DNA of 64,000 nucleotides, taken from Smithella sp. Its GTDB lineage: Bacteria; Desulfobacterota; Syntrophia; Syntrophales; Smithellaceae. The stretch is from contig JAGPFC010000011.1 of assembly GCA_018056685.1 (NCBI GenBank), positions 1 through 64,000 of the forward strand. The letters are read 5' to 3'. The translations under genes and the position numbers were made by a program. This document shows, piece after piece, positions 1-64,000 of this stretch. Every line of letters begins with the position of its first letter. Position 1 is the first letter of the stretch. Below the pieces are notes generated by a model. That model did not search any database, was not told the origin of the DNA, and saw nothing but the letters and a program-made list of their open reading frames with translations.

Positions 1-1517
1 TCTCTTCCAGTCAAAGTTTGATATCTTGCATCATCCTTAAATAAAATACCCAAACCATAAGAATGATGAAACTCTATGGTCTTGTATTCCCTTTTTAGAT
101 CTTCCCACAATTTATAAACACCAAAATCGTCTCTGCTAATAAATATATCATGTAACATAATAATGCCGTCATTTTTGACTTTGGGAAACCATTTCTCAAA
201 ATCATTCTTTACGGCTGTATATGTGTGTAACCCATCGATATGCAATAAATCTATTGTATTATTTTCAAATTGACCAATCGCTTCATCAAATGTTTTTCGT
301 AAAAACTTTATTTTCAAGCTATCATAATATTTTTCTTTTATCCCTCTCACTTCGTTAAAAACGTTATCATTGTAAAATCCTGCGTGTTCGTCTCCTCGCC
401 ACGTATCTATAGCATACAGGCTTGCATCATAATACGCATCTTTTACTGCCTGACAGAATGAAAAAAAAGATGTTCCTTTGTGAGTACCCAACTCAACAAT
501 AGTTTGCGGTTTAATATTACGAATCAAATCATATGCAAAATTCTTATGTCCTGCCCAAGGCCAATTAAAGTCCATGAACATGTCTTCATACTCAAATTTG
601 CGATTGAAAAATCTCCACCTACTCTTTTTATCCTCATGACCTAAAATGAAGCTATGGAAGTCAATCTCCTCTATAAATCCCTCGAGAATTAGTTGAGCAA
701 CTTCGTCCTCATGAAGAATCAGATTTTTGTACTCTTCATCCAAAAACCCTTCTTTATATCGATCATACCAACGTCTGAGATGGAACCCCATGCCTTTATC
801 AAGCAATTTGTTTTTTTCATATGCACTTCCACTTCTAATGACCTTTTTAATAAATTGTTCTTTGCTGCGTATAGGGTAATGATAAATCAATATATCATGA
901 GCTTTATCTATCGTTATTGTTTCATCCATATTTGCTACGCTATGATTCCCCTGTGTAACAAGTAGTAATTTTTTCATAACTGTAAACATAACCTTGGGGG
1001 GATACTTAAAATAAAACAGATTTTTCTGTTTTGTTTCTTCTTCATAATCTTTAGGAATAATTGGATTGAATACCGCAAATTTTGTATCTTCCGGAAATGC
1101 TTCATCCCCTCTTTTATCCTGCAAAAGAACATTGACAACATCAACAACCAATATATCTTCCTTTCTTTTCAAAATTTCGTCTTTGAGATTTCCCGATCTG
1201 GGATACCAGAACTCATCGGCATCACAATGAAAAATAATATCTGCGTCATATTGATCGTGTGCAATTTGTGCCATGCGATTATTCCACTGTGCCTGATTGT
1301 GATTGTGAGTCGGTTCATCGATAAGATGTAGAACACCTCTTTCTTCGTATTCTCGGAGAATATCCCTTGTTGAGTCAGTGGAGCCGTTATCCGTGGCAAT
1401 AATAAAATCAACACCCTTACTAAGATGGAAATCAATATTGTAGCGCACAATATCTTCTTCATCGCGCACCAGCAATGTCATGATAAGCTTGGTTTTGATA
1501 TTATTTATACTGTCCAT
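1..1517 (-). CDS. Glycosyltransferase-methyltransferase fusion (partial, C-terminus off left edge)
   Basis: I read one open frame of 505 codons from ATG 1517 to the left edge of the window. Residues 1-110 look like a family 2 glycosyltransferase of the Glyco_tranf_2_4 type: IATDNGSTDST near 40-50 and the metal/nucleotide-sugar DAD at 99-101 (HCDADEFW). Residues 325-505 look like a Methyltransf_24-type SAM methyltransferase: VELGTHKGTSFF at 341-352 and HIDGLHTY at 427-434. The start overlaps the upstream radical SAM gene by 13 bp, which suggests translational coupling; a purine-rich AAAGAG lies just upstream. It is the last visible gene of the polysaccharide operon. A role in building and methylating a surface glycan is inferred; the sugar substrate is unknown. 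Confidence 0.8.
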   Translation of the reverse strand, partial: MDSINNIKTKLIMTLLVRDEEDIVRYNIDFHLSKGVDFIIATDNGSTDSTRDILREYEERGVLHLIDEPTHNHNQAQWNNRMAQIAHDQYDADIIFHCDADEFWYPRSGNLKDEILKRKEDILVVDVVNVLLQDKRGDEAFPEDTKFAVFNPIIPKDYEEETKQKNLFYFKYPPKVMFTVMKKLLLVTQGNHSVANMDETITIDKAHDILIYHYPIRSKEQFIKKVIRSGSAYEKNKLLDKGMGFHLRRWYDRYKEGFLDEEYKNLILHEDEVAQLILEGFIEEIDFHSFILGHEDKKSRWRFFNRKFEYEDMFMDFNWPWAGHKNFAYDLIRNIKPQTIVELGTHKGTSFFSFCQAVKDAYYDASLYAIDTWRGDEHAGFYNDNVFNEVRGIKEKYYDSLKIKFLRKTFDEAIGQFENNTIDLLHIDGLHTYTAVKNDFEKWFPKVKNDGIIMLHDIFISRDDFGVYKLWEDLKREYKTIEFHHSYGLGILFKDDARYQTLTGR

Positions 1518-2392
1518 TCTTTTATCTCTTTACGGGATCTTGTCCATGGATGTCCAAAAGTTCTCTTTTCTACATAGCAGTATCTGCATAATGGAATTGG
1601 TTTGCTTAAAAATTCAAAAATTTCCTGTGCGCTTTGTGCCTGATGGATATCGATTGAATTGCTGTCGGACGTCGGCAAGTCCCTATTAAAGAACTTATTA
1701 AAGTGGACAATATTGGGGGCAATAGTACAGGTATAAAGCCTTCCCCCCTTCAGAAATATGGTATGATTGGCATGAAAGCACTTCACGAAGTTCCTTGGAA
1801 TATCCTGCTCGCCATTCAAATCAAGCGGTATATGGTAAGAAGTCTTTTGCACTTCGCCTGTATTGTCACGAAAAGTTAAAAGCACATCGTGGCGACCTGC
1901 AACTTCTTTCATTTTATCAAAATCAAGGTTAATGGGATATTTAGTAACTTCTATGATAATATTATTTTCTCGGCATGATTTCCAAAAATCCTCTTTTTGT
2001 TTTAACAGCAAAACGCCATTCGTCACAATACGAATTCTCGATTTCTGGAAATATTTTCTGGCGATAGATAAGCAATCTTTAACTTGCGGATGTAATAGCG
2101 GCTCTCCCCCCATTAGCCCTATTCTTTCAACTTCGCCCTGCATCAGATAGGACATTCTGGCAAAATCATTTTCGAATACGTCCATCTTTGTAAATTCCTT
2201 TTCTGCCAGGGGCGCAAAATGATCGCAGCCGCAACATCTTAAATTGCAGTGTTCGACTAATGGTACGCCAAAATATTTCATTGCTTTAGGTGTACATTTT
2301 GTTACTTCTTCAGGCTTTTGTAACTCATAATTGGAAGTTTTTCCCAACGCGGGAATGAATTTCTTTAAATAGTTTCTAATTCTTTTGATCAT
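1505..2392 (-). CDS. Radical SAM protein of polysaccharide operon
   Basis: 295 residues. A radical SAM [4Fe-4S] motif CX3CX2C is present at Cys49, Cys53 and Cys56 (HCNLRCCGC). GGEPLLHP at about 96 is the usual second SAM-binding element. The C-terminal third carries further cysteines (CFHANH, LYTCTIAP, LCRYCY) like the auxiliary-cluster or twitch regions of SPASM-type enzymes, so a second iron-sulfur site is possible. It sits between the TupA-like gene (4 bp gap) and the transferase-methyltransferase fusion (13 bp overlap), within a glycan export operon. The substrate is not predictable from sequence; a sugar or aglycone modification is inferred from context only. Confidence 0.8.
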   Translation of the reverse strand: MIKRIRNYLKKFIPALGKTSNYELQKPEEVTKCTPKAMKYFGVPLVEHCNLRCCGCDHFAPLAEKEFTKMDVFENDFARMSYLMQGEVERIGLMGGEPLLHPQVKDCLSIARKYFQKSRIRIVTNGVLLLKQKEDFWKSCRENNIIIEVTKYPINLDFDKMKEVAGRHDVLLTFRDNTGEVQKTSYHIPLDLNGEQDIPRNFVKCFHANHTIFLKGGRLYTCTIAPNIVHFNKFFNRDLPTSDSNSIDIHQAQSAQEIFEFLSKPIPLCRYCYVEKRTFGHPWTRSRKEIKEWTV

Positions 2393-2396
2393 TATT

Positions 2397-3503
2397 TTAC
2401 TTATTTTTCTTTTGAGGCAGGGTGATCATTTGACCTAACACCAAATCATATTCAGGAGGATCCCACCATAACTGACCAGAAGCAGGCGTAAAAGTAAGTT
2501 CACCGAATTTCAGAGATCCATCATTCAACAAATAAAAATCAACTCTTACTAATGCAAAATCTTTGCTAAGTGTTTTTGCTAAAAAAATCATTTCATCTAA
2601 ATTATCGGGTTTATCTATTGTCTCGAATTTTGGGTAGTTACTAAATGGTTGAATGTTCCAATCTAAATCATAAACATTGCGCTTATGGTTAGTATGCCTT
2701 TCGATGTCAACTAAAATAAAATGCGGTTTTCCATTAAAACATAAAACCTTATAATCATATAAGTATCCATTATCATTTTCCAAATACTGTTCGGCAATAA
2801 TTTTGGGAAATATGTCTTTATAGTGGAGCTCCAATCCGTTAACAAAAGCGAAATTAGTGTTGAGCCATTTGTTAAATTTTTCTCTTGCCGCTGCCTTATC
2901 AAATGTATTCTTGTCTTTGACAATTATGTTCCATCCGCACCCATGATTAGCTTTAAGCACAAACTTGGCAGGAAGCCTGTCAAAATCTATTTCGTCAAAT
3001 TTGTCCCAAGTCCCCAGCAGCGGTATGAGATATTTTTCGCCGATTCGTTCCTTCACCCACTCCCGCGCGAGATATTTATCAGTTAATTGAGTCTTTAGCG
3101 GCGTGCTGTCATACAATTTCAGCCATTGGATTTTTTCATTAAGGGTCTGCGGGTTCTCAAGATCAAGCGTTTTCCCGGCATATTTTTTAAACCAGTTTTT
3201 TAATGCGCATAAATAGTTTTCAGGATGCAAGCCCTCGTAATATTTATAATCAATTTCTTGATGCATATGCTCAATTTCCGTTTTTAAGATATGCATTTCA
3301 TCTATCAGTGAGTGATTCTGTCTTTCCAGATTGTAAATCCTTTCTAGTAAATTTTTGACAGAAGGTATTCTTTTAAGCGTATTTTTAATTAATTTCTTCA
3401 ATCTGAGTTTTTTCCTTAGCAGGTTTTGGAAATATTTCTTAGCACGTTGCTTGTCATAATCTTTTGGGGGAAGATTTGTTATACTTACTAATCTACATGG
3501 CAA
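2397..3503 (-). CDS. TupA-like ATP-grasp protein
   Basis: 368 residues. The body from about residue 105 on matches the TupA-like ATP-grasp family: LNEKIQWLKLYD, LTDKYLAREWVKERIGEKYLIP, FVLKANHGCGWN and a late FGELTFTPASG element. Members occur in capsule, teichuronopeptide and O-antigen clusters and probably couple an amino acid or similar acid to a glycan. The first 90 residues are basic and then form a likely coiled coil (LERIYNLERQNHSLIDEM). The start used is TTG 3503, with a G-rich stretch 7 nt upstream; it overlaps the exporter ATPase by 11 bp. No in-frame ATG exists before residue 70, so the exact N-terminus is uncertain. Confidence 0.75.
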   Translation of the reverse strand: MPCRLVSITNLPPKDYDKQRAKKYFQNLLRKKLRLKKLIKNTLKRIPSVKNLLERIYNLERQNHSLIDEMHILKTEIEHMHQEIDYKYYEGLHPENYLCALKNWFKKYAGKTLDLENPQTLNEKIQWLKLYDSTPLKTQLTDKYLAREWVKERIGEKYLIPLLGTWDKFDEIDFDRLPAKFVLKANHGCGWNIIVKDKNTFDKAAAREKFNKWLNTNFAFVNGLELHYKDIFPKIIAEQYLENDNGYLYDYKVLCFNGKPHFILVDIERHTNHKRNVYDLDWNIQPFSNYPKFETIDKPDNLDEMIFLAKTLSKDFALVRVDFYLLNDGSLKFGELTFTPASGQLWWDPPEYDLVLGQMITLPQKKNK

Positions 3504-4197
3504 TAACTGCCCCCCGGTCCAACCGAACAGTCCGGTTGCAAATCGTTTTAACCAGTTCCGGTGAATGTGTCGCGATAATCAGGATGCTGGATTTCTGAAC
3601 AATTTCATGAAGTCGCTGCTGCGCTTTTTCCTTAAAGTCCGCGTCCCCTACCGTCAGCCATTCGTCCATCAAAAGAATTTCGGGTTGGACAAGCGTGGCG
3701 ATGGAAAAGGCCAATCGCATTTGCATGCCGGTAGAATAGGTGCGCAGCGGCATGCGAATGAAATCACCAAGACCGGCAAAATCCACAATATCGCTTATTT
3801 TTGAGGACAGCCATTGCCGGTGGAAACCGAGCAGCGCGCCGCGAAGGTAAATGTTTTCAACCCCGGTTGCCTCGCCATCCATCCCGAGACTCAGATCAAT
3901 CATGCTGGTAATTTTTCCCTGGACTTCTAGGAAACCTTCTATCGGCTCATAAACGCCGGAAATAACCCGCAGCAATGTGCTTTTACCCGCGCCATTGCGA
4001 CCGACCACACCCACCCGGTCTCCTTCTTTGAATTCAAGGCTAATGCTTTGCAGAGCCCTCACGACCACACGGCCCTGTTCGTTGGAACCCATGCGGCCGC
4101 CGGTGGCCGCCTGCATCAGCTGGTTTTTCAGCGATCGTCCGGTGGTATTATAAATCGGAAAATCAACGCATACATTATTCATACGAATGTGTGTCAT
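3493..4197 (-). CDS. wzt: Polysaccharide ABC exporter, ATPase subunit (Wzt/TagH type)
   Basis: 234 residues. Walker A GRNGAGKST at 66-74, signature YSTGMQMRL at 154-162, Walker B ILLMDEW near 174. The long N-terminus with DFPIYN before the first strand is typical of the Wzt/KpsT/TagH subfamily that powers O-antigen, capsule or teichoic acid export across the inner membrane. It lacks the C-terminal carbohydrate-binding domain found in E. coli O9a Wzt, so chain termination would not be sensed by this subunit. The permease gene lies 9 bp upstream in the same operon. A GGACGGAG ribosome site precedes ATG 4197. Confidence 0.9.
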   Translation of the reverse strand: MTHIRMNNVCVDFPIYNTTGRSLKNQLMQAATGGRMGSNEQGRVVVRALQSISLEFKEGDRVGVVGRNGAGKSTLLRVISGVYEPIEGFLEVQGKITSMIDLSLGMDGEATGVENIYLRGALLGFHRQWLSSKISDIVDFAGLGDFIRMPLRTYSTGMQMRLAFSIATLVQPEILLMDEWLTVGDADFKEKAQQRLHEIVQKSSILIIATHSPELVKTICNRTVRLDRGAVIAM

Positions 4198-4206
4198 AAC
4201 TCCGTC

Positions 4207-5028
4207 CTATAACCAGTAAGCGATGCGCGAGCGAAACCGTCCGTAAAATAAAATGGTGACACCCCACCCAACTAACGCGAGAAGAATACAGACCAGCCAG
4301 TTCACAGCGGATGGTAATGTGCCCATCAAGGGAGCGCGGACAATTTCGATTAAATGGAAAAAAGGATTGGCATCCAGCAACAGCAGGCTGGCGCGTTTCG
4401 GCAACAGATGCGGCATCCAGATGATCGGCGTCAGGTAAAAGCAAACCTGCAACAGATTGGAAACGATCTGAGGAATGTCGCGATAACGGGTACATAAAAC
4501 GCCCAGCAGAAGAGCGATCCAGGATAGGTTGATCATCAAAAGCACAAGGCCCACGACAGACAAAGCAGCGGACGGACGTAAAGGCAACCAAAAGACGAGT
4601 AACACCAAAGGATAGATGACGATGTTGTGGCCAAAAATAATCAGGTTGCGCCATATCACCCGTAGAATGTGGGTAAACAGAGGCAAAGAAATTTGCTTGA
4701 TGATGGCTTCAGCCACGGTGAAGCCCGTGCAGCCTTCGGTCAGTATCGTCGTGATCAGCGTCCATAAAATCAACCCGACCGTCAGAAAAGGGAGAAACTC
4801 TTTCATGGGGGTGTCAAAAAGATTGCCGAAGACCAGACCGAGCGCTCCAATTAAAACACCCATGCTGATGGTAATCCAAAACGGGCCCAGCGATGAGCGC
4901 CGGTAACGCTGGCGAATATCCTGCCAGCCCAGCACGCCGGCGAGTTCATATCTTTTGAAAGCCGCGAAGATATCCTGCCAACCGGATTTAAAAATTCTCA
5001 ATAAAAATCCCTGATTACTTATACTCAT
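4207..5028 (-). CDS. wzm: Polysaccharide ABC exporter, permease subunit (Wzm type)
   Basis: 273 residues with about six hydrophobic segments of the ABC-2 membrane family. The N-terminal cytoplasmic stretch ending DIRQRYRRSSLGPFWIT is characteristic of Wzm/RfbA/TagG permeases, and RYRDIPQIVSNLLQ near 195 matches the conserved loop before the late helices. Together with the ATPase gene 9 bp downstream it would form the inner-membrane channel for an undecaprenyl-linked glycan. It starts 13 bp after the WecA-like gene. Confidence 0.88.
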   Translation of the reverse strand: MSISNQGFLLRIFKSGWQDIFAAFKRYELAGVLGWQDIRQRYRRSSLGPFWITISMGVLIGALGLVFGNLFDTPMKEFLPFLTVGLILWTLITTILTEGCTGFTVAEAIIKQISLPLFTHILRVIWRNLIIFGHNIVIYPLVLLVFWLPLRPSAALSVVGLVLLMINLSWIALLLGVLCTRYRDIPQIVSNLLQVCFYLTPIIWMPHLLPKRASLLLLDANPFFHLIEIVRAPLMGTLPSAVNWLVCILLALVGWGVTILFYGRFRSRIAYWL

Positions 5029-5041
5029 CGATTATCATTTG

Positions 5042-6130
5042 TTAATCATTATTCTTTTCCAAACTTACCGCTATTTTTGTGCGAATGTACCAGCTTATGA
5101 AAGCAAAAACAAGAAAGCAGGTTGTGAGAAACAGCACGACCGTTCGCGCCCCATAAGCGTAAAGCATCAGAACACCGGCACCAATACCGAGCTGAATAAT
5201 GCCATACAGCAGCGTTACCTTCCAGTGGGCGATTCCATGTTCATTAGCCAGAATCTGGTACAGGTGACGTCGATGCGGTTTTGTCAGATTTTCTTTATCC
5301 TGAAGACGGATGGCCATTGTAGTGAGTTCATCTGCATAAAATGGAAAAAGCAATGCGGCAAAACAGACCATCTCGAGGTAATTCCTGGCCAAAACAACAA
5401 CCAGCGCGGCAAAGACAAATCCCAGCAGAATGCTGCCGACATCCCCCATGAAAACCCTGGCACGAAACATGTTCAAGGGCAGATAGCCCAGACAGGCAAG
5501 TGCAACGCAGACAGATAAAAATGAGAGGGACTGTTGGAAAGCATCTGTCTGCACTCGGGCAAGGGTATAAATACCCAGCAAGCCGAAGGCGATGATGCCA
5601 CTGAGACCGGCAATGCCGTTGATGCCATCCATAAAATTATAAAAGTTCGCCGTGCCGATCAGAAAAATAAAAATCAGCGGCAGTATCAGCAGAAAAATAA
5701 ACGGAGCAAAACCAAAAGTGGAAATGTCGTAATGGGCACTGAGTTTTGGCAACAGGGGAAATAGAAAAATCAAAGCGGAAATAATCTGAACAAGCAGTCG
5801 GAATTTGACCGAAATACGAAAGTAATCTCCATATAAACTGACGGCGGAAATGAGAATCGCGGCAAAGAGAAAGGTTGTCGGAATGCGCAATGTCAGCCCC
5901 GCAACAATGAAAGCCGCCAGAATGCCCACACCGCCGCCCCGGGGGGTCGGTTCTGTATGCGAACTGCGCTCCTTGGGCATGTCCAGCAGATGTTCTCTAA
6001 ACGGTATGCCGGCAATCAACCAGGCGCCGGCAAAACCAAGACCGGTACAGGTCAAAAACAGCAGGAAGATCCTGTGCTGTGTTACAACGGCGACAAGTTG
6101 ATTAAAAATGTTGGTCAGATCCTGAATCAT
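5042..6130 (-). CDS. Undecaprenyl-phosphate sugar-1-phosphate transferase (WecA/MraY family GT4)
   Basis: 362 residues, multi-spanning. Family motifs are all present: RSSHTEPTPRGGG in the first cytoplasmic loop, NFYNFMDGINGIAG holding the Mg-binding aspartate, VFMGDVGSILLGF, and the HRRHLYQ histidine cluster near the C-terminus. The family transfers a sugar phosphate from a UDP-sugar to undecaprenyl phosphate in the inner membrane. As first gene of the operon that continues with an ABC exporter, it probably primes an O-antigen or capsule chain rather than peptidoglycan (RSSHTEPTPRGGG is WecA/WbpL-like, not MraY-like). A candidate promoter lies about 115 bp upstream. Sugar specificity is unknown. 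Confidence 0.88.
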   Translation of the reverse strand: MIQDLTNIFNQLVAVVTQHRIFLLFLTCTGLGFAGAWLIAGIPFREHLLDMPKERSSHTEPTPRGGGVGILAAFIVAGLTLRIPTTFLFAAILISAVSLYGDYFRISVKFRLLVQIISALIFLFPLLPKLSAHYDISTFGFAPFIFLLILPLIFIFLIGTANFYNFMDGINGIAGLSGIIAFGLLGIYTLARVQTDAFQQSLSFLSVCVALACLGYLPLNMFRARVFMGDVGSILLGFVFAALVVVLARNYLEMVCFAALLFPFYADELTTMAIRLQDKENLTKPHRRHLYQILANEHGIAHWKVTLLYGIIQLGIGAGVLMLYAYGARTVVLFLTTCFLVFAFISWYIRTKIAVSLEKNND

Positions 6131-6243
6131 TCTTTAAAAATGAGAGTCACGTTCCTTACAATGATTATGAATGTGATTTGTCACAGCTCCGCCCTTTGCT
6201 TTACATTATCCAAGGCATTGTAACTTATCGAAGAAACTATTGA

Positions 6244-6272
6244 TTACTACTAAAATCACCTTATGGTGTCAA
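6244..6272 (-). promoter_or_regulatory. Candidate sigma70 promoter of polysaccharide operon
   Basis: On the minus strand a perfect TTGACA (6267-6272) is followed after 17 bp by TAGTAA (6244-6249). It lies in the 208-bp gap between mtfA and the WecA-like gene and points into the operon, giving a leader of about 105 nt. Nothing else in this gap was recognised. Confidence 0.4.
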
Positions 6273-6338
6273 TGGATTAGTTGCCGCGACGGGACTTTAA
6301 GATGAATGATTTTGTTTCAGTTTTTCGGAAGAAGTCGC

Positions 6339-7148
6339 TCAGTAGGAATGTTTGCGGACACGCAGGACCGGATCCTGACGATAATATTCTTTCAGAACCT
6401 TGTACAGATCGGGCGCGTTTTGAATCATGATCAAAGGCTGATCAAAAAACTGCTCCGTGGCCACAGCAAAGAATTCCGCTTCACTGTACGCGCCGTAGTC
6501 ATTCAAAAAGGTTCTTCTACCCAGTTCGGCGTCATGCCTCAGGCGTAAATATTCGCGGGAACAAACCATCACCCAGTTGCGATATTCTTTCCTGTCTTTC
6601 AGCGGTGGCGTACCATCGGCAGCGCCATCCAGCATATCGAGTTTATGCGCGAACTCATGATAAACGACGTTATGGCCCGATTCAGGGTGACGCCCGCCAT
6701 GCAACGCGGCATCCCAGATGACAATAACCGGTCCGTGTTGCATCGCCTGACCGACAATGGGATATTCATTTTCTACAGGTTCCAGAACGGTTTCAAAAAA
6801 ACCCGGTTGACGCTGCGGCGGAATCACTGTGGAGGGATAGACGAGGATCGTTTCCACATTATGATAAAAATTGTGAGGCAGGCACAAAATCAGAAGACAG
6901 GCCTGAGCGGCGATGGTCACTCTGATTTCGTCCGTCAGCTCCAGTCCTCCGCATCCTTCCCAATTTTTCTCGGCAATAAAGACCTGAATCAACCGGCGTA
7001 AATGAACGCGTTCGCTATCGTCCAGCAGGCAGTAATGAGAAACATTGCGCTTGATGATATCTTCCCAGTCCTCCGGAAAGGGTTCTTGCTGAAGTTTTGC
7101 CCGACGGCGGTTAGTCAGCCAGCGAAAAATATGATCCACCTCCCACAA
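6339..7148 (-). CDS. mtfA: MtfA-family zinc metallopeptidase
   Basis: 269 residues. Zinc site HEFAH at 164-168, followed by KLDMLDG, is the MtfA/PF06167 signature; EGCGGLELTDEIRVTIAAQACLL at 64-86 (given by position: key residues G, E, T, D, Q) is the conserved helix of this family. E. coli MtfA is a cytosolic aminopeptidase that binds the glucose repressor Mlc; no Mlc homologue is in this window, so the partner here is unknown. The frame opens with TTG 7148 directly after an in-frame stop; GTG 7139 is an alternative, and neither has a clear ribosome site. It is divergent from rsmG. Confidence 0.85.
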   Translation of the reverse strand: MWEVDHIFRWLTNRRRAKLQQEPFPEDWEDIIKRNVSHYCLLDDSERVHLRRLIQVFIAEKNWEGCGGLELTDEIRVTIAAQACLLILCLPHNFYHNVETILVYPSTVIPPQRQPGFFETVLEPVENEYPIVGQAMQHGPVIVIWDAALHGGRHPESGHNVVYHEFAHKLDMLDGAADGTPPLKDRKEYRNWVMVCSREYLRLRHDAELGRRTFLNDYGAYSEAEFFAVATEQFFDQPLIMIQNAPDLYKVLKEYYRQDPVLRVRKHSY

Positions 7149-7254
7149 TCAATGTTGCAATATTTCTAACATTGCGCATACACCGTGTCAAAAGAATTGT
7201 ATCCGTTATCATTTATCGTTTGCGGCACTGACTTTTTTTTGTTATTTTTTTACA

Positions 7255-7911
7255 ATGGAAATGGAAATGATACTGCTCGGCAAACACGCGAAGTCCCTGG
7301 GCATCGATTTAAACCATCGGCAATTGTCCCAATTTGCGATTTATAAAAATGAACTTCTGGATTGGAATGCCAGGACAAATTTGATTTCCGAAAATTCCGC
7401 CGGGGAAATTATGACGCGTCATTTTCTGGATTCGCTCACCGCCCTTCCTTTCATCACACAGCCCCAGGCTATGATCATCGACGTCGGCTCAGGAGCCGGT
7501 TTCCCCGGTCTTCCCCTGAAAATAGCACGACAGGATCTGAAAATTTACCTGCTGGAGGCCAATCGCAAAAAGGTTTCTTTCTTAAAGCATATGATCCGTC
7601 TTTTACGGCTTGAGGCGACATATGTTCTTCATGAACGCGTTGAAAACATCCTCAAGGCGGATTTATGGAAGGAAAAATTTGAGATTCTTATTTCCCGCGC
7701 TACTTTTAAAATGGACGAACTTTTAACCCTGGGGGATTTTTTTCTTGCGCCGGCGGGTCAACTGATTGCTTGGAAAGGACCCAGCGTTGAACAGGAATTA
7801 AGTCAATGCCTGAAAACAAATCATCAGCACAAAATATCTCAATTGATTCAACACGATATAAAGGCTGATTTTCTGGCCGCGCCGCTGAAAATTATTATCG
7901 GAAAAAATTAA
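7255..7911 (+). CDS. rsmG: 16S rRNA m7G527 methyltransferase RsmG (GidB)
   Basis: 218 residues, normal length. SAM-binding GSGAGFPG at 78-85, upstream LLDWNARTNLI at 34-44, and FLDSL at 57-61 are RsmG hallmarks; the enzyme methylates N7 of G527 in 16S rRNA. Three in-phase ATGs (7255, 7261, 7267) open the gene; GGAA sits 5 nt before the third, so the true start may be 7267. It begins the rsmG-parA-parB order common near bacterial origins, but mnmG and mnmE, which often precede it, are absent here. Confidence 0.93.
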   Translation: MEMEMILLGKHAKSLGIDLNHRQLSQFAIYKNELLDWNARTNLISENSAGEIMTRHFLDSLTALPFITQPQAMIIDVGSGAGFPGLPLKIARQDLKIYLLEANRKKVSFLKHMIRLLRLEATYVLHERVENILKADLWKEKFEILISRATFKMDELLTLGDFFLAPAGQLIAWKGPSVEQELSQCLKTNHQHKISQLIQHDIKADFLAAPLKIIIGKN

Positions 7912-7946
7912 AAAAGACTTCTAAAAAACACTTTTTTATGCTAGGG

Positions 7947-7955
7947 CTATCAACA
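7947..7955 (+). promoter_or_regulatory. DnaA-box-like word CTATCAACA before parA
   Basis: CTATCAACA lies in the 85-bp gap between rsmG and parA. The core TATCAACA is the same word found twice around the dnaA promoter and three times between dnaA and dnaN. Relative to the classical TTATCCACA it has A in place of the sixth base C and C in place of the first T. A DnaA-binding role is inferred from recurrence. Confidence 0.3.
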
Positions 7956-7996
7956 ATTCTTGCAAAAGAATTCATTTTGTTGCGCTTAATAAAATA

Positions 7997-8764
7997 ATGA
8001 ATAAAATCATATGCATAGCTAACCAAAAGGGTGGGGTTGGTAAAACCACCACCGCGATAAATTTATCTGCTTCGCTGGCGGCGGCGGAAAAAAAAACTTT
8101 GCTTATCGATGGTGATTCGCAGGGCAATTCCACCAGCGGTATAGGGGCGGATAGAGATTCTTTTCAGACGGCAAATTTGTATCACGCCATGATCGGTCAG
8201 GTGCCGCTCAAAGATGTGATTGTGAAAACGGCGGTACCGAATCTGGATGTTGTTCCGGCCAGTCAGGATCTCATCGGCATTGAAGTTGAGTTTGTCGGTC
8301 TGGAAAATAAAGAACACAAACTGACAAATTTATTAAATTCTCCGGACATCAACTATGATTTCATCGTCATTGATTGCCCCCCCTCGCTGGGTATGATGAC
8401 GGTCAATGCGCTGGTCGCGGCTGACTACCTGATTGTTCCTTTACAATGTGAATATTATGCCATGGAGGGATTGGGCTACCTGCTCAATACCGTTAAGCTG
8501 GTCAAGGCTCAGTTAAATCCACGCCTGACGTTAGGCGGCATCCTGTTGACGATGTTCGACCAACGTAACTTGTTATCGCATCGAGTTTCTGATGATGTTC
8601 GTCAACATTTCGGCGATAAGGTTTTTAAAACGGTCATTCCGCGCAATGTAAGGCTTTCGGAATGCCCCAGTCACGGATTGCCGATTATACTTTATGATAT
8701 TAAATCACGTGGCGCGGCGGCCTACATGGAAATGGCCAGAGAAATCATTCAAGGAGGATTTTAA
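7997..8764 (+). CDS. parA: Chromosome partitioning ATPase ParA (Soj)
   Basis: 255 residues. Deviant Walker A KGGVGKTTT at 11-19 with DGDSQGNST following, and DCPPSLG near 127, typical of short chromosomal ParA/Soj lacking an N-terminal HTH. It forms ATP-dependent nucleoid-bound dimers that move ParB-parS complexes and, in Bacillus, also modulates DnaA. It is directly followed by parB (stop and next start abut) and would act on the parS site at 62591 in this window. Confidence 0.96.
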   Translation: MNKIICIANQKGGVGKTTTAINLSASLAAAEKKTLLIDGDSQGNSTSGIGADRDSFQTANLYHAMIGQVPLKDVIVKTAVPNLDVVPASQDLIGIEVEFVGLENKEHKLTNLLNSPDINYDFIVIDCPPSLGMMTVNALVAADYLIVPLQCEYYAMEGLGYLLNTVKLVKAQLNPRLTLGGILLTMFDQRNLLSHRVSDDVRQHFGDKVFKTVIPRNVRLSECPSHGLPIILYDIKSRGAAAYMEMAREIIQGGF

Positions 8765-9619
8765 ATGGCACAAAAGAATGTGCTGGGGAAAGGACTGGGT
8801 GCCATCTTTCCTGATCTATTGAACGAAGCCGACAAGAAAAAAAGTATTACCTGCGGCATTGAAGAATTGCGTCCCAATCGTTATCAGCCGCGTAAAATTT
8901 TCAGCGACGACAGACAGAAGGATTTGATTGCTTCTATTAAAAGCAGCGGTATCATACAGCCCATCATTGTCCGCAAGGACCTCCTGGGATATGAAATTAT
9001 CGCCGGTGAACGCCGCTGGAGGGCGGCACAAGCCGCGGGGCTGAAAGATGTCCCCATTATTATTCGTGAAGCAAACGACAGGGAAGCCGCCGAGCTTTCT
9101 CTGATTGAAAATATTCAACGGGAGGAACTTAATCCCATCGAAGAGGCGGACGCTTATGTGACGCTGATGGAAAAATTCGAACTTTCTCAGGAAGACATAT
9201 CACAACGTGTCGGCAAGGACCGTTCCACCATCGCCAATACCATTCGTCTTTTGAAGTTGCCGGAACAGATTAAACAAGCTTTAATGGAAAAAATCATCTC
9301 CGCCGGACATGCCCGCTGCCTGCTGGCGTTGAATTCCACAGAAGAACAAATCGCGGCTTTGCATAACATCATTAAAAAGGATTTAAATGTCCGGGAAACA
9401 GAAAAACTAATTAAAAAATCGAAAAAAGATCCTGCGGAAACAAAACATGTTGTTACGAAAGACCGTTTCCTCAGTGATCTGGAAAAGGCCCTTTCTACAA
9501 AACTCATGGCCCGGGTGCAAATTAACGGCTCTGACAAAAAGGGCTTGATAGAAATCAAATATACATCTATGGATGAGCTCAACCGGCTTTCCGGTTATAT
9601 TCTGGATGAATTGGAATAA
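8765..9619 (+). CDS. parB: Chromosome partitioning protein ParB (Spo0J)
   Basis: 284 residues. N-terminal KGLGAIF box (9-15, ParA-contacting region), RPNRYQPRK at 36-44, the CTP-binding GERRWRA at 81-87 and ENIQR at 115-119, then an HTH around 140-165 (LSQEDISQRVGKDRSTIANTIR, key residues Q, G, S, R). Members bind parS and slide as CTP-dependent clamps. ATG 8765 follows the parA stop with no gap; an AAGGAGG ribosome site lies inside the parA end. A perfect consensus parS at 62591-62606 agrees with a canonical recognition helix. Confidence 0.96.
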   Translation: MAQKNVLGKGLGAIFPDLLNEADKKKSITCGIEELRPNRYQPRKIFSDDRQKDLIASIKSSGIIQPIIVRKDLLGYEIIAGERRWRAAQAAGLKDVPIIIREANDREAAELSLIENIQREELNPIEEADAYVTLMEKFELSQEDISQRVGKDRSTIANTIRLLKLPEQIKQALMEKIISAGHARCLLALNSTEEQIAALHNIIKKDLNVRETEKLIKKSKKDPAETKHVVTKDRFLSDLEKALSTKLMARVQINGSDKKGLIEIKYTSMDELNRLSGYILDELE

Positions 9620-9634
9620 ATGAAATATTTCAGT

Positions 9635-9666
9635 CTATCAACACCTGTGGACAGGCCTGTTGATAA
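9635..9666 (+). promoter_or_regulatory. Palindromic DnaA-box-like element upstream of dnaA
   Basis: An interrupted dyad: CTATCAACA on the plus strand (9635-9643), TTATCAACA on the minus strand (9658-9666), with CTGTCCACA on the minus strand (9646-9654) between them. The last is close to the classical TTATCCACA. The element ends 11 bp before the dnaA ATG, so DnaA binding here would be expected to control its own transcription. The dyad and spacing are seen; the autoregulation is inferred from other bacteria. Confidence 0.5.
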
Positions 9667-9677
9667 AGGTTTTTAAG

Positions 9678-11027
9678 ATGGATGCGTTTTGGGATAAAAC
9701 CAGTAAAATTATTCAGGAAAAGATCAGTAAGCAAAATTTTGATACATGGATAAAACCCATCAAAATCGTGGCGATGGAAGACCAGTGTGTCCAGTTGGCC
9801 GTACCCAATAAATTTTTTAAGGATTGGCTTTTAGATAACTACTGCTCGACGATTAAACAATCGCTGAAAGATGCGTCAGGGCTGGACGTCGATATTGATT
9901 TTGTTCTTTCTAAAAATCAGGAAAGTGCCGCGGAAACTTCACCAAAGCAATCCTCATCGCATAAGGGTCATCCATCCACTGTGATTTCCAAGAGTAAAAG
10001 CACCTCTTTTTTGAATGATAATTATAGTTTTGACAGGTTTGTTGTCGGTTCATGTAATCAGTTCGCCCATGCCGCGTCCGTTGCTGTGGCCAAACAACCG
10101 GCAAAAAACTATAATCCTCTGTTCATTTATGGGGGATCCGGTCTGGGAAAAACACATTTACTAAATGCCATTGGTTTAATGGCCTCCGCAACCCATCCTC
10201 ATATGAACATTATGTATGTTTCGGCGGAAGAATTCATGAATGAAATGGTTAATTCTATCCGATACGACAAAATGCCCAAATTTCGCGAGAAATACCGTAA
10301 TATTAGTTGCTTATTAATGGATGATATTCATTTTCTTGCTGGAAAAGACAGAACACAGGAAGAATTTTTTCACACGTTTAACACCCTGAAGGATTCCGGC
10401 AAGCAGATTGTTGTCAGCAGTGATAAATTTCCAAAGGATATTCCTAACCTGGAAAGCAGACTCCGCTCCCGTTTTGAATGGGGATTGATTGCCGATATTC
10501 AACCACCTGAAATAGAAACAAAAATTGCCATTATCGAGAAAAAGATACAAGAAAATAATATAGAACTACCCAATAATGTCATTCATTATATCGCATCACA
10601 CGTAGAATCCAATATTCGTGAGTTGGAAGGCTTCCTGGTAAGAATTGGCGCTTATTCATCACTGACTGGCCGTGAAATCGATCTGGATCTGGTGAAGGAA
10701 GTTTTAAACAACCTTGTTCATCAGAATACAAAAGGTGAACTCTCTATCGAAGAAATTATGAAAGTTATTTCCGGTAAACTCAATGTAAAAATATCAGACA
10801 TCAAGGCGCATAATAAAAATAAAAATGCTGTTTTTGCTCGTCAAATTGCCATGTATCTGGCTAGAAAACTTACAAATTATTCTTTTCCGGATATCGGTCA
10901 AAAGATCGGGGGACGTGACCATTCCACCGTCATTTACGCCAATAATAAGATATTAAATGGCATTAAATCTGATGCAAAAATAAAAACATTAATCCAGGAA
11001 ATAGAAGATATTTTAACTAACAAATAA
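9678..11027 (+). CDS. dnaA: Chromosomal replication initiator DnaA
   Basis: 449 residues from ATG 9678. The frame opens earlier at TTG 9660, but that codon lies inside the palindrome, and MDAFWDK matches the usual DnaA N-terminus with AAAGG 8 nt upstream. Domain I covers about 1-85, a short linker follows, the AAA+ domain has GGSGLGKTH near 152-160 and LLMDDIHFL, and domain IV ends with the DNA-binding signature GGRDHSTV at 411-418. It opens the origin and regulates its own gene. The box-reading signature looks standard, which makes the TATCAACA variant boxes around it worth testing. Confidence 0.97.
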   Translation: MDAFWDKTSKIIQEKISKQNFDTWIKPIKIVAMEDQCVQLAVPNKFFKDWLLDNYCSTIKQSLKDASGLDVDIDFVLSKNQESAAETSPKQSSSHKGHPSTVISKSKSTSFLNDNYSFDRFVVGSCNQFAHAASVAVAKQPAKNYNPLFIYGGSGLGKTHLLNAIGLMASATHPHMNIMYVSAEEFMNEMVNSIRYDKMPKFREKYRNISCLLMDDIHFLAGKDRTQEEFFHTFNTLKDSGKQIVVSSDKFPKDIPNLESRLRSRFEWGLIADIQPPEIETKIAIIEKKIQENNIELPNNVIHYIASHVESNIRELEGFLVRIGAYSSLTGREIDLDLVKEVLNNLVHQNTKGELSIEEIMKVISGKLNVKISDIKAHNKNKNAVFARQIAMYLARKLTNYSFPDIGQKIGGRDHSTVIYANNKILNGIKSDAKIKTLIQEIEDILTNK

Positions 11028-11183
11028 TAAACTTTTTTATATAGAATATATCAACATATAAAGATTAATTAATATATTAAATTAATTAAGAAAAAGATAA
11101 TTATCAACATATCAACAGGTATTACTAATAATACTAATTAAGAATATATAATAAAATAAGAATAATTATGACAAGGAGGCAGT
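11028..11183 (+). other. Candidate oriC: AT-rich dnaA-dnaN intergenic region with TATCAACA repeats
   Basis: This 156-bp gap is made almost wholly of A and T, including runs such as TTAATTAATATATTAAATTAATTAA (described: an AT-only stretch at 11065-11089). It holds TATCAACA at 11049-11056, TTATCAACA at 11101-11109 and TATCAACA at 11110-11117, all on the plus strand. The last two overlap in tandem and end in AGG, as does the box before dnaA. AT-rich unwinding DNA plus DnaA boxes beside dnaA is the usual bacterial oriC layout. An AAGGAGG ribosome site for dnaN lies at the right end. Origin function is inferred. Confidence 0.5.
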
Positions 11184-12293
11184 ATGGAATTTAAAATAAG
11201 CAGAGACACCTTTCTTGACGGTATTCAGAAAACTTTAGGTATTGTTGAGAAGAAAACAACCATACCTATTTTAAATAATATTCTTTTAAAAGCCGATGCT
11301 AATAAAATTAAAATCATAGCAACAGACAGGGAAATCATTTTAATTTCTGATTATGATGCTGAAGTTCTTGAAAAAGGAGAAATTACGGTTTCGGCGAAAA
11401 AATTATATGAAATGATCAGAGAGATTCAGGGAGAAAACATTACATTTGTTCAAAAAAATAATATTGTCAAAATATCTGCGCAGCGGGCTTTCTATAAAAT
11501 ACCGGGGTTGCCGGCGGAGGATTTTCCAAGCATTACAGATGATCAGGATATGATGCTTCATAAATTAGAAGGCAGTATTATTAAAGATTTAATTAATAAA
11601 ACATCATTTGCGATGGCGACGGATGAAACCCGAAAAAACTTGAATGGTGTTTTATTGGAAGAAGGAATGGATGGTGTGAACCATTTACTCAGAATGGTGG
11701 CGACAGACGGACATCGACTGGCTTTAGCAAAGAGTTTAACGCCGGGGCATTTTTTTAAAGCGGGAAAAGGAGTGATTATTCCCCGTAAAGGATTAATGGA
11801 AATTAAGAAAATTATTGATGAAAATGAAGATTTAAAAATCGGTTTGCACAAAAATATGTTTATTCTGCAAACAAAAAATACAATTTTGAAAGTCAGCCTG
11901 GTTGATGCCGATTATCCGGATTATAAAAAAGTTATTCCCGCTGAAAAGGGGATTATTGTGACTTTGGAAAGAGAATCTTTCCTGCATGCCTTAAGGCGAA
12001 TGAGTGTTGTATCTTCTGAAAGATACGGTGGGGTCATTCTTTCTTTTACCAAAGGGAAATTGACGTTGAATTCCACAAATCTGGATGTTGGCGAAGCAAC
12101 GGAGGAAATTGATATTGATTATGATGGGGAAGCCATTGATAGTGGATTTAATGTAAATTATTTAATTGATGCCATATCGGTGGTGAATAAAGAGAATATT
12201 GTTTTTGAAGTAGGCATGGGATTAAAACCTTCCATGATTAAACAGGCTGATGATGATAATTATTTATGCATCGTGATGCCCCTGAAAATATAG
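11184..12293 (+). CDS. dnaN: DNA polymerase III beta sliding clamp
   Basis: 369 residues, standard length. Three clamp domains are apparent; typical segments include LEKGEITVSAKKLYEMIRE near 61, MVATDGHRLALA near 172 and the C-terminal end YLCIVMPLKI. The ring dimer tethers replicative polymerase to DNA and recruits repair and Hda-type factors. A perfect AAGGAGG ribosome site precedes ATG 11184. It follows the candidate origin and is 27 bp from gyrB; recF, usual in this position, is absent. Confidence 0.97.
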   Translation: MEFKISRDTFLDGIQKTLGIVEKKTTIPILNNILLKADANKIKIIATDREIILISDYDAEVLEKGEITVSAKKLYEMIREIQGENITFVQKNNIVKISAQRAFYKIPGLPAEDFPSITDDQDMMLHKLEGSIIKDLINKTSFAMATDETRKNLNGVLLEEGMDGVNHLLRMVATDGHRLALAKSLTPGHFFKAGKGVIIPRKGLMEIKKIIDENEDLKIGLHKNMFILQTKNTILKVSLVDADYPDYKKVIPAEKGIIVTLERESFLHALRRMSVVSSERYGGVILSFTKGKLTLNSTNLDVGEATEEIDIDYDGEAIDSGFNVNYLIDAISVVNKENIVFEVGMGLKPSMIKQADDDNYLCIVMPLKI

Positions 12294-12311
12294 TTACGGA
12301 GAGGAAGTTGA

Positions 12312-14726
<2,415 letters not shown>

Positions 14727-14814
14727 GCAGAGCGGGATTAGTACCTTAGAAAAAAATATGATTAGTAACCGTGCCATCTGTAGGCCGGTTTTCTTATAGA
14801 GAGGAAGGAATAAC

Positions 14815-17319
14815 ATGGATCGTGATATCCACCACAAGCAAACCCTGGTGAATATAGAAGATGAAATGAAAAAATCGTACATGGATTACGCCATGAGCGT
14901 CATCATCGGCCGCGCCATTCCCGATGTGCGCGACGGCCTCAAGCCGGTTCATCGCCGGATTTTGTATGCCATGTATGAAATGGGCAACCGCCATAACAAA
15001 CCTTACAAAAAATCAGCCCGTATCGTCGGCGATATCATGGGTAAATATCACCCGCACGGCGACGCGGCGATTTACGATACATTGGTGCGTATGGCACAGG
15101 ATTTCTCCCTGCGCTATATGCTGGTGGACGGACAGGGTAACTTCGGCTCCATTGACGGCGACCCGCCCGCGGCGATGCGTTACACGGAAAGCCGTCTGGC
15201 GCGCATATCCGATGAAGTGCTGGCCGACTTGGAAAAGGACACGGTTGATTTTGTTCCCAACTACGATGAATCGCTGACGGAGCCGTCCTTGCTAGCATCG
15301 CGGATTCCGCTTTTGCTGCTCAACGGCACGTCCGGTATTGCTGTCGGCATGGCGACCAATATTCCGCCGCACAATCTGAAGGAAGTGGTCAACGGCCTCA
15401 TCGCCTGTATTAAAAATCCCGATATCACCATTGAACAGTTGATGCGTCATATTCCGGGGCCGGATTTTCCCACCGCCGGTTTTATCAACGGCCGCGAAGG
15501 CATTGTCGAGGCCTACAAAACCGGACGCGGCATTATCAAGACCCGGGCGCGCGCACTGATTGAAAAGAACGGCCGCACCGACAAGGAAACCATTGTCATC
15601 ACGGAAATTCCCTATCTGGTCAACAAAGCCGCGTTGATTGAAAAAATATCGGAGCTGGTGCGCGACAAGAAAATCTCCGGCATAGCGGATCTGCGGGACG
15701 AATCCGACCGCGACGGCATCCGCATCGTGATTGATTTGAAACGCGATGAAAACTCCGCCATCATTCTCAATCAGCTCTACAAGTTCACGCAGATGGAAAG
15801 CTCGTTCGGCATTATCATGCTCGCGATATGCGACGGCCGTCCGCAGGTTTTCAACCTCAAGGAAGTCCTCGAAAAGTTCATCAGCTTCCGCCGCGACGTT
15901 GTCGTGCGCCGCACCCGGTTCGACCTGGCGCGCGCCAAGGAACGGGCGCACATTTTGGAAGGCCTGATTATTGCGCTTAACAATATCGACGCGATTATCA
16001 AGGTCATCAAGGCGTCGAAAACACCGGCCGAAGCCTCCACGCAGTTATGCGCCAAGTTCAAGCTGTCGGAAATTCAGGCCAAAGCCATTCTGGATATGAG
16101 ACTCCAGCGCCTGACCGGCCTGGAACGCGCGAAGATTGACGAAGAATACGCCGAGGTAACGAAACTCATCGCTTATCTGCAGGGAATTCTGGATGATCCG
16201 CAAAAGGTCCTGCAGGTCATCATTGATGAACTCAATGAAATCAAGGAAAAATACGGCGACGAACGTCGCACGGAAATTGTCGCCAGTACCGAAGACATCA
16301 ATATCGAAGACATGATTGTGGAGGAAGATGTTGTTGTCACGATATCGCATGCCGGTTACATCAAGCGAAACGCCGTCAGCCTCTATAAGAGTCAGCACCG
16401 CGGCGGCCGCGGCAAAGTCGGCATGGGCACCAAGGAAGAAGATTTTGTCGAAAAAATCTTCATCGCCTCCACGCATAATTATCTGCTTATCTTTACCAGC
16501 GCCGGCAAGGTTTACTGGCTCAAGGTCTATCAGATTCCGCAGGCCGGACGCGCCGCCAAGGGCAAGGCCATTGTCAATCTGATTAACCTTGCTCCGGGTG
16601 AAAAAGTCATGGCAACGCTGCCGGTACGGGAATTTGTGGAAGGCAAGTTTATTGTCATGGTGACCAAGAAAGGCACTATCAAGAAAACGGAACTCACCGC
16701 TTATGCCAATCCGCGCTCCGGCGGCATCATCGCCATTTCCATCGACGAGGGCGATGAACTCGTTGAAGTGCAGTTGACAATGGGCAATCAGGACGTCTTT
16801 ATCGCGACCCGGCAGGGCATGGCTATCCGCTTCAAGGAAGACGACGTGCGCGACATGGGCCGAACCGCCCGCGGCGTGCGCGGTATCAGTCTGGACGAAG
16901 GCGATGAAGTCATCGGCATGGATATCCCAGCCCAGAACACGTTCATGCTCACAGTTTCCGAAAACGGTTACGGCAAATGCACGCCCGTGGACGAATACCG
17001 CGTCCAGTCGCGCGGCGGCAAGGGCACGATTAATCTGAAGACCGTCGAGAAAGTCGGCAACGTCTCCGGCGTTTTGCAGGTTGTCCCAGAAGACCACGTC
17101 ATGCTCATCAGCAATGCCGGCAAGGTCATCAGGCTTAAGGTTCAGGAGATTCCGGTCAATCACCGTGTCACCCAGGGTGTCCGGCTGATTGAATTGGAAC
17201 CCGAAGAAAAACTGGTCGGCGTCGCCCGCACCACATCGGATTCCGAAAGCCGCGATGACGGCAACGGCGATGATGAAACCGACGGCGCTGCTGAAGACAA
17301 CGGAACAGCGGAAGAATAA
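14815..17319 (+). CDS. gyrA: DNA gyrase subunit A
   Basis: 834 residues. Catalytic tyrosine Y123 in AAMRYTESR (E. coli Y122). The quinolone region reads [10 protein letters not shown] with alanine at 84 (E. coli Ser83) and the aspartate at 88 kept. The GyrA box at 527-533 is QHRGGRG, one residue off the QRRGGRG consensus, which still marks a wrapping gyrase rather than Topo IV. Six beta-pinwheel repeats follow, then a very acidic Asp/Glu-rich tail of about 25 residues. GAGGAAGG precedes ATG 14815. The gene is markedly more GC-rich than dnaA-dnaN. Confidence 0.97.
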
Positions 17320-17414
17320 AGTTTTTTGTCAACAGTCCACCGACCTATATGAACACTGTTGGATGAATTATACAATAATAGTAATTCGAGCTTATACATG
17401 TTAGAATTATAAAT

Positions 17415-18278
17415 ATGAGAACAGTAGAGAGCACAATAAAACAAGGTGATTGCTTAGACGTTTTATTGGATTATCCTGACAATTTTTTTGACCTTATTGT
17501 AACATCACCACCGTATGCAGATTGCAGAGCTAAAACGTACGGAGGTATAGCACCCGATTCCTATGTTGAATGGTTTCTTCCGCGAAGCGAACAATTTCTA
17601 AGAGTCCTGAAACCCACGGGAACATTTATTCTCAATATTAAAGAAAAAGTTGTTAATGGAGAACGACATACGTATGTCATTGAATTGATACTATCACTTA
17701 GGCAACAAGGATGGTTATGGACCGAAGAATTTGTCTGGCATAAAAAGAATTGTCATCCGGGGAAATGGCCCAATCGTTTTCGAGATGCATGGGAACGTTG
17801 TCTCCAATTCAACAAAACCCGTCAATTCCAAATGTATCAGGACACGGTAATGGTGCCCATGGGTGACTGGGCAAAGACACGATTGCGAAAACTTGGTTCT
17901 AATGATGTAATACGTTTTAATTCTCAAGTTGGCAGTGGCTTCGGGAAAAATATTGCAAATTGGGTGGGGCGAGACAAGGCGTATCCTTCAAACGTATTGC
18001 ATCTGGCAACGGAGACAGGAAACAAGAATCACAGTGCCACATTTCCCCGTTCGCTTCCAGAATGGTTTATAAAACTTTTTACTCAAGAAGATGATTGGGT
18101 CTTAGATCCTTTTGTGGGTTGTGGGACAACATGCGAAGTGGCTCAGCTCCTTGGAAGAAATTCGGTCGGCATTGATGTTGTAGAACAATACGTTGCTATT
18201 GCAAAAGAGAAAGTATCTGAAAAACAAATATTGCTGTGTGAAGAGAGAGCCCGCTATGATGCAAGTCGAAAAAAATGA
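17415..18278 (+). CDS. Type II DNA methyltransferase (beta-class, likely N4-cytosine or N6-adenine)
   Basis: 287 residues. The catalytic motif TSPPY at 30-34 comes first and the SAM-binding DPFVGCGTT at about 231-239 comes last, the beta-class order; SPPY is more frequent in N4-cytosine enzymes. A variable target-recognition region lies between. The start ATG 17415 has no ribosome site; TAGAAT ends 7 nt upstream, so the message may be nearly leaderless. It overlaps the restriction endonuclease by 23 bp, so this is a two-gene R-M system. AT-rich base use against the neighbouring gyrA suggests transfer. The recognition sequence cannot be read from the protein. Confidence 0.85.
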   Translation: MRTVESTIKQGDCLDVLLDYPDNFFDLIVTSPPYADCRAKTYGGIAPDSYVEWFLPRSEQFLRVLKPTGTFILNIKEKVVNGERHTYVIELILSLRQQGWLWTEEFVWHKKNCHPGKWPNRFRDAWERCLQFNKTRQFQMYQDTVMVPMGDWAKTRLRKLGSNDVIRFNSQVGSGFGKNIANWVGRDKAYPSNVLHLATETGNKNHSATFPRSLPEWFIKLFTQEDDWVLDPFVGCGTTCEVAQLLGRNSVGIDVVEQYVAIAKEKVSEKQILLCEERARYDASRKK

Positions 18279-18999
18279 AATTATAAAGTTCATTGAACCT
18301 GGTATTCAAAATTTTCATAAGAGAAGATTGGACAATCTTTCCGGTCTCAAACTGAATAAAATTCTTGTTAGAAAAAACCCCTATCTGTTTCGAGCCAAAA
18401 ATCAAAACACTGCCCAAGATTTAGTCAAAACAATTCTTGATGCACATCTTTCTTCGCAAGAAGAAGGAATTTTTGGCGGTTTTCTTGAAGAGTTGGCGGT
18501 ATTTATTTGCGGTAAAGTGTACGGAGGTAAAAAATCATCATCGGAGGGGATTGATCTCGAATTTTACAAAGACAATATCACCTTTATTGTTTCAATCAAA
18601 TCCGGGCCGAATTGGGGTAACAGCCGTCAAATTGCTCGCATGAAAGATGATTTTAAACGTGCAAAGCGTATTCTTGGTACCAATACATCAGCCCTAAAGG
18701 TTATAGCTGTTAACGGATGTTGTTATGGAAAGGATAACAAACCCGATAAAGGTGATTATTTAAAACTATGCGGTCAAAGATTTTGGGAGTTTATATCGGG
18801 AGATGAAAACCTCTATACTGAAATCATTGAACCTTTAGGGTACAAAGCAAAAGAAAAGAATGAGGAATTTGCCGAAGAATATTCAAAAGTAATCAACAAA
18901 TTTACTTTGGAATTTGCCATAGAATATTGCGATAAAAGCGGGTCGATTTTATGGAAAAAGCTTGTAAAATTTAATTCAGGCAAAGAATCAAAAAACTAA
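18256..18999 (+). CDS. Type II restriction endonuclease (PmeII-like)
   Basis: 247 residues from ATG 18256, chosen over an upstream ATG 18193 because a GAGAGAG site lies just before it. The core reads FRAKN, LLDAHLSSQEEGIFG-type helix, KVYGGKKSSSEGIDLEF and VSIKSGPNWGNS; GID...SIK is the likely metal/catalytic pair of a PD-(D/E)XK-like fold with Ser replacing the usual acid before X-K. I recall this pattern from the PmeII family of restriction enzymes. It would cut DNA lacking the modification made by the upstream gene. The C-terminus is lysine-rich. Family assignment is from memory of conserved segments, not a search. Confidence 0.75.
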   Translation: MMQVEKNEIIKFIEPGIQNFHKRRLDNLSGLKLNKILVRKNPYLFRAKNQNTAQDLVKTILDAHLSSQEEGIFGGFLEELAVFICGKVYGGKKSSSEGIDLEFYKDNITFIVSIKSGPNWGNSRQIARMKDDFKRAKRILGTNTSALKVIAVNGCCYGKDNKPDKGDYLKLCGQRFWEFISGDENLYTEIIEPLGYKAKEKNEEFAEEYSKVINKFTLEFAIEYCDKSGSILWKKLVKFNSGKESKN

Positions 19000-19182
19000 A
19001 TGAGCCCCACTTGTTTTACTTGCAAGTTAATAAAAAGCACATTTTTTTATCAATCCTGCTTTATAAATCTGATTCTAGGGACATAACACTTAATTGAGTC
19101 GCAGACCATGGTAGCAAGAATTCATATAAACAATGTTTGGCAGTGACTGAATCTATTCACACCCGAAAGGAAACTATTTGCA

Positions 19183-19929
19183 ATGGATATTCCACGAATT
19201 TTCAACATCACGGAGAGTGCTCACCGCATCCATAATCCGTTCACACCCGACAAGTTTGCCACTCTCGGTGAGGCGCTGCGTCTGGAAAAGGGAGCCAAAG
19301 TGCTGGACCTCGGCAGCGGTTCGGGGGAGATGCTATGCACCTGGGCGCGCGATTACGGTATCACCGGCACCGGCGTTGACATGAGTGAGCTGTTCACCGG
19401 GCAGGCGAAACGCCGCGCTGAAGAACTCGGCGTTGCCGATCGTGTCAAATTCATCCATGACGATGCCGCAGGTTTCGTCTCTGACGAAAAGGTTGATGTG
19501 GCCGCCTGTGTCGGTGCCACGTGGATCGGCGGCGGTTTCGTCGGCACGATCGAGCTATTGGCGCGAAGTCTTCGCCTCGGAGGAATCATCCTCATCGGCG
19601 AGCCCTTCTGGCGGCAGTTACCGCCTACGGAAGATGTTGCCAAGGGGTGTCTTGCCCATTCGATGTCCGACTTTCTCATGCTTCCGGAACTTCTCGCGTC
19701 TTTCGGCCGTCTCGGCTACGACGTCGTAGAAATGGTTTTGGCTAACCAGGACGGCTGGGACAGATACGAAGCGGCCAAATGGCTTACCATGCGCCGATGG
19801 CTTGAGGCTAATCCCGATGACGAGTTAGCCCAGGAGGTTCGAGCCCAACTGACCTCGGAACCCGTGCGCTACGCCACGTACACGCGCGAATACGTGGGCT
19901 GGGGTGTGTTCGCGCTGATGTCGCGATGA
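19183..19929 (+). CDS. Class I SAM-dependent methyltransferase, GC-rich
   Basis: 248 residues. SAM-binding motif LDLGSGSGE at 41-49 with an acidic GVDMSE after strand 2 at about 67; no further domain is recognisable. The substrate is unknown; small-molecule methyltransferases of this shape are common. An AAAGGAA site lies about 11 nt before ATG 19183. Its GC content is clearly higher than that of the R-M genes before it, so it likely has a different history from its neighbours in this accessory block. Confidence 0.75.
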   Translation: MDIPRIFNITESAHRIHNPFTPDKFATLGEALRLEKGAKVLDLGSGSGEMLCTWARDYGITGTGVDMSELFTGQAKRRAEELGVADRVKFIHDDAAGFVSDEKVDVAACVGATWIGGGFVGTIELLARSLRLGGIILIGEPFWRQLPPTEDVAKGCLAHSMSDFLMLPELLASFGRLGYDVVEMVLANQDGWDRYEAAKWLTMRRWLEANPDDELAQEVRAQLTSEPVRYATYTREYVGWGVFALMSR

Positions 19930-19955
19930 TAAGAAGACTTTTGTAGATTTATTTT

Positions 19956-20261
19956 TTATGCCGCTTTTTTCGATTTGCCGGATCGGGCGTGTAATTTTAT
20001 TCCCAAGGCATCGACAACTTTCAAAATTGTTGATAATTCGGGGTTGCCTTCCGCTGACAAGGCTTTATATAAACTTTCCCGCCCCATACCGGTCTTTTGG
20101 GCAATCTGAGTCATGCCTTTGGCTCTGGCAATATCACCGAGCGCAGCAGCTATTAATTTAGGATCGTTTTCTTCCAGTGCTGCTTCCAGATACGCTTCGA
20201 TGTCGTCTTGTGTTTTTAAGTGTTCAGCCGCATCCCAGGAACTGGTTTTTACTTTTTTCAT
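19956..20261 (-). CDS. Antitoxin, HI1420-type (HTH) of toxin-antitoxin pair
   Basis: 101 residues. Central helix-turn-helix (MTQIAQKTGMGRESLYKAL, residues about 50-68) and the ending TILKVVDALGIKLH match the HI1420/addiction-module antidote family. It begins 3 bp after the toxin stop, toxin first as in HigBA-like operons. The protein should neutralise the toxin and repress the shared promoter. The basic tail (SGKSKKAA) is likely disordered. Confidence 0.88.
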   Translation of the reverse strand: MKKVKTSSWDAAEHLKTQDDIEAYLEAALEENDPKLIAAALGDIARAKGMTQIAQKTGMGRESLYKALSAEGNPELSTILKVVDALGIKLHARSGKSKKAA

Positions 20262-20264
20262 ATT

Positions 20265-20561
20265 TCACACCTCGATTTCATGGACAAGTTCTTTTGCCTT
20301 TTTGATGTCGCTTGCCTGAGTTGTTTTATCGCCGCCAGCAAGAAGTATAATAAACAATGCGCCCTTTCTCGTGAAGTACACACGGTAACCGGGGCCATAA
20401 TCAATTCTTAATTCCGAAACGCCTTCACCCAATGCTTTGACATCGCCGGGATTGCCCAAGGATAACCTGCGAATACGAATATCAATCCGGGCGCGGGCAT
20501 TTCTGTCTTTGAGTTTATCAAACCACTTACGGTAATCTTCCGTCTGGCGGATTTCTATCAT
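20265..20561 (-). CDS. RelE/ParE-family toxin, HI1419-type
   Basis: 98 residues from ATG 20561 (MIEIRQTEDY), the normal length for this family; the frame stays open to 20645 but the extra 28 residues are not family-like and overlap the promoter. LRIDYGPGYRVYF and LLAGGDKTTQ...DIKKAKEL are the HI1419 addiction-killer hallmarks; relatives are ribosome-dependent mRNA interferases. No ribosome site precedes the start, and the -10 hexamer ends 6 nt upstream, consistent with a leaderless message. Confidence 0.88.
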   Translation of the reverse strand: MIEIRQTEDYRKWFDKLKDRNARARIDIRIRRLSLGNPGDVKALGEGVSELRIDYGPGYRVYFTRKGALFIILLAGGDKTTQASDIKKAKELVHEIEV

Positions 20562-20567
20562 GGCACT

Positions 20568-20596
20568 ACTGTATTTTATAGGATACATTTTGTCAA
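20568..20596 (-). promoter_or_regulatory. Promoter of toxin-antitoxin operon
   Basis: Minus strand: perfect TTGACA (20591-20596), 17-bp spacer, TACAGT (20568-20573). Only six bases separate the -10 from the toxin ATG, so transcription should begin at or within a base or two of the start codon. Confidence 0.5.
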
Positions 20597-20621
20597 GGGG
20601 TGAAATTGAGACTAAACGATA

Positions 20622-20761
20622 TGTCCTCGCTTGTTCATCCCTCATAATTAGGCTATACTCTCTCCATGTCTAACGACAAATTTTTTGACCATACGGCGGA
20701 TATCGGCGTTGAAGTTACCGGACGGACCGCAACAGTGCTGTTTATGAATGCTGCCGATTAA
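20622..20761 (+). pseudogene. Truncated second copy of archease 5' end (promoter plus 31 codons)
   Basis: About 135 bp here align, without large gaps and at very roughly three-quarters identity, with 23532-23671, which covers the promoter and first 31 codons of the intact archease gene. The reading frame from ATG 20666 gives a 31-residue peptide with FFDHTADIGVEVTGRT, matching the intact protein, then stops at TAA 20759-20761, 38 bp before the P-type ATPase ATG. The two copies bracket the ATPase gene. The divergence argues against a fresh target duplication; import of the ATPase together with the start of a related strain's archease by recombination fits better. The fragment may now serve as leader for the ATPase. 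Confidence 0.8.
20631..20659 (+). promoter_or_regulatory. Duplicated archease-type promoter, now upstream of the ATPase
   Basis: TTGTTC (20631-20636), 17-bp spacer, TATACT (20654-20659), then six bases to ATG 20666. Geometry and hexamers are identical to the promoter of intact archease at 23543-23571. It is the nearest recognisable promoter to the P-type ATPase gene. Confidence 0.5.
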
Positions 20762-20798
20762 ACTTTATAAAAATTATTCCACGAAAGGATAATTGTGC

Positions 20799-23504
20799 AT
20801 GGAAAAGTTGTTGGGAAAGCACTGGCATCATATGCCTCATGAAGAGGTCATTGACCTTTTGGAGACGAATCCGGACAAGGGACTCGATCTGCTGGAAATC
20901 AATCACCGGAAAGAGCGATTCGGAGCCAATGTCCTGACCGCCAAAAAAAGCAAAGGTCCCTTGATGCGATTTCTCCTGCAGTTTCATCAGCCGCTGATTT
21001 ACATCCTGCTGGCGGCCGGAACCGTTACAGCCTTGTTCCAGGAATGGGTGGATGCCGGCGTCATTTTCGGGGTGGTCATCGTGAATGCCGTCATAGGATT
21101 TGTACAGGAGTCCAAGGCGGTCAAGGCCATGGAAGCGCTGGCGAAAACGATGATTACGGAAGCCACGGTCATGCGTTCAGGCAAAAAGGTGAAGATATCT
21201 TCATCAGAGGTGGTACCCGGCGATATTGTTCTGCTGCAGTCGGGAGATAAGGTTCCAGCGGATATGCGCCTGATATCCTCCCGTGACCTGCAGGTGGATG
21301 AATCGGCTCTTACCGGAGAATCCGTGGCGGTTTCAAAAGACTCCTTGCAGCTTCCCCACGATACCGTTCTGGCTGACCGGAAGAACATGGTGTATGGCTC
21401 GGCGCTAGTGACCTATGGACAGGCCTCCGGCGTGGTGGTGGCCATAGGCGACAGCACAGAGGTGGGCCGTATTTCGGAACTCATTTCCTCAACCGAGGAG
21501 CTGCAGACCCCGCTTTTGAAGAAAATAGGGGAATTCAGCAAGCTTCTGCTCTACCTGATTCTGGGACTTGCCGTGGTCACCTTCGGAGTCGGTCTGTTGA
21601 GAGGCGAAAGCGCCTTCGACATGTTCATGGCCGCCGTGGCCCTGGCGGTGGGCGCCATTCCCGAGGGCCTGCCGGCCGCGATGACCATCACGCTCGCCAT
21701 CGGTGTGGCACGCATGGCTAAAAGGCGCGCCATCATCCGCAAGTTGCCTGCGGTGGAGACCCTGGGCAGCACCACCGTGATCTGTTCGGACAAGACCGGT
21801 ACGCTCACCGAAAATCAGATGACGGTGCAGGAGATTGCAACCGGCGGACAGGCCTATTCAGTCAGCGGCACGGGTTATGCGTTTGATGGCAAGATAGAAC
21901 GAACGGATGCCAAATCCGAAGGCGCGCTGTCCCATGGTCTCATACAGACGCTGAGGTGCGGTCTGCTCTGCAATGACAGTCTGCTTGTCGAGAAAGAAGG
22001 ACGGCTCACCGTTCAGGGCGATCCCACGGAAGGGGCTCTGATTTCAGCCGCGGCCAAGGCGGGTCTTTTCATGGACAAGGAACAGGCGCAATTCAAGCGT
22101 CTCGACACAATCCCCTTCGAATCGCACTATCAGTACATGGCCACTTTGCATGCTAACCCTCAGGGAGGAGATGCCGTGGTTTATGTAAAAGGATCGGTTG
22201 AGGCGCTCATGGAACGTTGCACCTCGGCCCTTGATCAGCAGGGAACTACCGCCGTTCTGGATGCTCCGGCAATTCATGCGGCCGTGGACGCCATGGCAGC
22301 GAAAGGTCTTCGAGTTCTTGCCTTTGCGCAAAAAGCCATCGAGAGCGGTACACAAAAGATAGACCACAAGGATGTTAAAACGGGGCTTACCTTTTTGGGC
22401 CTGCAGGGAATGATCGATCCGCCCCGGAATGAGGCCATTGAGGCGGTGCACAAATGCCACAGCGCCGGCATCAAGGTGAAGATGATTACCGGCGACCACG
22501 CGCTCACCGCGTCGGCCATTGCCGGGAGGATAGGCCTGCGCAAAGCGGAGAAAGTCGTTACCGGCAGGGAGCTGGCGGCCATGAGCGACCAGGAAGTCAT
22601 TGACATTGTGGAGGACGTATCGGTTTATGCCCGTGTGGCGCCGGAGCAGAAACTCCGCCTGGTGGAAGCCCTCCAGACCAGGGGAAACATTGTGGCCATG
22701 ACCGGGGACGGGGTGAACGACGCGCCTGCCCTCAAGCGGGCGAATATCGGCGTGGCCATGGGAATCACGGGAACGGACGTGGCCAAGGAAGCTGCAGACA
22801 TGGTTCTTACGGATGACAACTTCGCCTCCATCGAGGCTGCCGTTGAGGAAGGCAGGGGGACCTTTGACAATCTCACCAAGTTCATTGTCTGGACGCTTCC
22901 CACGAACATCGGCGAAGGCCTGGTCATCCTGGCGGCGATTTTCGCGGGCGTGACGCTTCCCATCCTGCCGGTGCAGATTCTCTGGATTAACATGACAACA
23001 GCGGTTCTTTTGGGACTCATGCTGGTGTTCGAGCCCAAGGAGCCGGGCATCATGGAAAGGATGCCGCGCGATCCCAAAGAACCCATCCTCACCCGTACGC
23101 TTATGTGGCGGATTGCCATTGTGGGATGTCTGCTACTCCTGGGCGCCTTCGGTCTGTTTAAGTACGAACTCTTAACCGGCGCCGGCGTCGCAGAAGCCAG
23201 GACAGTGGCAGTGAACCTGTTCGTCATGGGCGAACTTTTTTACCTCTTTAACTGCCGCTCGCTCACAAAATCCTTTTTTGAAATCGGATTTTTCTCCAAT
23301 CCCTGGGTATTCGGCGGCGCAGGCCTCATGTTTGTTTTACAGTTGCTCTTCACCTATGTGCCGGTTATGAACACCGCATTACAAAGCAGCCCCATCGGTC
23401 TTGGTGCCTGGCTGCGTGTTTTGGCCGCCGCTTCTTTGATCATGGTGATCGTGGGTATAGAGAAATGGTTTGTTCGTAGAAACAATATGAAAGTCAAGGC
23501 ATGA
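20799..23504 (+). CDS. P2-type cation-transporting ATPase (CtpF/PMR1-like)
   Basis: 901 residues from ATG 20799 (GAAAGGA 9 nt upstream; an upstream in-frame TTG is less likely). N-terminal cation-ATPase domain, TGES actuator loop near 172, PEGLP in helix 4 at 288-292, phosphorylated D331 in DKTGTLT, hinge TGDGVNDAP, then about ten membrane helices. Helix 6 reads NMTTAV at 731-736, where Ca2+-ATPases have an aspartate (NxxxD), so classic SERCA-type calcium binding is incomplete; mycobacterial CtpF has a similar helix. Calcium or another divalent or monovalent ion is possible. Its GC is high and its flanks carry duplicated archease DNA, suggesting horizontal arrival. Confidence 0.88.
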   Translation: MEKLLGKHWHHMPHEEVIDLLETNPDKGLDLLEINHRKERFGANVLTAKKSKGPLMRFLLQFHQPLIYILLAAGTVTALFQEWVDAGVIFGVVIVNAVIGFVQESKAVKAMEALAKTMITEATVMRSGKKVKISSSEVVPGDIVLLQSGDKVPADMRLISSRDLQVDESALTGESVAVSKDSLQLPHDTVLADRKNMVYGSALVTYGQASGVVVAIGDSTEVGRISELISSTEELQTPLLKKIGEFSKLLLYLILGLAVVTFGVGLLRGESAFDMFMAAVALAVGAIPEGLPAAMTITLAIGVARMAKRRAIIRKLPAVETLGSTTVICSDKTGTLTENQMTVQEIATGGQAYSVSGTGYAFDGKIERTDAKSEGALSHGLIQTLRCGLLCNDSLLVEKEGRLTVQGDPTEGALISAAAKAGLFMDKEQAQFKRLDTIPFESHYQYMATLHANPQGGDAVVYVKGSVEALMERCTSALDQQGTTAVLDAPAIHAAVDAMAAKGLRVLAFAQKAIESGTQKIDHKDVKTGLTFLGLQGMIDPPRNEAIEAVHKCHSAGIKVKMITGDHALTASAIAGRIGLRKAEKVVTGRELAAMSDQEVIDIVEDVSVYARVAPEQKLRLVEALQTRGNIVAMTGDGVNDAPALKRANIGVAMGITGTDVAKEAADMVLTDDNFASIEAAVEEGRGTFDNLTKFIVWTLPTNIGEGLVILAAIFAGVTLPILPVQILWINMTTAVLLGLMLVFEPKEPGIMERMPRDPKEPILTRTLMWRIAIVGCLLLLGAFGLFKYELLTGAGVAEARTVAVNLFVMGELFYLFNCRSLTKSFFEIGFFSNPWVFGGAGLMFVLQLLFTYVPVMNTALQSSPIGLGAWLRVLAAASLIMVIVGIEKWFVRRNNMKVKA

Positions 23505-23542
23505 TCGAAGCAACGTAAAAACATTCCGGTCCATGTCCCCGC

Positions 23543-23571
23543 TTGTTCATACGGTATAATTGGGCTATACT
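23543..23571 (+). promoter_or_regulatory. Promoter of archease-rtcB operon
   Basis: TTGTTC (23543-23548), 17-bp spacer, TATACT (23566-23571), then six bases to the archease ATG 23578. This leaves no room for a ribosome site, so the message is predicted to be leaderless. Confidence 0.5.
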
Positions 23572-23577
23572 CTTCAC

Positions 23578-24000
23578 ATGTCGAACTACACTTTTTTTGA
23601 CCATACGGCGGATATCGGTATTGAAGTTACAGGCCGGACCAGAAAAGCGCTGTTTGTGAATGCGTCCGGGGCTTTGTTTGATGTGATGATTGAAAGTAAA
23701 ACCGGTGGGGTAGCCAAAAAACAGCAAAAAAAAATAGCTGTCGAAGGAACAGATGTTGCCGATTTGCTGATTAATTTTTTGCGGGAGTTGCTTTATCTGT
23801 TTAACGGCGAAAAGTTCATCACGGGTGGTTGTGAAATCATCAAGTTCACCAATCAGGAATTACAGGCGTGGCTTACAGGTGAATCGTTTGACAGCAAAAA
23901 ACATTTGATTAAAACAGAAATAAAGGCGGTGACCTATTCCGGCCTGACGGTGGAAAAAGAAAAGGCAGGTTGGAGGGCAAGGATAATATTTGATGTCTGA
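23578..24000 (+). CDS. Archease
   Basis: 140 residues from ATG 23578. FFDHTADIGIEVTG at the N-terminus and LINFLRELLYLFNGE in the middle are archease signatures, as is the KAVTYSGLTVEK segment near the end. Archease speeds guanylylation of the RNA ligase RtcB and supports multiple turnovers. It overlaps rtcB by 8 bp. An upstream in-frame start at 23560 falls inside the promoter and is rejected. A diverged partial copy of the 5' end lies at 20622-20761. Confidence 0.93.
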   Translation: MSNYTFFDHTADIGIEVTGRTRKALFVNASGALFDVMIESKTGGVAKKQQKKIAVEGTDVADLLINFLRELLYLFNGEKFITGGCEIIKFTNQELQAWLTGESFDSKKHLIKTEIKAVTYSGLTVEKEKAGWRARIIFDV

Positions 24001-25435
24001 TATTGTACTGGAAAAACTTGATGAGAACCGCTGGCTTCTGCCGCAGACAGGTGCCATGCGCGTGCCTGGAATTATCTATGCCAATGAAAAAATCCATCAG
24101 CTCTTACGTGGCGATGAAAGCGCCAGGCAGGTGGCCAATGTGGCTCATCTGCCGGGCATTGTGAACTTTTCTCTGGCGATGCCGGATGTCCACTGGGGTT
24201 ATGGTTTTCCCATCGGCGGTGTGGCTGCTTTCGAACTGGATGGCGGCATTATTTCGCCGGGGGGCGTCGGCTATGATATTAACTGCGGCTGCCGTCTGAT
24301 GACCACGAATTTAACCCTGGGGGATATCAAAGATCGGCTCAGCGATTTGACCACAGCCTTATATCAACATATCCCATCGGGCGTCGGCTCGAAAGGTTCT
24401 GTAAAGTTATCCGGCAAGGATCAGAAAAAGGTGCTCGAAGAAGGCGCCGCCTGGGCGGTTCGAAACGGATTCGGCTTACCGGAGGACTTGGAAACGACGG
24501 AAGACCACGGCGTCATCCTAGGGGCCGACCCGGAGCAGGTATCGGCGCGGGCGCTGGAACGGGGCAAAGAGCAACTCGGCACGCTGGGTTCCGGCAATCA
24601 TTTTCTGGAAATTGAAATTGTGCAGGAAATATTTGATGAAGAAGCGGCCAGAGCTTTCGGCTTGCACAAGGGACAGATTGCCGTGATGATTCATACCGGT
24701 TCGCGCGGTTTGGGGTATCAGATTTGCGATGATTATCTGGCATTGATGGTGAAACACGCGCAGGAAACCGGCATAGAACTTCCGGACAGGCAACTGGCCT
24801 GTGCTTATCTTGATTCGGGACGGGGGAAAAACTATCTGGCAGCCATGGCTTGCGGCGCCAATTACGCCTGGGCGAACCGGCAAATCCTGATGCACAAAAC
24901 GCGGGAAGTTTTTGAAAAAACGTTGCGGATGTCGCCTCGCGACGTGAACATGCGATTGGTTTATGACGTCTGTCACAATATTGCCAAGATAGAGTCGTTT
25001 AATATAGGCGGTGTGATGAAAAAACTTTGTGTTCACCGCAAAGGCGCGACGCGTGCTTTTCCCGCCGGGCATGAAGCGGTTCCCGTGCGTTACAGAAGTG
25101 TCGGTCAGCCGGTACTGATTCCTGGTGACATGGGAACAGGTTCGTATGTGCTGGTCGGTCAGCAAAAAGCGATGGAAGAAACCTTCGGCAGTGCCTGTCA
25201 CGGGGCAGGTCGTGTGATGAGCCGGTCGCAAGCCATCAAAAACAGCAGGGGACGCTCCATTGCACGTGAGCTTTCGGAAAAAGGCGTTCTGGTCATGGCC
25301 GGTTCCAAGGGCACACTCAGCGAAGAAATGCCCGAAGCGTATAAAAATCTGCACGATGTCGTGCAGGTGATGCACGATGCGGGCATTGCGAAGAAGGTTG
25401 CCAGGCTTAAATCTTTGTCTTGCATAAAAGGATAA
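23993..25435 (+). CDS. rtcB: RNA-splicing ligase RtcB
   Basis: 480 residues from ATG 23993 (AAGGA 9 nt upstream; TTG 23990 also opens the frame). Metal-site segments VGYDINCGCR, GTLGSGNHFLE and HTGSRGLG are intact, and His403 in ACHGAGR corresponds to the guanylylated His404 of Pyrococcus RtcB. The enzyme joins 2',3'-cyclic-phosphate or 3'-phosphate RNA ends to 5'-OH ends using GTP and Mn2+. Long, archaeal-like form, consistent with its archease partner. Used for RNA repair in bacteria; no RtcR regulator or RtcA is in the window. Confidence 0.96.
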   Translation: MSDIVLEKLDENRWLLPQTGAMRVPGIIYANEKIHQLLRGDESARQVANVAHLPGIVNFSLAMPDVHWGYGFPIGGVAAFELDGGIISPGGVGYDINCGCRLMTTNLTLGDIKDRLSDLTTALYQHIPSGVGSKGSVKLSGKDQKKVLEEGAAWAVRNGFGLPEDLETTEDHGVILGADPEQVSARALERGKEQLGTLGSGNHFLEIEIVQEIFDEEAARAFGLHKGQIAVMIHTGSRGLGYQICDDYLALMVKHAQETGIELPDRQLACAYLDSGRGKNYLAAMACGANYAWANRQILMHKTREVFEKTLRMSPRDVNMRLVYDVCHNIAKIESFNIGGVMKKLCVHRKGATRAFPAGHEAVPVRYRSVGQPVLIPGDMGTGSYVLVGQQKAMEETFGSACHGAGRVMSRSQAIKNSRGRSIARELSEKGVLVMAGSKGTLSEEMPEAYKNLHDVVQVMHDAGIAKKVARLKSLSCIKG

Positions 25436-25583
25436 AGCCTTATTTCTGGAAAAATTTTACGGGCTGATGTAAGTAATGGCGAAGATAAAAAAAGTTGTCT
25501 TTTCCATGTAGGCGGGCCATGGTGCCCTTTAGGGCGAATCCAGAAAAAAATATTTAAGATTTATATTATTGCCGGAGAATAAA

Positions 25584-25886
25584 ATGGCGGAAATCATTCT
25601 TGATGAAAATGAAGACTGGGAAAAGCGAATCTTGTGCAGTGACGAATCCTGTATCGGCACGATCGGTCCCGACGGCAAATGCAAGGAATGCGGCAAGCTT
25701 TACGAAGGCAAATTACCGAATAATCACACGGGGAGAATTGTTGATAAAGAAGCCTCCGTAGAAAAAGGAGAAAATGATATTCAGGCGAACGACGATTGGG
25801 ATAACCGGATTTTGTGTTCAGACGAATCATGCATTGGCGTCATCGGCTCCGACGGCAAGTGCAAAGAATGTGGCAAACCACTATAA
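25584..25886 (+). CDS. Small protein with two Cys4-type repeats (unrecognised)
   Basis: 100 residues from ATG 25584 (GGAG 8 nt upstream). It is built of two nearly identical modules joined by a 30-residue charged linker: each has W-(D/E)-x-R-I-L-C-S-D-E-S-C-I-G, then IG, then DGKCKECGK. The four cysteines per module (CX4C and CX2C) look like a zinc or iron site. No enzyme domain, signal peptide or membrane segment is visible. The GX-DGKCK-CG ending recalls short zinc-ribbon tails fused to other bacterial proteins, but I do not know a function. It lies 9 bp before the acyltransferase gene. Confidence 0.75.
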   Translation: MAEIILDENEDWEKRILCSDESCIGTIGPDGKCKECGKLYEGKLPNNHTGRIVDKEASVEKGENDIQANDDWDNRILCSDESCIGVIGSDGKCKECGKPL

Positions 25887-25895
25887 TGATAAACC

Positions 25896-26777
25896 ATGCC
25901 TGTCCAGCCAACTCAAAAAACTAAAATATTGCTTTTTATCTTTCATTGCATTCCCCGTATCGTGCGCAAGGGGTTCTTCCTTTTTTTCTTTTATCTGTTT
26001 TATCTTGTGGGCGTCAAAAACCGTTTGATCACCCTGCACAATCTCCAGCGTTCCTTTCCTGAAAAAAGTAATGAAGAAATACTCAAAATCGCCAGAAGGG
26101 TTTATCGTCATTTTGCCATCGTGACTGCTGAATTTTTCGATCTGCCGTACATAAACAGAGCGAATATTCACAAATGGGTTGAAGTGGAAGGTTTGGAAAA
26201 CTATCAAACGGCCATTGCCCAAGGGAAAGGACTTCTTACGATCGTTGCTCATTTCGGTAATTGGGAGCTGATGACGATTGCTATTCCCTTTTTTCTAAAA
26301 CCGATTGAAATCGTTTACCGTCCACTGGATAATAAGGTCATCGATAATGTAGTTGAATATGTGCGCACCGTGAGAGGAAACTCATTGATTCCCAAGGGAG
26401 GATCGGGGAAAAAAATTATCGAATTATTAAAAGGTAATCATCTTATCGGTATTCTCAGCGATCAGAACGTTGCTAAAAAAGAGGGAGTTTTTGTGGATTT
26501 TTTCGGCCGTTCCGCCTGCACAGGCGCAGGGCTGGCCGTGATGGCGATGCGCTCCGGCGCTCCGGTGCTTCCCATTTTTATGGCCAGGAAAAAATCAGAC
26601 CAGTACAAATTTATTATAAAACCTGCCGTCCAGGCTGTTTGTACCGATAATCACGAAGCGGACTTAGTAGCCAATACTCAGCGTTTCACAAAAATCATCG
26701 AGGACGTTATCCGCGAATACCCCGATCAGTATTTTTGGTTCCATCAAAGATGGAAAACCAAGCCGTGGCAGAAATAA
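25896..26777 (+). CDS. Lipid A biosynthesis-type lysophospholipid acyltransferase (LpxL/HtrB family)
   Basis: 293 residues. N-terminal membrane anchor about 11-40, catalytic HX4E motif HFGNWE at 119-124, DQNVAKKEGVFVDFFG (key residues D, Q, G, F) near 190, and the C-terminal WFHQRWKT. Family members move acyl chains from acyl-ACP or acyl-CoA to lipid A precursors at the inner membrane; some act on ornithine or glycerol lipids instead. Start ATG 25896 has no strong ribosome site, so coupling to the small Cys-rich gene just upstream is possible. Confidence 0.85.
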   Translation: MPVQPTQKTKILLFIFHCIPRIVRKGFFLFFFYLFYLVGVKNRLITLHNLQRSFPEKSNEEILKIARRVYRHFAIVTAEFFDLPYINRANIHKWVEVEGLENYQTAIAQGKGLLTIVAHFGNWELMTIAIPFFLKPIEIVYRPLDNKVIDNVVEYVRTVRGNSLIPKGGSGKKIIELLKGNHLIGILSDQNVAKKEGVFVDFFGRSACTGAGLAVMAMRSGAPVLPIFMARKKSDQYKFIIKPAVQAVCTDNHEADLVANTQRFTKIIEDVIREYPDQYFWFHQRWKTKPWQK

Positions 26778-26826
26778 ATAAAGCGTGTGGAACTCTCCCC
26801 ATCCGCTACGCTTCGGAAGGATGTCA

Positions 26827-26856
26827 TTATCCCACGGCACGTCGTGCCTGGGATAA
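26827..26856. terminator. Hairpin between convergent genes
   Basis: TTATCCCACGGCACG pairs with CGTGCCTGGGATAA across a tight turn, with one bulged base. It sits in the 127-bp gap between the convergent acyltransferase and ACT genes. There is no T-run on either side, so it could be a weak bidirectional terminator or a mobile repeat unit; only one copy was noticed in this window. Confidence 0.4.
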
Positions 26857-26904
26857 TTCGACTAATGCTTCAAACTTCGCTTCGCTCGTTTTCAGCAAGT
26901 CTCA

Positions 26905-27336
26905 TTAAAACTCGTAAAGCTTGCTTCCCGGTATTACCGTAAAATTCTTTTTCGTCAGAACGTCGATGGCTTTTTCGGGGTTGTCAAAGCGGAAGATGAT
27001 GACGGCGTTTTCACCGCTTTTTTCCACGAAGGCGTAAAGATATTCGACATTGATGCCCTCTTTGGACACAACTTCCATGATGCTGTGCAGTCCACCCGGT
27101 TTGTCGGGAACTTCCACGGCGACAACAGGGGTTTTGCTGACCCGGAAGCCATTATCCTTGAGAACCTTGTTGGCTTTTTCCACATCATTGACGATGAGGC
27201 GCAGAATGCCGAAATCAACTGTTTCCGCCACGGAAAGGGTACGGATATTGATATTGGCTTCCTTTAATACGCGTGTCGCGTGCTCCAGCGGACCGGGTTT
27301 ATTTTCCAGAAAAACTGATATTTGCTCTACTTTCAT
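26905..27336 (-). CDS. Tandem ACT-domain protein, paaK partner
   Basis: 143 residues made of two ACT domains (about 1-68 and 69-143; KPGPLEHATRVLKEANINI and KPGGLHSIMEVVSKEGIN, with the usual PG turn). Such proteins bind amino acids or related ligands and regulate. It lies 19 bp after paaK in one operon; paaK-ACT pairs are common in Desulfobacterota and other anaerobes, suggesting control of an aryl- or acyl-CoA ligase. AGGGGG precedes ATG 27336. Confidence 0.88.
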   Translation of the reverse strand: MKVEQISVFLENKPGPLEHATRVLKEANINIRTLSVAETVDFGILRLIVNDVEKANKVLKDNGFRVSKTPVVAVEVPDKPGGLHSIMEVVSKEGINVEYLYAFVEKSGENAVIIFRFDNPEKAIDVLTKKNFTVIPGSKLYEF

Positions 27337-27355
27337 TGTAACCCCCTTCTATTTA

Positions 27356-28654
27356 TCAAATGTGGCGTTTATCAATAATTTTTGCGTCAGCTTTTTGAAG
27401 CGTATTGGGCTGAACAAGCTTTACGCGGGCGGAGATACCCAGAAAATCCTTCATGTCTTTGATAATTCTTTGTTCGATTTTCTGCAATTGCTTGATGCTG
27501 CCGGAGTCGCTGAATATCGTGTCGTTAACTTCAACCTGCAAATCCAGAGTATCCAGAGCACCCGCTTTATCGATGATGACTTGATAATTCGGTTCCAGCC
27601 CTTCGATATCAACGAGAATGGCTTCGATTTGCGACGGGAAAACATTAACGCCGCGGATGATCAGCATATCGTCGCTGCGTTTCAACACCCTTTCCATCTT
27701 GACATGCGTGCGGCCGCAACGGCAGGGTTCGGTAATCAGGCGTGAGATGTCGCCGGTGCGGTAACGGATAAGCGGATTGGCTTCTTTGGTCAACGTGCTG
27801 AAAACCAGTTCGCCCTCGGAACCTTCCGGAAGAACGTCGCCGGTTTGCGGATCAATGATTTCCACGATGAAATGGTCTTCAAACACATGCATTCCATTAC
27901 GGCCTTCCAGGCATTCCATGGCCATGCCTGGACCAATGACTTCCGATAAACCGAACAAATCCAGAGCGGTGATGCCGAAAGCTTTTTCAATTTCATCGCG
28001 GATGGCATTATTCCAGGGTTCGGCGCCGAAAATGCCCACGCGCAGCTTGAGGGCTTTAATGTCCACGCCCATTGCTTTTCCCGTTTCGGCCAGATGCAGA
28101 GCGTAGGAAGGAGTGGAACAAATGACAGTCGGTCCAAAATCCTGCAAAATCATCAGTTGCCTTTTGGCATCGCCTCCCGACATCGGGATGACGCTGGCGC
28201 CGATTTTTTCCGCACCGTAATGCAGACCGAGGCCACCGGTGAATAATCCGTAACCGAAGGCGTTGTGAATGATGTCATTTTTAGTGATGCCCGCGGCGAC
28301 AAGACAACGCGCTATCAGATCCGACCAGGTGTCAATATCACGTTTGGTATAACCGAAAACGGCAGATTTTCTGCTGGTGCCGGATGAAGCGTGCAGGCGG
28401 ACAACACTGCTCATGGGGACGGCAAATAAACCAAAGGGGTAATTATCGCGCAAATCTTTCCTGGTGGTGAAAGGAAGCTTTTTCATGTCAGCCATGGATT
28501 TAATATCATCAGGTTTGACTTTGGCGGCATCAAAAGATTTTTTATAAAAACCGACGGTGTGATAAACACGCTCCAGAACCTGCTGTAATCTTTTGACCTG
28601 CAGAGCTTTGATGACTTCACGGGGCATGGTTTCAAATTCTTCATTGTAGATCAT
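27356..28654 (-). CDS. paaK: Phenylacetate--CoA ligase family protein
   Basis: 432 residues from ATG 28654, chosen because GGAGG lies 8 nt upstream; the frame extends to 28699. P-loop-like [14 protein letters not shown] near 90 holds the AMP-binding motif, [11 protein letters not shown] is the A5 element, and the [31 protein letters not shown] region (cited by key residues R, D, N) is the PaaK C-terminal lid. It makes phenylacetyl-CoA, or indoleacetyl- or other aryl-CoA, from acid, ATP and CoA. In an anaerobe this would feed aromatic amino acid breakdown or work in reverse. Confidence 0.9.
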
Positions 28655-28754
28655 GACAGAGCCTCCATTGGTATAATAAATGACATTGGTCTTGCCCAAA
28701 AGCCTAACAAAACTTTATGCGTCTGGCAAGAATCTTTCTCTTCAAATGAGATGA

Positions 28755-29291
28755 TTATGTTGGATTTTTTTGTAAAAAATTATCGGCCAGCATAATGCCC
28801 AGGACGGTTTTGGCATCAATTATTTCATTTTTTTCTATTAAATCCCGCGCCCGGGAAAAACTGACCGGCATGGTTTCAATAAATTCATCTTCGTCAGGTG
28901 TCAGCGGAGCATGGGTTAAATCTTTGGCCAGAAAAAAATACATATATTCGTTGCAGTATCCGGGCAGCAGGTAACCTTCAAAAAGTTTGATGATGGTTTG
29001 CGCCCGAAAACCGGTTTCCTCGGCCAGTTCGCGCTGCGCGCACGTCAAGGGGGATTCTTCGTTGCCATCCAGGGAGCCGGCGGGAATTTCCAAAAGGTCT
29101 TTTTTAACGGCATTGCGATACTGTTTGATTAACAGCAGCTCGTTTTTTTCATTAATCGCCACAATGGCCACGGTGGGGTTGTGGTTGATCCAGCTTTGTT
29201 TTGTTGTCTTTCCATTAGGTAATGTGAATTCTTCTTCCCAAACCTTAAAAATTTTACATTGATACGCAAGAGAAATTTTATCGTTTTCCAT
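28755..29291 (-). CDS. Nudix hydrolase, ADP-ribose pyrophosphatase-like
   Basis: 178 residues from ATG 29291. The Nudix box GX5EX7REUXEEXGU is seen as GSLDGNEESPLTCAQRELAEETGF (24 residues at about 82-105; catalytic REXAEETG intact). The preceding EIPAGSL and following YLLPGYCNEYMYFFLAKDL are typical of ADP-ribose pyrophosphatases. The frame extends to a TTG at 29345, overlapping the thioredoxin gene by 38 bp; the ATG start leaves a 16-bp gap and fits the family better. Probably clears ADP-ribose or other nucleotide sugars. Confidence 0.85.
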   Translation of the reverse strand: MENDKISLAYQCKIFKVWEEEFTLPNGKTTKQSWINHNPTVAIVAINEKNELLLIKQYRNAVKKDLLEIPAGSLDGNEESPLTCAQRELAEETGFRAQTIIKLFEGYLLPGYCNEYMYFFLAKDLTHAPLTPDEDEFIETMPVSFSRARDLIEKNEIIDAKTVLGIMLADNFLQKNPT

Positions 29292-29307
29292 GAACTCGCT
29301 GTCCGGT

Positions 29308-29865
29308 TTAATTGGTTTTGATGATGGATAAAAGATGCTGCTCAATTGCTTCTTTGGGAAGCGCCCCCGTGACTCTATCGACCATCCGGCCCTCTTTAAA
29401 GAAAAGCAGGGTGGGAATACTGCGAATGCCGTATTGTGAAGCCGTCAGCGGATTTTCATCGACATTGAGTTTAACGATTTTTACACCGTTGGCATAATCG
29501 GAAGCCAATTCGTCAATAATTGGGGATAAGGTCCGGCAGGGGCCGCACCACGGCGCCCAGCAATCCACCAAAACGGATGACTCGGAATTCATCACTTCGC
29601 GGGCAAAGGTCTGGTCGGTTACTTCATACGGGAAAACTTTTTGTTGCGGAATGATCAGCGGCTCACGACATTTACCGCATAAAGGCTTTTGATCGAGGCG
29701 ATTTTCAGGCATTCTGTTTTTTGTTCCGCATTTCAGGCAGCGGATAATGAGTTCTTCCAGCGAAGCGCCACATTTACCGCAAAGAGACCTGCCTTGCAGC
29801 TTTTGTTTCGGGATTCTGTTTTTTGTTCCGCAATTAAGACAGCGGATAATGATATTGTCTGGCAT
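29308..29865 (-). CDS. Thioredoxin with duplicated N-terminal zinc ribbon
   Basis: 185 residues. The C-terminal 110 residues form a complete thioredoxin with active site WAPWCGPC. The N-terminus holds two copies of a zinc-ribbon module, each CX2C...CX2C (RCLNCGTKNRIP...LCGKCGA and RCLKCGTKNRMP...LCGKCRE). E. coli TrxC (Trx2) has one such module; two in tandem is unusual. The module DNA is also nearly repeated (29700-29745 and 29815-29860), so the duplication looks recent. Cytosolic disulfide reductase; the ribbon may sense oxidation. AAAGGAA precedes ATG 29865. Confidence 0.9.
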   Translation of the reverse strand: MPDNIIIRCLNCGTKNRIPKQKLQGRSLCGKCGASLEELIIRCLKCGTKNRMPENRLDQKPLCGKCREPLIIPQQKVFPYEVTDQTFAREVMNSESSVLVDCWAPWCGPCRTLSPIIDELASDYANGVKIVKLNVDENPLTASQYGIRSIPTLLFFKEGRMVDRVTGALPKEAIEQHLLSIIKTN

Positions 29866-29914
29866 TTCCTTTAACCTTGGTTAAATGTTTTGTTTGTTCG
29901 CAGAAAAAGGCAAA

Positions 29915-30397
29915 TCATATGGCAACGCTTACCAGCATTGGTTTAAGTATTCGAATAAGCTCAACCGTCTTCATGCGCGCCAATAAACCGCGGCTCCCCG
30001 CATTAATCAAAAGGTCCGGCAGCTCCGCGATGGTCTGCTCCATGTAAACAGGCAGCCCTTTTTTTGTGCCGAAAGGGGACGTTCCGCCTACTTTATAGCC
30101 GGTATGTTTTTCCGCTACCGCCGGATTGCACGGGGAAACCGATTTCGCACCGATGGCGCGGGCCAGCGATTTTGTAGAAACCTCCTTATCTCCATGCATG
30201 AGGATAATCAGCGGACTGGCTTTTTCATCCTCCATAATCAGTGTTTTGATAATACGGTGTTCATCAACCATCAATTTGCCTGCCGCTGTTTTTGTTCCGC
30301 CATGCTCCTCATAAGGATAAGTATGCAGGGTAAAATCAGCATGTTGCGCTTTCAGGGTCAAAACAGCCGGTGTTGTTGGAAATTTCTCTTTACTCAT
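29915..30397 (-). CDS. ybaK: Cys-tRNA(Pro)/Cys-tRNA(Cys) deacylase YbaK family
   Basis: 160 residues, one domain. HGDKEVSTKSLARAIGAKSV and the GYKVGGTSPFG loop are YbaK/EbsC signatures; the lysine of the first segment is catalytic in relatives. The enzyme clears mischarged Cys-tRNA(Pro). It lies 49 bp upstream of the thioredoxin gene on the same strand, so they may share a transcript. Confidence 0.9.
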   Translation of the reverse strand: MSKEKFPTTPAVLTLKAQHADFTLHTYPYEEHGGTKTAAGKLMVDEHRIIKTLIMEDEKASPLIILMHGDKEVSTKSLARAIGAKSVSPCNPAVAEKHTGYKVGGTSPFGTKKGLPVYMEQTIAELPDLLINAGSRGLLARMKTVELIRILKPMLVSVAI

Positions 30398-30546
30398 CGC
30401 ACATATAATAACAACTTGTTGAAAAAAAGCAATATACGGTACATCTCATTTTAGAATGTTTGACAATTTTATATAAAAATATTAAACAAATGCAACTCAA
30501 AATGATATTTTACGTCAATTCATTTCATGACACAGGAAGCAAAAAC

Positions 30547-32322
30547 ATGCAAGAAACAACGCTGCAGGCTTTAATGATTGATGATTCGGAAGATGATGTT
30601 CTGCTGACCGTTCGTGCACTGACGAAAGGCGGATACAATCCTGTTTTCGAACGGGTAGACACCGCGGCTGCTATGAAAACAGCCCTCCGGGAAAAGCAGT
30701 GGGATATCATTCTTTGCGATTATAAAATGCCGACTTTCAGTGCACCGTCAGCCATTGCCATTTTCAAGGAAGCCAATATAGACATCCCTTTTATTGTGAT
30801 ATCCGGAACCATTGGTGAAGAAACAGCTATAGAATGCATGCGTTTGGGTGCTCACGATTATTTCATGAAGGGTAAGTTATCCCGTCTTTGCCCGGCAATT
30901 GCCAGGGAACTGGAAGAGACAAAGATTAGAATCAAACAAAAAAAATCGGAAGAAGAACTGCGTCAAAGTGAAGAAAAATATCGAACCATTCTGGAAAACA
31001 TCGAAGACGGATATTACGAAGTTGATCTTTCCGGCAGTTTTACTTTTTTCAATGAGTCCATGCGCAAGACCCTCGGCTATTCCAGCGAAGAAATGATGGG
31101 GATGAATTACAAGCAGTTTACAGATGACGAATACGCTCAAAAACTGTTTCAAACGTTTAATAAGGTTTTCAATGCCGGTGAACCCGCTAAAGAATTCGAC
31201 TGGCAGCTGATCAGAAAAGATGGAACCAGAAGGTACATCCAGGTATCCGTGTCCTTAATGAAAGATACAACAGGTAAACCCATTGGCTTCAGCGGAATTT
31301 CCCGTGACATCACGGAGCGCAAGATGGCGGAAAATTTAATCAGAGAAAGCGAGGCAAAGTATCGCAATATTTTTGAAAACGCGATGGAAGGCATTTACCA
31401 GGTAACCCTTGATGGCCGGTTCATAACGGTGAATAAGGCTTTTGCCAGGATGGCGGGGTATGAATCTCCTGAGGAATTAATGGATTCCATTCAAGACATA
31501 AGGACACAGCTCTATGTTCGTTCCGAAGACAGGGATAGATTTCTAACAACCATAGAAGAACAAGGAGTTGTCGAAGGTTTTGAGGTTGAATTCATCAAAA
31601 AGGACCGGAGTGTTTTTTGGGTTATTCTGAATGCCAGAACCGTTACGGATGAGAACGGTAAGATTATTTATAATGAAGGACTGGCCGAAGACATTACGCT
31701 TCGCAAACAGACCGAAGAACAACTTCGACAGAGTGTCGAGAGTCTGAAGAGGGCGACGGGAACAACGATTCAAGTTCTGGTTTCCGCCCTGGAGTCCAAA
31801 GACCCTTACACAGCCGGTCACCAGACCAAGTCGGCCAATCTGGCCTGTGCCATAGCCCGGGAGATGGGTTTGGACAAGACGATAATAGAAGGCATTCGCA
31901 TGGCGGGGATCATCCATGATATCGGGAAAATATCCGTACCTGCTGAAATATTGACGAAGCCCAGCAAATTGACCGATATCGAATTTCTATTGGTGAAAGA
32001 GCACGCTCAGAGCGGATACGAAATGCTGAAGGATGTGGAATCACCTTGGCCGCTGGCGCAAATGGTTTACCAGCATCATGAAAGAATCAACGGATCCGGG
32101 TATCCACGAAACCTGAAAGAGGATGAAATTATTTTAGAAGCCCGCATTCTGGCCGTGGCCGATGTCGTGGAGGCAATGGCCTCACACCGTCCTTATCGCG
32201 CTTCTTTAGGCATAGAAGCGGCCCTTGCGGAAATTGAGAAGCACAGGGGCATTCTTTATGACAGTGTGGTCGCCGATGCCTGTCTGAGATTATTTAAGGA
32301 TAAAGGTTACCAACTTGCCTGA
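30547..32322 (+). CDS. Response regulator with two PAS domains and HD-GYP c-di-GMP phosphodiesterase
   Basis: 591 residues from ATG 30547 (AGGAAG upstream; the frame opens at 30460). Receiver domain about 8-125 with IDDSEDD and phospho-acceptor Asp in CDYKMP; PAS 1 about 150-270 and PAS 2 about 275-395, each ending in a PAC motif (FSGISRDITERK, EGLAEDITLRK); HD-GYP about 410-590 with HDIGK, HHERINGSGYP and AVADVVEAM. The GYP element reads NGSGYP instead of DGSGYP but the metal-binding residues look intact. Expected to hydrolyse c-di-GMP in response to an unlinked histidine kinase and PAS ligands; none is nearby. Confidence 0.92.
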   Translation: MQETTLQALMIDDSEDDVLLTVRALTKGGYNPVFERVDTAAAMKTALREKQWDIILCDYKMPTFSAPSAIAIFKEANIDIPFIVISGTIGEETAIECMRLGAHDYFMKGKLSRLCPAIARELEETKIRIKQKKSEEELRQSEEKYRTILENIEDGYYEVDLSGSFTFFNESMRKTLGYSSEEMMGMNYKQFTDDEYAQKLFQTFNKVFNAGEPAKEFDWQLIRKDGTRRYIQVSVSLMKDTTGKPIGFSGISRDITERKMAENLIRESEAKYRNIFENAMEGIYQVTLDGRFITVNKAFARMAGYESPEELMDSIQDIRTQLYVRSEDRDRFLTTIEEQGVVEGFEVEFIKKDRSVFWVILNARTVTDENGKIIYNEGLAEDITLRKQTEEQLRQSVESLKRATGTTIQVLVSALESKDPYTAGHQTKSANLACAIAREMGLDKTIIEGIRMAGIIHDIGKISVPAEILTKPSKLTDIEFLLVKEHAQSGYEMLKDVESPWPLAQMVYQHHERINGSGYPRNLKEDEIILEARILAVADVVEAMASHRPYRASLGIEAALAEIEKHRGILYDSVVADACLRLFKDKGYQLA

Positions 32323-32343
32323 GACATCAAGCATTCCATTTCC

Positions 32344-33117
32344 TTAAAACCTGACCCGGTTCAAGAGCACATTTACAAAGCGCAGGTAGGGGCGTAATGC
32401 CGGTGTGCCGCCGCCTTCGGAAATAATCTGCAACGCTTTTGCGGCATCTGCAACGATTGAGCCGCCAAGATGGGTGACCGGCGTGTCGTGGAAGATGTCA
32501 GGCACGAGCGGTGTGGAGGGCCCCATCAGAACAACCGATCGCGGCCTGCCCAACAAGCCGATCGTTTCTTCAAACGTATTGTTCAGAAGAGTCGTTGCGG
32601 TAATAATCGCAACATCGCAGTCTTTGAGCGCCTTTTGTTTTTCTTCCGCTGAGAGCACTTCCAGACGCTCGGGATTTTTTTCAACCACGGTCAGTATCGC
32701 ACCGGTAGATCGGATGCGTTCCACCAGGGGAGCAAACAGCCCGACCATGGCCACCTTTTCGCCGGGTTGAAGATTCAGGTACGTCGTCGCTTCACGGTCT
32801 TCGGTTTTTCCGCTTTCAGGCAAAACGAGCGCATTGGCTGTTGCCATACCGATCGCCCTGCGCAGAGTGTCTTTTGCGTTCACAAGATATTTCAATGTTT
32901 CAGACGCGGCTGATCCGACGTATGTTCCCGCTTCCTTCAAAACCGTGCAGCCGCGTGCGGAACTTCCCGGCAGGACGGCGGCAAGTCCGGCAAAACCGTT
33001 ATCAAGTTTTATTCCGACATAGCTCAAGCCGATGCGCAAATCGGCAATTTTGCGGTTTTCGACCAATCCTGCCAGCTGTTCATCAAGACGCTTTAAAACA
33101 GTCCCTGCTGTGATCAT
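32344..33117 (-). CDS. DUF364/DUF4213 Rossmann-like protein, putative metal chelatase-type
   Basis: 257 residues. N-terminal DUF4213-like part (1-85) and a C-terminal Rossmann-like DUF364 part (about 105-250; EKVAMVGLFAPLVER, VVEKNPERL, DVAIITATTLLNNTFEE, LMGPSTPLVPDIF). Family members occur in anaerobes and archaea and are thought to bind heavy metals or act near molybdenum/tungsten metabolism. Its nearness to FmdE and modABC, all on the same strand, fits this. AAAGGATG precedes ATG 33117. Biochemical role unknown. Confidence 0.8.
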   Translation of the reverse strand: MITAGTVLKRLDEQLAGLVENRKIADLRIGLSYVGIKLDNGFAGLAAVLPGSSARGCTVLKEAGTYVGSAASETLKYLVNAKDTLRRAIGMATANALVLPESGKTEDREATTYLNLQPGEKVAMVGLFAPLVERIRSTGAILTVVEKNPERLEVLSAEEKQKALKDCDVAIITATTLLNNTFEETIGLLGRPRSVVLMGPSTPLVPDIFHDTPVTHLGGSIVADAAKALQIISEGGGTPALRPYLRFVNVLLNRVRF

Positions 33118-33153
33118 AGATACATCCTTTATTTATGTGTCTAAATTGCATCT

Positions 33154-33762
33154 TTAATTTTCGATGAATGCTTCTTCCACCCACATCAATTCGCACGACC
33201 CCGCGCCGCTGTCTTCCCGGGTCAGTGACGTGTTCCAAGTCCATCCGTCACGATGCTTGATATTTATCAGGTATCCTTTAAGCTTAACGATTTCACCGGT
33301 GCGCACCTTGAGCAGTCTGGACTTCACGCTGTCACTCGCGGGCACCAGATGGGTATTGGCGGAGGAACGGATAATATCAGCGGGGCTGATGGGCGGCGTA
33401 CCTTCCCAACGGTAATAATACCAGCGATTGCCTTGACGGATATCCAGTTTTTCGATGACGTCATTGCGTGACATCGGTCCCCAGCCGAGCGCAAGATCAA
33501 GGGGAGATAAATCCGACATTCGTCCCATTCTGTATCGTTCAGCGGACAGCACCTTGGCGCGGAGGGCATAACGGGCAACGGGTTGAATGTCATAATCATC
33601 TCTTTGCAGAGACGGTATATTTGTACTTTCCTGAACAGGCTGTTCTTCTACCGGCCCGATAACGGCAATACGCCTCTGCTCCATTTTCTCATAAATGAAG
33701 TAGCCGGAGGTTAAGATAATCAGCAGTATCAACAGCCATTCTTTGAATGATTTGGGCAGCAA
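33154..33762 (-). CDS. Single-pass membrane protein of unknown function
   Basis: 202 residues. A hydrophobic segment at about 9-24 (WLLILLIILTSGYFIY) anchors an otherwise soluble, Trp/Tyr-containing domain with WGPMSR, RWYYYRWEG and a C-terminal WMWVEE-like end (SCELMWVEEAF). No family was recognised with certainty. TTG 33762 is the likely start: GGAAGG lies 7 nt upstream and the next ATG would delete the membrane segment. It lies between FmdE and the DUF364 gene. Confidence 0.7.
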   Translation of the reverse strand: MLPKSFKEWLLILLIILTSGYFIYEKMEQRRIAVIGPVEEQPVQESTNIPSLQRDDYDIQPVARYALRAKVLSAERYRMGRMSDLSPLDLALGWGPMSRNDVIEKLDIRQGNRWYYYRWEGTPPISPADIIRSSANTHLVPASDSVKSRLLKVRTGEIVKLKGYLINIKHRDGWTWNTSLTREDSGAGSCELMWVEEAFIEN

Positions 33763-33849
33763 TCAACAACCTTCCAAAACTCTTTGAGTACCGTTCAGAA
33801 TTCGGGAGACAGCATATCTCATTATGCAAATAATTTTAATGATATTTTG

Positions 33850-34431
33850 CTATTTAACTGTTGATATTTCCGAATAAGGAGTCTCCCCCTGACAATTCAG
33901 ACATTTTTCACCGTGTTTTGAAGGATAGGCCTCGCCGCAGACGGGACAAATACCCACCGGTCCCATTTTCTTGCGGCGGACTTTTTCCGGCACGACCTGA
34001 ACCTTCTGCACGCTTAATAGCTTGTGCCCGGCTTCTTTGATTTGGGCCAACAGGACATCAGGGCTCTGTTCGTTCTTTTTTTTCTTTTTCAGATACCAGT
34101 CGCGGATTTCCGGCCAGGCTTCCAATTTCTTTGTATCCAGATAAACGCGCACGCCTCTCCCGCTGTATTTTTCATACAGGGTCACGGCAAACCGTCCGAA
34201 GGGGGCGATGGAGAGCCAACCGTTGCCGATGGTGCAGGGCGTCAGAATCTGCACGGCATCCGGCAGGCAAACCGGTGTTTCACTGATGGCGTCAAAAAAT
34301 TCACCTTCAGGCAGATTTTTCATCGCCAGATCAACCATAAAACCACCAATAATCAACCCCGGCGCGAGATTACCGTGAAAAGATTTGACCAGGTGAAGGT
34401 ATTCTTCATAGGAATAGGTACAGATGTTCAT
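33850..34431 (-). CDS. FmdE-family protein with C-terminal zinc ribbon
   Basis: 193 residues. Residues 8-140 match the FmdE (formylmethanofuran dehydrogenase subunit E) domain: FHGNLAPGLIIGGFMVDLA with the conserved HG, and QILTPCTIGNG with its cysteine. The C-terminus has CPVCGEAYPSKHGEKCLNC, a four-cysteine zinc ribbon. In non-methanogens FmdE proteins sit with molybdate transport and molybdopterin enzymes; the upstream modABC operon on the same strand fits. AAGGAG lies about 13 nt before ATG 34431. Exact role unknown; no formate or formylmethanofuran dehydrogenase is in the window. Confidence 0.85.
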   Translation of the reverse strand: MNICTYSYEEYLHLVKSFHGNLAPGLIIGGFMVDLAMKNLPEGEFFDAISETPVCLPDAVQILTPCTIGNGWLSIAPFGRFAVTLYEKYSGRGVRVYLDTKKLEAWPEIRDWYLKKKKKNEQSPDVLLAQIKEAGHKLLSVQKVQVVPEKVRRKKMGPVGICPVCGEAYPSKHGEKCLNCQGETPYSEISTVK

Positions 34432-34475
34432 AAAATTCTTCGCTCCTTAATACTCTTAATAGCGGTGTCATTAGC

Positions 34476-34550
34476 CCTGAAGGCTTCGCTTCAGGATAAG
34501 TGAGACTAACCAATCTGACTGCGCGATGCTTGTCATATTGGAGTCTCACT
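34476..34550. other. Two adjacent hairpins between modC and FmdE
   Basis: CCTGAAG-GCTTCG-CTTCAGG (34476-34495) is a perfect 7-bp stem. Next to it AGTGAGACT (34499-34507) and AGTCTCACT (34542-34550) form a perfect 9-bp inverted repeat around 34 bp, extended inward by CCAAT/ATTGG. The right arm overlaps the modC stop codon. They may terminate or attenuate modABC transcription before FmdE, or be a small mobile repeat; no T-run is present. Confidence 0.5.
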
Positions 34551-35262
34551 AATAAACTAAAGTCAATCTCGGTTCTCGCGCCGCGCGTAGAGCCGCTGGC
34601 GATGACGGCTCTCTGTTCATCATCCGCGTCAACCATTGATTGTCAATTTTACCTTCCACGACCGGCAGCAGTTCATCGGCCAGATATAACGCTTCGGTTA
34701 TATCATGCGTCACATAAATTATCGGGAAAGACATTTTCCCCTTTAAATTTTTCAATTCTTCCCGCAGGCCGCGGCGAGTAATGGCGTCGAGCGCCGAAAA
34801 CGGTTCATCCAGAAGCAGGATACGCGGATGTCTGGCGAGCGCTTGACAAATCGCGCAGCGCTGGCGTTCGCCGCCGGAAACCATGTGAGGCTTGCGCTTT
34901 TTCAAATGATCGATTTGGAAAAGCTCGAAAAGTTCATCGACTTCTTTCCTATCCACAGCCGCAAATGTTGCATTCTCGTAAAGATTCAAATGAGGGAAAA
35001 GCGTATAATCCTGAAAGACATAACCCAAACGACGTTTCTGCGGAGGGACATTAATATGCCGCAGAGAATCAAACCAGACTTCATCACCGAAAACAACCCT
35101 GCCCTCTTTCGGTTTTTCCAAACCCGCCAGCATACGGATGATCGTTGTCTTGCCGCCGCCGGAAGGACCGATCATCACGACCATGTTTTTCTTCGCGCAG
35201 GAAAAGGATATGTCCAGATCAAAATATTTTAATTTCTTTTTCAGGGAAACGGCAATGCTCAT
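34549..35262 (-). CDS. modC: Molybdate (or tungstate) ABC transporter ATPase
   Basis: 237 residues from ATG 35262; the frame opens upstream at 35319 but that would overlap modB. Walker A GPSGGGKTT, signature VSGGERQRCAI, Walker B LLLDEPFSALD. It is short: the C-terminal molybdate-binding TOBE/DiMoP domain of E. coli ModC is missing, as in WtpC- or TupC-like short forms. It follows modB by 22 bp. The tail (SSPAALRAAREPRLTLVY) is arginine-rich and runs into the hairpin region, so the last residues may have been altered by repeat insertion. Confidence 0.85.
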   Translation of the reverse strand: MSIAVSLKKKLKYFDLDISFSCAKKNMVVMIGPSGGGKTTIIRMLAGLEKPKEGRVVFGDEVWFDSLRHINVPPQKRRLGYVFQDYTLFPHLNLYENATFAAVDRKEVDELFELFQIDHLKKRKPHMVSGGERQRCAICQALARHPRILLLDEPFSALDAITRRGLREELKNLKGKMSFPIIYVTHDITEALYLADELLPVVEGKIDNQWLTRMMNREPSSPAALRAAREPRLTLVY

Positions 35263-35284
35263 GATTTGGTTCTCTTGTTTGAGT

Positions 35285-36070
35285 TTATTCTGCTTTATAA
35301 ATCCAGTCTCTATCCGCAAAGAGTCTCACGCCGTACAGCAGTCCCAGTCCGATGCCAAGCAGAATGAGGACCAGAACCACCGTTCCCTCAATGTCCGCGC
35401 TGGAAAGCCTCATGAATATCGCAATGGGAAGGGTTTCTGTCTTCATGGCCATTGAACCTGCAATGGTGATGGTCGCGCCGAATTCACCCAATGCCTTGGC
35501 CCACGTAAGAACAGAAGACGCAATAATTCCCTTTTTACCAAGGGGGAGAATAACCTTAAAGAAGGTGTTTGCGGGCGACAAACCGAGCACCCAGGCAGCT
35601 TCTTCGTGCTTTTTCGGTATTTCATCAAACACCGCTTTTATAAAACGTATGGCAATCCCCACCGTCGTGATGAATTGGGCGAGGAGTATCCCGTATATCG
35701 TAAAGACAAACGGAGTCCCTCGCTCCTGGATCAATTGGCCGGCAGGCGTGGTGAAAAAGATGAGAATCATCGCACCCAAAGCCACAGGCGATACAATCAT
35801 GGGCAGTTCCATGAGGGTATCAATAATCTGCCTGCCGGGGAATTGATACCTCGAAAGAGCATACGCGGATGGAATTGCGAAAAAGAGGGAAACAACCGTG
35901 GCAATCGTGGCCGCCATCAGGCTCAAACGCAGAGAAAAGAGCGTTCTTTCAGAGAGAAGCGTCTTCATAAAGAGAGGCCCCTGGTAAAAATAGAAAAGGG
36001 AAAGGATAAGCACAGCGTATACCAAAAAAACAGAAACCGCGAACGCGATGGTGATTCTCTTAAAGGTCAT
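35285..36070 (-). CDS. modB: Molybdate (or tungstate) ABC transporter permease
   Basis: 261 residues from ATG 36070, which overlaps the modA stop as ATGA; a longer frame to 36133 is rejected. Five to six membrane helices and the EAA loop EEAAWVLGLSPANTFFKVILP (key E-A-A, G, P) for docking the ATPase. ALGEFGATITIAGSM at about 210 is typical for ModB-like permeases. Confidence 0.9.
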   Translation of the reverse strand: MTFKRITIAFAVSVFLVYAVLILSLFYFYQGPLFMKTLLSERTLFSLRLSLMAATIATVVSLFFAIPSAYALSRYQFPGRQIIDTLMELPMIVSPVALGAMILIFFTTPAGQLIQERGTPFVFTIYGILLAQFITTVGIAIRFIKAVFDEIPKKHEEAAWVLGLSPANTFFKVILPLGKKGIIASSVLTWAKALGEFGATITIAGSMAMKTETLPIAIFMRLSSADIEGTVVLVLILLGIGLGLLYGVRLFADRDWIYKAE

Positions 36071-36921
36071 TTTCCTCTCCAATCTTCTGGGATTTTGTAT
36101 TCTCCACCGACCGGCTTCTTTGCGCCAATCCATGCCATGGCTTCTTCAGGGTTCATGAAGTAATGATATTTTTTGAAAAAGATTTTGCCTTCGCCGGAAA
36201 GGATAAAGTCTATGAATTTTTGAGCAAGATCTTTGTCTGTCGTGAACTTCGATATGGCTATAGGGATGTAGCCGATGCGCGCTATTTCATGTTGCCTAAG
36301 AGGGATGGTCTCTATGCGTTCAGGATTCCAATGCTGGAAAACTTCCCATCCTATAACCGCATCAACCGCTTTCAAGGAAACAGCGGTGGCCGTTTTCTCG
36401 CAGCTTTCCGTATAATTAACAAGGTTCTTTTTAAACTGAGCTTTTTCTTTCGCGGTATAGTTATTTTCTATAATCTCCACGGCATAAAGGCCGACGCAGA
36501 CGCTCTCGGGATTCGCAATGGCCACCCGAACACCCGGTTTAATGAGGTCTTTCAACGATTTGATACCTTTGGGATTACCCTTCTGCACGTTAATTGCCGG
36601 AACAAGATAGACGACATACTTTTCCGATTCCGGAAATACGAACCCCTTCTTCTTGGCGATTTCCATAAAATCCGACGAGCCGGGAAAATAGATATCCCCT
36701 TTTCTCGCCAGGGCCATCTGGGAAAGAACGAAACCTGATCCCCCAAAAGTAAGATTAACTTTTACGTCCGTCTTTTTCTCGAAAGCTCTGGCCGCTTCCT
36801 CCGTTGGCGGTTTGCTTGCCGCACCGGCGAAAATAAAAAGTTCCCGGCCAAACGAAAGCCCCGGCAACGTGAACAATAACAGGTAACAACAGATTGCAAA
36901 GGTATATAGAACACGAATCAT
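36067..36921 (-). CDS. modA: Molybdate (or tungstate) ABC transporter substrate-binding protein
   Basis: 284 residues. Signal peptide about 1-25 (hydrophobic CCYLLLFTLPGLSFG). Mature part begins ELFIFAGAASKPP, the ModA start where Ala-Ser contacts the oxyanion; NLTFGGSGFVLSQM follows, with the second oxyanion contact Ser. GDIYFPGSSDFM and DAVIGWEVF are also typical. It captures molybdate or tungstate in the periplasm; which one cannot be told from sequence. Ribosome site weak (GGGTTC). First gene of modABC. Confidence 0.9.
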   Translation of the reverse strand: MIRVLYTFAICCYLLLFTLPGLSFGRELFIFAGAASKPPTEEAARAFEKKTDVKVNLTFGGSGFVLSQMALARKGDIYFPGSSDFMEIAKKKGFVFPESEKYVVYLVPAINVQKGNPKGIKSLKDLIKPGVRVAIANPESVCVGLYAVEIIENNYTAKEKAQFKKNLVNYTESCEKTATAVSLKAVDAVIGWEVFQHWNPERIETIPLRQHEIARIGYIPIAISKFTTDKDLAQKFIDFILSGEGKIFFKKYHYFMNPEEAMAWIGAKKPVGGEYKIPEDWRGK

Positions 36922-37159
36922 CAGTTGAACCCGGTTTATTCTTAACGGCTATGTTTAATACAAAGCCGCCATCTCCTTGAAAGCTGAAATAAGTTTTACC
37001 GCCAATGCGATGGAAATTTTTTCCTCTGCAAAAAAAGACGCAGAACCCATGAACAAGACAATGGAACAACAGGCCTTATATGTCTTATGGTGATTATCCT
37101 TATCATTTTTTCGGTTATGTTACAAATAACATATATAACAATAACAAAAATATACTCAC
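36922..37159. other. Upstream region of modA; no certain gene
   Basis: 238 bp between modA and the terminator after mutM. It should hold the modA promoter but I see no convincing -35/-10 pair. ATAACA occurs three times near 37126-37145 (ATAACA-TAT-ATAACA-ATAACA), possibly an operator; its reverse contains GTTATATATGTTAT, faintly ModE-like. On the plus strand a 44-codon open stretch without its own start (36959-37093) reads like protein (AEISFTANAMEIF, KKDAEPMNKTMEQQ) and could be a gene remnant. No molybdenum-cofactor riboswitch could be folded with confidence. Confidence 0.3.
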
Positions 37160-37199
37160 AAAAAAGCTTTCTATTTTATAAAATAGCAGGAAGCTTTTT
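37160..37199 (-). terminator. Terminator after mutM
   Basis: A perfect 16-bp palindrome CTATTTTATAAAATAG (37171-37186) lies inside longer arms AAAAAAGCTTT (37160-37170) and AAGCTTTTT (37191-37199). With A-runs on one side and T-runs on the other it can terminate in both directions; it lies about 60 bp after the mutM stop and before the modA promoter region. Confidence 0.6.
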
Positions 37200-37259
37200 A
37201 AATGTTTCCTGTTTGTGATTATTTTCCGTGCTCATGAGGAAAGGAGGGGTCAGGTAATA

Positions 37260-38033
37260 TTACTTCTGGCAACCGGGACAATAAAACGTGCTTCTTCCGC
37301 CCTGCTTGATCCGGCAGATTGATCCGCCGCAAATCAAACAGCGTTGCCTTTCCCGACCATAGGCTTTCAATTCGTGCTGGTTCTCGCCTTTTTTCCCATA
37401 CAGGTCCCTCCAGTCGGAAATGGACGTTCCTCTTTTTTTGATACCCTTTTTTAAGATGCGGCGGGCGTTGATAAATATTTTTTTCCATTCTTCCCTGGAT
37501 AAAGTTGCCGCCTGACGTAATGGTGAAATTCCCGATCGATACAAAATCTCACAGGCATAAATGTTGCCAATGCCGGCGAGCGCTTGAGGATCCATCAGCA
37601 GATGTTTGATGTTGACTTTACGGGGGGCCTGTTTTTCCCAAAAAGCTTTTTCGTCGAAGACGGTAATGAGATCGTTGGGAATCTTTGCCGGATTGCTCTG
37701 TTGAACTTTAATCGTGGCGAAACGGCGTGGATCAACAAGGAATACATTTCCGTCTTTAAAGGTCATCCGCCATCGACTATGCTTGGGACCTGTCGAATCC
37801 TGTTGCCAGAACAGGCGCCCGGTCATGCGCAAATGAATGGATACACTTTGCCCGTCCGTCAAAAGAATCGTCACGGTTTTGCCCCGGCGTTCCACTCCCG
37901 CAACGACCTTTCCCCCCAAATTTTTAATACCGGAAAGCTTTTTGTCGTAAATCACGCTGCCTGAAATCTTTCGGCCGCAAATTTTCTGGTGCAGTTGGCG
38001 GCAGAGCGTTTCTACTTCAGGTAATTCGGGCAT
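37260..38033 (-). CDS. mutM: Formamidopyrimidine-DNA glycosylase (Fpg)
   Basis: 257 residues. N-terminal catalytic Pro2-Glu3 (MPELPEVET), HLRMTGRLFW near 68, GIGNIYACEIL, and a C-terminal zinc finger CX2C...CX2C (CLICGGSI...YCPGC). It removes 8-oxoguanine and ring-opened purines and cuts the strand. Complete and of normal length; a terminator follows. Confidence 0.95.
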   Translation of the reverse strand: MPELPEVETLCRQLHQKICGRKISGSVIYDKKLSGIKNLGGKVVAGVERRGKTVTILLTDGQSVSIHLRMTGRLFWQQDSTGPKHSRWRMTFKDGNVFLVDPRRFATIKVQQSNPAKIPNDLITVFDEKAFWEKQAPRKVNIKHLLMDPQALAGIGNIYACEILYRSGISPLRQAATLSREEWKKIFINARRILKKGIKKRGTSISDWRDLYGKKGENQHELKAYGRERQRCLICGGSICRIKQGGRSTFYCPGCQK

Positions 38034-38572
38034 CAGTCAAATCCTTAACGGGCTCAGGGGGACGTTCAATGGTCTCCCGGAAGAATGCTCTTTCCTACTA
38101 AAGAAAATATTTTTTGACTATTTCTTTTTCTGTTGGTTGTAAAAATGTTTTCATCAAGGCAAAGCGCTTTCCGACTTTCTGATCGGTCACCGGTCGGCGC
38201 ATCAAGCGTCGACGGAAGCTTCTTTTCGTTTTTACAGAAGGATGGTCACCTGCGTTCAAAGGATCTGATGCGTTTTTTTACATGCCTCATTCGCTGATTC
38301 AGTATCCATGAGGGTTGGAATGCTCCTGCCGCTATCGAATCGCATTCCCGGTTCGGCCGATCTTGAGTCATAGTCCGGAAGAAAATGGTTGTCGAATGCG
38401 GCGAAAATTTTTGCTGACGGCAATCACGGAAAAAATTTCATTTTTTTTCGGCAAAAATGCAAAAAAATGTTGACAAAAATTTTTGTATGAGTACATTCGT
38501 AAATCAACAGAAAATTTTTTATTCAGGCAAAATTTTTTTAGGGGGAGGGAAACCCGCATCAAGGAGGCACGA
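38034..38572. other. 539-bp intergenic region before the KamA-like operon
   Basis: The right half is rich in A/T tracts (AAAATTTTT-type words at about 38403, 38428, 38475, 38509 and 38529, plus several A-runs), which suggests bent DNA around the promoter at 38470-38497. The left half has no database-like gene, but on the minus strand a 53-codon frame from TTG 38259 to tandem TAG stops at 38098 encodes a very basic peptide (RSFRRRLMRRP, QPTEKEIVKKYFL). It lacks a ribosome site and may be a decayed gene end. Nothing else was recognised. Confidence 0.35.
38470..38497 (+). promoter_or_regulatory. Promoter of the KamA-like operon
   Basis: Perfect TTGACA (38470-38475), 16-bp spacer containing an AAAAATTTTT tract, and TACATT (38492-38497). 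It gives a leader of about 70 nt that ends with a perfect AAGGAGG before ATG 38573. Surrounding A-tracts may bend the DNA or bind a nucleoid protein. Confidence 0.55.
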
Positions 38573-39883
38573 ATGGAAAGCGAGACCCTGTTTAAAGAGG
38601 AGGAGGAACCTCCTGGTCATTTGACCGGTCTTGTTCATGCTAAAAATAATGTAAGTGACTTTTTGTTATTCAGCTCCGAGATCGCGCAGCCTTACACGAT
38701 CAAACAAAAGTCAAGCAGTGCTTTATTTCCTTTTAAAGATTCCGCCCGCTCCCGTATCTTCCGAACAAACAATTATCCCGATATCACCCGTCTGGAATGG
38801 TTCGACTGGCGCTGGCAGTTACGTAATGCCATTCGTGACGTTGATTCCCTCTCGCAGATCATCAACCTTTCGGATAATGAACGTCAGGCCATGATGCATC
38901 ACTCCGGCGCTCTGCCCGTTTCCATTACGCCTTATTATGCCAGTCTGCTTGACGTTGATGATCCTGCCGATCCATTGCGCCGCTGCGTGGTTCCGGTTGT
39001 TGATGAATGTCTCCATACCGAAGGCGAGGAGGAAGATCCGCTCTGCGAAGATGTGGATTCTCCCGTGCCGGGCATTATCCATCGTTATCCTGACCGCGTT
39101 TTGTTTCTTGTAACCGATACCTGCTCCACATACTGCCGCTACTGTACCCGCTCCCGGATCATCGAACGGAGCGCTCATCGGATTTTGAACTATGAAAGAT
39201 GGAATGCGGCCATCGATTATATCGCCGGTAATAAAAATATCCGTGACGTTCTGCTTTCCGGAGGCGATCCGTTGACACTTTCCGACGAAAAGCTGGAATG
39301 GCTGCTGGCGCGTCTGCACAAAATCCGTCATGTTGAAATGCTGCGCATTGGCACAAAAGTACCGGTTGTGCTGCCGCAGCGCATTACGCCGGCGCTGACC
39401 AACATGCTGAGAAAATACCATCCGCTCTGGATGAGCATTCATATCACGCACCCGAAAGAACTGACTCCGGAGATGAGCGCCGCCTGCATTCGTCTGGCCG
39501 ATGCCGGCATTCCGCTGGGCAGCCAGACCGTTCTGCTGGCCAACGTCAATGATGATGTGGCCACCATGATCAGACTGGTTCATGGTCAGCTGCAAATCAG
39601 GGTTCGTCCCTATTACCTTTATCAATGCGATCCCATTCCCGGCTCCTCCCATTTCCGGACGCCAATCAGTAAGGGCCTGGAGATTATTCAAGGATTGCGC
39701 GGCCACACCACCGGTTACGCAGTACCCACCTATGTTGTGGACGCCCCCGGCGGCGGCGGCAAGATTCCCTTACTTCCCGAATACGCCATCGGCTGGGAAA
39801 ACGGCGACCTGCTGCTGCGCAATTACGAAGGTAACACTTACCGCTACCCCGATAATCACGCCATGTTGAAAGATATTCATTAA
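38573..39883 (+). CDS. KamA-family radical SAM aminomutase (lysine 2,3-aminomutase-like)
   Basis: 436 residues from ATG 38573 (perfect AAGGAGG). Radical SAM cluster CX3CX2C at Cys184, Cys188, Cys191 (TDTCSTYCRYC) and GGDPL. The two aspartates that hold the lysine side amino group in Clostridium lysine 2,3-aminomutase appear to be kept (Asp353 in YQCDP, Asp390 in VVDAPGGGGK); glutamate 2,3-aminomutases replace them. PLP would sit on the Lys of the last motif's neighbourhood. Predicted reaction: L-lysine to beta-lysine. It leads a four-gene operon with two ATP-grasp ligases and a GNAT, not the usual AblB acetyltransferase pair, so the end product is unlikely to be simple acetyl-beta-lysine. EpmB-like function is an alternative, but no EpmA or efp is near. 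Confidence 0.88.
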   Translation: MESETLFKEEEEPPGHLTGLVHAKNNVSDFLLFSSEIAQPYTIKQKSSSALFPFKDSARSRIFRTNNYPDITRLEWFDWRWQLRNAIRDVDSLSQIINLSDNERQAMMHHSGALPVSITPYYASLLDVDDPADPLRRCVVPVVDECLHTEGEEEDPLCEDVDSPVPGIIHRYPDRVLFLVTDTCSTYCRYCTRSRIIERSAHRILNYERWNAAIDYIAGNKNIRDVLLSGGDPLTLSDEKLEWLLARLHKIRHVEMLRIGTKVPVVLPQRITPALTNMLRKYHPLWMSIHITHPKELTPEMSAACIRLADAGIPLGSQTVLLANVNDDVATMIRLVHGQLQIRVRPYYLYQCDPIPGSSHFRTPISKGLEIIQGLRGHTTGYAVPTYVVDAPGGGGKIPLLPEYAIGWENGDLLLRNYEGNTYRYPDNHAMLKDIH

Positions 39884-39921
39884 TCGCCGCAATTTTATGG
39901 CAGGGGGTAGATAAATTAATC

Positions 39922-40950
39922 GTGAGTCGTGTCCGCAACAAACTCAAAATCGGTCTAACCTATGACCTGCGCGACGATTACCTGAAAGAAGGATATGGTC
40001 TCGAAGAAACCGCTGAATTCGATCTTCCTGATACCATTGAAGCCATTGAAAAGGTCATTCTGAATAATGGATTTCAGGCTGACCGGATTGGCAATATCAA
40101 AGCGCTGGCCCGCAGACTTGTGGCAGGAGACCGCTGGGATCTGGTATTTAATATCGCGGAAGGTCTGCACGGTTTTGGCCGCGAGGCGCAGGTCCCCGCT
40201 CTTCTGGAAGCTTACAACATTCCCTACACATTTTCCGATCCCCTGGGTAACGCTCTGACGCTACACAAAGGTTTTACCAAACAGATACTGCGTGATCTGG
40301 GCATACCCACACCGGATTTTGTCCTGATTCATAACGTGCAAGATATTGAAGGCGTGAGTCTTCCTTTTCCGCTTTTTGCCAAACCGGTGGCTGAAGGAAC
40401 GGGCAAGGGCATCACCTCACTTTCCAAAATAACCTCCCGTAAAAATCTGCAGAAGGTATGCAAACAACTTTTAAAGGATTTTTGTCAGCCCGTGCTGGTG
40501 GAAACCTATCTTCCCGGACGTGAATTTACTGTGGGAATACTGGGAACGGGCAAAGATGCCCGCGCGCTGGGAGCCTTGGAAGTCATTTTAAAACCCGACG
40601 CGGAAAAGAATGCCTATTCTTATGAAAACAAAGAACACTACGACAGACTGGTTGAGTACGTGTTGGTCAACGACGAGGAAGCCCAAAAAGCCATGGAAAT
40701 TTCCCTGATGGCCTGGCGGGCTCTGGATTTAAAAGATGCCGGACGCATTGATCTGCGTTCCAATATCCATGGCGTTCCGCATTTCATGGAAGTCAATTCC
40801 CTGGCCGGACTCAATCCTGTGCGTTCGGATCTGCCCATCTTATGCAACAAAATAGGAATGAGTTATCATAAATTAATCGATGCCATCATCAAATCTGCCC
40901 TGAAGCGGGTGAAAAAAGAATCATCCATAAAAGCCGGTGAATCATCCTGA
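39922..40950 (+). CDS. D-Ala-D-Ala-ligase-like ATP-grasp enzyme 1
   Basis: 342 residues from GTG 39922 (no good ATG; ribosome site weak, 38 nt after the KamA-like gene). N-terminal pre-ATP-grasp fold with DLVFNIAEGLHG, ATP-grasp from about 115 with PLFAKPVAEGTGKGI and VETYLPGREFTVGILG, and the metal-binding end GRIDLRSN...FMEVNSLAGLNP. The family joins a carboxylate to an amine via an acyl phosphate. The Asn of EVNSLAG and the upstream Asp fit a two-magnesium site, so it should be active. Stop and next start overlap (TGATG). Substrates unknown; a beta-amino acid from the upstream enzyme is a reasonable guess. Confidence 0.85.
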   Translation: MSRVRNKLKIGLTYDLRDDYLKEGYGLEETAEFDLPDTIEAIEKVILNNGFQADRIGNIKALARRLVAGDRWDLVFNIAEGLHGFGREAQVPALLEAYNIPYTFSDPLGNALTLHKGFTKQILRDLGIPTPDFVLIHNVQDIEGVSLPFPLFAKPVAEGTGKGITSLSKITSRKNLQKVCKQLLKDFCQPVLVETYLPGREFTVGILGTGKDARALGALEVILKPDAEKNAYSYENKEHYDRLVEYVLVNDEEAQKAMEISLMAWRALDLKDAGRIDLRSNIHGVPHFMEVNSLAGLNPVRSDLPILCNKIGMSYHKLIDAIIKSALKRVKKESSIKAGESS

Positions 40951-41933
40951 TGAAAAAAATTGTGATTTTACACAGCGATATTCCACCTGACGCCTCAGAT
41001 GATGAGCTGGATTGCCTTGTGCAGGCTGAAGCCATTGCTGAAGCCCTGCGTACGCTGCATTATGATCCCGCTTTTCTGCCATTTGAACTCAATCTGAATA
41101 ACACCATCACCATGTTGCAGTCCTTGAAGCCGCTGTTGGTTTTCAATATTGTCGAGACGCTTGATTCAAAAGGCAGTCTGATTCATTTTGCTCCCGCCGT
41201 GCTTGATGCTCTGCGGATTCCTTACACCGGCTGCCCGACGCGAGCCATATATCATACATCCAACAAGCCGATGGCCAAGAAAATCATGCACCATGCCGGT
41301 ATTGCTACCCCGGATTGGATGGAGCAGGACGGTTTCGTCTGTCAAAAAGAAAATTCCAGGAATTTTTTAATCAAATCTTCCTGGGAACACGCCTCCATCG
41401 GACTTGATGAAAACTCCCTTATCACCTACACAGACAAAGCAAGAATGTTACAGGAAATGAAGCTCCGTGAAGCAAAACTGGGCGGTTCCTGCTATGCCGA
41501 AGCCTACATTGAAGGGCGCGAATTCAACATTGCCCTGATTTCGGATAAGGCCGGAGCAAGGGTATTGCCGATAGCCGAAATGCTGTTTCAGGATTATGCT
41601 CCCGATAAACTGAAAATTGTTGATTACAAAGCCAAATGGGACGCGGATTCCTTTGAGTACAACAACACGATCCGCAGATTTGATTTTCAGGACGACGATT
41701 CCCTGTTACTATCGTCTTTAAAAGAAATTTCTCTGCAGTGCTGGAATATTTTTGAATTGCGGGGGTATGCCCGCGTTGATTTCCGGGTTGATACCAATGG
41801 AAAGCCCTGGGTATTGGAGGTCAACACGAATCCGTGTTTATCGCCGGATGCCGGTTTTGCCGCCGCGCTGCAGAGGGCTGAAATAAAATATCAAGAAGCT
41901 ATCAGACTGATCATTGAAAATGCGTTGAAATAA
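40950..41933 (+). CDS. D-Ala-D-Ala-ligase-like ATP-grasp enzyme 2
   Basis: 327 residues, coupled to the gene before it by a 1-bp overlap. Same architecture but only distantly similar: LVFNIVETLDSKG, FLIKSSWEHASIGLD (glycine loop altered relative to enzyme 1), AEAYIEGREFNIALI, and GYARVDFRVD...LEVNTNPCLSP with an intact metal site. Two different ligases in tandem suggest two sequential amide bonds or a tripeptide-like product. It is not murein Ddl: the motifs around the D-Ala site differ and a second copy would be needless. Confidence 0.85.
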   Translation: MKKIVILHSDIPPDASDDELDCLVQAEAIAEALRTLHYDPAFLPFELNLNNTITMLQSLKPLLVFNIVETLDSKGSLIHFAPAVLDALRIPYTGCPTRAIYHTSNKPMAKKIMHHAGIATPDWMEQDGFVCQKENSRNFLIKSSWEHASIGLDENSLITYTDKARMLQEMKLREAKLGGSCYAEAYIEGREFNIALISDKAGARVLPIAEMLFQDYAPDKLKIVDYKAKWDADSFEYNNTIRRFDFQDDDSLLLSSLKEISLQCWNIFELRGYARVDFRVDTNGKPWVLEVNTNPCLSPDAGFAAALQRAEIKYQEAIRLIIENALK

Positions 41934-41952
41934 TAAAAATGCAGAAAATTTT

Positions 41953-42438
41953 ATGAAACCTTTTACCTATCGTCAGCAAATAAAATCCTCCGATGTGGAA
42001 GCCATTGCCGGCCTGGTTGAATCCAGCGGCTTCTTTTCCGATGAGGAAATAGAGATCGCCATTCAACTGGCCGAAGAAAAATTAGATCAGAAAGAGGCCA
42101 GTTCATACCGGTTTTTATTTGCCGAAAACGATCATCGCGTTCTGGGATACACCTGCTATGGACTTATTCCGGCGACTGCCTCCAGTTATGACATTTACTG
42201 GATTGTCGTCGCCAATGATTTGCAGGGACAGGGATTGGGAAAACTGCTGATGGTTCAAACAGAGAAACTGATTGAGGCAAGCGGCGGCAGACGATTATAT
42301 GCCGAAACATCCTCCCGCGACCAGTATAAACCCACGCATAAATTTTATGAAGCCTGCGGTTACCGCCAGGAAGCATTTTTGAAGAATTTTTACGCTGAAG
42401 GTGACGGGAAAATTATCTATTCTAAAGTCCTTAAATAA
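41953..42438 (+). CDS. GNAT-family N-acetyltransferase
   Basis: 161 residues, one GNAT domain; acetyl-CoA pyrophosphate loop at about 95-102 (DLQGQGLGKLL, the Q/RxxGxG/A motif). RLYAETSSRDQYKPTHKFYEACGY is the C-terminal GNAT region. It closes the KamA-like operon 19 nt after the second ligase, so N-acetylation of the ligase product or of beta-lysine is inferred. Confidence 0.82.
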   Translation: MKPFTYRQQIKSSDVEAIAGLVESSGFFSDEEIEIAIQLAEEKLDQKEASSYRFLFAENDHRVLGYTCYGLIPATASSYDIYWIVVANDLQGQGLGKLLMVQTEKLIEASGGRRLYAETSSRDQYKPTHKFYEACGYRQEAFLKNFYAEGDGKIIYSKVLK

Positions 42439-42575
42439 CAGGTTTTAATTTTTTTTTACGTTTTTTATCCCTTTTTAATTCTTGCATTTTCTCCGATAAT
42501 TCGTTAGAGCACAGCCGGTAATTATGTAACATTTGACAACATAAATTTATAAAGGACCGCAAGGAGGGATATCTC

Positions 42576-43196
42576 ATGCGTCTGTTCCCTAAAGAAGAGA
42601 ATTTTTTTGAACTTTTTGACGAACTTGCCGATAAAATTGAAGAAGGCGGCAAGCTTTTCCTGGAAATGGCCCAGGCCCGGGATTATTCTGATGTAAGAGT
42701 CGCCAAACTCAAAGAAATCGAGCACGAAGCCGACGGTATTACTCATAAAACATATGAAAAAATGCACAAGACTTTTCTCACACCCATCGATCGAGAGGAT
42801 ATCTATGCGCTGGTCAATAAAATGGACAGCATCATGGATGTGATTGAAGCCACTGCTGTCCGCATCCATTTATATAAGGTGAAAAGAACCTCCGACGAAA
42901 TTATCAAGCAGGCTCAAATTCTGAACGATGCCATCAGGAAATTAAAAACAATTATTCAAGCCATGCGCGATATGAAGAACTCCGAGATGATTCTCGCCGG
43001 TTGCGTGGAAATTAATACTCTGGAAAATGCCGGCGACATCACCTTAAGATCCATCATGGCCAATCTTTTCGAAACCGAAAAAGACGCGATTGAGCTCGTT
43101 AAATGGAAAGATATTTTTCAACTCTTGGAAGAAGCAATTGATGTTTGCGAAGACGTATCCAACATCGTGGAGGGGATCGTCCTGAAACATGCTTGA
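42576..43196 (+). CDS. DUF47/PhoU-like phosphate transport regulator
   Basis: 206 residues, almost all helical. MRLFPKEENFFELFDELADKI start, KEIEHEADGITHKTYEKMHKTFLTPIDREDIYALVNKMD (key E, D, H, T, D) is the DUF47 core with its likely metal-binding ExxxD. Genes of this family precede PiT transporters and regulate them. It overlaps the transporter by 8 bp. Strong AAGGAGGG ribosome site. Confidence 0.92.
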   Translation: MRLFPKEENFFELFDELADKIEEGGKLFLEMAQARDYSDVRVAKLKEIEHEADGITHKTYEKMHKTFLTPIDREDIYALVNKMDSIMDVIEATAVRIHLYKVKRTSDEIIKQAQILNDAIRKLKTIIQAMRDMKNSEMILAGCVEINTLENAGDITLRSIMANLFETEKDAIELVKWKDIFQLLEEAIDVCEDVSNIVEGIVLKHA

Positions 43197-44190
43197 TTCA
43201 ATGGCATTTGTTGTTTTTCTCATCATTGGCGCGCTAGCCTTTGATTTTCTTAACGGATTTCACGATTCGGCCAATTCTATTTCCACGGTTGTTTCCACCC
43301 GTGTTCTGTCGCCAAAATATGCGGTTATCTGGGCGGCTTTTTTTAATTTCGTTGCGGTTTTTTTTGTGGGCACAGCGGTGGCACATACGGTCGGCAAAGG
43401 TATTATTCATATAGATATTGTTGATAATCTGGTCATTCTATCGGCGTTAGGCGGTGCCATTATATGGAATATTGTCACCTGGTACCTCGGATTACCCAGC
43501 AGTTCATCGCACGCCCTGATTGGTGGGTTAATCGGCGCAGCTGTCTCCAAGGCTGGCACAGGCACGTTGGTCTGGGCAGGTATTATTAAGACAACCGTTT
43601 TTATCATTGTATCGCCTATGATCGGTATGATCCTTGGTTTTACATTCATGGTGTTGGCCATGAATTTGAGCCATAATTCCAATATCGCAAAATCCGACAA
43701 ACTATTCCGCAAGCTTCAGCTTGTTTCCGCAGCCATTTATTCATTAGGACACGGTATGAATGATGCTCAGAAAACAATGGGCATTATCGCCATGGCTCTT
43801 TTCAGCAAGGGCCTTCTGGGCAATACTTTCCATATTCCTGTCTGGGTCATTATCGCCTGCTATGCCATGATTTCTTTGGGAACCATGTTTGGTGGGTGGA
43901 GGATTGTGAAAACGATGGGAACAAAAATTACGAAACTTCAACCCATGGGAGGCTTTAGCGCTGAAACGGCTGCCGCCTGCTCGATCATTGGTGCCACAAT
44001 GGCAGGCATTCCTGTTAGCACGACCCACACCATTACCGGGGCGATCGTCGGCGTCGGTTCCACAAAGAGACTTTCCGCTGTGCGGTGGGGTGTTGCCGGA
44101 AATATAGTGTGGGCATGGATTTTAACCATTCCCGCTGCCGCGGTTCTTTCGGCGGTGATTTATCTTTCCGTTGACTTTTTTGTCCTTTAA
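43189..44190 (+). CDS. pit: PiT-family inorganic phosphate transporter
   Basis: 333 residues, about ten membrane helices. The two family repeats are visible: FDFLNGFHDSANSISTVVSTRVLSP-type (FNG-H-D-AN) at the N-terminus and GHGMNDAQKTMGIIA near 185, plus the GLPSSSSHALIGGL and PVSTTHTITGAI pair. It imports phosphate with a proton or sodium ion. No Pho box was identified upstream of the operon. Confidence 0.94.
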   Translation: MLDSMAFVVFLIIGALAFDFLNGFHDSANSISTVVSTRVLSPKYAVIWAAFFNFVAVFFVGTAVAHTVGKGIIHIDIVDNLVILSALGGAIIWNIVTWYLGLPSSSSHALIGGLIGAAVSKAGTGTLVWAGIIKTTVFIIVSPMIGMILGFTFMVLAMNLSHNSNIAKSDKLFRKLQLVSAAIYSLGHGMNDAQKTMGIIAMALFSKGLLGNTFHIPVWVIIACYAMISLGTMFGGWRIVKTMGTKITKLQPMGGFSAETAAACSIIGATMAGIPVSTTHTITGAIVGVGSTKRLSAVRWGVAGNIVWAWILTIPAAAVLSAVIYLSVDFFVL

Positions 44191-44284
44191 TTATTCCGCC
44201 ATGCACAAAATATTATTGATAAATTTGCGGTTTTGCCGTAAACCTTTTACTGAATTTAACTAAATTTGTATTCAGGAGATTGGA

Positions 44285-45547
44285 ATGCCGGGGAAATCAT
44301 TGCCTTTTACAAAAGCTCAAATCGAAAAAATCATTAAAAACTATCCGACGCCTTTTCATATTTATGACGAAAAGGCCATCCGGGAAAACGCCCGCGATTT
44401 CAGAGATGCCTTTAGCTGGAATGAAGGTTTCAAGGAGTTTTTTGCCGTCAAGGCGGCTCCCAATCCCTATCTGATGAAAATTCTGCACAAGGAAGGCTAT
44501 GGTGCTGATTGCAGTTCGCTCGCCGAGCTGATTATGGCGCAAAAAACCGGTATTACCGGTGAAGAAATCATGTTTTCTTCCAATGACACTCCCGTGGAAG
44601 ACTTTCTGCTGGCCAAAAAATTAAAGGCTATCATTAATCTGGACGATATCAGCCACATTTCCTATCTCGAAAAATACGCCGGACTGCCCCCGATGATTTG
44701 CTTCCGCTACAATCCGGGTAGATTGAAAAAAGGAAATCATATTATCGGGCATCCCGAGGAAGCCAAATACGGTTTCACCAGAGAACAGCTTTTTGAGGGC
44801 TATAGAATCTGCAAGGGAAAGGGCGTTAAGCGTTTCGGCATTCACACGATGGTGGCTTCCAACGAACTCGACCCCTACTATTTTGTCGAGACCGCAGAAA
44901 TCCTCTTTCATCTGATTGTGGAAATTTCACAAAAGCTGGGCATCAAATTTGAATTTGTCAATATCGGTGGCGGGGTGGGCATTCCCTACAGACCGGAGCA
45001 AAAACGAATTAACCTGAAAGTCATGAGCCAGGGGATCAGAAAAAAATACAACGAAATCATTGTCGCCAACGGTCTCGCACCATTAAAGCTTTTTACAGAG
45101 TGTGGCCGATACATCACCGGTCCTTATGGCTATCTGGTGGCCCGAGTTCTGCACATCAAAAATACCTACAAAGCATTCGCCGGCCTGGATGCCTGCATGG
45201 CTAATCTGATGCGCCCTGCCCTTTACGGCGCCTACCATCACATTACCGTTATGGGCAAGGAACGTAAAGCGCATAATGTTGTTTACGACGTCACCGGTTC
45301 GCTTTGTGAAAACAACGACAAATTTGCCATTGACCGTAAACTACCCAGGCTCGAGCGAGGCGATATTATTGTCATTCATGATGCCGGTGCGCATGGCTTT
45401 GCCATGGGTTTCAATTATAACGGCAAGCTTCGTTCGGCGGAACTGCTTTTAAGAGAAAACGGTGACGTGGTGCAAATTCGCCGTGCCGAAACCGTCAAGG
45501 ATTACTTCGCAACTCTGGATTTCAATGGCTTGAAAAAATTCAAGTAA
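44285..45547 (+). CDS. lysA: Diaminopimelate decarboxylase (type III PLP fold)
   Basis: 420 residues. FFAVKAAPNPYLM holds the PLP-binding lysine (about residue 61), NIGGGVGIPY near 230 binds the PLP phosphate, TECGRYITGPYG replaces the usual EPGR, and CENNDKFAIDR near 340 carries the conserved interface Cys with acidic neighbours. This fits the last step of lysine synthesis, meso-diaminopimelate to L-lysine. The divergent EPGR leaves a small chance of another amino-acid decarboxylase. CAGGAGAT ribosome site. Lysine made here could feed the KamA-like enzyme 2 kb upstream. Confidence 0.8.
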   Translation: MPGKSLPFTKAQIEKIIKNYPTPFHIYDEKAIRENARDFRDAFSWNEGFKEFFAVKAAPNPYLMKILHKEGYGADCSSLAELIMAQKTGITGEEIMFSSNDTPVEDFLLAKKLKAIINLDDISHISYLEKYAGLPPMICFRYNPGRLKKGNHIIGHPEEAKYGFTREQLFEGYRICKGKGVKRFGIHTMVASNELDPYYFVETAEILFHLIVEISQKLGIKFEFVNIGGGVGIPYRPEQKRINLKVMSQGIRKKYNEIIVANGLAPLKLFTECGRYITGPYGYLVARVLHIKNTYKAFAGLDACMANLMRPALYGAYHHITVMGKERKAHNVVYDVTGSLCENNDKFAIDRKLPRLERGDIIVIHDAGAHGFAMGFNYNGKLRSAELLLRENGDVVQIRRAETVKDYFATLDFNGLKKFK

Positions 45548-45598
45548 CTCTAAGGGTGAATGTTTCTCCACCCTCGAAGCTATATTAGAGACAAATAA

Positions 45599-46198
45599 AT
45601 GATTGAAAAATTACGACTCATTCTTTCGAAAATATTTGTTGATTTTTTATTTGTTTTAGTCATTTTTGCCAGCAGCCTCTGGGAAGATAAGGCGCCGTTT
45701 GTGACGTCGTTACTGTTTTTTCTGGGCGCCATTCTGGTCGGCATTGCTTCGATGGGGAGATTATGGTGTTCGGTTTATATAGCCGGATACAAGACAGGTC
45801 ATCTGGTCACACAAGGTCCTTATTCCATGTGCAGAAATCCCTTGTATTTTTTCAGTCTTGTTGGCGGATTGGGTGTCGGATTCGCGTCTGAAACGCTTTT
45901 GATACCATTGTTAATTTTAATCGCTTTTGTCGCATACTATCCATTTGTTATCAAAAGTGAAGAAGCAGAACTGATCGTAAAGCACAAAAGTGAATTTGAA
46001 AATTATCTCAAAAGTGTGCCAATGTTTTTCCCTAACACGTCACTCTTGAAGGAACCTGAAGAATATATCGTGAAACCCAGGATTTTCCGCCAGCATATGT
46101 TTGATACACTTTTGTTTATATGGCTATTGGGCGCGCTGGTTGTCATTAAGGAGCTTCACGAACTGAAAATTATTCCCACCCTGTTTAAAATCTATTAA
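45599..46198 (+). CDS. ICMT/NnrU-like membrane methyltransferase
   Basis: 199 residues with about five hydrophobic helices. GPYSMCRNPLYFFSLVGGLG near 75 and the ExEAELIVKHKSEFENYLKSVP-type end (KSEEAELI) match isoprenylcysteine carboxyl methyltransferase-like proteins, where RNP and the late E bind SAM. Bacterial members methylate unknown lipids or membrane proteins. It starts 51 bp after lysA. Confidence 0.8.
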   Translation: MIEKLRLILSKIFVDFLFVLVIFASSLWEDKAPFVTSLLFFLGAILVGIASMGRLWCSVYIAGYKTGHLVTQGPYSMCRNPLYFFSLVGGLGVGFASETLLIPLLILIAFVAYYPFVIKSEEAELIVKHKSEFENYLKSVPMFFPNTSLLKEPEEYIVKPRIFRQHMFDTLLFIWLLGALVVIKELHELKIIPTLFKIY

Positions 46199-46314
46199 TT
46201 TCTGCAACCTATCACAAGAAATCTTGCCATATCCTGATTAATTGTGATAAGCATTTGCACGATATTAATCCTGACGTAAACAAACTTTTTTTAATGAAAA
46301 GAAGATTATAACCA

Positions 46315-47163
46315 GTGAATATACAATCCAGTCGTGCCATAGGCGTTTTCGATTCCGGCATCGGCGGCCTGACAGTTGTCCGCGCTTTAATGGAGCGCCT
46401 GCCTTTTGAAAAGATTATTTATTTCGGCGATACCGCCCGCGTCCCCTACGGTATTAAATCGGTAGAAACGATTAACCGTTATGCGGCGCAAATCACCGAA
46501 TTTCTGATCAAGCAAGACGTCAAAATGCTGATTGTCGCCTGCAATACCATGGCGGCGGTTGCTCATCAGACAATTGTTGATCTGGCCCATGTGCCCGTCG
46601 CCGCTATTGCCTCGCAAAAGATTGTGGAACCCGTGCCTGTATTGGAAGTTATTGATGCCAGTGCCCGTATGGCCGTTCAGAACACCAAAACGAAGTCAAT
46701 CGGCGTCATCGGAACACCGGCAACCATCAACAGTAACGCTTACGCACGCGCTATCCATCTCTTGGACAAGGATGCAAAGGTGTATTCACAGGCCTGTCCC
46801 CTGTTCGTGTCCCTGGTGGAAGAGGGATGGTTTGATCATCCTGCAACAAGACTCATTGCTCAGGAATATTTAAAACCAGTTATTGCTGAACAGGTGGATA
46901 CACTTGTGTTGGGCTGTACGCATTATCCTTTATTGAAGCCTTTGCTGCAGGATGTAATGGGCGCTTCCGTAACACTGATTGACTCGGCAGAAGCGATGGC
47001 AAATATCGCCGCGGATTTAATTGACCAGAAAAAAATAGGCAATAAAGCCGGCACACCGCCGGATTACACTTTTTTTGTCAGCGATTTGCCCTATCGTTTC
47101 CAGACAATCGGCGAAAGATTTTTGGGAAGAACGCTCGGACGCGTTCAATTAATCAGCTTATAG
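46315..47163 (+). CDS. murI: Glutamate racemase
   Basis: 282 residues from GTG 46315 (weak ribosome site). IGVFDSGIGGLTV with the conserved Asp-Ser, VACNTMA with catalytic Cys1, and LGCTHYPLL with catalytic Cys2. Converts L- to D-glutamate for peptidoglycan. Complete. It starts 10 bp before the ThyX-like gene and probably shares its transcript. Confidence 0.95.
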   Translation: MNIQSSRAIGVFDSGIGGLTVVRALMERLPFEKIIYFGDTARVPYGIKSVETINRYAAQITEFLIKQDVKMLIVACNTMAAVAHQTIVDLAHVPVAAIASQKIVEPVPVLEVIDASARMAVQNTKTKSIGVIGTPATINSNAYARAIHLLDKDAKVYSQACPLFVSLVEEGWFDHPATRLIAQEYLKPVIAEQVDTLVLGCTHYPLLKPLLQDVMGASVTLIDSAEAMANIAADLIDQKKIGNKAGTPPDYTFFVSDLPYRFQTIGERFLGRTLGRVQLISL

Positions 47164-47173
47164 GAAAAACCTT

Positions 47174-48637
47174 ATGGAAATTCTTCTTGCCGGTTATAAT
47201 CTGGATTACGACCTGATCCGGGAAATGAAGGACAAAAGCGGTCTGAAGCAGGATTTAACGCCCGAAACCATCTCGGCGGCCTACGCGCGCATCAGCCGCA
47301 GCCCGAAACCGGTGAATGATTTGCGCGAGATCTCCCGCGAGGAAGTGGACAAGGCCCGCCAATCCAATCGTAATATTGTTTTTGAAATGGGACACAGCTC
47401 TGTTGCCGAACATGCCGTCTTTAACATTGACGTTATCGGAGTATCACGCCTTTTAGTCGAGGAAATTGAAAAATTCCGTCTTTGTTCCTACACGGAAAAA
47501 TCGCAGCGATATGTTTTGTTCAACAAAGATTTTGTCGTCCCTGATGAAATCAGGCGGGCTAATCTGACGAATGTATTCGTCTCAACCATCGAAGCACAAA
47601 ATGATTATTATCACGCCCTCTACGAGAAATTAAGACCATATATTTTTGAAAAACACAAAGCTTTGGCGGGAAACCCGGCTCACAAGGCCATGCTGGAAGG
47701 CTGGGCCAAGGAAGATGCCCGCTATGCGATATCGATGGCTACCCAAACCCAATTGGGCATGACCATCAATGCGCGCAATCTGGAATTAATGCTCAGGCGT
47801 CTGGCCGCCTCATCTTTGGCTGAAGCCAATGAGTACAGTGAAAAATTGTACGCGGCGACAAAAGAAATTGCTCCATCTCTTATCCGTTACACCCAGGCAA
47901 CAGATTACGACAAATTTACCAGAAAAAATTTGCGAGGTCTTTGTGCCGATTTATCGGAACAGTACGGCACCGGCTTTGAAAAATTATCCGACGTGCAATT
48001 GATCTATTCTTCACCCGATGCCGATAACAGGATTGCCGCAACCTTATTGTTTTCTTCTTCCAACATGACATATGCCCGGTGCTTGAGCATGGCCGGCAAA
48101 ATGACTTCGCCGGCACAAAAGGCTTTGTTTAAAACCGCTTTTGAAAATATAAAATTACATGATGCCGTTTTACGTGAAATGGAAAATGTCGATCTGATCT
48201 TCGAACTTGTCTTGAGTTCCAGTTGCTTTGCTCAGTTGAAACGACATCGGATGTCCACGATTATCGCTCAGGAATATGATCCGCAACTGGGCGTAACCGT
48301 ACCGCCTTCCATTAAAGCCATTGGTGAGCAAAAAGCTTTTATGGACGTAATGCGCCGGACACAAAAAGCCTACAAGCAAATAAGCGAAAAAGCTCCGCAT
48401 GTTGCATCCTATGTTCTGACCAATGCCCACAGAAAAAGAGTTCTGATGAAATTCAACGCTCGCGAAATGTATCATCTGGCGCGCCTGCGCGCCGACGCTC
48501 ACGCGCAGTGGGATATTCGCAATCTGACGGAAAAAATGCTCAGGCAGGCCAGGAAAGTTATGCCTCATACACTGATGATGGCTTGCGGCAAGGACAATTT
48601 CCCGAAGCTTTTTTTAAAAACTTTCCCCGGTAAGTGA
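47174..48637 (+). CDS. thyX: Double-domain ThyX-like flavin-dependent thymidylate synthase
   Basis: 487 residues, about twice a usual ThyX, with two ThyX folds in tandem. Half 1 (about 1-235) ends its flavin region in EKFRLCSYTEKSQRY, so the RHR of the ThyX motif has decayed, but keeps MTINARNLELMLRRL. Half 2 (about 260-487) has LKRHRMSTIIAQEYDP with RHR intact and NAREMYHLARLRADAHAQW. A functional ThyX is a homotetramer with sites between subunits; here the fused halves probably form pseudo-tetramers with fewer sites. It should make dTMP from dUMP with methylene-THF and FADH2. No thyA is in the window. Confidence 0.85.
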   Translation: MEILLAGYNLDYDLIREMKDKSGLKQDLTPETISAAYARISRSPKPVNDLREISREEVDKARQSNRNIVFEMGHSSVAEHAVFNIDVIGVSRLLVEEIEKFRLCSYTEKSQRYVLFNKDFVVPDEIRRANLTNVFVSTIEAQNDYYHALYEKLRPYIFEKHKALAGNPAHKAMLEGWAKEDARYAISMATQTQLGMTINARNLELMLRRLAASSLAEANEYSEKLYAATKEIAPSLIRYTQATDYDKFTRKNLRGLCADLSEQYGTGFEKLSDVQLIYSSPDADNRIAATLLFSSSNMTYARCLSMAGKMTSPAQKALFKTAFENIKLHDAVLREMENVDLIFELVLSSSCFAQLKRHRMSTIIAQEYDPQLGVTVPPSIKAIGEQKAFMDVMRRTQKAYKQISEKAPHVASYVLTNAHRKRVLMKFNAREMYHLARLRADAHAQWDIRNLTEKMLRQARKVMPHTLMMACGKDNFPKLFLKTFPGK

Positions 48638-48656
48638 TTAGCCGTTTAATTATTCA

Positions 48657-50054
48657 ATGAGTATCCCTTCTAATAAAAAACAACTCTACATTCTGCTTGT
48701 TACAACACTCAGTTCTTTTCTGACGCCTTTTATGGGCTCCGCTGTTAATGTTGCTCTGCCCGCTATTGCCAGAGAATTAGCCATGACAGCGCTTAGCCTG
48801 AGTTGGGTGGCAACATCGTTTATTCTGGCGGCTGCCATCACCCTTATTCCTCTGGGCCGTCTGGCCGACATTTATGGCCGCCGAAGAATGTTTATTTATG
48901 GAGCGTTGATTTTTACCGTGGCTTCTTCGTTTTGTATCTGGTCGCCTACACAATCTTTTTTAATTGCCGCCCGCGCCCTGCAGGGTATCGGTGGAGCGAT
49001 GATTTTCAGCACAGGCACCGCCATGCTGATTTCAGCTTATCCCCTCGGTGAACGGGGAAAGATATTGGGAATAAACATCACCGCTGTTTATGTCGGCTTA
49101 ACCGTCGGTCCTTTTATCGGCGGCATACTCACACAATACCTGGGTTGGCGATATATTTTTCTTTTTACAGTTTTTCTGGGTGTGACGATTGTTTACATCA
49201 CTTTAGCGCTGATTGAACCGGAAGTATCCACCCGTGAAGATGAAGGATTTGATTTGACCGGTTCGTTGATTTACGCCATGGCGCTTTTTGCCATTATGTA
49301 TGGATTTTCCCAACTGCCGACCATCCAGGCTGGATGTTTAATAGCGACAGGATTGCTCTTGCTGGGCTTATTCATTTTTCAGCAGTTGAAAAGTCCGTTC
49401 CCCTTGATGGATATTCGCCTGTTTTTAAATAACAGAGTTTTTGCTTTTTCCAATCTGGCCGCTCTGATTAATTACAGTGCCACGTTCGTCATTAATTTTC
49501 TGCTCAGTCTTTACCTGCAAAACATCAAAGCGCTGACACCGGCCGAAGCCGGGCTGATTCTGATTGCCGCCCCTGCCATGCAGGCGCTGATTTCACCTTT
49601 TGCCGGAAGACTTTCCGATCGTTTTGAACCGCAGATAATTGCCTCTATAGGCATGGCTCTGACAGTTATCGGTCTTGTCCTTTTAATATTTATCAACGGC
49701 TCCACCAGTATTAACTACGTTTTTGTCTGCCTTATTTTACTGGGTGTCGGTTTTGCGCTTTTCTCTTCTCCCAATGTCAATGCCACCATGAGCTCAGTGG
49801 AAAAAAAATATTACGGCGTTGCTTCGGCCACACTGGGAACCATGAGACTCACCGGTCAAATGTTCAGCATGGGCATTACAATGCTGGTCTTTGCAATTAT
49901 TCTGGGAGATCATCCTATTGCTCCCGCCAATCACCATCTTTTTTTAAAAAGCACCAAACTTATTTTTTCCATCCTGAGTGTTCTTTGCTGCGGAGGCATT
50001 TTTGCGTCACTGGCCAGGGGAAAAATGCATAATGGCAACAACAATAATCATTAG
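48657..50054 (+). CDS. MFS drug exporter, DHA2 (EmrB/QacA) family
   Basis: 465 residues with about 14 hydrophobic helices. GRLADIYGRRRMF after helix 2 and the motif C-like GPFIGGILTQYLGWRYIF in helix 5 place it in the proton-driven drug antiporters. Start ATG 48657 is 20 bp after thyX and has no strong ribosome site. Substrate unknown. Confidence 0.9.
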   Translation: MSIPSNKKQLYILLVTTLSSFLTPFMGSAVNVALPAIARELAMTALSLSWVATSFILAAAITLIPLGRLADIYGRRRMFIYGALIFTVASSFCIWSPTQSFLIAARALQGIGGAMIFSTGTAMLISAYPLGERGKILGINITAVYVGLTVGPFIGGILTQYLGWRYIFLFTVFLGVTIVYITLALIEPEVSTREDEGFDLTGSLIYAMALFAIMYGFSQLPTIQAGCLIATGLLLLGLFIFQQLKSPFPLMDIRLFLNNRVFAFSNLAALINYSATFVINFLLSLYLQNIKALTPAEAGLILIAAPAMQALISPFAGRLSDRFEPQIIASIGMALTVIGLVLLIFINGSTSINYVFVCLILLGVGFALFSSPNVNATMSSVEKKYYGVASATLGTMRLTGQMFSMGITMLVFAIILGDHPIAPANHHLFLKSTKLIFSILSVLCCGGIFASLARGKMHNGNNNNH

Positions 50055-50793
50055 TCTGTTCATTGGGCTGACCGCCGGCGCATTCGGTGGAATCCTGGGC
50101 ATCGGCGGCGGATTGATTATGATTCCGCTGATGGTCGAAGTCTTAAAGCTGACCCAGCATAAGGCTCACGGAACCTCTCTGGTGGCACTGGTCTTTACGG
50201 GAATAGCGGGAGCAACAACCTATGCCGCAAATAGTTCTGTTGATATTACCGGGGCAGCCCTTTTGGCCCTGACAGCGGTGCTTACTGCACCGCTCGGCGC
50301 GCGTTACTGTCATGCTCTTACGGAAAAGAATCTAAAAAAATACTTCGGGGCATTTCTGATTTTTTGTTCGGTGCTTTTATTCTTGAAACCGTATCTGACC
50401 AACTTTATCGGCACGCTCCCCGGTTATGCAAAAATCATGATTCTTTTGACAACCGGAGCACTCACCGGATTTCTTTCCGGCATGATGGGAGTCGGCGGCG
50501 GCACGATCATGATTCCCGTGATGGTGATCCTTGCCGGTTTTACCCAGCATGTGGCCCAAGGGACTTCTCTTTTAGTCATGGTTCCCGCAGGCGCCATCGG
50601 TTCCTTTACGCACTGGAAGATGGGCAATGTCGAAAAAGGAATCCTCTGGGGTCTGATCCCCGGAATTATTCTAGGCACTTATCTCGGCGGAAACATCGCC
50701 CATCTTATTCCAAACGACACCCTGCGTTGGGTCTTTGCTCTGGTTATCATTTTCATAGGGCTTCATTACTTCAGAACGGCAGTTCCTGATTAA
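50032..50793 (+). CDS. TauE/SafE-family sulfite/organosulfur transporter
   Basis: 253 residues from ATG 50032 (AGGGGA upstream), overlapping the MFS gene by 23 bp. Two homologous halves of the TSUP family: GAFGGILGIGGGLIMIPL and GFLSGMMGVGGGTIMIPV, with about eight helices. Members move sulfite, sulfoacetate, taurine-derived or other anions. Longer start at 49978 lies deep in the MFS gene and is rejected. Confidence 0.9.
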   Translation: MATTIIISLFIGLTAGAFGGILGIGGGLIMIPLMVEVLKLTQHKAHGTSLVALVFTGIAGATTYAANSSVDITGAALLALTAVLTAPLGARYCHALTEKNLKKYFGAFLIFCSVLLFLKPYLTNFIGTLPGYAKIMILLTTGALTGFLSGMMGVGGGTIMIPVMVILAGFTQHVAQGTSLLVMVPAGAIGSFTHWKMGNVEKGILWGLIPGIILGTYLGGNIAHLIPNDTLRWVFALVIIFIGLHYFRTAVPD

Positions 50794-50867
50794 AATAAGA
50801 AGAAACATACCATGGACTTTAATAAGCTTATATTTTGTTATTCCCGAACAAACAGAAGCAAAATACA

Positions 50868-51438
50868 ATGAAAATAACCAATAGATACCGTAAATTTTCA
50901 TTTCTCACCGACATTCGCGGAATAAAGAACGCCATCGGTGAATTGCACGGATGGGGGCATCCGCAACAACCAACGTTTAATGCCGGTTATCAGCGCTCGC
51001 CGGATGATACTGTCTTTGATGAAGACTGGTTTATCAGCATCATCAAAGAAAAAATTGCCAGCCATCCGGAAAATGCGATGGAATATCCTTTTTATGGGGA
51101 AAAAATTTCTGTCGATCCGCTTTTTCAAAAATATAAAACCATCATCGGAAAGCATCACTTCACAGCGGAAGAAATCATGCGGTGGCAAGCCGAACAACAT
51201 GGTGTTCCCCCTCCGAAGGCTGAAGATGTAAGCGTCGTCTCTTTCATTATGCCGCTGACAAACAAAACAAAGGTTGATAATGCAGCCATGAAAGAGTGGC
51301 CGGCCGAACGTTGGGCGCAGACGCGCCTTTTGGGTGAAATATTCAGCCAGATATTTGTACGTGAATAGTGACACATCTAATGGAAAGGGGTATTTTGGCC
51401 ATAGCGCCGGACTGGGGACCTTCGGAGTGCACGATTTT
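50868..51438 (+). pseudogene. Broken epoxyqueuosine-reductase-like (QueG-like, double 4Fe-4S) gene, 5' half
   Basis: ATG 50868 opens a 166-codon frame ending at TAG 51366-51368 whose end (FIMPLTNKTKVDNAAMKEWPAERWAQTRLLGEIF, key residues L, T, P, S/A, E, R, W) matches the N-terminal part of QueG-like iron-sulfur proteins. The next frame (+1) then reads HSAGLGTFGVHDF at 51400-51438, the family's conserved YAAGLGTFGL element. So about 40 residues between them are deleted with a frameshift, and everything after, including the ferredoxin-type cysteines, is gone. The break coincides with an inverted fragment of another gene. Confidence 0.7.
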
Positions 51439-51540
51439 AAGTATCCGTTCCATTTCCTTCACAATGTCCTGCGCCATATCATTGAACGTTTGCATATAGT
51501 TGATGTGCTGTGTCGATTTGCCAATCGCTCAAAAGATATC
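51436..51540 (-). pseudogene. Inverted C-terminal fragment of a nitronate-monooxygenase-like gene
   Basis: Read on the minus strand from 51525 down to 51436 this encodes IGKSTQHIN...FNDMAQDIVKEMERILK (30 residues). It aligns with the end of the intact NMO-like protein at 52805-53923 (AGEAAQRIN...VNDMVQAMMKEAEDILK), about half the residues identical. A one-base shift upstream gives YLLS in line with the preceding LLA. The fragment abuts the QueG-like remnant at about 51436-51438. Only the tail of the gene remains. Confidence 0.6.
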
Positions 51541-51632
51541 ATTTAGATATCAGTCCACCAATACATGACTACATTTTTTCTTCCAACAGGACATTCCTAA
51601 ATTGGCTGGAACCTTTTAAAGAACGCCTTGAC

Positions 51633-52688
51633 ATGCAAAATCGCATTTTTTATACTTTTGCTGATAAAAGAGAAGATCTGATTATTATCAACACGGAATC
51701 GGAAGCACTGAAACCAGCGATAGGTAATCCTATGCTATATAAAGGCATCACTTGGTTTGCCCTCTATATTCTGTTGGTGGCAGGATTCGCCGCATGGTTC
51801 TTTCTGTATTTTCCAACCGCATCACCCGGAGACATTCTTCCGGAAGCATCCTTTCGGATCAAGAAGGCGCTTATTGGCGGGTTAGTGGTAGCCATCCCGG
51901 CTTGGTTAGTCCTCTGCCAGCTCAGCGGTGTCTGGTTACGCATACAGGAGCGGGAACAGTTGGTCCAGGCAGCCAAAGGTCATTTCCTCGCCGACGGAGA
52001 GCGAGGCGTGTTCTATGGCCAAATCCATCGCGACGGTCCGCCATTGACGGCACCACTCAGTAAGAGAGACTGCCTTCTGTACCGATACGAGGTTACACAT
52101 ACGGAAAGCCGGCCATCAAGATTAAAATCCACCGACGTTTCAAACAATTCGACAATTTATGATGCGGAAGGCTTTGCCCTCACACCGTCAACGATCCATA
52201 CAGCAAGTGGTTCCCTGAAGCTTCTGACGCTGGTCACACCCAAATTCAAGGCCGACCGTATTCCTTCCGACCAGGCTGTTGGAAACTACAAAGAATATTT
52301 GAGTAAAGCTTTATTACAGGGTACCGGCAGCCTGGACATGTACCCGTCTATTAAAAATTCCATCATCAGTGACACCGACGGTGACATCCGCTACGACTTG
52401 GGCACCGGACAACTCGATCCAACGGATCAGTTGAATATACAGGAGCACATCGTTCAAGACGGAGAAACCGTAGCGGTGTTCGGGAAATACTCGGCTGCTG
52501 TGAGTGGCATCGTCTTTGATCCTGTAGCTTACGAAGTGCGTCTCTATAAAGGATCGCTCGAATTGATGAAGAAGGAGCTCATGCGTGGGGTGCGTTGGTA
52601 TGCGTTCGGTGCCATGATTTTATGTCTGGTGACGGCGATTGGAGCCTGGGTATTCTTCAAGTATGGACCGTCGCACATTTGGTCATGA
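51633..52688 (+). CDS. Membrane protein with GIDE-like domain (uncertain)
   Basis: 351 residues from ATG 51633; the frame is open back to 51510 but that part overlaps the pseudogene. Two membrane helices near 35-110, a soluble domain of about 190 residues, and a last helix near 325-345. GPPLTAPLSKRDCLLYRYEV and DGETVAVFGKYSA resemble the GIDE (E3 ubiquitin ligase-type) domain seen in bacterial membrane proteins of unknown role; the resemblance is from short motifs only. No ribosome site is clear. Convergent with the NMO-like gene. Confidence 0.5.
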   Translation: MQNRIFYTFADKREDLIIINTESEALKPAIGNPMLYKGITWFALYILLVAGFAAWFFLYFPTASPGDILPEASFRIKKALIGGLVVAIPAWLVLCQLSGVWLRIQEREQLVQAAKGHFLADGERGVFYGQIHRDGPPLTAPLSKRDCLLYRYEVTHTESRPSRLKSTDVSNNSTIYDAEGFALTPSTIHTASGSLKLLTLVTPKFKADRIPSDQAVGNYKEYLSKALLQGTGSLDMYPSIKNSIISDTDGDIRYDLGTGQLDPTDQLNIQEHIVQDGETVAVFGKYSAAVSGIVFDPVAYEVRLYKGSLELMKKELMRGVRWYAFGAMILCLVTAIGAWVFFKYGPSHIWS

Positions 52689-52804
52689 AAGATCTGTCTT
52701 TATTGATCGATTCATATCGACCTTTCATTACAAATTTAAAGGACGTGACAAAAAAATCGCCACGCCCTTTAATAAATTTTAACTTTTAATAATCTGTAAT
52801 TTCC

Positions 52805-53923
52805 TTATGCAAGGAACTTTGTCTGCACGCCTTTTAGTATGTCCTCCGCTTCTTTCATCATCGCCTGCACCATATCATTGACTTTGGGCATGTCGTTGAT
52901 GCGTTGCGCGGCTTCGCCGGCTGCCAGAAGCGCCTTTTCCTTGTTTCCCTCATAGGCGGCCTGCATGGACTCCATTTCAAACTCAATCAACTTCAGATCA
53001 AGTGTCGCCATATCATCCGGCGTTCCCAGATAACATCCGGGAGATTTCTGTAAAGTGTTTTGTGCATGCTCTTCGCTGCGCGGAGTTTTAATCCAGCGTG
53101 CCGGTCCGACAAAGCCACGCGCCACCAGAGTTCCCCGGTCGCCTGTATCGACAACGCCCTGTCTCCAAATTTGGGGAAAATCACTTTCCTGTGTGGCGAG
53201 GAAACGTGTGCCCATCTGAACGCCGTCAGCACCCATCACCAGCGCCGCAGCCAGAGTCTTGCCGTCACAGAAACCGCCGGCTCCGCATACCAGTGTCTTT
53301 TCATCAGAAACCGCTTCCACTACTGCGGGTAACAGAATCATCGAGTGCACCGGTTCCCAAGATGTGTGAAATCCTCCTTCATGTCCGGATGCAACGATGA
53401 CATCGACGCCCGCTTTCTTGCAGCGGAGCGCGCCCTTGACCGAAGGCACCACATGCATCCAGGTAAATCCCGCCCCCTTAATTTTTTCTTTCCAGGGCAC
53501 CGGATCACCAGCGGAAGTGAAGATAACTTTGAAGTGTTTTTCCATGCCCGGATTGGCCGCTCTTACTTGAATGGCCGTATTGATAATAAGCTCTGCCTGA
53601 AAAAGCAACTCGGCAGATACCATCACATTGATGCCGAACACTCCGTTTGTGTCCTTGGTCAATCGATAGCTTCGATTGAGCAGTTTTTCAATCGCGGTGG
53701 GAATGTCGTCATCCGGATTGGCCTCGGCACTTTTGATCCAGTCATTGTATATAAAAGGCAGAAAATCCTTATTGCAGAGTCCGCTTGTGGAGAACAGGCC
53801 CAAAACACCCGCGTTGGCCGCTGCCACACCCAGGTTGTTGTTACTGAAAGGTCCCATACCGGCCTGAATAATGGGGTATTTGATTCCGGTCATGTCACAC
53901 AGTCTTGACTTAATCATATCCAT
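52805..53923 (-). CDS. Nitronate monooxygenase/FabK-like FMN enzyme
   Basis: 372 residues, TIM-barrel. PIIQAGMGPFSNNNLGVAAANAG start, ASGHEGGFHT near 180 and GADGVQMGTRFLAT are family hallmarks for FMN binding. In strict anaerobes such proteins cluster with acyl-CoA dehydrogenases and Etf and may act as enoyl-type reductases or flavin oxidoreductases; oxygen use is improbable here. Last gene of the acd-etfB-etfA operon, 17 bp after etfA. AAGGAG before ATG 53923. A decayed relative's tail lies at 51436-51540. Confidence 0.85.
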   Translation of the reverse strand: MDMIKSRLCDMTGIKYPIIQAGMGPFSNNNLGVAAANAGVLGLFSTSGLCNKDFLPFIYNDWIKSAEANPDDDIPTAIEKLLNRSYRLTKDTNGVFGINVMVSAELLFQAELIINTAIQVRAANPGMEKHFKVIFTSAGDPVPWKEKIKGAGFTWMHVVPSVKGALRCKKAGVDVIVASGHEGGFHTSWEPVHSMILLPAVVEAVSDEKTLVCGAGGFCDGKTLAAALVMGADGVQMGTRFLATQESDFPQIWRQGVVDTGDRGTLVARGFVGPARWIKTPRSEEHAQNTLQKSPGCYLGTPDDMATLDLKLIEFEMESMQAAYEGNKEKALLAAGEAAQRINDMPKVNDMVQAMMKEAEDILKGVQTKFLA

Positions 53924-53940
53924 AATCTCCTTAATTAAAG

Positions 53941-54945
53941 TTATTCTCTGATTCGTTTTCTCAGTTCTTTAATCAAATGATTAAGAACATCGCTGGCATC
54001 GCCGACGACGGCAACATCAGCCATCTTCAGCATGGTTGCCTGTGGATTTTTATTGATGGCGACAATGAAATCGGCTTCACCGAGGCCTGCTGTATGCTGA
54101 ATCGCACCGCTGATGCCGAAGGAAAAAAGAATTTTCGGTTTGATATGCTTCCCCGCCTGACCAACCAATACATTATGATCTGCCCATCCCGCATAAACCA
54201 CCGGACGTGTGGCGCCGACATCGCCACCCAGCAATTTGGCCAGTTCCTGAAGTTTTTTGAATTTTTCTTTATTACCCATGCCGCGGCCGCCGCAGACGAT
54301 CACAGAGGCGTTTTCAATGGTGTGTTCTTTTTCGATAGAGCGTTCATATTCGATCAGACGAACACGCGGTTTCGGCAAGCCTTTCATCAGGGGCAGCCGT
54401 TCGACAATGGCCGTTCTTTCATAGTCATGAGGAATTTCCTTGAATGTCCCCGGGCGAACCGTTGCCATTTGTGGACGGTGGAACTCTGTAACGATTTCCG
54501 CCAGCATATTACCACCAAAAGAAGGAGCGATCTGCAACAATAATCCGTCTTCGGTGATCTCCAGGCCCACGCAATCGGCGGACAATCCCGTTTTCAGTCG
54601 TTTGGCCAACCTGGGTGCGAATTCGCGACCGAAATCGGTGGCACCGATCAGAATGATTTCCGGGTCTCTTTCTTTGGCCAACTTTTCTATAATGGCCAGA
54701 TACCTTTCCGTGCTGTAGCTTTTGAGGGCGGGATCATCAATGGCGAGGATTCTGTCAGCGCCATGGGCCGTATACTCCATAATCCATTCGTCGATTTCAT
54801 AACCGAAAATCAACGCGCACACTTCCGCGTCAATAGTCTTGGCCAGGGCCACCGCCCGGGCAATCAATTGCAGGGTCACACGGTTCTGATAATAATTGCG
54901 ATAATCCCCGAAGACCCAGATGCTTTTTTTTCTATTTTTTGTCAT
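53941..54945 (-). CDS. etfA: Electron transfer flavoprotein alpha subunit
   Basis: 334 residues from ATG 54945 (GAGGAA 9 nt upstream), overlapping etfB by 14 bp. The C-terminal FAD domain has CGGRGMGN, GATRPVVYAGW (R-P), GQAGKHIKP and SFGISGAIQHTAGL, in order. With EtfB it takes electrons from the acyl-CoA dehydrogenase and passes them toward a membrane oxidoreductase; in syntrophs this step needs reverse electron flow. No FixC/X-type or bifurcation partner is in the operon, so a plain Etf is likely. Confidence 0.94.
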   Translation of the reverse strand: MTKNRKKSIWVFGDYRNYYQNRVTLQLIARAVALAKTIDAEVCALIFGYEIDEWIMEYTAHGADRILAIDDPALKSYSTERYLAIIEKLAKERDPEIILIGATDFGREFAPRLAKRLKTGLSADCVGLEITEDGLLLQIAPSFGGNMLAEIVTEFHRPQMATVRPGTFKEIPHDYERTAIVERLPLMKGLPKPRVRLIEYERSIEKEHTIENASVIVCGGRGMGNKEKFKKLQELAKLLGGDVGATRPVVYAGWADHNVLVGQAGKHIKPKILFSFGISGAIQHTAGLGEADFIVAINKNPQATMLKMADVAVVGDASDVLNHLIKELRKRIRE

Positions 54946-55768
54946 TGAGATTTTTTTCCTCAATGGATTTGCCTATCACCGTGCCGATTTTTCTCTGATA
55001 TTTGTCGAGAAATTCATTAACAACATGAGATGCGGCTCCCTGCAAAATCACATTTCCTTTCGGCGCTTTTCGTAAGAAAACCTTGCGAACTTTGGTCCGC
55101 GAGCCTTTGGTTTCAATTGACGCGGCATTGAAGCCTAAAGACTTCGCATCAAGAACAGCAATATCATTTTCCTCAAAGGCATTTTCAAGACCGGCCAGAC
55201 CGGTATAACGAGGTTTATAATTTTCCATGGAAATCGTCACGAGCGCCGGAAATTCCATTTCAAGGGTCTCCCGGAAATTGTCCACCAGCCGACGAACGCG
55301 TAATGTCCTGCCTTCAATTTCCAGTTTCTCTACATAAGCCGCCGCAGGCAAATCCAGTTCTTCTGCCAGTTGCGGACCGACCTGAGCGGTTTCGCTGTCC
55401 GCCGTGTATGCGCCGCAAAGAATAAGATCAAATTTTGGACATTTCTTTTGGATGGCCTCTTTTAAAATCAGCGACGTGGCAAAAGTATCCGAACCGGCCA
55501 GCAACCGGTCACAAATCAAAATCGCTTCATCGGCACCTAGAGCCAGCGCTTCCCGTAGAATTTCTTCGGCACTAGGCGGCCCCATGGTAATGACAGTTAT
55601 TTTTGCGGAAAGAGTTTCTTTGATTTGCAGGGCGGCTTCCAGAGCATGCTTGCAGGCCGGATTCATCATCCCCGCGGCAAGATCACGCCGTAAAGTTCCT
55701 GTTTTTTCATTCCAAGGCAGTTCTGTTACCCGGGGAATCTGTTTTATGCAAACGACAAGTTTCAACAT
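54932..55768 (-). CDS. etfB: Electron transfer flavoprotein beta subunit
   Basis: 278 residues. CIKQIPRV start, GADEAILICDRLLAGSDTFAT (AMP/FAD-binding region, key D, R, S) and the ETAQVGPQLAELLDLP-type element (ETAQVGPQLAEELDLP) that recognises dehydrogenases. It lies 6 bp after the acyl-CoA dehydrogenase. The C-terminus is somewhat longer than usual (RKIGTVIGKSIEEKN). Confidence 0.94.
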   Translation of the reverse strand: MLKLVVCIKQIPRVTELPWNEKTGTLRRDLAAGMMNPACKHALEAALQIKETLSAKITVITMGPPSAEEILREALALGADEAILICDRLLAGSDTFATSLILKEAIQKKCPKFDLILCGAYTADSETAQVGPQLAEELDLPAAAYVEKLEIEGRTLRVRRLVDNFRETLEMEFPALVTISMENYKPRYTGLAGLENAFEENDIAVLDAKSLGFNAASIETKGSRTKVRKVFLRKAPKGNVILQGAASHVVNEFLDKYQRKIGTVIGKSIEEKNLNDKK

Positions 55769-55774
55769 AATCTT

Positions 55775-56932
<1,158 letters not shown>

Positions 56933-57181
56933 TCTTCCTGTTTGGAAATTGTTGAACAAATAGCTTAAAATAAAAGTAAAATCAAGAGAACGTTGAAAAA
57001 TTTAATTATGGAGATTTATTTTATTACAGAAATCGGCAATGTGAGACGGAGATATCAGTTAATGATTAGAAAGTTAGATATCAAAACAAGAAATATACAT
57101 ACAAATTGCACTTATTGATTGTTTGATAATTTTAGAGTATTAAGAAAAAAATCTAGACAACAAAAAAATGAGGAGAAAAAT

Positions 57182-57580
57182 ATGAAAATTATAAAAATAT
57201 TATTGATCGTGTCATTTATTTTTCCTTTAGTATCATATGCTGACGCAAAAAAAATGCCGGTTGATAAAGTTGATAAAAAACAAAAGCAGGAAAGCATTGA
57301 TGAAAAGAGCGAGAAATTACAAAAACTGGCAGACACCCTTCTAAAAGAAAAATATTTAAAATGCATGACATCATTCGGAGACGATATTTTTTGTCAATGC
57401 TTATGTAAAAATCTTCCCGTTTTAAGTTCATTTGAGAATTATATTGCTATTGTAACGGCAACAAAAGAAGAATTGAATTACAAAAAATTTAATGATGTTG
57501 AAAAGAAAGCTATTGATCTCACCTACAAGGCAAGAAGTATTTGTGTGAATGAGGTTTTGACAAGAACGAAGAAGAAATAG
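57182..57580 (+). CDS. Small secreted protein, four-cysteine, unknown function
   Basis: 132 residues from ATG 57182 (GAGGAG 7 nt upstream; the frame opens at 57119). Signal peptide 1-22 (KIIKILLIVSFIFPLVSYADA), then a lysine/glutamate-rich helix, then CMTSFGDDIFCQCLCKN with four cysteines, and a fifth near the end. Two disulfides or a metal site are possible. Strongly AT-rich, unlike the etf operon beside it. No family recognised. Confidence 0.7.
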   Translation: MKIIKILLIVSFIFPLVSYADAKKMPVDKVDKKQKQESIDEKSEKLQKLADTLLKEKYLKCMTSFGDDIFCQCLCKNLPVLSSFENYIAIVTATKEELNYKKFNDVEKKAIDLTYKARSICVNEVLTRTKKK

Positions 57581-57699
57581 TTTATAAATCATTCCGTCAC
57601 ATTGCGTTAAATCTTTAATGATTGCAGTAGCGATCAGTTTTAAAAAATGGAAAGCAATTTTAAAATGTCGCCGTTATGATGTTTTTTGGAAGCGTGTGA

Positions 57700-58968
57700 T
57701 TAAATTAAAAAGAATAAATAAACCAGAACATTCACGAACGTTAAGGGAATGCCGATTTTAGCAAATTCAAGGAAGGAGATGCTTTCCCCTTTCTTTTCTT
57801 TTTCAGCATGCTGAATGATGATGACATTGCTTGCCGCACCAAGAATACAAAGATTACCCGCAATTGTTGATCCGGCGGCTAGCGCCATAAATTCCTTGCT
57901 ATCTGCACCCGAAGAGATCATCAAAGGCAGAAACAGCGCCACCATCGGCACATTCGATATCAGTTGGCTGATGATAACTGAAATGATCAGAATAACGGCA
58001 ACGCTGGTCATGTTCAGAGAAAGTTCGGTCATAAGATTTTGAAAAAAGCCGGACTGCCAAACACTTTCCATCAGAACAAACATGGATGCAAAAAAGACAA
58101 TGGTGAACCAGTCTATCTTCCTCAAGATATGAAACCTGTATTTTTTCTTTTTGGACATAAATCGATAAATTAATATCGGAGAGCAGCCGATAAGAGCAAT
58201 GTAGGTAAGTTTAAAATCAAAATTTACATCTGCAAAAAGATGAATGAAGGCCAGTAAAATCTTCAAAAGTATGAGAAAAATTACAAGGATTAAGGATATT
58301 CTGGCAACTCTGGAAAGCCTGATATGTGTAATTGCAACGTCGCCTGGTTGAAGATTAGTGATGTTGAAGTCTTTCTTATAAAAAAATTTAAGAAGATAAT
58401 AAGTAAGGAAAAGATTCAACATCGTCGGTATAAACAAGTGTTTTAAAAAAGTCAGAAAAGGATTTTCGATATTTCCGACCATTGCAATCAGCAAATTCTG
58501 CGGGTTGCCAATGGGACTCATGACGCTGCCGATCGTGATGGCGAACGCCAGGCAAAGTAAAAGAAGCTTTGTGGAGATATTGTTTCTTTTTGCCAGTAGA
58601 ATCATCATGGGTGTGCCGATAATAGCCAGCGTATCATTCATCAAAAAAGCTGAGCCGATTCCCATGATCAAAAGGATTGCCAGAACCAATTTATCAACGG
58701 ATTTTACTTTTCCAAAAAACTTATAGCAAAGATGGGTTAAGTAACCGGAATCTTCTATAGCCTGACCGATGATGAACATTCCAAAAAGAAAAAAAATTAC
58801 ATCAAAATTTATCGCGTGAAATGCCGCGAGCGGAGAGATTTGGCCGGTCAAGATTACCGTAATCGCTCCACCCAGCATGATCTGCCAGATTTTCATCCTG
58901 ATAGTTCCGATTTGTCTTATGGCTATGAGAAGAAAAACTGCGGCAAGAGTGATTATTGATATGTTCAT
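57700..58968 (-). CDS. SLC13/ArsB-like anion permease
   Basis: 422 residues with about ten to eleven helices. MNDTLAIIGTPMMILLAKR and GSVMSPIGNPQNLLIAMVGN near 110-170, and NVPMVALFLPLMIS...GSTIAGNLCILGAASNVII in the second half, are the inverted-repeat motifs of the ion transporter superfamily (ArsB/SLC13/YbiR). Substrate may be dicarboxylate, sulfate or arsenite; no ars genes are adjacent. Confidence 0.85.
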   Translation of the reverse strand: MNISIITLAAVFLLIAIRQIGTIRMKIWQIMLGGAITVILTGQISPLAAFHAINFDVIFFLFGMFIIGQAIEDSGYLTHLCYKFFGKVKSVDKLVLAILLIMGIGSAFLMNDTLAIIGTPMMILLAKRNNISTKLLLLCLAFAITIGSVMSPIGNPQNLLIAMVGNIENPFLTFLKHLFIPTMLNLFLTYYLLKFFYKKDFNITNLQPGDVAITHIRLSRVARISLILVIFLILLKILLAFIHLFADVNFDFKLTYIALIGCSPILIYRFMSKKKKYRFHILRKIDWFTIVFFASMFVLMESVWQSGFFQNLMTELSLNMTSVAVILIISVIISQLISNVPMVALFLPLMISSGADSKEFMALAAGSTIAGNLCILGAASNVIIIQHAEKEKKGESISFLEFAKIGIPLTFVNVLVYLFFLI

Positions 58969-59022
58969 TCCAGATTACATTTGTTTTCTTGTAAATTATT
59001 GAGATTTTTATACCGCATTAAT

Positions 59023-59530
59023 CTAAAGAAAGAAATTATTTATTTGCATTAAAGCTTCCATTATCCATTGGCAGATTTTACTCTCCGGTGGTACTTCACC
59101 GACGGAAACGATTTTTTTATTGATTACTAGGGCTGGTGACCCTAAAAGTTTATAGCTTGCAATTTCCTTAATGTCTGTTACGTGTCGCAGGCCTGCGACG
59201 ACATTCATCTCAGATAATATAGCGCACATCTTGTTCGTGTTGATCATATCGGGCGCATTACATTCCGACAACTTCGATGTTTAATCCTTCCAATGGTTCT
59301 TCGGAAAAAACCCGCATGGCAATTTTATATTCTCTCAGAAGTGCCATGCCATAAGCTTCACAGGCAGAAGATGGAATGGACTTATTGATGGCAATAGACT
59401 TCATGGGATTATTTTTTATTTCTTCATCGTTGACAATTCGCGGATTTACTTTTTTTATCGCTTGGCAAAGGCCAACAATATAAATCAGAAGGCAGTTTAT
59501 AGTGGTTTGTTTAATATTGTTCTCCGCCAT
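59023..59530 (-). pseudogene. Frameshifted small thioredoxin-like (Thioredoxin_3) gene
   Basis: Two overlapping frames. The first (59530 to 59258) ends LNIEVVGM and then stops; LNIEVVG is the first strand of Thioredoxin_3 proteins. The second, in the next frame from TTG 59271, continues SECNAPDM...HVTDIKEIASYKLLGSPALVINKKIVSVGEVP, which is the rest of that fold. A single-base change near 59260-59270 would join them. The usual CX2C active site is degenerate (C-N-A-P-D). The first 75 residues are an unrecognised N-terminal part with several cysteines. A sequencing error or real decay are both possible. Confidence 0.55.
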
Positions 59531-59660
59531 ATCAATGAAAAATTTTATTTGAATTTATTATTGGATGAAAGTTTCGTCAAGTATAATGTCTAAATTCATA
59601 AAAAGAACAAAAAACAGTAAACGATAAGTTATCAATATCACTGGTATATTATTGAAAATA

Positions 59661-59710
59661 AAACAATGTTTCAAAATGTTCTTGACAATTGAAACAATGT
59701 TTTATAGTTA
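59661..59710 (+). promoter_or_regulatory. Promoter and inverted-repeat operator of tetR-acyl-CoA synthetase operon
   Basis: AAACAATGTTTCAA (59661-59674) and TTGAAACAATGTTT (59689-59702) are inverted copies of one another with a single mismatch, separated by 14 bp. A perfect TTGACA (59682-59687) lies between them and TAGTTA (59705-59710, 17-bp spacer) or TATAGT (59703-59708) follows. A TetR dimer on the dyad would cover both promoter elements, consistent with repression of its own operon. Confidence 0.65.
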
Positions 59711-59730
59711 TTTTGACACAAATATAAAAT

Positions 59731-60348
59731 ATGAAAGATATTATGACAATAGAAAAACCAGTAATGCCAGAAAAATTAAAGGAACGACTTTATCCTGTTG
59801 TGTTGAGGCAATTTTCCGGGAAAGATTTCCACGCTGTTAACATTCGTGACATTTCTAAGGAGAGCGGAATAAGCACCGGTACCATTTATAAATATTTTTC
59901 TTCCAAGGAAGATCTTCTTTTTTCAATCATTGATGAGAAATTACTTGCGCTGGCCTCATTGTTGAGGATGCATCTTGCGGGAACAGAAGATATCCGTGAA
60001 ATGTTTAGAAAGCTTTTCTGGGTTACAATGAATTTTTTTGACAATAATCCGGATCTGGCCGTGACAGCTTTTATAACAGTTCCGTCAAAAAGCTTTATGG
60101 CCAGCAAATCATATAAAAGAGAAACTGAAGTAGATATTTTAAATGAAGTCATTGAAACAGCAAGAAAACGTGGAGCCATTCTTTCTGAACTGGAGAATCA
60201 TTATTTCGTAGATCTTTATATGATGATTACACAGAGACATATTCAAAACTGGTATGCACATGGAATGAAATGGAAACTTGCCGAAAATATAAATAACTTT
60301 TTTGATTTTTTCTGGAAGGTTATAACGCCGTTAGGGGATAAAAAATAA
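59731..60348 (+). CDS. TetR-family transcriptional regulator
   Basis: 205 residues. N-terminal HTH at about 33-58 (NIRDISKESGISTGTIYKYFSSKEDLL) with the TetR consensus; all-helical C-terminus for ligand. It sits 45 bp before the acyl-CoA synthetase gene and downstream of a clear operator, so it probably represses the pair until an acyl-CoA or related ligand binds. ATGs 59731 and 59743 are both possible starts. Confidence 0.9.
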   Translation: MKDIMTIEKPVMPEKLKERLYPVVLRQFSGKDFHAVNIRDISKESGISTGTIYKYFSSKEDLLFSIIDEKLLALASLLRMHLAGTEDIREMFRKLFWVTMNFFDNNPDLAVTAFITVPSKSFMASKSYKRETEVDILNEVIETARKRGAILSELENHYFVDLYMMITQRHIQNWYAHGMKWKLAENINNFFDFFWKVITPLGDKK

Positions 60349-60393
60349 AATTATTTTTAATATATGGAATTATCAAATACAGGGAGTCATTTC

Positions 60394-62571
60394 ATGGAAT
60401 CAATTAAAATCATAGAAGACGCAGTAAGGCAAAATAGAAATACACTGACAGAAGCGGAGGCCAAAAAATTCTTAAAATTATTCAATGTTCCTGTCGTAAA
60501 TGAGAAAATAGCAAAGAATATAAAGGAAGCGCAACAAATCGCTGAAGATATCGGCTATCCAGTCGTATTAAAAGGATTAGGAGCTCGACTGACTCATAAA
60601 ACGGAAAAGGGTTTGGTTAAATTAAATTTAAATACAAAAAAAGAAGTAAGTTCATCGGCAAAAATTATAAAAGAAGCAGCTGGTGATGATTTAGAAGGAT
60701 TTCTCATCCAGCCGATGTTGCAGGGGAAAAGGGAATTTGTAGCTGGTCTTTTTCAGGATGACCATTTTGGGCCAACAGTAATGTTTGGTTTAGGGGGCAT
60801 ATTTACAGAAGCAATTGGTGATGTCATTTTTCGTGTTGCTCCAATTGATGAAAAAGAAGCAAGAAAAATGATTGATGAATTAAATGCCCATAAACTATTG
60901 AAAGATTTTCGAGGAGAAAAAGCGCCGGATATAGACGCTTTTGTTAAAACACTTGTAGGTTTATCCAGGATTGGTATGGAAGTACCGGCTATAAAGGAGA
61001 TAGACATTAATCCACTGTTGGTTTCCGCAGATGGAAAAGTGACCGCGGTCGACGCATTAATTGTTTTAGGAAAAGCGGCAGAAAGGCAATCGCAATCACG
61101 GAATATTGATTTAAAGCATATCTGGAAATTATTTCATCCCAGATCGATTGCTTTTATAGGGGCTTCTGCGAATATCAGCAAATGGGGGCATCTTATGTAT
61201 GCTGGTGTTATAGCAGGTAAGTATCATGGAGAAGTATATCTCGTCAATGCCGCGGGAGGAGAAATTGCAGGGAGAAAGGTTTACACATCCGTAACGGAAA
61301 TTCCTGGTCCTGTTGATCTGGCGGTTGTTACTGTGCCGGCTGATAAGATTTTGTCTCTGATACCGCAGTTTGAAAAAAAAGGAATAAAAAATGTTTTAAT
61401 TATTACCTCCGGTTTTAGTGAAGTTGGCCCTGAAGGAAAGATTTTAGAAGAAGAACTGGTTGAGAAGGCACGCCAAGCTGGTATTTTAATTGTCGGACCC
61501 AATACAATGGGCATCTGTAATCCTCATATATCATTGTATTGTATCGGTTCTCATGTTCGTCCACCAGACGGTGGAACATCATTGCTTGCCCAATCAGGGA
61601 ACCTCGGTACGCAATTACTGGCATTTGCTGCGAAGGAGGATATTGGCATTAGAGCGTATTGCGGTTCAGGAAATGAAGCCATGGTTACCATTGAAGATTA
61701 TATGGATGGCTTTGAATTGGATGATAAAACGAAAAACGTTGTCCTCTATGTTGAAAGCATCAAAAATGGTCGAAGATTCTTTGAAACCGCCAAACGCATT
61801 GGTAAAAATAAACCGGTTATCGTTTTAAAAGGTGGTCGTACCAAGGCGGGTTCCAGTGCCGCAGCAAGCCATACAGGAGCAATGGCTTCTGATATTAAAG
61901 TATTTATGGCTGCTTGCAGACAGGCCGGTATCGTTCAGGCGAGAAATCCGATGGAGTTGCTCGACCTTTCCGCTGCGTTTTCATCATTGCCTTTACCCAA
62001 AGGAAACAATGTCGCCCTTTTGACTTTAGGAGGTGGATGGGGCGTTGTCGCTTCTGATTTATGTGAAGAAAATGGTTTGATTGTTCCCAAGTTATCAAAG
62101 GAAGTAATTTCAAAAATTGATAAATTACTGCCACCTTTCTGGAGTCACGCCAATCCGATTGATGTTGTCGGGGACATGAACAATGAAACATATATGAAAA
62201 TTCTGGAAGAACTTAGTCAATGGTCGGGGTGTGATGCTATAATACACATGGGTATTATCGGAAGGAGATCCATGATAAAATCCATTATGGAATCAACTGC
62301 CGCAGTAGATAGCAAGTACGATGAGGCATTTGTTCATGGCGCTTTGCAATATACAGATAGTTTTGAAAAACAGACAGTGGTGCAAACGGTAAAATTGATG
62401 GAGAGGTATAAAAAGCCGATTATAGGGGTTTATTTGTTAAGCGATAATCAAACCCAAATAATTACTGATGTAAATGGATGTAAGTATAAAGGAGTAAACT
62501 TTATCACTCCGGAGAAAGCTGTCAAAGCCCTAGCTAAGATGTGTCAATATTCCGAGTGGCTGAATAGTTGA
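60394..62571 (+). CDS. ADP-forming acyl-CoA synthetase (acetate-CoA ligase, fused)
   Basis: 725 residues from ATG 60394 (AGGGAG upstream). Residues about 10-225 are ATP-grasp_5 (FNVPVVNEK, YPVVLKGLG, EIDINPLLV); 245-380 CoA-binding Rossmann (FHPRSIAFIGASANISKWG); 380-725 succinyl-CoA-ligase-like domains, with His493 in SHTGAMASD as the expected phosphohistidine. The beta part comes before the alpha part, the reverse of many fused acetyl-CoA synthetases. The enzyme conserves a thioester as ATP, or activates acids. It follows the TetR gene and fits fatty- or aromatic-acid metabolism of a syntroph. Confidence 0.92.
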   Translation: MESIKIIEDAVRQNRNTLTEAEAKKFLKLFNVPVVNEKIAKNIKEAQQIAEDIGYPVVLKGLGARLTHKTEKGLVKLNLNTKKEVSSSAKIIKEAAGDDLEGFLIQPMLQGKREFVAGLFQDDHFGPTVMFGLGGIFTEAIGDVIFRVAPIDEKEARKMIDELNAHKLLKDFRGEKAPDIDAFVKTLVGLSRIGMEVPAIKEIDINPLLVSADGKVTAVDALIVLGKAAERQSQSRNIDLKHIWKLFHPRSIAFIGASANISKWGHLMYAGVIAGKYHGEVYLVNAAGGEIAGRKVYTSVTEIPGPVDLAVVTVPADKILSLIPQFEKKGIKNVLIITSGFSEVGPEGKILEEELVEKARQAGILIVGPNTMGICNPHISLYCIGSHVRPPDGGTSLLAQSGNLGTQLLAFAAKEDIGIRAYCGSGNEAMVTIEDYMDGFELDDKTKNVVLYVESIKNGRRFFETAKRIGKNKPVIVLKGGRTKAGSSAAASHTGAMASDIKVFMAACRQAGIVQARNPMELLDLSAAFSSLPLPKGNNVALLTLGGGWGVVASDLCEENGLIVPKLSKEVISKIDKLLPPFWSHANPIDVVGDMNNETYMKILEELSQWSGCDAIIHMGIIGRRSMIKSIMESTAAVDSKYDEAFVHGALQYTDSFEKQTVVQTVKLMERYKKPIIGVYLLSDNQTQIITDVNGCKYKGVNFITPEKAVKALAKMCQYSEWLNS

Positions 62572-62590
62572 GATCATTTTTTTTCAGAAA

Positions 62591-62606
62591 TGTTTCACGT
62601 GAAACA
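62591..62606. other. Perfect parS centromere site
   Basis: TGTTTCACGTGAAACA is an exact 16-bp palindrome identical to the ParB/Spo0J consensus of most bacteria. It lies 19 bp after the acyl-CoA synthetase stop, in an intergenic region, about 53 kb from parAB and 52 kb from the candidate origin. It is the only perfect copy I noticed in the window. Confidence 0.9.
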
Positions 62607-62704
62607 TTTTGATTGAGAAAGGCTACACCAAAATCGAATGTCAGATGATTTGAATCAATAATATTCTTGGAAACGGATATTTTTCACTCGTCGTCATCTT
62701 AAAG

Positions 62705-62736
62705 AAAAAAGGCAGGTTTAAGAAACCTGCCTTTTG
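62705..62736. terminator. Bidirectional rho-independent terminator
   Basis: Stem GGCAGGTTT (62711-62719), loop AAG, stem AAACCTGCC (62723-62731), followed by TTTT and preceded by an A-run. It lies between the convergent acyl-CoA synthetase and DegP genes and can end transcription from both. Confidence 0.9.
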
Positions 62737-62757
62737 TATTGATTGGAAATGGATCTT

Positions 62758-64000
62758 TTATTCTAAATGTAATCCGACAAAGAAATTGGAGTTACCTCGT
62801 TTGATGAGTAAGATAACATTTTTCTTTTCTACCGCTTTTGCCATTTCCGACATATATTGCTTTAATGTAGAAACCTTAACCTTGTTGACTTGAATGATTA
62901 TGTCACGAGGTTGAATGCCAACATTATCCGCAGGACTACCCTCTTCTACTTCAGTTACTATCAATCCAACTCCTTGGGCAACGTCCAGTTGCTTGGCAAG
63001 CTCTTTGGAAATTTCCTGAACATTAATACCGAAGTAAGTGCTTGATTTCTTCATCAGGGCTACTTCGGGTTTGTCCTTGCGCTCAGCAACTACAGCCGTT
63101 AGAGATATTGCCTTACCATCACGTAAAACCTTCAGAATTGCTTTTTCGCCAACATGAAGCGCGGCCGTTGTCAGAAGTAAATCGTGCGTGTCTTTAATTT
63201 GTTTTCCGTTAATTTCAGTAATAACGTCTCCTACTTTAACGCCAGCCTTATCTGCCGGATCATCTTTAAAGACGTCAGTCACCAATACGCCTTCCTTATT
63301 TTTATAATTCATGCTTTTGGCTATATCTTCTGAAATATCCTGAATGGAAACACCAAGCCATCCACGGGTTACCTTACCTTTTGTTTTCAAATCTGACAAA
63401 ATGTTTTTGGCCATATTAATGGGTATGGCAAATCCGATACCCTGCCCTTGGGCGACAATCGCTGTATTAATACCAATAACCTTCCCCTGCATATTAAATA
63501 AAGGGCCACCACTGTTTCCGGGATTGATTGATGCATCGGTCTGTATAAAATTATCATACGTACCCGCTCCAATTACACGACCTTTTGCACTGACGATGCC
63601 GGCAGTGACTGTTTGTTCCAGTCCAAACGGATTACCGATAGCAATCACCCATTCTCCAACTCTTAATATATCAGAATCACCAATTTCAACTATTGGCAAA
63701 CCATTATCCGGCTTGATTTTGATCAAAGCAATATCTGTTTTGGGATCTGTACCGATGATTTTTGCTTCATATTCTTTTCCATCAGAAATTTTTACAAGAA
63801 TTTTATCAGTATTTTCAACAACATGGTTGTTCGTGAAAATATATCCATCGTCACTGATAATAAATCCCGAGCCAAGACTTTTCTGTTTGAAATCACGTTC
63901 AGGAATGTCACCGAAAAAACGATTAAAGAAATCATCACCAAAATAGTCTTGAAATGGTGACCGGCCAAAGGGATTGCCCAAACTTCTGCCTTTTAATACC
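62758..64000 (-). CDS. DegP/HtrA-family serine protease (partial, N-terminus off right edge)
   Basis: At least 413 residues visible; the frame continues past 64000 (VLKGRS before LGNPFG), so the TTG-like codon at 63981 is not the start. Catalytic triad: His in NNHVV, Asp in KTDIALIK, Ser in GNSGGPLF. Two PDZ domains follow (WLGVSIQDIS..., YFGINVQEIS...). An N-terminal signal peptide is expected beyond the edge. It degrades or refolds misfolded envelope proteins in the periplasm. Ends after the bidirectional terminator. Confidence 0.93.
   Translation of the reverse strand, partial: VLKGRSLGNPFGRSPFQDYFGDDFFNRFFGDIPERDFKQKSLGSGFIISDDGYIFTNNHVVENTDKILVKISDGKEYEAKIIGTDPKTDIALIKIKPDNGLPIVEIGDSDILRVGEWVIAIGNPFGLEQTVTAGIVSAKGRVIGAGTYDNFIQTDASINPGNSGGPLFNMQGKVIGINTAIVAQGQGIGFAIPINMAKNILSDLKTKGKVTRGWLGVSIQDISEDIAKSMNYKNKEGVLVTDVFKDDPADKAGVKVGDVITEINGKQIKDTHDLLLTTAALHVGEKAILKVLRDGKAISLTAVVAERKDKPEVALMKKSSTYFGINVQEISKELAKQLDVAQGVGLIVTEVEEGSPADNVGIQPRDIIIQVNKVKVSTLKQYMSEMAKAVEKKNVILLIKRGNSNFFVGLHLE

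Follow-up and report, generated by a model that had tools for sequence, protein, structure and literature searches.

The window, the whole 64,000-nucleotide stretch of DNA that was analysed, belongs to a Smithella-like Syntrophales genome and carries a four-gene operon in which all four frames are open and in line. The operon, its genes and a promoter match before it are as follows.

38470-38497, + strand: sigma-70-like promoter match, TTGACA-16-TACATT, 10/12 consensus positions
38573-42438, + strand: four-gene operon
38573-39883, + strand: KamA, lysine-2,3-aminomutase-like radical SAM/PLP enzyme, 436 aa, ATG start
39922-40950, + strand: LigA, predicted ATP-grasp amide ligase of D-Ala-D-Ala-ligase fold, 342 aa, GTG start
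40950-41933, + strand: LigB, second predicted amide ligase of the ATP-grasp type, with Trp230 and Cys296 in a pocket that differs from Ddl, 327 aa
41953-42438, + strand: GNAT N-acetyltransferase, 161 aa

The sequence-only reading had described these four genes as one biosynthetic operon, and the observation is real, as the ORFs, their spacing, the Pfam domains and the linkage all hold. KamA and LigA are separated by 38 nt, LigA and LigB overlap by 1 nt (TGATG), and LigB and GNAT are separated by 19 nt. The Pfam search revealed Radical_SAM and LAM_C in KamA, Dala_Dala_lig_C in each ligase and Acetyltransf_1 in GNAT. The motif aaggagg is positioned at 38561-38567, before the KamA start. The promoter match is weak evidence, because nine such sites occur in the stretch against 6.1 (sd 2.7) expected. 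Control of the operon by a riboswitch or other RNA was rejected, since no Rfam match exceeded the gathering scores in the window or in 37 fetched loci, which include no Syntrophaceae with the mutM/pit background; at the operon itself Rfam gave just two matches, both far below the gathering score.

KamA aligned with the lysine 2,3-aminomutase of C. subterminale (2a5h) at an E-value of 7.2e-134, and its Asp353 and Asp390 align with the YQCD and VVDAPG aspartates of that structure. Enzymes of this type contain radical SAM cysteines, a lysine-binding Asp pair and a PLP lysine, which correspond to CxxxCxxC 184-191, Asp353, Asp390 and Lys397 of KamA. When we aligned the window protein with those of 72 loci (matches longer than 330 residues, from 75 loci with a match), C184, C188, C191, D353 and K397 were kept in 73/73 rows and D390 in 72/73, the remaining row having X, in agreement with the lysine-type aspartates claimed earlier. 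The EpmB-like paralog of the same genome and four AblA proteins have the two aspartates as well, which thus mark lysine but not the pathway that uses it. The score of KamA against TIGR03820 (AblA) was 496.1 bits, below the 525.4 cut-off and over model positions 3-364 of 417, while AblA proteins adjoining AblB scored 776.1 (L248) and 760.6 bits (L251). Against TIGR03821 (EpmB) it reached 260.6 bits, below the cut-off of 369.3, and linkage to efp or epmA was not found.

The AlphaFold2 model of LigA (pLDDT 92.7) matched DdlB 8evz_A in VIA-align with a Z of 33.1 and an rmsd of 2.4 over 292 aligned residues, and the LigB model (pLDDT 91.7) matched DdlB 8evy_C with a Z of 31.7 and an rmsd of 2.8 over 289. 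The ATP-grasp Lys, Glu, Arg, Asp and Asn residues for nucleotide and metal are kept in both proteins, invariant or nearly so. These ATP and Mg residues, the Dala_Dala_lig_C domain in each protein and the 1-nt overlap bear out the earlier description of two Ddl-like ligases from coupled or short-spaced genes. The fold and the ATP and Mg residues are shared with Ddl/Van ligases, but the two proteins differ from these in their linkage to KamA, in their low identity (18-28% for LigA and 15-22% for LigB, measured against the 50 top-ranked solved chains in the list), in scores far below the NCBIfam cut-offs, and in the pocket. At the Ddl pocket positions, which we take to be E15, S150, Y216 and S281 in E. 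coli DdlB numbering, LigA has E32, T160, a gap and S302, and LigB has E19, A148, W230 and A301; E15 is kept in both and S281 in LigA, while S150 and Y216 are lost. Cys296 of LigB is replaced by Asp in a diverged subfamily. Position 302 of LigA was Ser in 16/27 and Gly in 11/27 diverged KamA-type loci and Ser in 5/5 other diverged loci in a larger alignment, and Ser in 5/29 of the diverged subfamily in a smaller one, so that this alignment-dependent position is to be used with caution. Based on sequence and models, LigA and LigB appear to be two ATP-grasp ligases of the Ddl fold that are not Ddl. ATP-grasp proteins of rhizobial plasmids (H7 and H9) were set aside for their different gene context.

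We then compared the surroundings of LigA relatives, using profiles built from 69 KamA, 56 LigA, 59 LigB and 58 GNAT proteins after removal of truncated or oversized ones; gene calls in the fetched loci are mechanical ORFs. A lack of co-conservation had been named beforehand as a result that would refute the proposal, and the proposal came through this check. Among the best 80 of 280 confirmed relatives, KamA, LigB and GNAT were found within 4.5 kb of LigA in 59/80 loci, 58 of these 59 having all genes on one strand, and 20/24 roomy loci without mutM or pit keep the full set; many of the 21/80 loci without it end near LigA. Five roomy loci (L065, L072, L074, L083 and L088) have no GNAT, and four of the five also have no LigB. 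The set is kept, partly reordered, in Planctomycetota and Bacteroidota, the gene order differing in the latter. The distances of the four proteins co-vary across the 59 loci (r 0.76-0.86), the maximum of 500 permutations being 0.34. The linkage of the four genes is far above chance, although some sets of loci overlap (e.g. L079/L209 and L092/L145) and the linkage, fusion and residue-variant counts are not all independent. The lysA gene downstream, previously proposed to supply lysine, is local synteny: of 43 loci without mutM/pit, again among the best 80 of 280, just one has lysA within 4.5 kb of LigA. The genes phoU, pit and mutM were likewise rejected as partners, being near LigA almost solely in the Syntrophales background. 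Among the recurrent neighbours read by eye, a TetR-like gene turned up repeatedly in no more than three loci, all of them planctomycete.

The LigA family occurs in 67/198 Desulfobacterota, 32/199 Planctomycetota and 33/198 Bacteroidota genomes sampled. Strong KamA matches (622-715 bits) are present elsewhere in 6/8 tested genomes without KamA beside LigA, and LigA stands without any supply gene in the stretch read in 11 main-type and 5 diverged loci. Of the planctomycete genomes with LigA but no adjacent LigB, 3/5 have a strong LigB elsewhere; in the other two a full strong LigB is missing, G065 having none and G070 just a piece of one where its contig stops.

The GNAT had been assigned to the set, and in addition to its position within 4.5 kb in full-set loci, relatives of it are fused in frame to the C-terminus of LigB in 7/134 loci scanned. 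LigA-LigB and deacetylase-GNAT fusions occur in 2/134 loci each. In clusters of some other bacteria, GNAT is fused to an acetylpolyamine-amidohydrolase-like domain, which in L052 scores 255.5 bits against PF00850 and is closest in the PDB to acetylpolyamine amidohydrolases (9gkz, E 1e-71). In four Syntrophales genomes the GNAT-deacetylase fusion is full-length, but neither KamA nor a ligase was seen nearby over the 11-12 kb that were read, and these cases were set aside. For the window GNAT, a PHROGs scan gave generic acetyltransferase matches only.

Based on the conserved residues, folds and linkage, we suggest that the product of the four genes is probably a small peptide of beta-lysine with an acetyl cap, made from lysine. 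First, KamA would convert L-lysine to beta-lysine (3,6-diaminohexanoate). Second, LigA and LigB, as judged from fold and residues, would activate a carboxylate with ATP as an acyl phosphate and form two amide bonds one after the other, so that a di-/tripeptide or amide with beta-lysine in it results. Third, GNAT would acetylate a free amine on the substrate or product of LigB, and in some other bacteria the GNAT-deacetylase fusion of the same cluster would strip the acetyl group again. Finally, the acetylated product would most likely stay intracellular and act like a compatible solute in place of N-epsilon-acetyl-beta-lysine. AblB and LigA seldom co-occur (1 genome observed against 6.8 expected in three samples, uncorrected for phylogeny and significant in the Syntrophales stratum only, with P 0.005 against 0.25 and 0.10 in the others), which hints at an osmolyte-like role; the window genome has no AblB match, and one Delongbacteria genome (G064) has true AblA and AblB together with LigB-LigA. 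We hold the complete proposal, a dedicated pathway of this kind for a compatible-solute-like stress metabolite, with middling confidence. Against it count the score of KamA below the AblA cut-off, the lack of a salt-linked RNA element in the Rfam searches described above, and the hosts, many of which the record titles of the matches listed place in sludge, bog, fen, lake or groundwater and some in marine habitats; so do the coexistence of AblB and LigA in G064, the loci with arginine decarboxylase or with no supply gene in the stretch read, and the two planctomycete genomes without a full strong LigB.

The strongest alternative, which we consider unlikely but worth weighing, is a diamine or polyamine amide pathway, in which the ligases would join carboxylic blocks to a diamine acceptor and the GNAT and acetylpolyamine-amidohydrolase-like domain would add and remove acetyl groups; clusters with KamA would use beta-lysine as this acceptor, those with an arginine decarboxylase putrescine or homospermidine. 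The arginine-decarboxylase clusters are nine Desulfobacterota loci with PvlArgDC upstream of LigA-LigB, adjoining LigA in eight and one gene off in L225, with agmatinase in 8/9 and a deoxyhypusine-synthase-like gene in 6/9; none of these three genes was found in 128 other loci. The decarboxylase and agmatinase exceeded the NCBIfam cut-offs in 3/3 loci tested. KamA is missing from the stretch read in 9/9 of these loci, and 5/9 also have no GNAT match. An arginine decarboxylase, mostly with agmatinase, where other loci have KamA points to diamine-like substrates, and together with the GNAT-deacetylase and other gene fusions and the rarity of AblB it probably shifts the likely chemistry toward diamine-like amides. 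A Ser in Ddl holds the acceptor carboxylate, and LigB is mostly without it. Against this alternative, LigA keeps this Ser in 9/9 arginine-decarboxylase loci, and at least one acceptor therefore probably has a carboxylate. In addition, the nine loci fall together when LigA sequences are compared, and a single event may account for all of them. The GNAT-deacetylase fusion gene is also absent from the window genome, where the best matches span the deacetylase part only.

It is improbable, in our judgment, that KamA and GNAT are an AblAB equivalent making N-epsilon-acetyl-beta-lysine as the sole product, with the ligases serving another purpose. As in AblA and AblB, an enzyme of the lysine 2,3-aminomutase family with the lysine-binding aspartates is linked to a GNAT, and AblB is rare beside LigA. 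However, KamA falls under the AblA cut-off and leaves the last ~50 model positions unmatched, no match to AblB TIGR03827 was obtained with the GNAT at E 1e-3, and the operon has two extra ATP-grasp ligases, which are its most constant part, present also without adjacent KamA and fused to GNAT or to each other. We are equally doubtful of a secreted beta-lysine natural product, such as an antibiotic, metallophore or signal. Beta-lysine occurs in antibiotics, in those of the streptothricin NRPS type likewise from an aminomutase, and in 16/80 loci (best 80 of 280 relatives) the cluster has a DMT_6/DUF486 membrane gene as a neighbour, but no cross-phylum exporter or regulator and no NRPS gene was noticed among the recurrent neighbours read by eye, and LigA is present in 49/60 genomes of the Syntrophales order, which looks like core metabolism. 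Modification of EF-P, another protein or the cell wall is very improbable: although the Ddl fold and the membership of the lysine-type EpmB in the KamA family would fit it, ATP-grasp ligases stand in place of EpmA, the genome carries EpmB-like, efp and EpmA genes as an operon of their own on another contig (L095; paralog 257.5 bits, below the EpmB cut-off) and also a canonical-looking Ddl (L247), the Ser150/Tyr216 pocket is not kept, and no target-protein gene was seen among the recurrent neighbours.

The best reading of the proposed acetyl-capped beta-lysine peptide pathway is that it is kin in logic to AblAB and to NAGGN synthesis and a member of neither. NAGGN (N-acetylglutaminylglutamine amide) is an osmolyte, an acetylated dipeptide-type solute made through AsnO-Ngg by an acetyltransferase and a peptide ligase, with the single protein Ngg both acetylating and ligating glutamine (PMC8070244). 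Unlike that system, the window operon has a lysine aminomutase for supply in place of glutamine and two separate Ddl-type ligases, and the GNAT sits at the C-terminus of the operon-type fusions; no asparagine synthase was recognised among the recurrent neighbours read by eye. Neither LigB and GNAT of the window nor the LigB-GNAT fusion of L066 matched TIGR03103, presumably the GNAT/ATP-grasp model for NAGGN synthetase, and the L214 fusion had no match to it among the best 25 of 33 families.

The earlier claim that the gene set matches no described pathway held among the matches listed, as we found no study of it in the open-access PMC literature. An ATP-grasp/amidoligase survey, reportedly by Iyer and colleagues in Mol. 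BioSyst. in 2009, may list the four-gene neighbourhood, and novelty is thus provisional; the GNAT-deacetylase-bearing clusters and the nine arginine-decarboxylase loci are new here. Since the four enzymes are of known chemistry, the pathway lends itself to direct tests in vitro. Beside AblAB, EF-P and antibiotics, beta-lysine would gain another use in bacteria, and some genes for which profile searches offer no more than a D-Ala-D-Ala ligase-like label would receive a function. Since many sampled genomes carry the LigA family, bacteria may commonly make this metabolite without its having been sought so far.

The sequence-only reading had described a four-gene operon, and this observation was right. 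The operon, on the + strand, encodes a lysine-aminomutase-like enzyme (KamA), two ATP-grasp ligases of the Ddl fold (LigA and LigB) and an N-acetyltransferase (GNAT). It lies in a genome (G000) of 3.19 Mb in 68 contigs, whose nearest named relatives, among the best 80 of 280, are Smithella-like Syntrophales MAGs. The region is organized as follows.

37260-38033, strand opposite to the operon: mutM, upstream of KamA, above the NCBIfam cut-off
38573-39883, +: KamA, first operon gene, 436 aa
39922-40950, +: LigA, second operon gene
40950-41933, +: LigB, third operon gene
41953-42438, +: GNAT, fourth operon gene
Downstream of the operon: PhoU-like gene and Pit-like transporter (pit), both under NCBIfam cut-offs
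44285-45547, downstream of the operon: lysA, above the NCBIfam cut-off

LigA and LigB join at TGATG, in which one base is common to stop and start. We surveyed the neighbourhood in one named-genome scan, taking the best 80 of 280 relatives and counting genes within 4.5 kb of LigA; in this set the window's LigA shares 91% identity with the LigA of L015 (RA.bin48) and 88% with that of Smithella sp. SCADC. KamA was found in 75 of the 80 loci, LigB in 70, GNAT in 60 and all three in 59. The cluster is real and widespread. Many of the 21 loci without the full set stop close to LigA, and the full set was present in 42 of the 47 loci with 4.5 kb on each side. The neighbours mutM or pit, which mark the Syntrophales background, occurred in 37/80 loci; as a control, the roomy loci lacking both still held all four genes in 20 of 24 cases. 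The suggested supply of the pathway by lysA was unsupported.

LigA was detected in 49/60 relatives (E <=1e-100), and in 67/198 Desulfobacterota and 32/199 Planctomycetota sampled genomes. Among Bacteroidota it was found in 33/198 genomes (E <=1e-70), 32 of these 33 having the diverged subfamily; of 14 diverged Bacteroidota loci read, 11 showed the order LigA-LigB-GNAT-KamA and three LigA alone. When LigA had no adjoining KamA, six of eight genomes held KamA elsewhere (622-715 bits); in G064 the best KamA (512 bits) was a true AblA with AblB, both above cut-off, and in G121, where LigA is at a contig end, it scored 213 bits. A KamA search across all 11 relatives without LigA gave a top score of 518 bits, from an AblA adjoining AblB.

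KamA aligns nearly gap-free with the lysine 2,3-aminomutase of C. subterminale. Its profile scores were 496 bits for AblA, 418 for glutamate and 391 for arginine 2,3-aminomutase, all under cut-off, and it ends about 50 positions before the AblA model does. All 73 aligned rows share the cysteine triplet, Asp353 and the PLP lysine, and Asp390 is kept in 72, the remaining row having X. A 43-sequence tree placed the KamAs of main operons in a single group (97/96), while those of diverged clusters are not one group (at least three label changes): eight Bacteroidota and two Desulfobacterota KamAs stand beside true AblA (98/94) and the others elsewhere. Because the diverged-cluster KamAs split in this way, the same ligase pair is accompanied by different KamA lineages. 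This fits, without proving, a swap of one lysine aminomutase for another. The same genome also has, at L095:5181-7835 (contig C11), an operon that combines an EpmB-like paralog of KamA with efp and EpmA (genX); efp and EpmA are above and the EpmB-like protein under the respective cut-offs.

AlphaFold2 models of LigA and LigB (pLDDT 92.7 and 91.7) matched D-Ala-D-Ala ligases over nearly full length (Z 33.1, rmsd 2.4, 292 residues and Z 31.7, rmsd 2.8, 289 residues, respectively), and both preserve the ATP and metal residues. The Ddl pocket was compared at Ser150, Tyr216 and Ser281 (E. coli DdlB numbering). Ser150 corresponds to Thr160 in LigA and Ala148 in LigB. Tyr216 has no counterpart in the LigA subfamily of the window; LigB has Trp230 there, as do all LigB having any residue at this position. 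At the Ser281 position LigA has Ser, except in 11 of the 27 diverged loci of KamA type, where Gly replaces it; LigB mostly has Ala. Neither ligase should be a Ddl, and G000 encodes a separate canonical-looking Ddl (L247). Another Ddl-fold ATP-grasp paralog with a LigB-like tail (...DVNPNADISSDASM...) is located outside the operon (L246:683-1699, contig C36).

In-frame fusions were found in 11/134 loci: LigB-GNAT (L066, L094, L152, L159, L161, L214 and L216), LigA-LigB (L059 and L146), and GNAT-deacetylase joined with GNAT (L215 and L224). A protein of about 595 aa, comprising GNAT and histone-deacetylase-family parts, occurred in 11 of the best 80 of 280 loci, 10 of these lying among the 24 roomy ones that have neither mutM nor pit, and also in 2/20 LigA-anchored planctomycete loci and 6/34 other loci; the nearest kin of its deacetylase part are acetylpolyamine amidohydrolases. 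Among 60 genomes of the window's order, the full-length fusion was present in four, apart from the KamA cluster (L102-L105, Syntrophales), and absent from G000. A DMT_6 membrane protein is added in 14 of the 37 Syntrophales-background loci (best 80 of 280), and a CxxCxxCC protein (PF03692) in some planctomycete clusters. Where other planctomycete clusters carry the latter, a DUF3109 cysteine-rich protein stands beside diverged ones (L160:3086-3664, - strand; similar in L163 and L164). A TetR-like regulator gene, identified by reading, is near three planctomycete clusters (L146, L156 and L157).

In nine Desulfobacterota loci (L222, L225, L227 and L258-L263; families f37, f40, f63 and f78), a pyruvoyl arginine decarboxylase is upstream of LigA-LigB. 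Only L225 has a gene between the decarboxylase and LigA, a RimK-like ATP-grasp (3634-4557); in the other eight loci the two adjoin. Agmatinase is present in all except L260, six loci (L222, L225, L259, L260, L261 and L263) carry a deoxyhypusine-synthase-like gene, and GNAT was matched in four (L225, L227, L260 and L261). KamA was not found within the stretch read of any of the nine, and none of the decarboxylase, agmatinase and deoxyhypusine-synthase-like genes occurred in 128 other loci or 15 further listed loci. The decarboxylase and agmatinase would be expected to yield putrescine, and these loci, together with the acetylpolyamine-type deacetylase, are two pointers to putative diamine-like substrates, although the nine may represent a single evolutionary event.

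We then compared the distribution of AblB (TIGR03827) with that of LigA. AblB was above cut-off in 3/60 Syntrophales, four further genomes having weak 20-24-bit matches only, and was found in 7/198 Desulfobacterota and 12/198 Bacteroidota genomes (E <=1e-30; 10 of these 12 above cut-off). Both occurred in one genome in 0 Syntrophales (2.45 expected), 1 Desulfobacterota (G442; 2.37 expected) and 0 Bacteroidota (2.0 expected), which is below expectation at a pooled P of 0.0006 that ignores kinship, the first two samples overlapping by at least six genomes. G064, outside the three samples, carries both. There is weak-to-moderate support for a functional overlap of AblAB and the LigA cluster.

The chemistry of the sequence-only reading (beta-lysine, ligations and acetylation) is plausible. 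In the most likely route, KamA would convert lysine to beta-lysine, LigA and LigB would join amines and acids by two ATP-driven amide bonds, and GNAT would acetylate, with deacetylation optional. The cluster is a new combination of known enzyme kinds; in agreement with that reading, the literature searched gave no described pathway among the matches listed, a likely prior in silico survey lying outside its coverage. Among the papers listed, the nearest published logic is that of NAGGN, an acetyl-dipeptide osmolyte for which a single protein does both acetylation and ligation (PMC8070244), and of N-epsilon-acetyl-beta-lysine, a proposed osmolyte of Pelobacter (PMC3543383). For the latter pathway, ablA is sometimes controlled by Na+ riboswitches (PMC9337991). 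No RNA switch of this type was found in the window, including the KamA operon, or in 37 related loci.

Elsewhere in the window, 33850-36921 (- strand) encodes ModA above cut-off and ModB/ModC-like genes below, with an adjoining FmdE-like gene (PF02663), and 47174-48637 (+ strand) encodes a ThyX-like protein (487 aa) in which two stretches match Thy1; it is about twice as long as one Thy1 domain.

Follow-up and report, generated by a model that had tools for sequence, protein, structure and literature searches.

A decayed gene junction in Smithella adjoins the relic of an IS1202-group insertion sequence, a group that probably targets sigma-70 promoters

Introduction

How did the head of a QueG-like gene come to abut, on the opposite strand, the tail of a nitronate monooxygenase-like (NMO) gene in a Smithella genome? 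The window analysed here is the whole stretch of 64,000 nucleotides at positions 1 to 64,000 of contig JAGPFC010000011.1 (GenBank assembly GCA_018056685.1; genome G000 below). A preliminary description of its sequence read the junction as a QueG-like head meeting an inverted NMO tail, the two genes having been fused by an inversion or a deletion. We compared the locus with related genomes and followed the insertion sequence (IS) relic that lies beside it. The features of the locus are collected in Table 1.

Table 1. Features at and around the junction, in window coordinates
Feature	Position	Strand	Remarks
QueG-like double-[4Fe-4S] protein gene, 5' part, pseudogene	50868..51365	+	166 codons, open frame
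QueG-like gene, continuation past the 1-bp frameshift	51364..51412	+	Placed by nucleotide alignment to G005 and G011
AGLGTFG element of the QueG-like gene in another frame, final stretch before the junction	51406..51438	+	29/33 nt against G005
Junction of QueG-like remnant and NMO tail	51434..51439		Short match TGCACGnnTTT
Decayed 3' end of NMO-like gene	51439..51536	-	Without the last 8 codons and stop
Right-end relic of IS1202-group element, MITE-like	51562..51612	+	One of two 25-bp repeats lost
Gap from IS end to -35 hexamer, 15 bp	51613..51627	+	Position of the target duplication in intact copies
Sigma-70-type promoter TTGACA-17-TATACT	51628..51656	+	11/12
Acquired ORF, 318 aa	51732..52688	+	No family match; sole other copy 82% identical, in G070
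Long hairpin between acquired ORF and intact NMO gene	52736..52772		Resembles a terminator when read on the minus strand
Intact NMO-like gene, syntenic with relatives	52805..53923	-	PF03060, E 2.8e-40; 94% aa identity to G005

Results

Decay of the QueG-like gene

The head of the QueG-like gene shares 81% amino acid identity with an intact orthologue in the same-genus genome G005, and 72, 64, 59 and 62% with four further intact relatives (five related genomes in all). The preliminary description had the frame ending, shifting and keeping its AGLGTFG element to about 51438, a course that alignment to G005 and G011 confirms. Relative to G005, the window carries a 30-bp in-frame deletion near 51110, a 1-bp deletion at 51363/51364 that is the frameshift, and an 88-bp deletion at 51406-51412 whose ends fall in two almost identical stretches of 7 bases (GCCGGaC). 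Together these remove 119 bp, in agreement with the internal loss of about 40 residues first proposed, and the 3' part of the gene with its Fe-S cysteines is also absent from the window. The intact orthologue matches TIGR00276 (QueG) weakly, over its C-terminal half, with 27.8 bits against a curated cut-off of 200, and Fer4_16 (double [4Fe-4S]) weakly, with 18.3 bits against a curated cut-off of 30. An assignment to QueG proper was rejected on the TIGR00276 score, and judged by its sequence the orthologue is a relative of QueG, not QueG itself.

Differences in the head are distributed 20/14/56 over the three codon positions and dN/dS against G005 is 0.12. Substitutions in the head still look like those of a selected protein, so its decay appears to be recent; the disabling lesions (frameshift, 88-bp deletion, missing Fe-S part) are all present. 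The same pattern is what a working truncated protein of 166 residues, still under selection, would leave, and the open frame, the in-frame nature of the 30-bp deletion and a dN/dS of about 0.1 on the window's own branch fit such a protein. We nevertheless consider it decidedly unlikely, given that the head has lost the AGLGTFG region along with the two Fe-S cluster motifs, that the 30-bp deletion took out the conserved PLIGF stretch, that four otherwise invariant sites are changed, some radically (IIGPHHFTP to IIGKHHFTA, for example), and that recent decay accounts for the low dN/dS.

An NMO relic beside an intact NMO gene

From about 51436 onward, the minus strand had been described as encoding the tail of an NMO-like protein related to the intact gene 1.3 kb away, and both statements hold. 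Positions 51428-51522 align without gaps to 52824-52918 in the window's own intact NMO gene, with 66 of 95 nucleotides identical (69%). Scored without gaps, this match reaches 37; the best of 1000 dinucleotide shuffles reached 14, and the best of 165 stretches elsewhere in the window 20. When the relic is aligned to G011, the similarity extends to 51536. Identity to the tails of orthologues is 61-69% at the nucleotide level, where one orthologue with a 3-base gap comes out lower in the ungapped count. The intact neighbour matches PF03060 (nitronate monooxygenase-like) over its length and the relic aligns to its C-terminal tail, differing from the intact gene in that only about 31 codons are left, with an in-frame stop upstream; the relic contains an in-frame TGA.

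Because the syntenic NMO gene stands intact at that short distance, the relic must be a second NMO copy. This requires an NMO duplication, of which no genome examined shows the intermediate. Recent tandem duplication of the window's own gene was rejected, as the relic is about equally far from that gene and from the orthologues. The differences between the relic and the window's intact NMO gene fall 9/8/14 by codon position; on this pattern the relic is probably older than the break in the QueG-like gene.

The junction and its ancestral arrangement

The intact parents, for which the preliminary description looked to relatives, were found at the syntenic position in two genomes of the same genus. 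G005 and G011 both have an intact QueG-like gene that comes after the same transporter genes and is convergent with the same NMO gene. Since the two genes already converge there, no inversion is needed to bring their remnants head to tail on opposite strands. The tail is not inverted either: the relic and the intact NMO gene of the window are direct repeats, the relic keeping the orientation of the intact gene. From the earlier proposal of an inversion or deletion, the deletion thus survives and the inversion does not. That the two remnants occupy opposite strands is all that speaks for an inversion having fused the genes, and the parents do so in the intact arrangement too; synteny contradicts this origin, which we regard as next to impossible.

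An assembly chimera could likewise be proposed, the genome being a draft in 68 contigs with 3.3% estimated contamination. This is very improbable: no intact NMO gene in the genome matches the relic better than 72%, short matches mark the breakpoints, the synteny to either side is unbroken, and the junction lies inside a 97-kb contig. A frame of 60 residues runs across the junction and has no family match, on which ground a protein fusion was rejected; presumably no product is made across the junction.

For the order of events and the deletion mechanism, we infer the following course. In the ancestor, the QueG-like gene would have converged on the NMO gene, as it still does in G005 and G011. 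A second NMO copy or fragment would then have been placed between the two and decayed to its tail, the acquired 318-aa gene would have entered the slot as well, and an IS1202-group right end would have come to sit before the promoter of the acquired gene. Later, the QueG-like gene would have lost small pieces. A final deletion between short matches may have taken the stretch from AGLGTFG through the last codons of the NMO scrap. The junction is explained and ordinary, a product of everyday genome decay.

A slot of gene turnover

Across the genus, the slot between the transporter gene and the NMO gene is variable. Some genomes have the QueG-like gene there; others have a zinc-ribbon protein, unrelated ORFs or a toxin-antitoxin-like pair, and the slot can also be empty. 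Such variation is ordinary gene turnover. The toxin-antitoxin-like pair was seen in G003 (locus L070), between the NMO and transporter genes, where other genomes hold the QueG-like gene. The acquired ORF of the window has no Pfam or NCBIfam match and is absent from the other same-genus genomes searched. A contig scan for its source came back empty, and the one copy found (G070) belongs to another genus of the family. Its product has hydrophobic segments near both ends, and the 82% identical relative sits at the end of a contig.

An IS1202-group end relic upstream of the acquired ORF

When the junction DNA was compared with the rest of its genome, two other loci showed short stretches of similarity to 51565-51610. 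The genome was found to contain three IS end relics (51562-51656 in the window, G000:C6:79527-79632 and G000:C11:277143-277190), each followed after about 15 bp by a TTGACA-17-TATACT promoter. The window relic has no left end and no recognisable target duplication; the C6 copy, which has no transposase, keeps both ends (left end 26/26) and looks like a MITE. No close transposase was found in this genome, only end relics. Full copies of the element are present in G005 (G005:C66) and G018 (G018:C48), both with TGT...ACA ends and a second internal repeat copy; the element copy in the window is partial. The G005 transposase matches the NCBIfam ISNCY model NF033594 (E 2e-120, 402 bits). In twelve elements the target duplication measures 15 or 16 bp, at the low edge of the published range of 16-28. 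These elements share with the IS1202 group (ISNCY; PMC10132070) the TGT...ACA termini, the internal 25-bp repeats, a transposase length of about 420 aa and duplications of 15-16 bp; they differ in having an apparent target, the sequence immediately before a -35 hexamer, entered in a fixed orientation.

A complete IS lies upstream of an enoyl-CoA hydratase-like gene in G005 (L121, G005:C66), and the corresponding gene at G000:C11 has only the right-end relic. Right ends without transposase outnumber left ends without transposase, and right ends may be kept. No relatives of the transposase were found in viral contigs. Plasmid matches to it were at most about 40% identical, and among those opened only ISKpn21, a dif-targeting element with a 5-bp duplication, gave clear ends.

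Right ends face promoters at a fixed distance

Right ends were gathered from related genomes by the end motif alone, regardless of the sequence that follows (n = 24). At 21 of them, a sigma-70-type promoter matching at least 10 of 12 positions starts 14-16 bp outward. Shuffled flanks yield such a promoter with a frequency of 0.0011 per right end, and the excess has a P of about 1e-53 on independent loci, with two orthologous repeats left out. The three exceptions are an end at which a 13-base tandem copy has moved the promoter outward, one with a weaker promoter in the same place, and one with none. Six of seven left ends have no facing promoter. A counterexample is a short IS1202-type element at G045:C4 (L145), with promoters outward of both ends, at 15 bp and, on the left, 17 bp.

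Nine full-length elements have a target duplication of 15-16 bp whose last base directly precedes a -35-like hexamer. Five are complete copies from G005, G018 and G054 in which the promoter lies outside the element and the duplication ends exactly at TTGAC[AG]; the G005 duplication copies differ at two bases and the other four are perfect. Perfect duplications also occur in four more elements (L122, L162, L163 and L166), which come from other families and include a second phylum, Nitrospirota; the bases directly after these duplications are TTGACT, TTGACA, TTGACT and TTGCTT, and L166 has a weak promoter match (7/12). Two long-duplication elements, from Planctomycetia and Bacteroidota, have no such promoter. 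By sequence comparison, then, these are IS ends in a fixed orientation and at a fixed distance from predicted promoters, with the duplication ending at the -35 hexamer.

The spacer repeat was at first favoured as a plain regulon operator. Under that explanation, a host regulon would use the AGGACATT repeats as its operators, and the IS would only happen to carry a similar sequence; many copies of AGGACATT have no adjoining transposase, and almost all of them face a promoter. Inverted ends and target duplications displaced it: complete elements with 15-16-bp duplications have these repeats as the terminal inverted repeats at both of their ends, and the MITE-like C6 copy has both ends without a transposase. 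We now consider the operator explanation unlikely. The retained right ends could have been domesticated.

Discussion

We consider it likely that sigma-70 promoters, or perhaps RNA polymerase bound to them, are the target of long-duplication IS1202-group elements, and that these insert in one orientation with a 15-16-bp duplication that ends exactly at the -35 hexamer. The transposase would either read the -35 region itself or dock on the RNA polymerase bound there, and the insertion would leave the core promoter intact. In promoter coordinates the duplication covers roughly -36 to -51, where the alpha subunit of the polymerase makes contact. Taken as a whole, the explanation that the junction is decay in a gene-turnover slot, and that the adjoining IS relic is one of many promoter-targeted IS1202-group insertions, seems to us very likely.

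The IS1202 family was defined in 2023 by authors who found no target for the long-duplication group (PMC10132070). Elements of the short-duplication (ISAjo2) group insert next to dif-like sites, 5 bp away from the XerC site, and docking of the transposase on XerC was proposed for them (PMC10132070). The elements described here resemble the ISAjo2 group (dif/pdif) in family, in oriented insertion and in the fixed distance from a protein-binding site. They differ in having 15-16-bp duplications and promoters in place of 3-5-bp duplications and Xer sites, and membership of the ISAjo2 group was rejected for this reason. MITEAba12 (PMC6382973) is likewise a small non-autonomous element linked with sigma-70 promoters; its promoters are inside the element, whereas here the promoter is host DNA beyond the target duplication. 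The examined passages of PMC10045372 remark on discrete duplication lengths and name no target. A literature search, with subscription papers and ISfinder outside its reach, turned up no description of this group targeting promoters, and as a rule for the group such targeting is probably new.

A relic next to an ordinary junction has thus led to a probable landing rule for a whole group of insertion sequences. Promoter targeting would parallel the XerC-side targeting of the sister group, with RNA polymerase as the possible host protein, and might account for the unusually long duplications. It would show how an element can land upstream of active genes without severing their core promoters, and if it is true, relics such as 51562-51612 persist as fixed sequences upstream of host genes.
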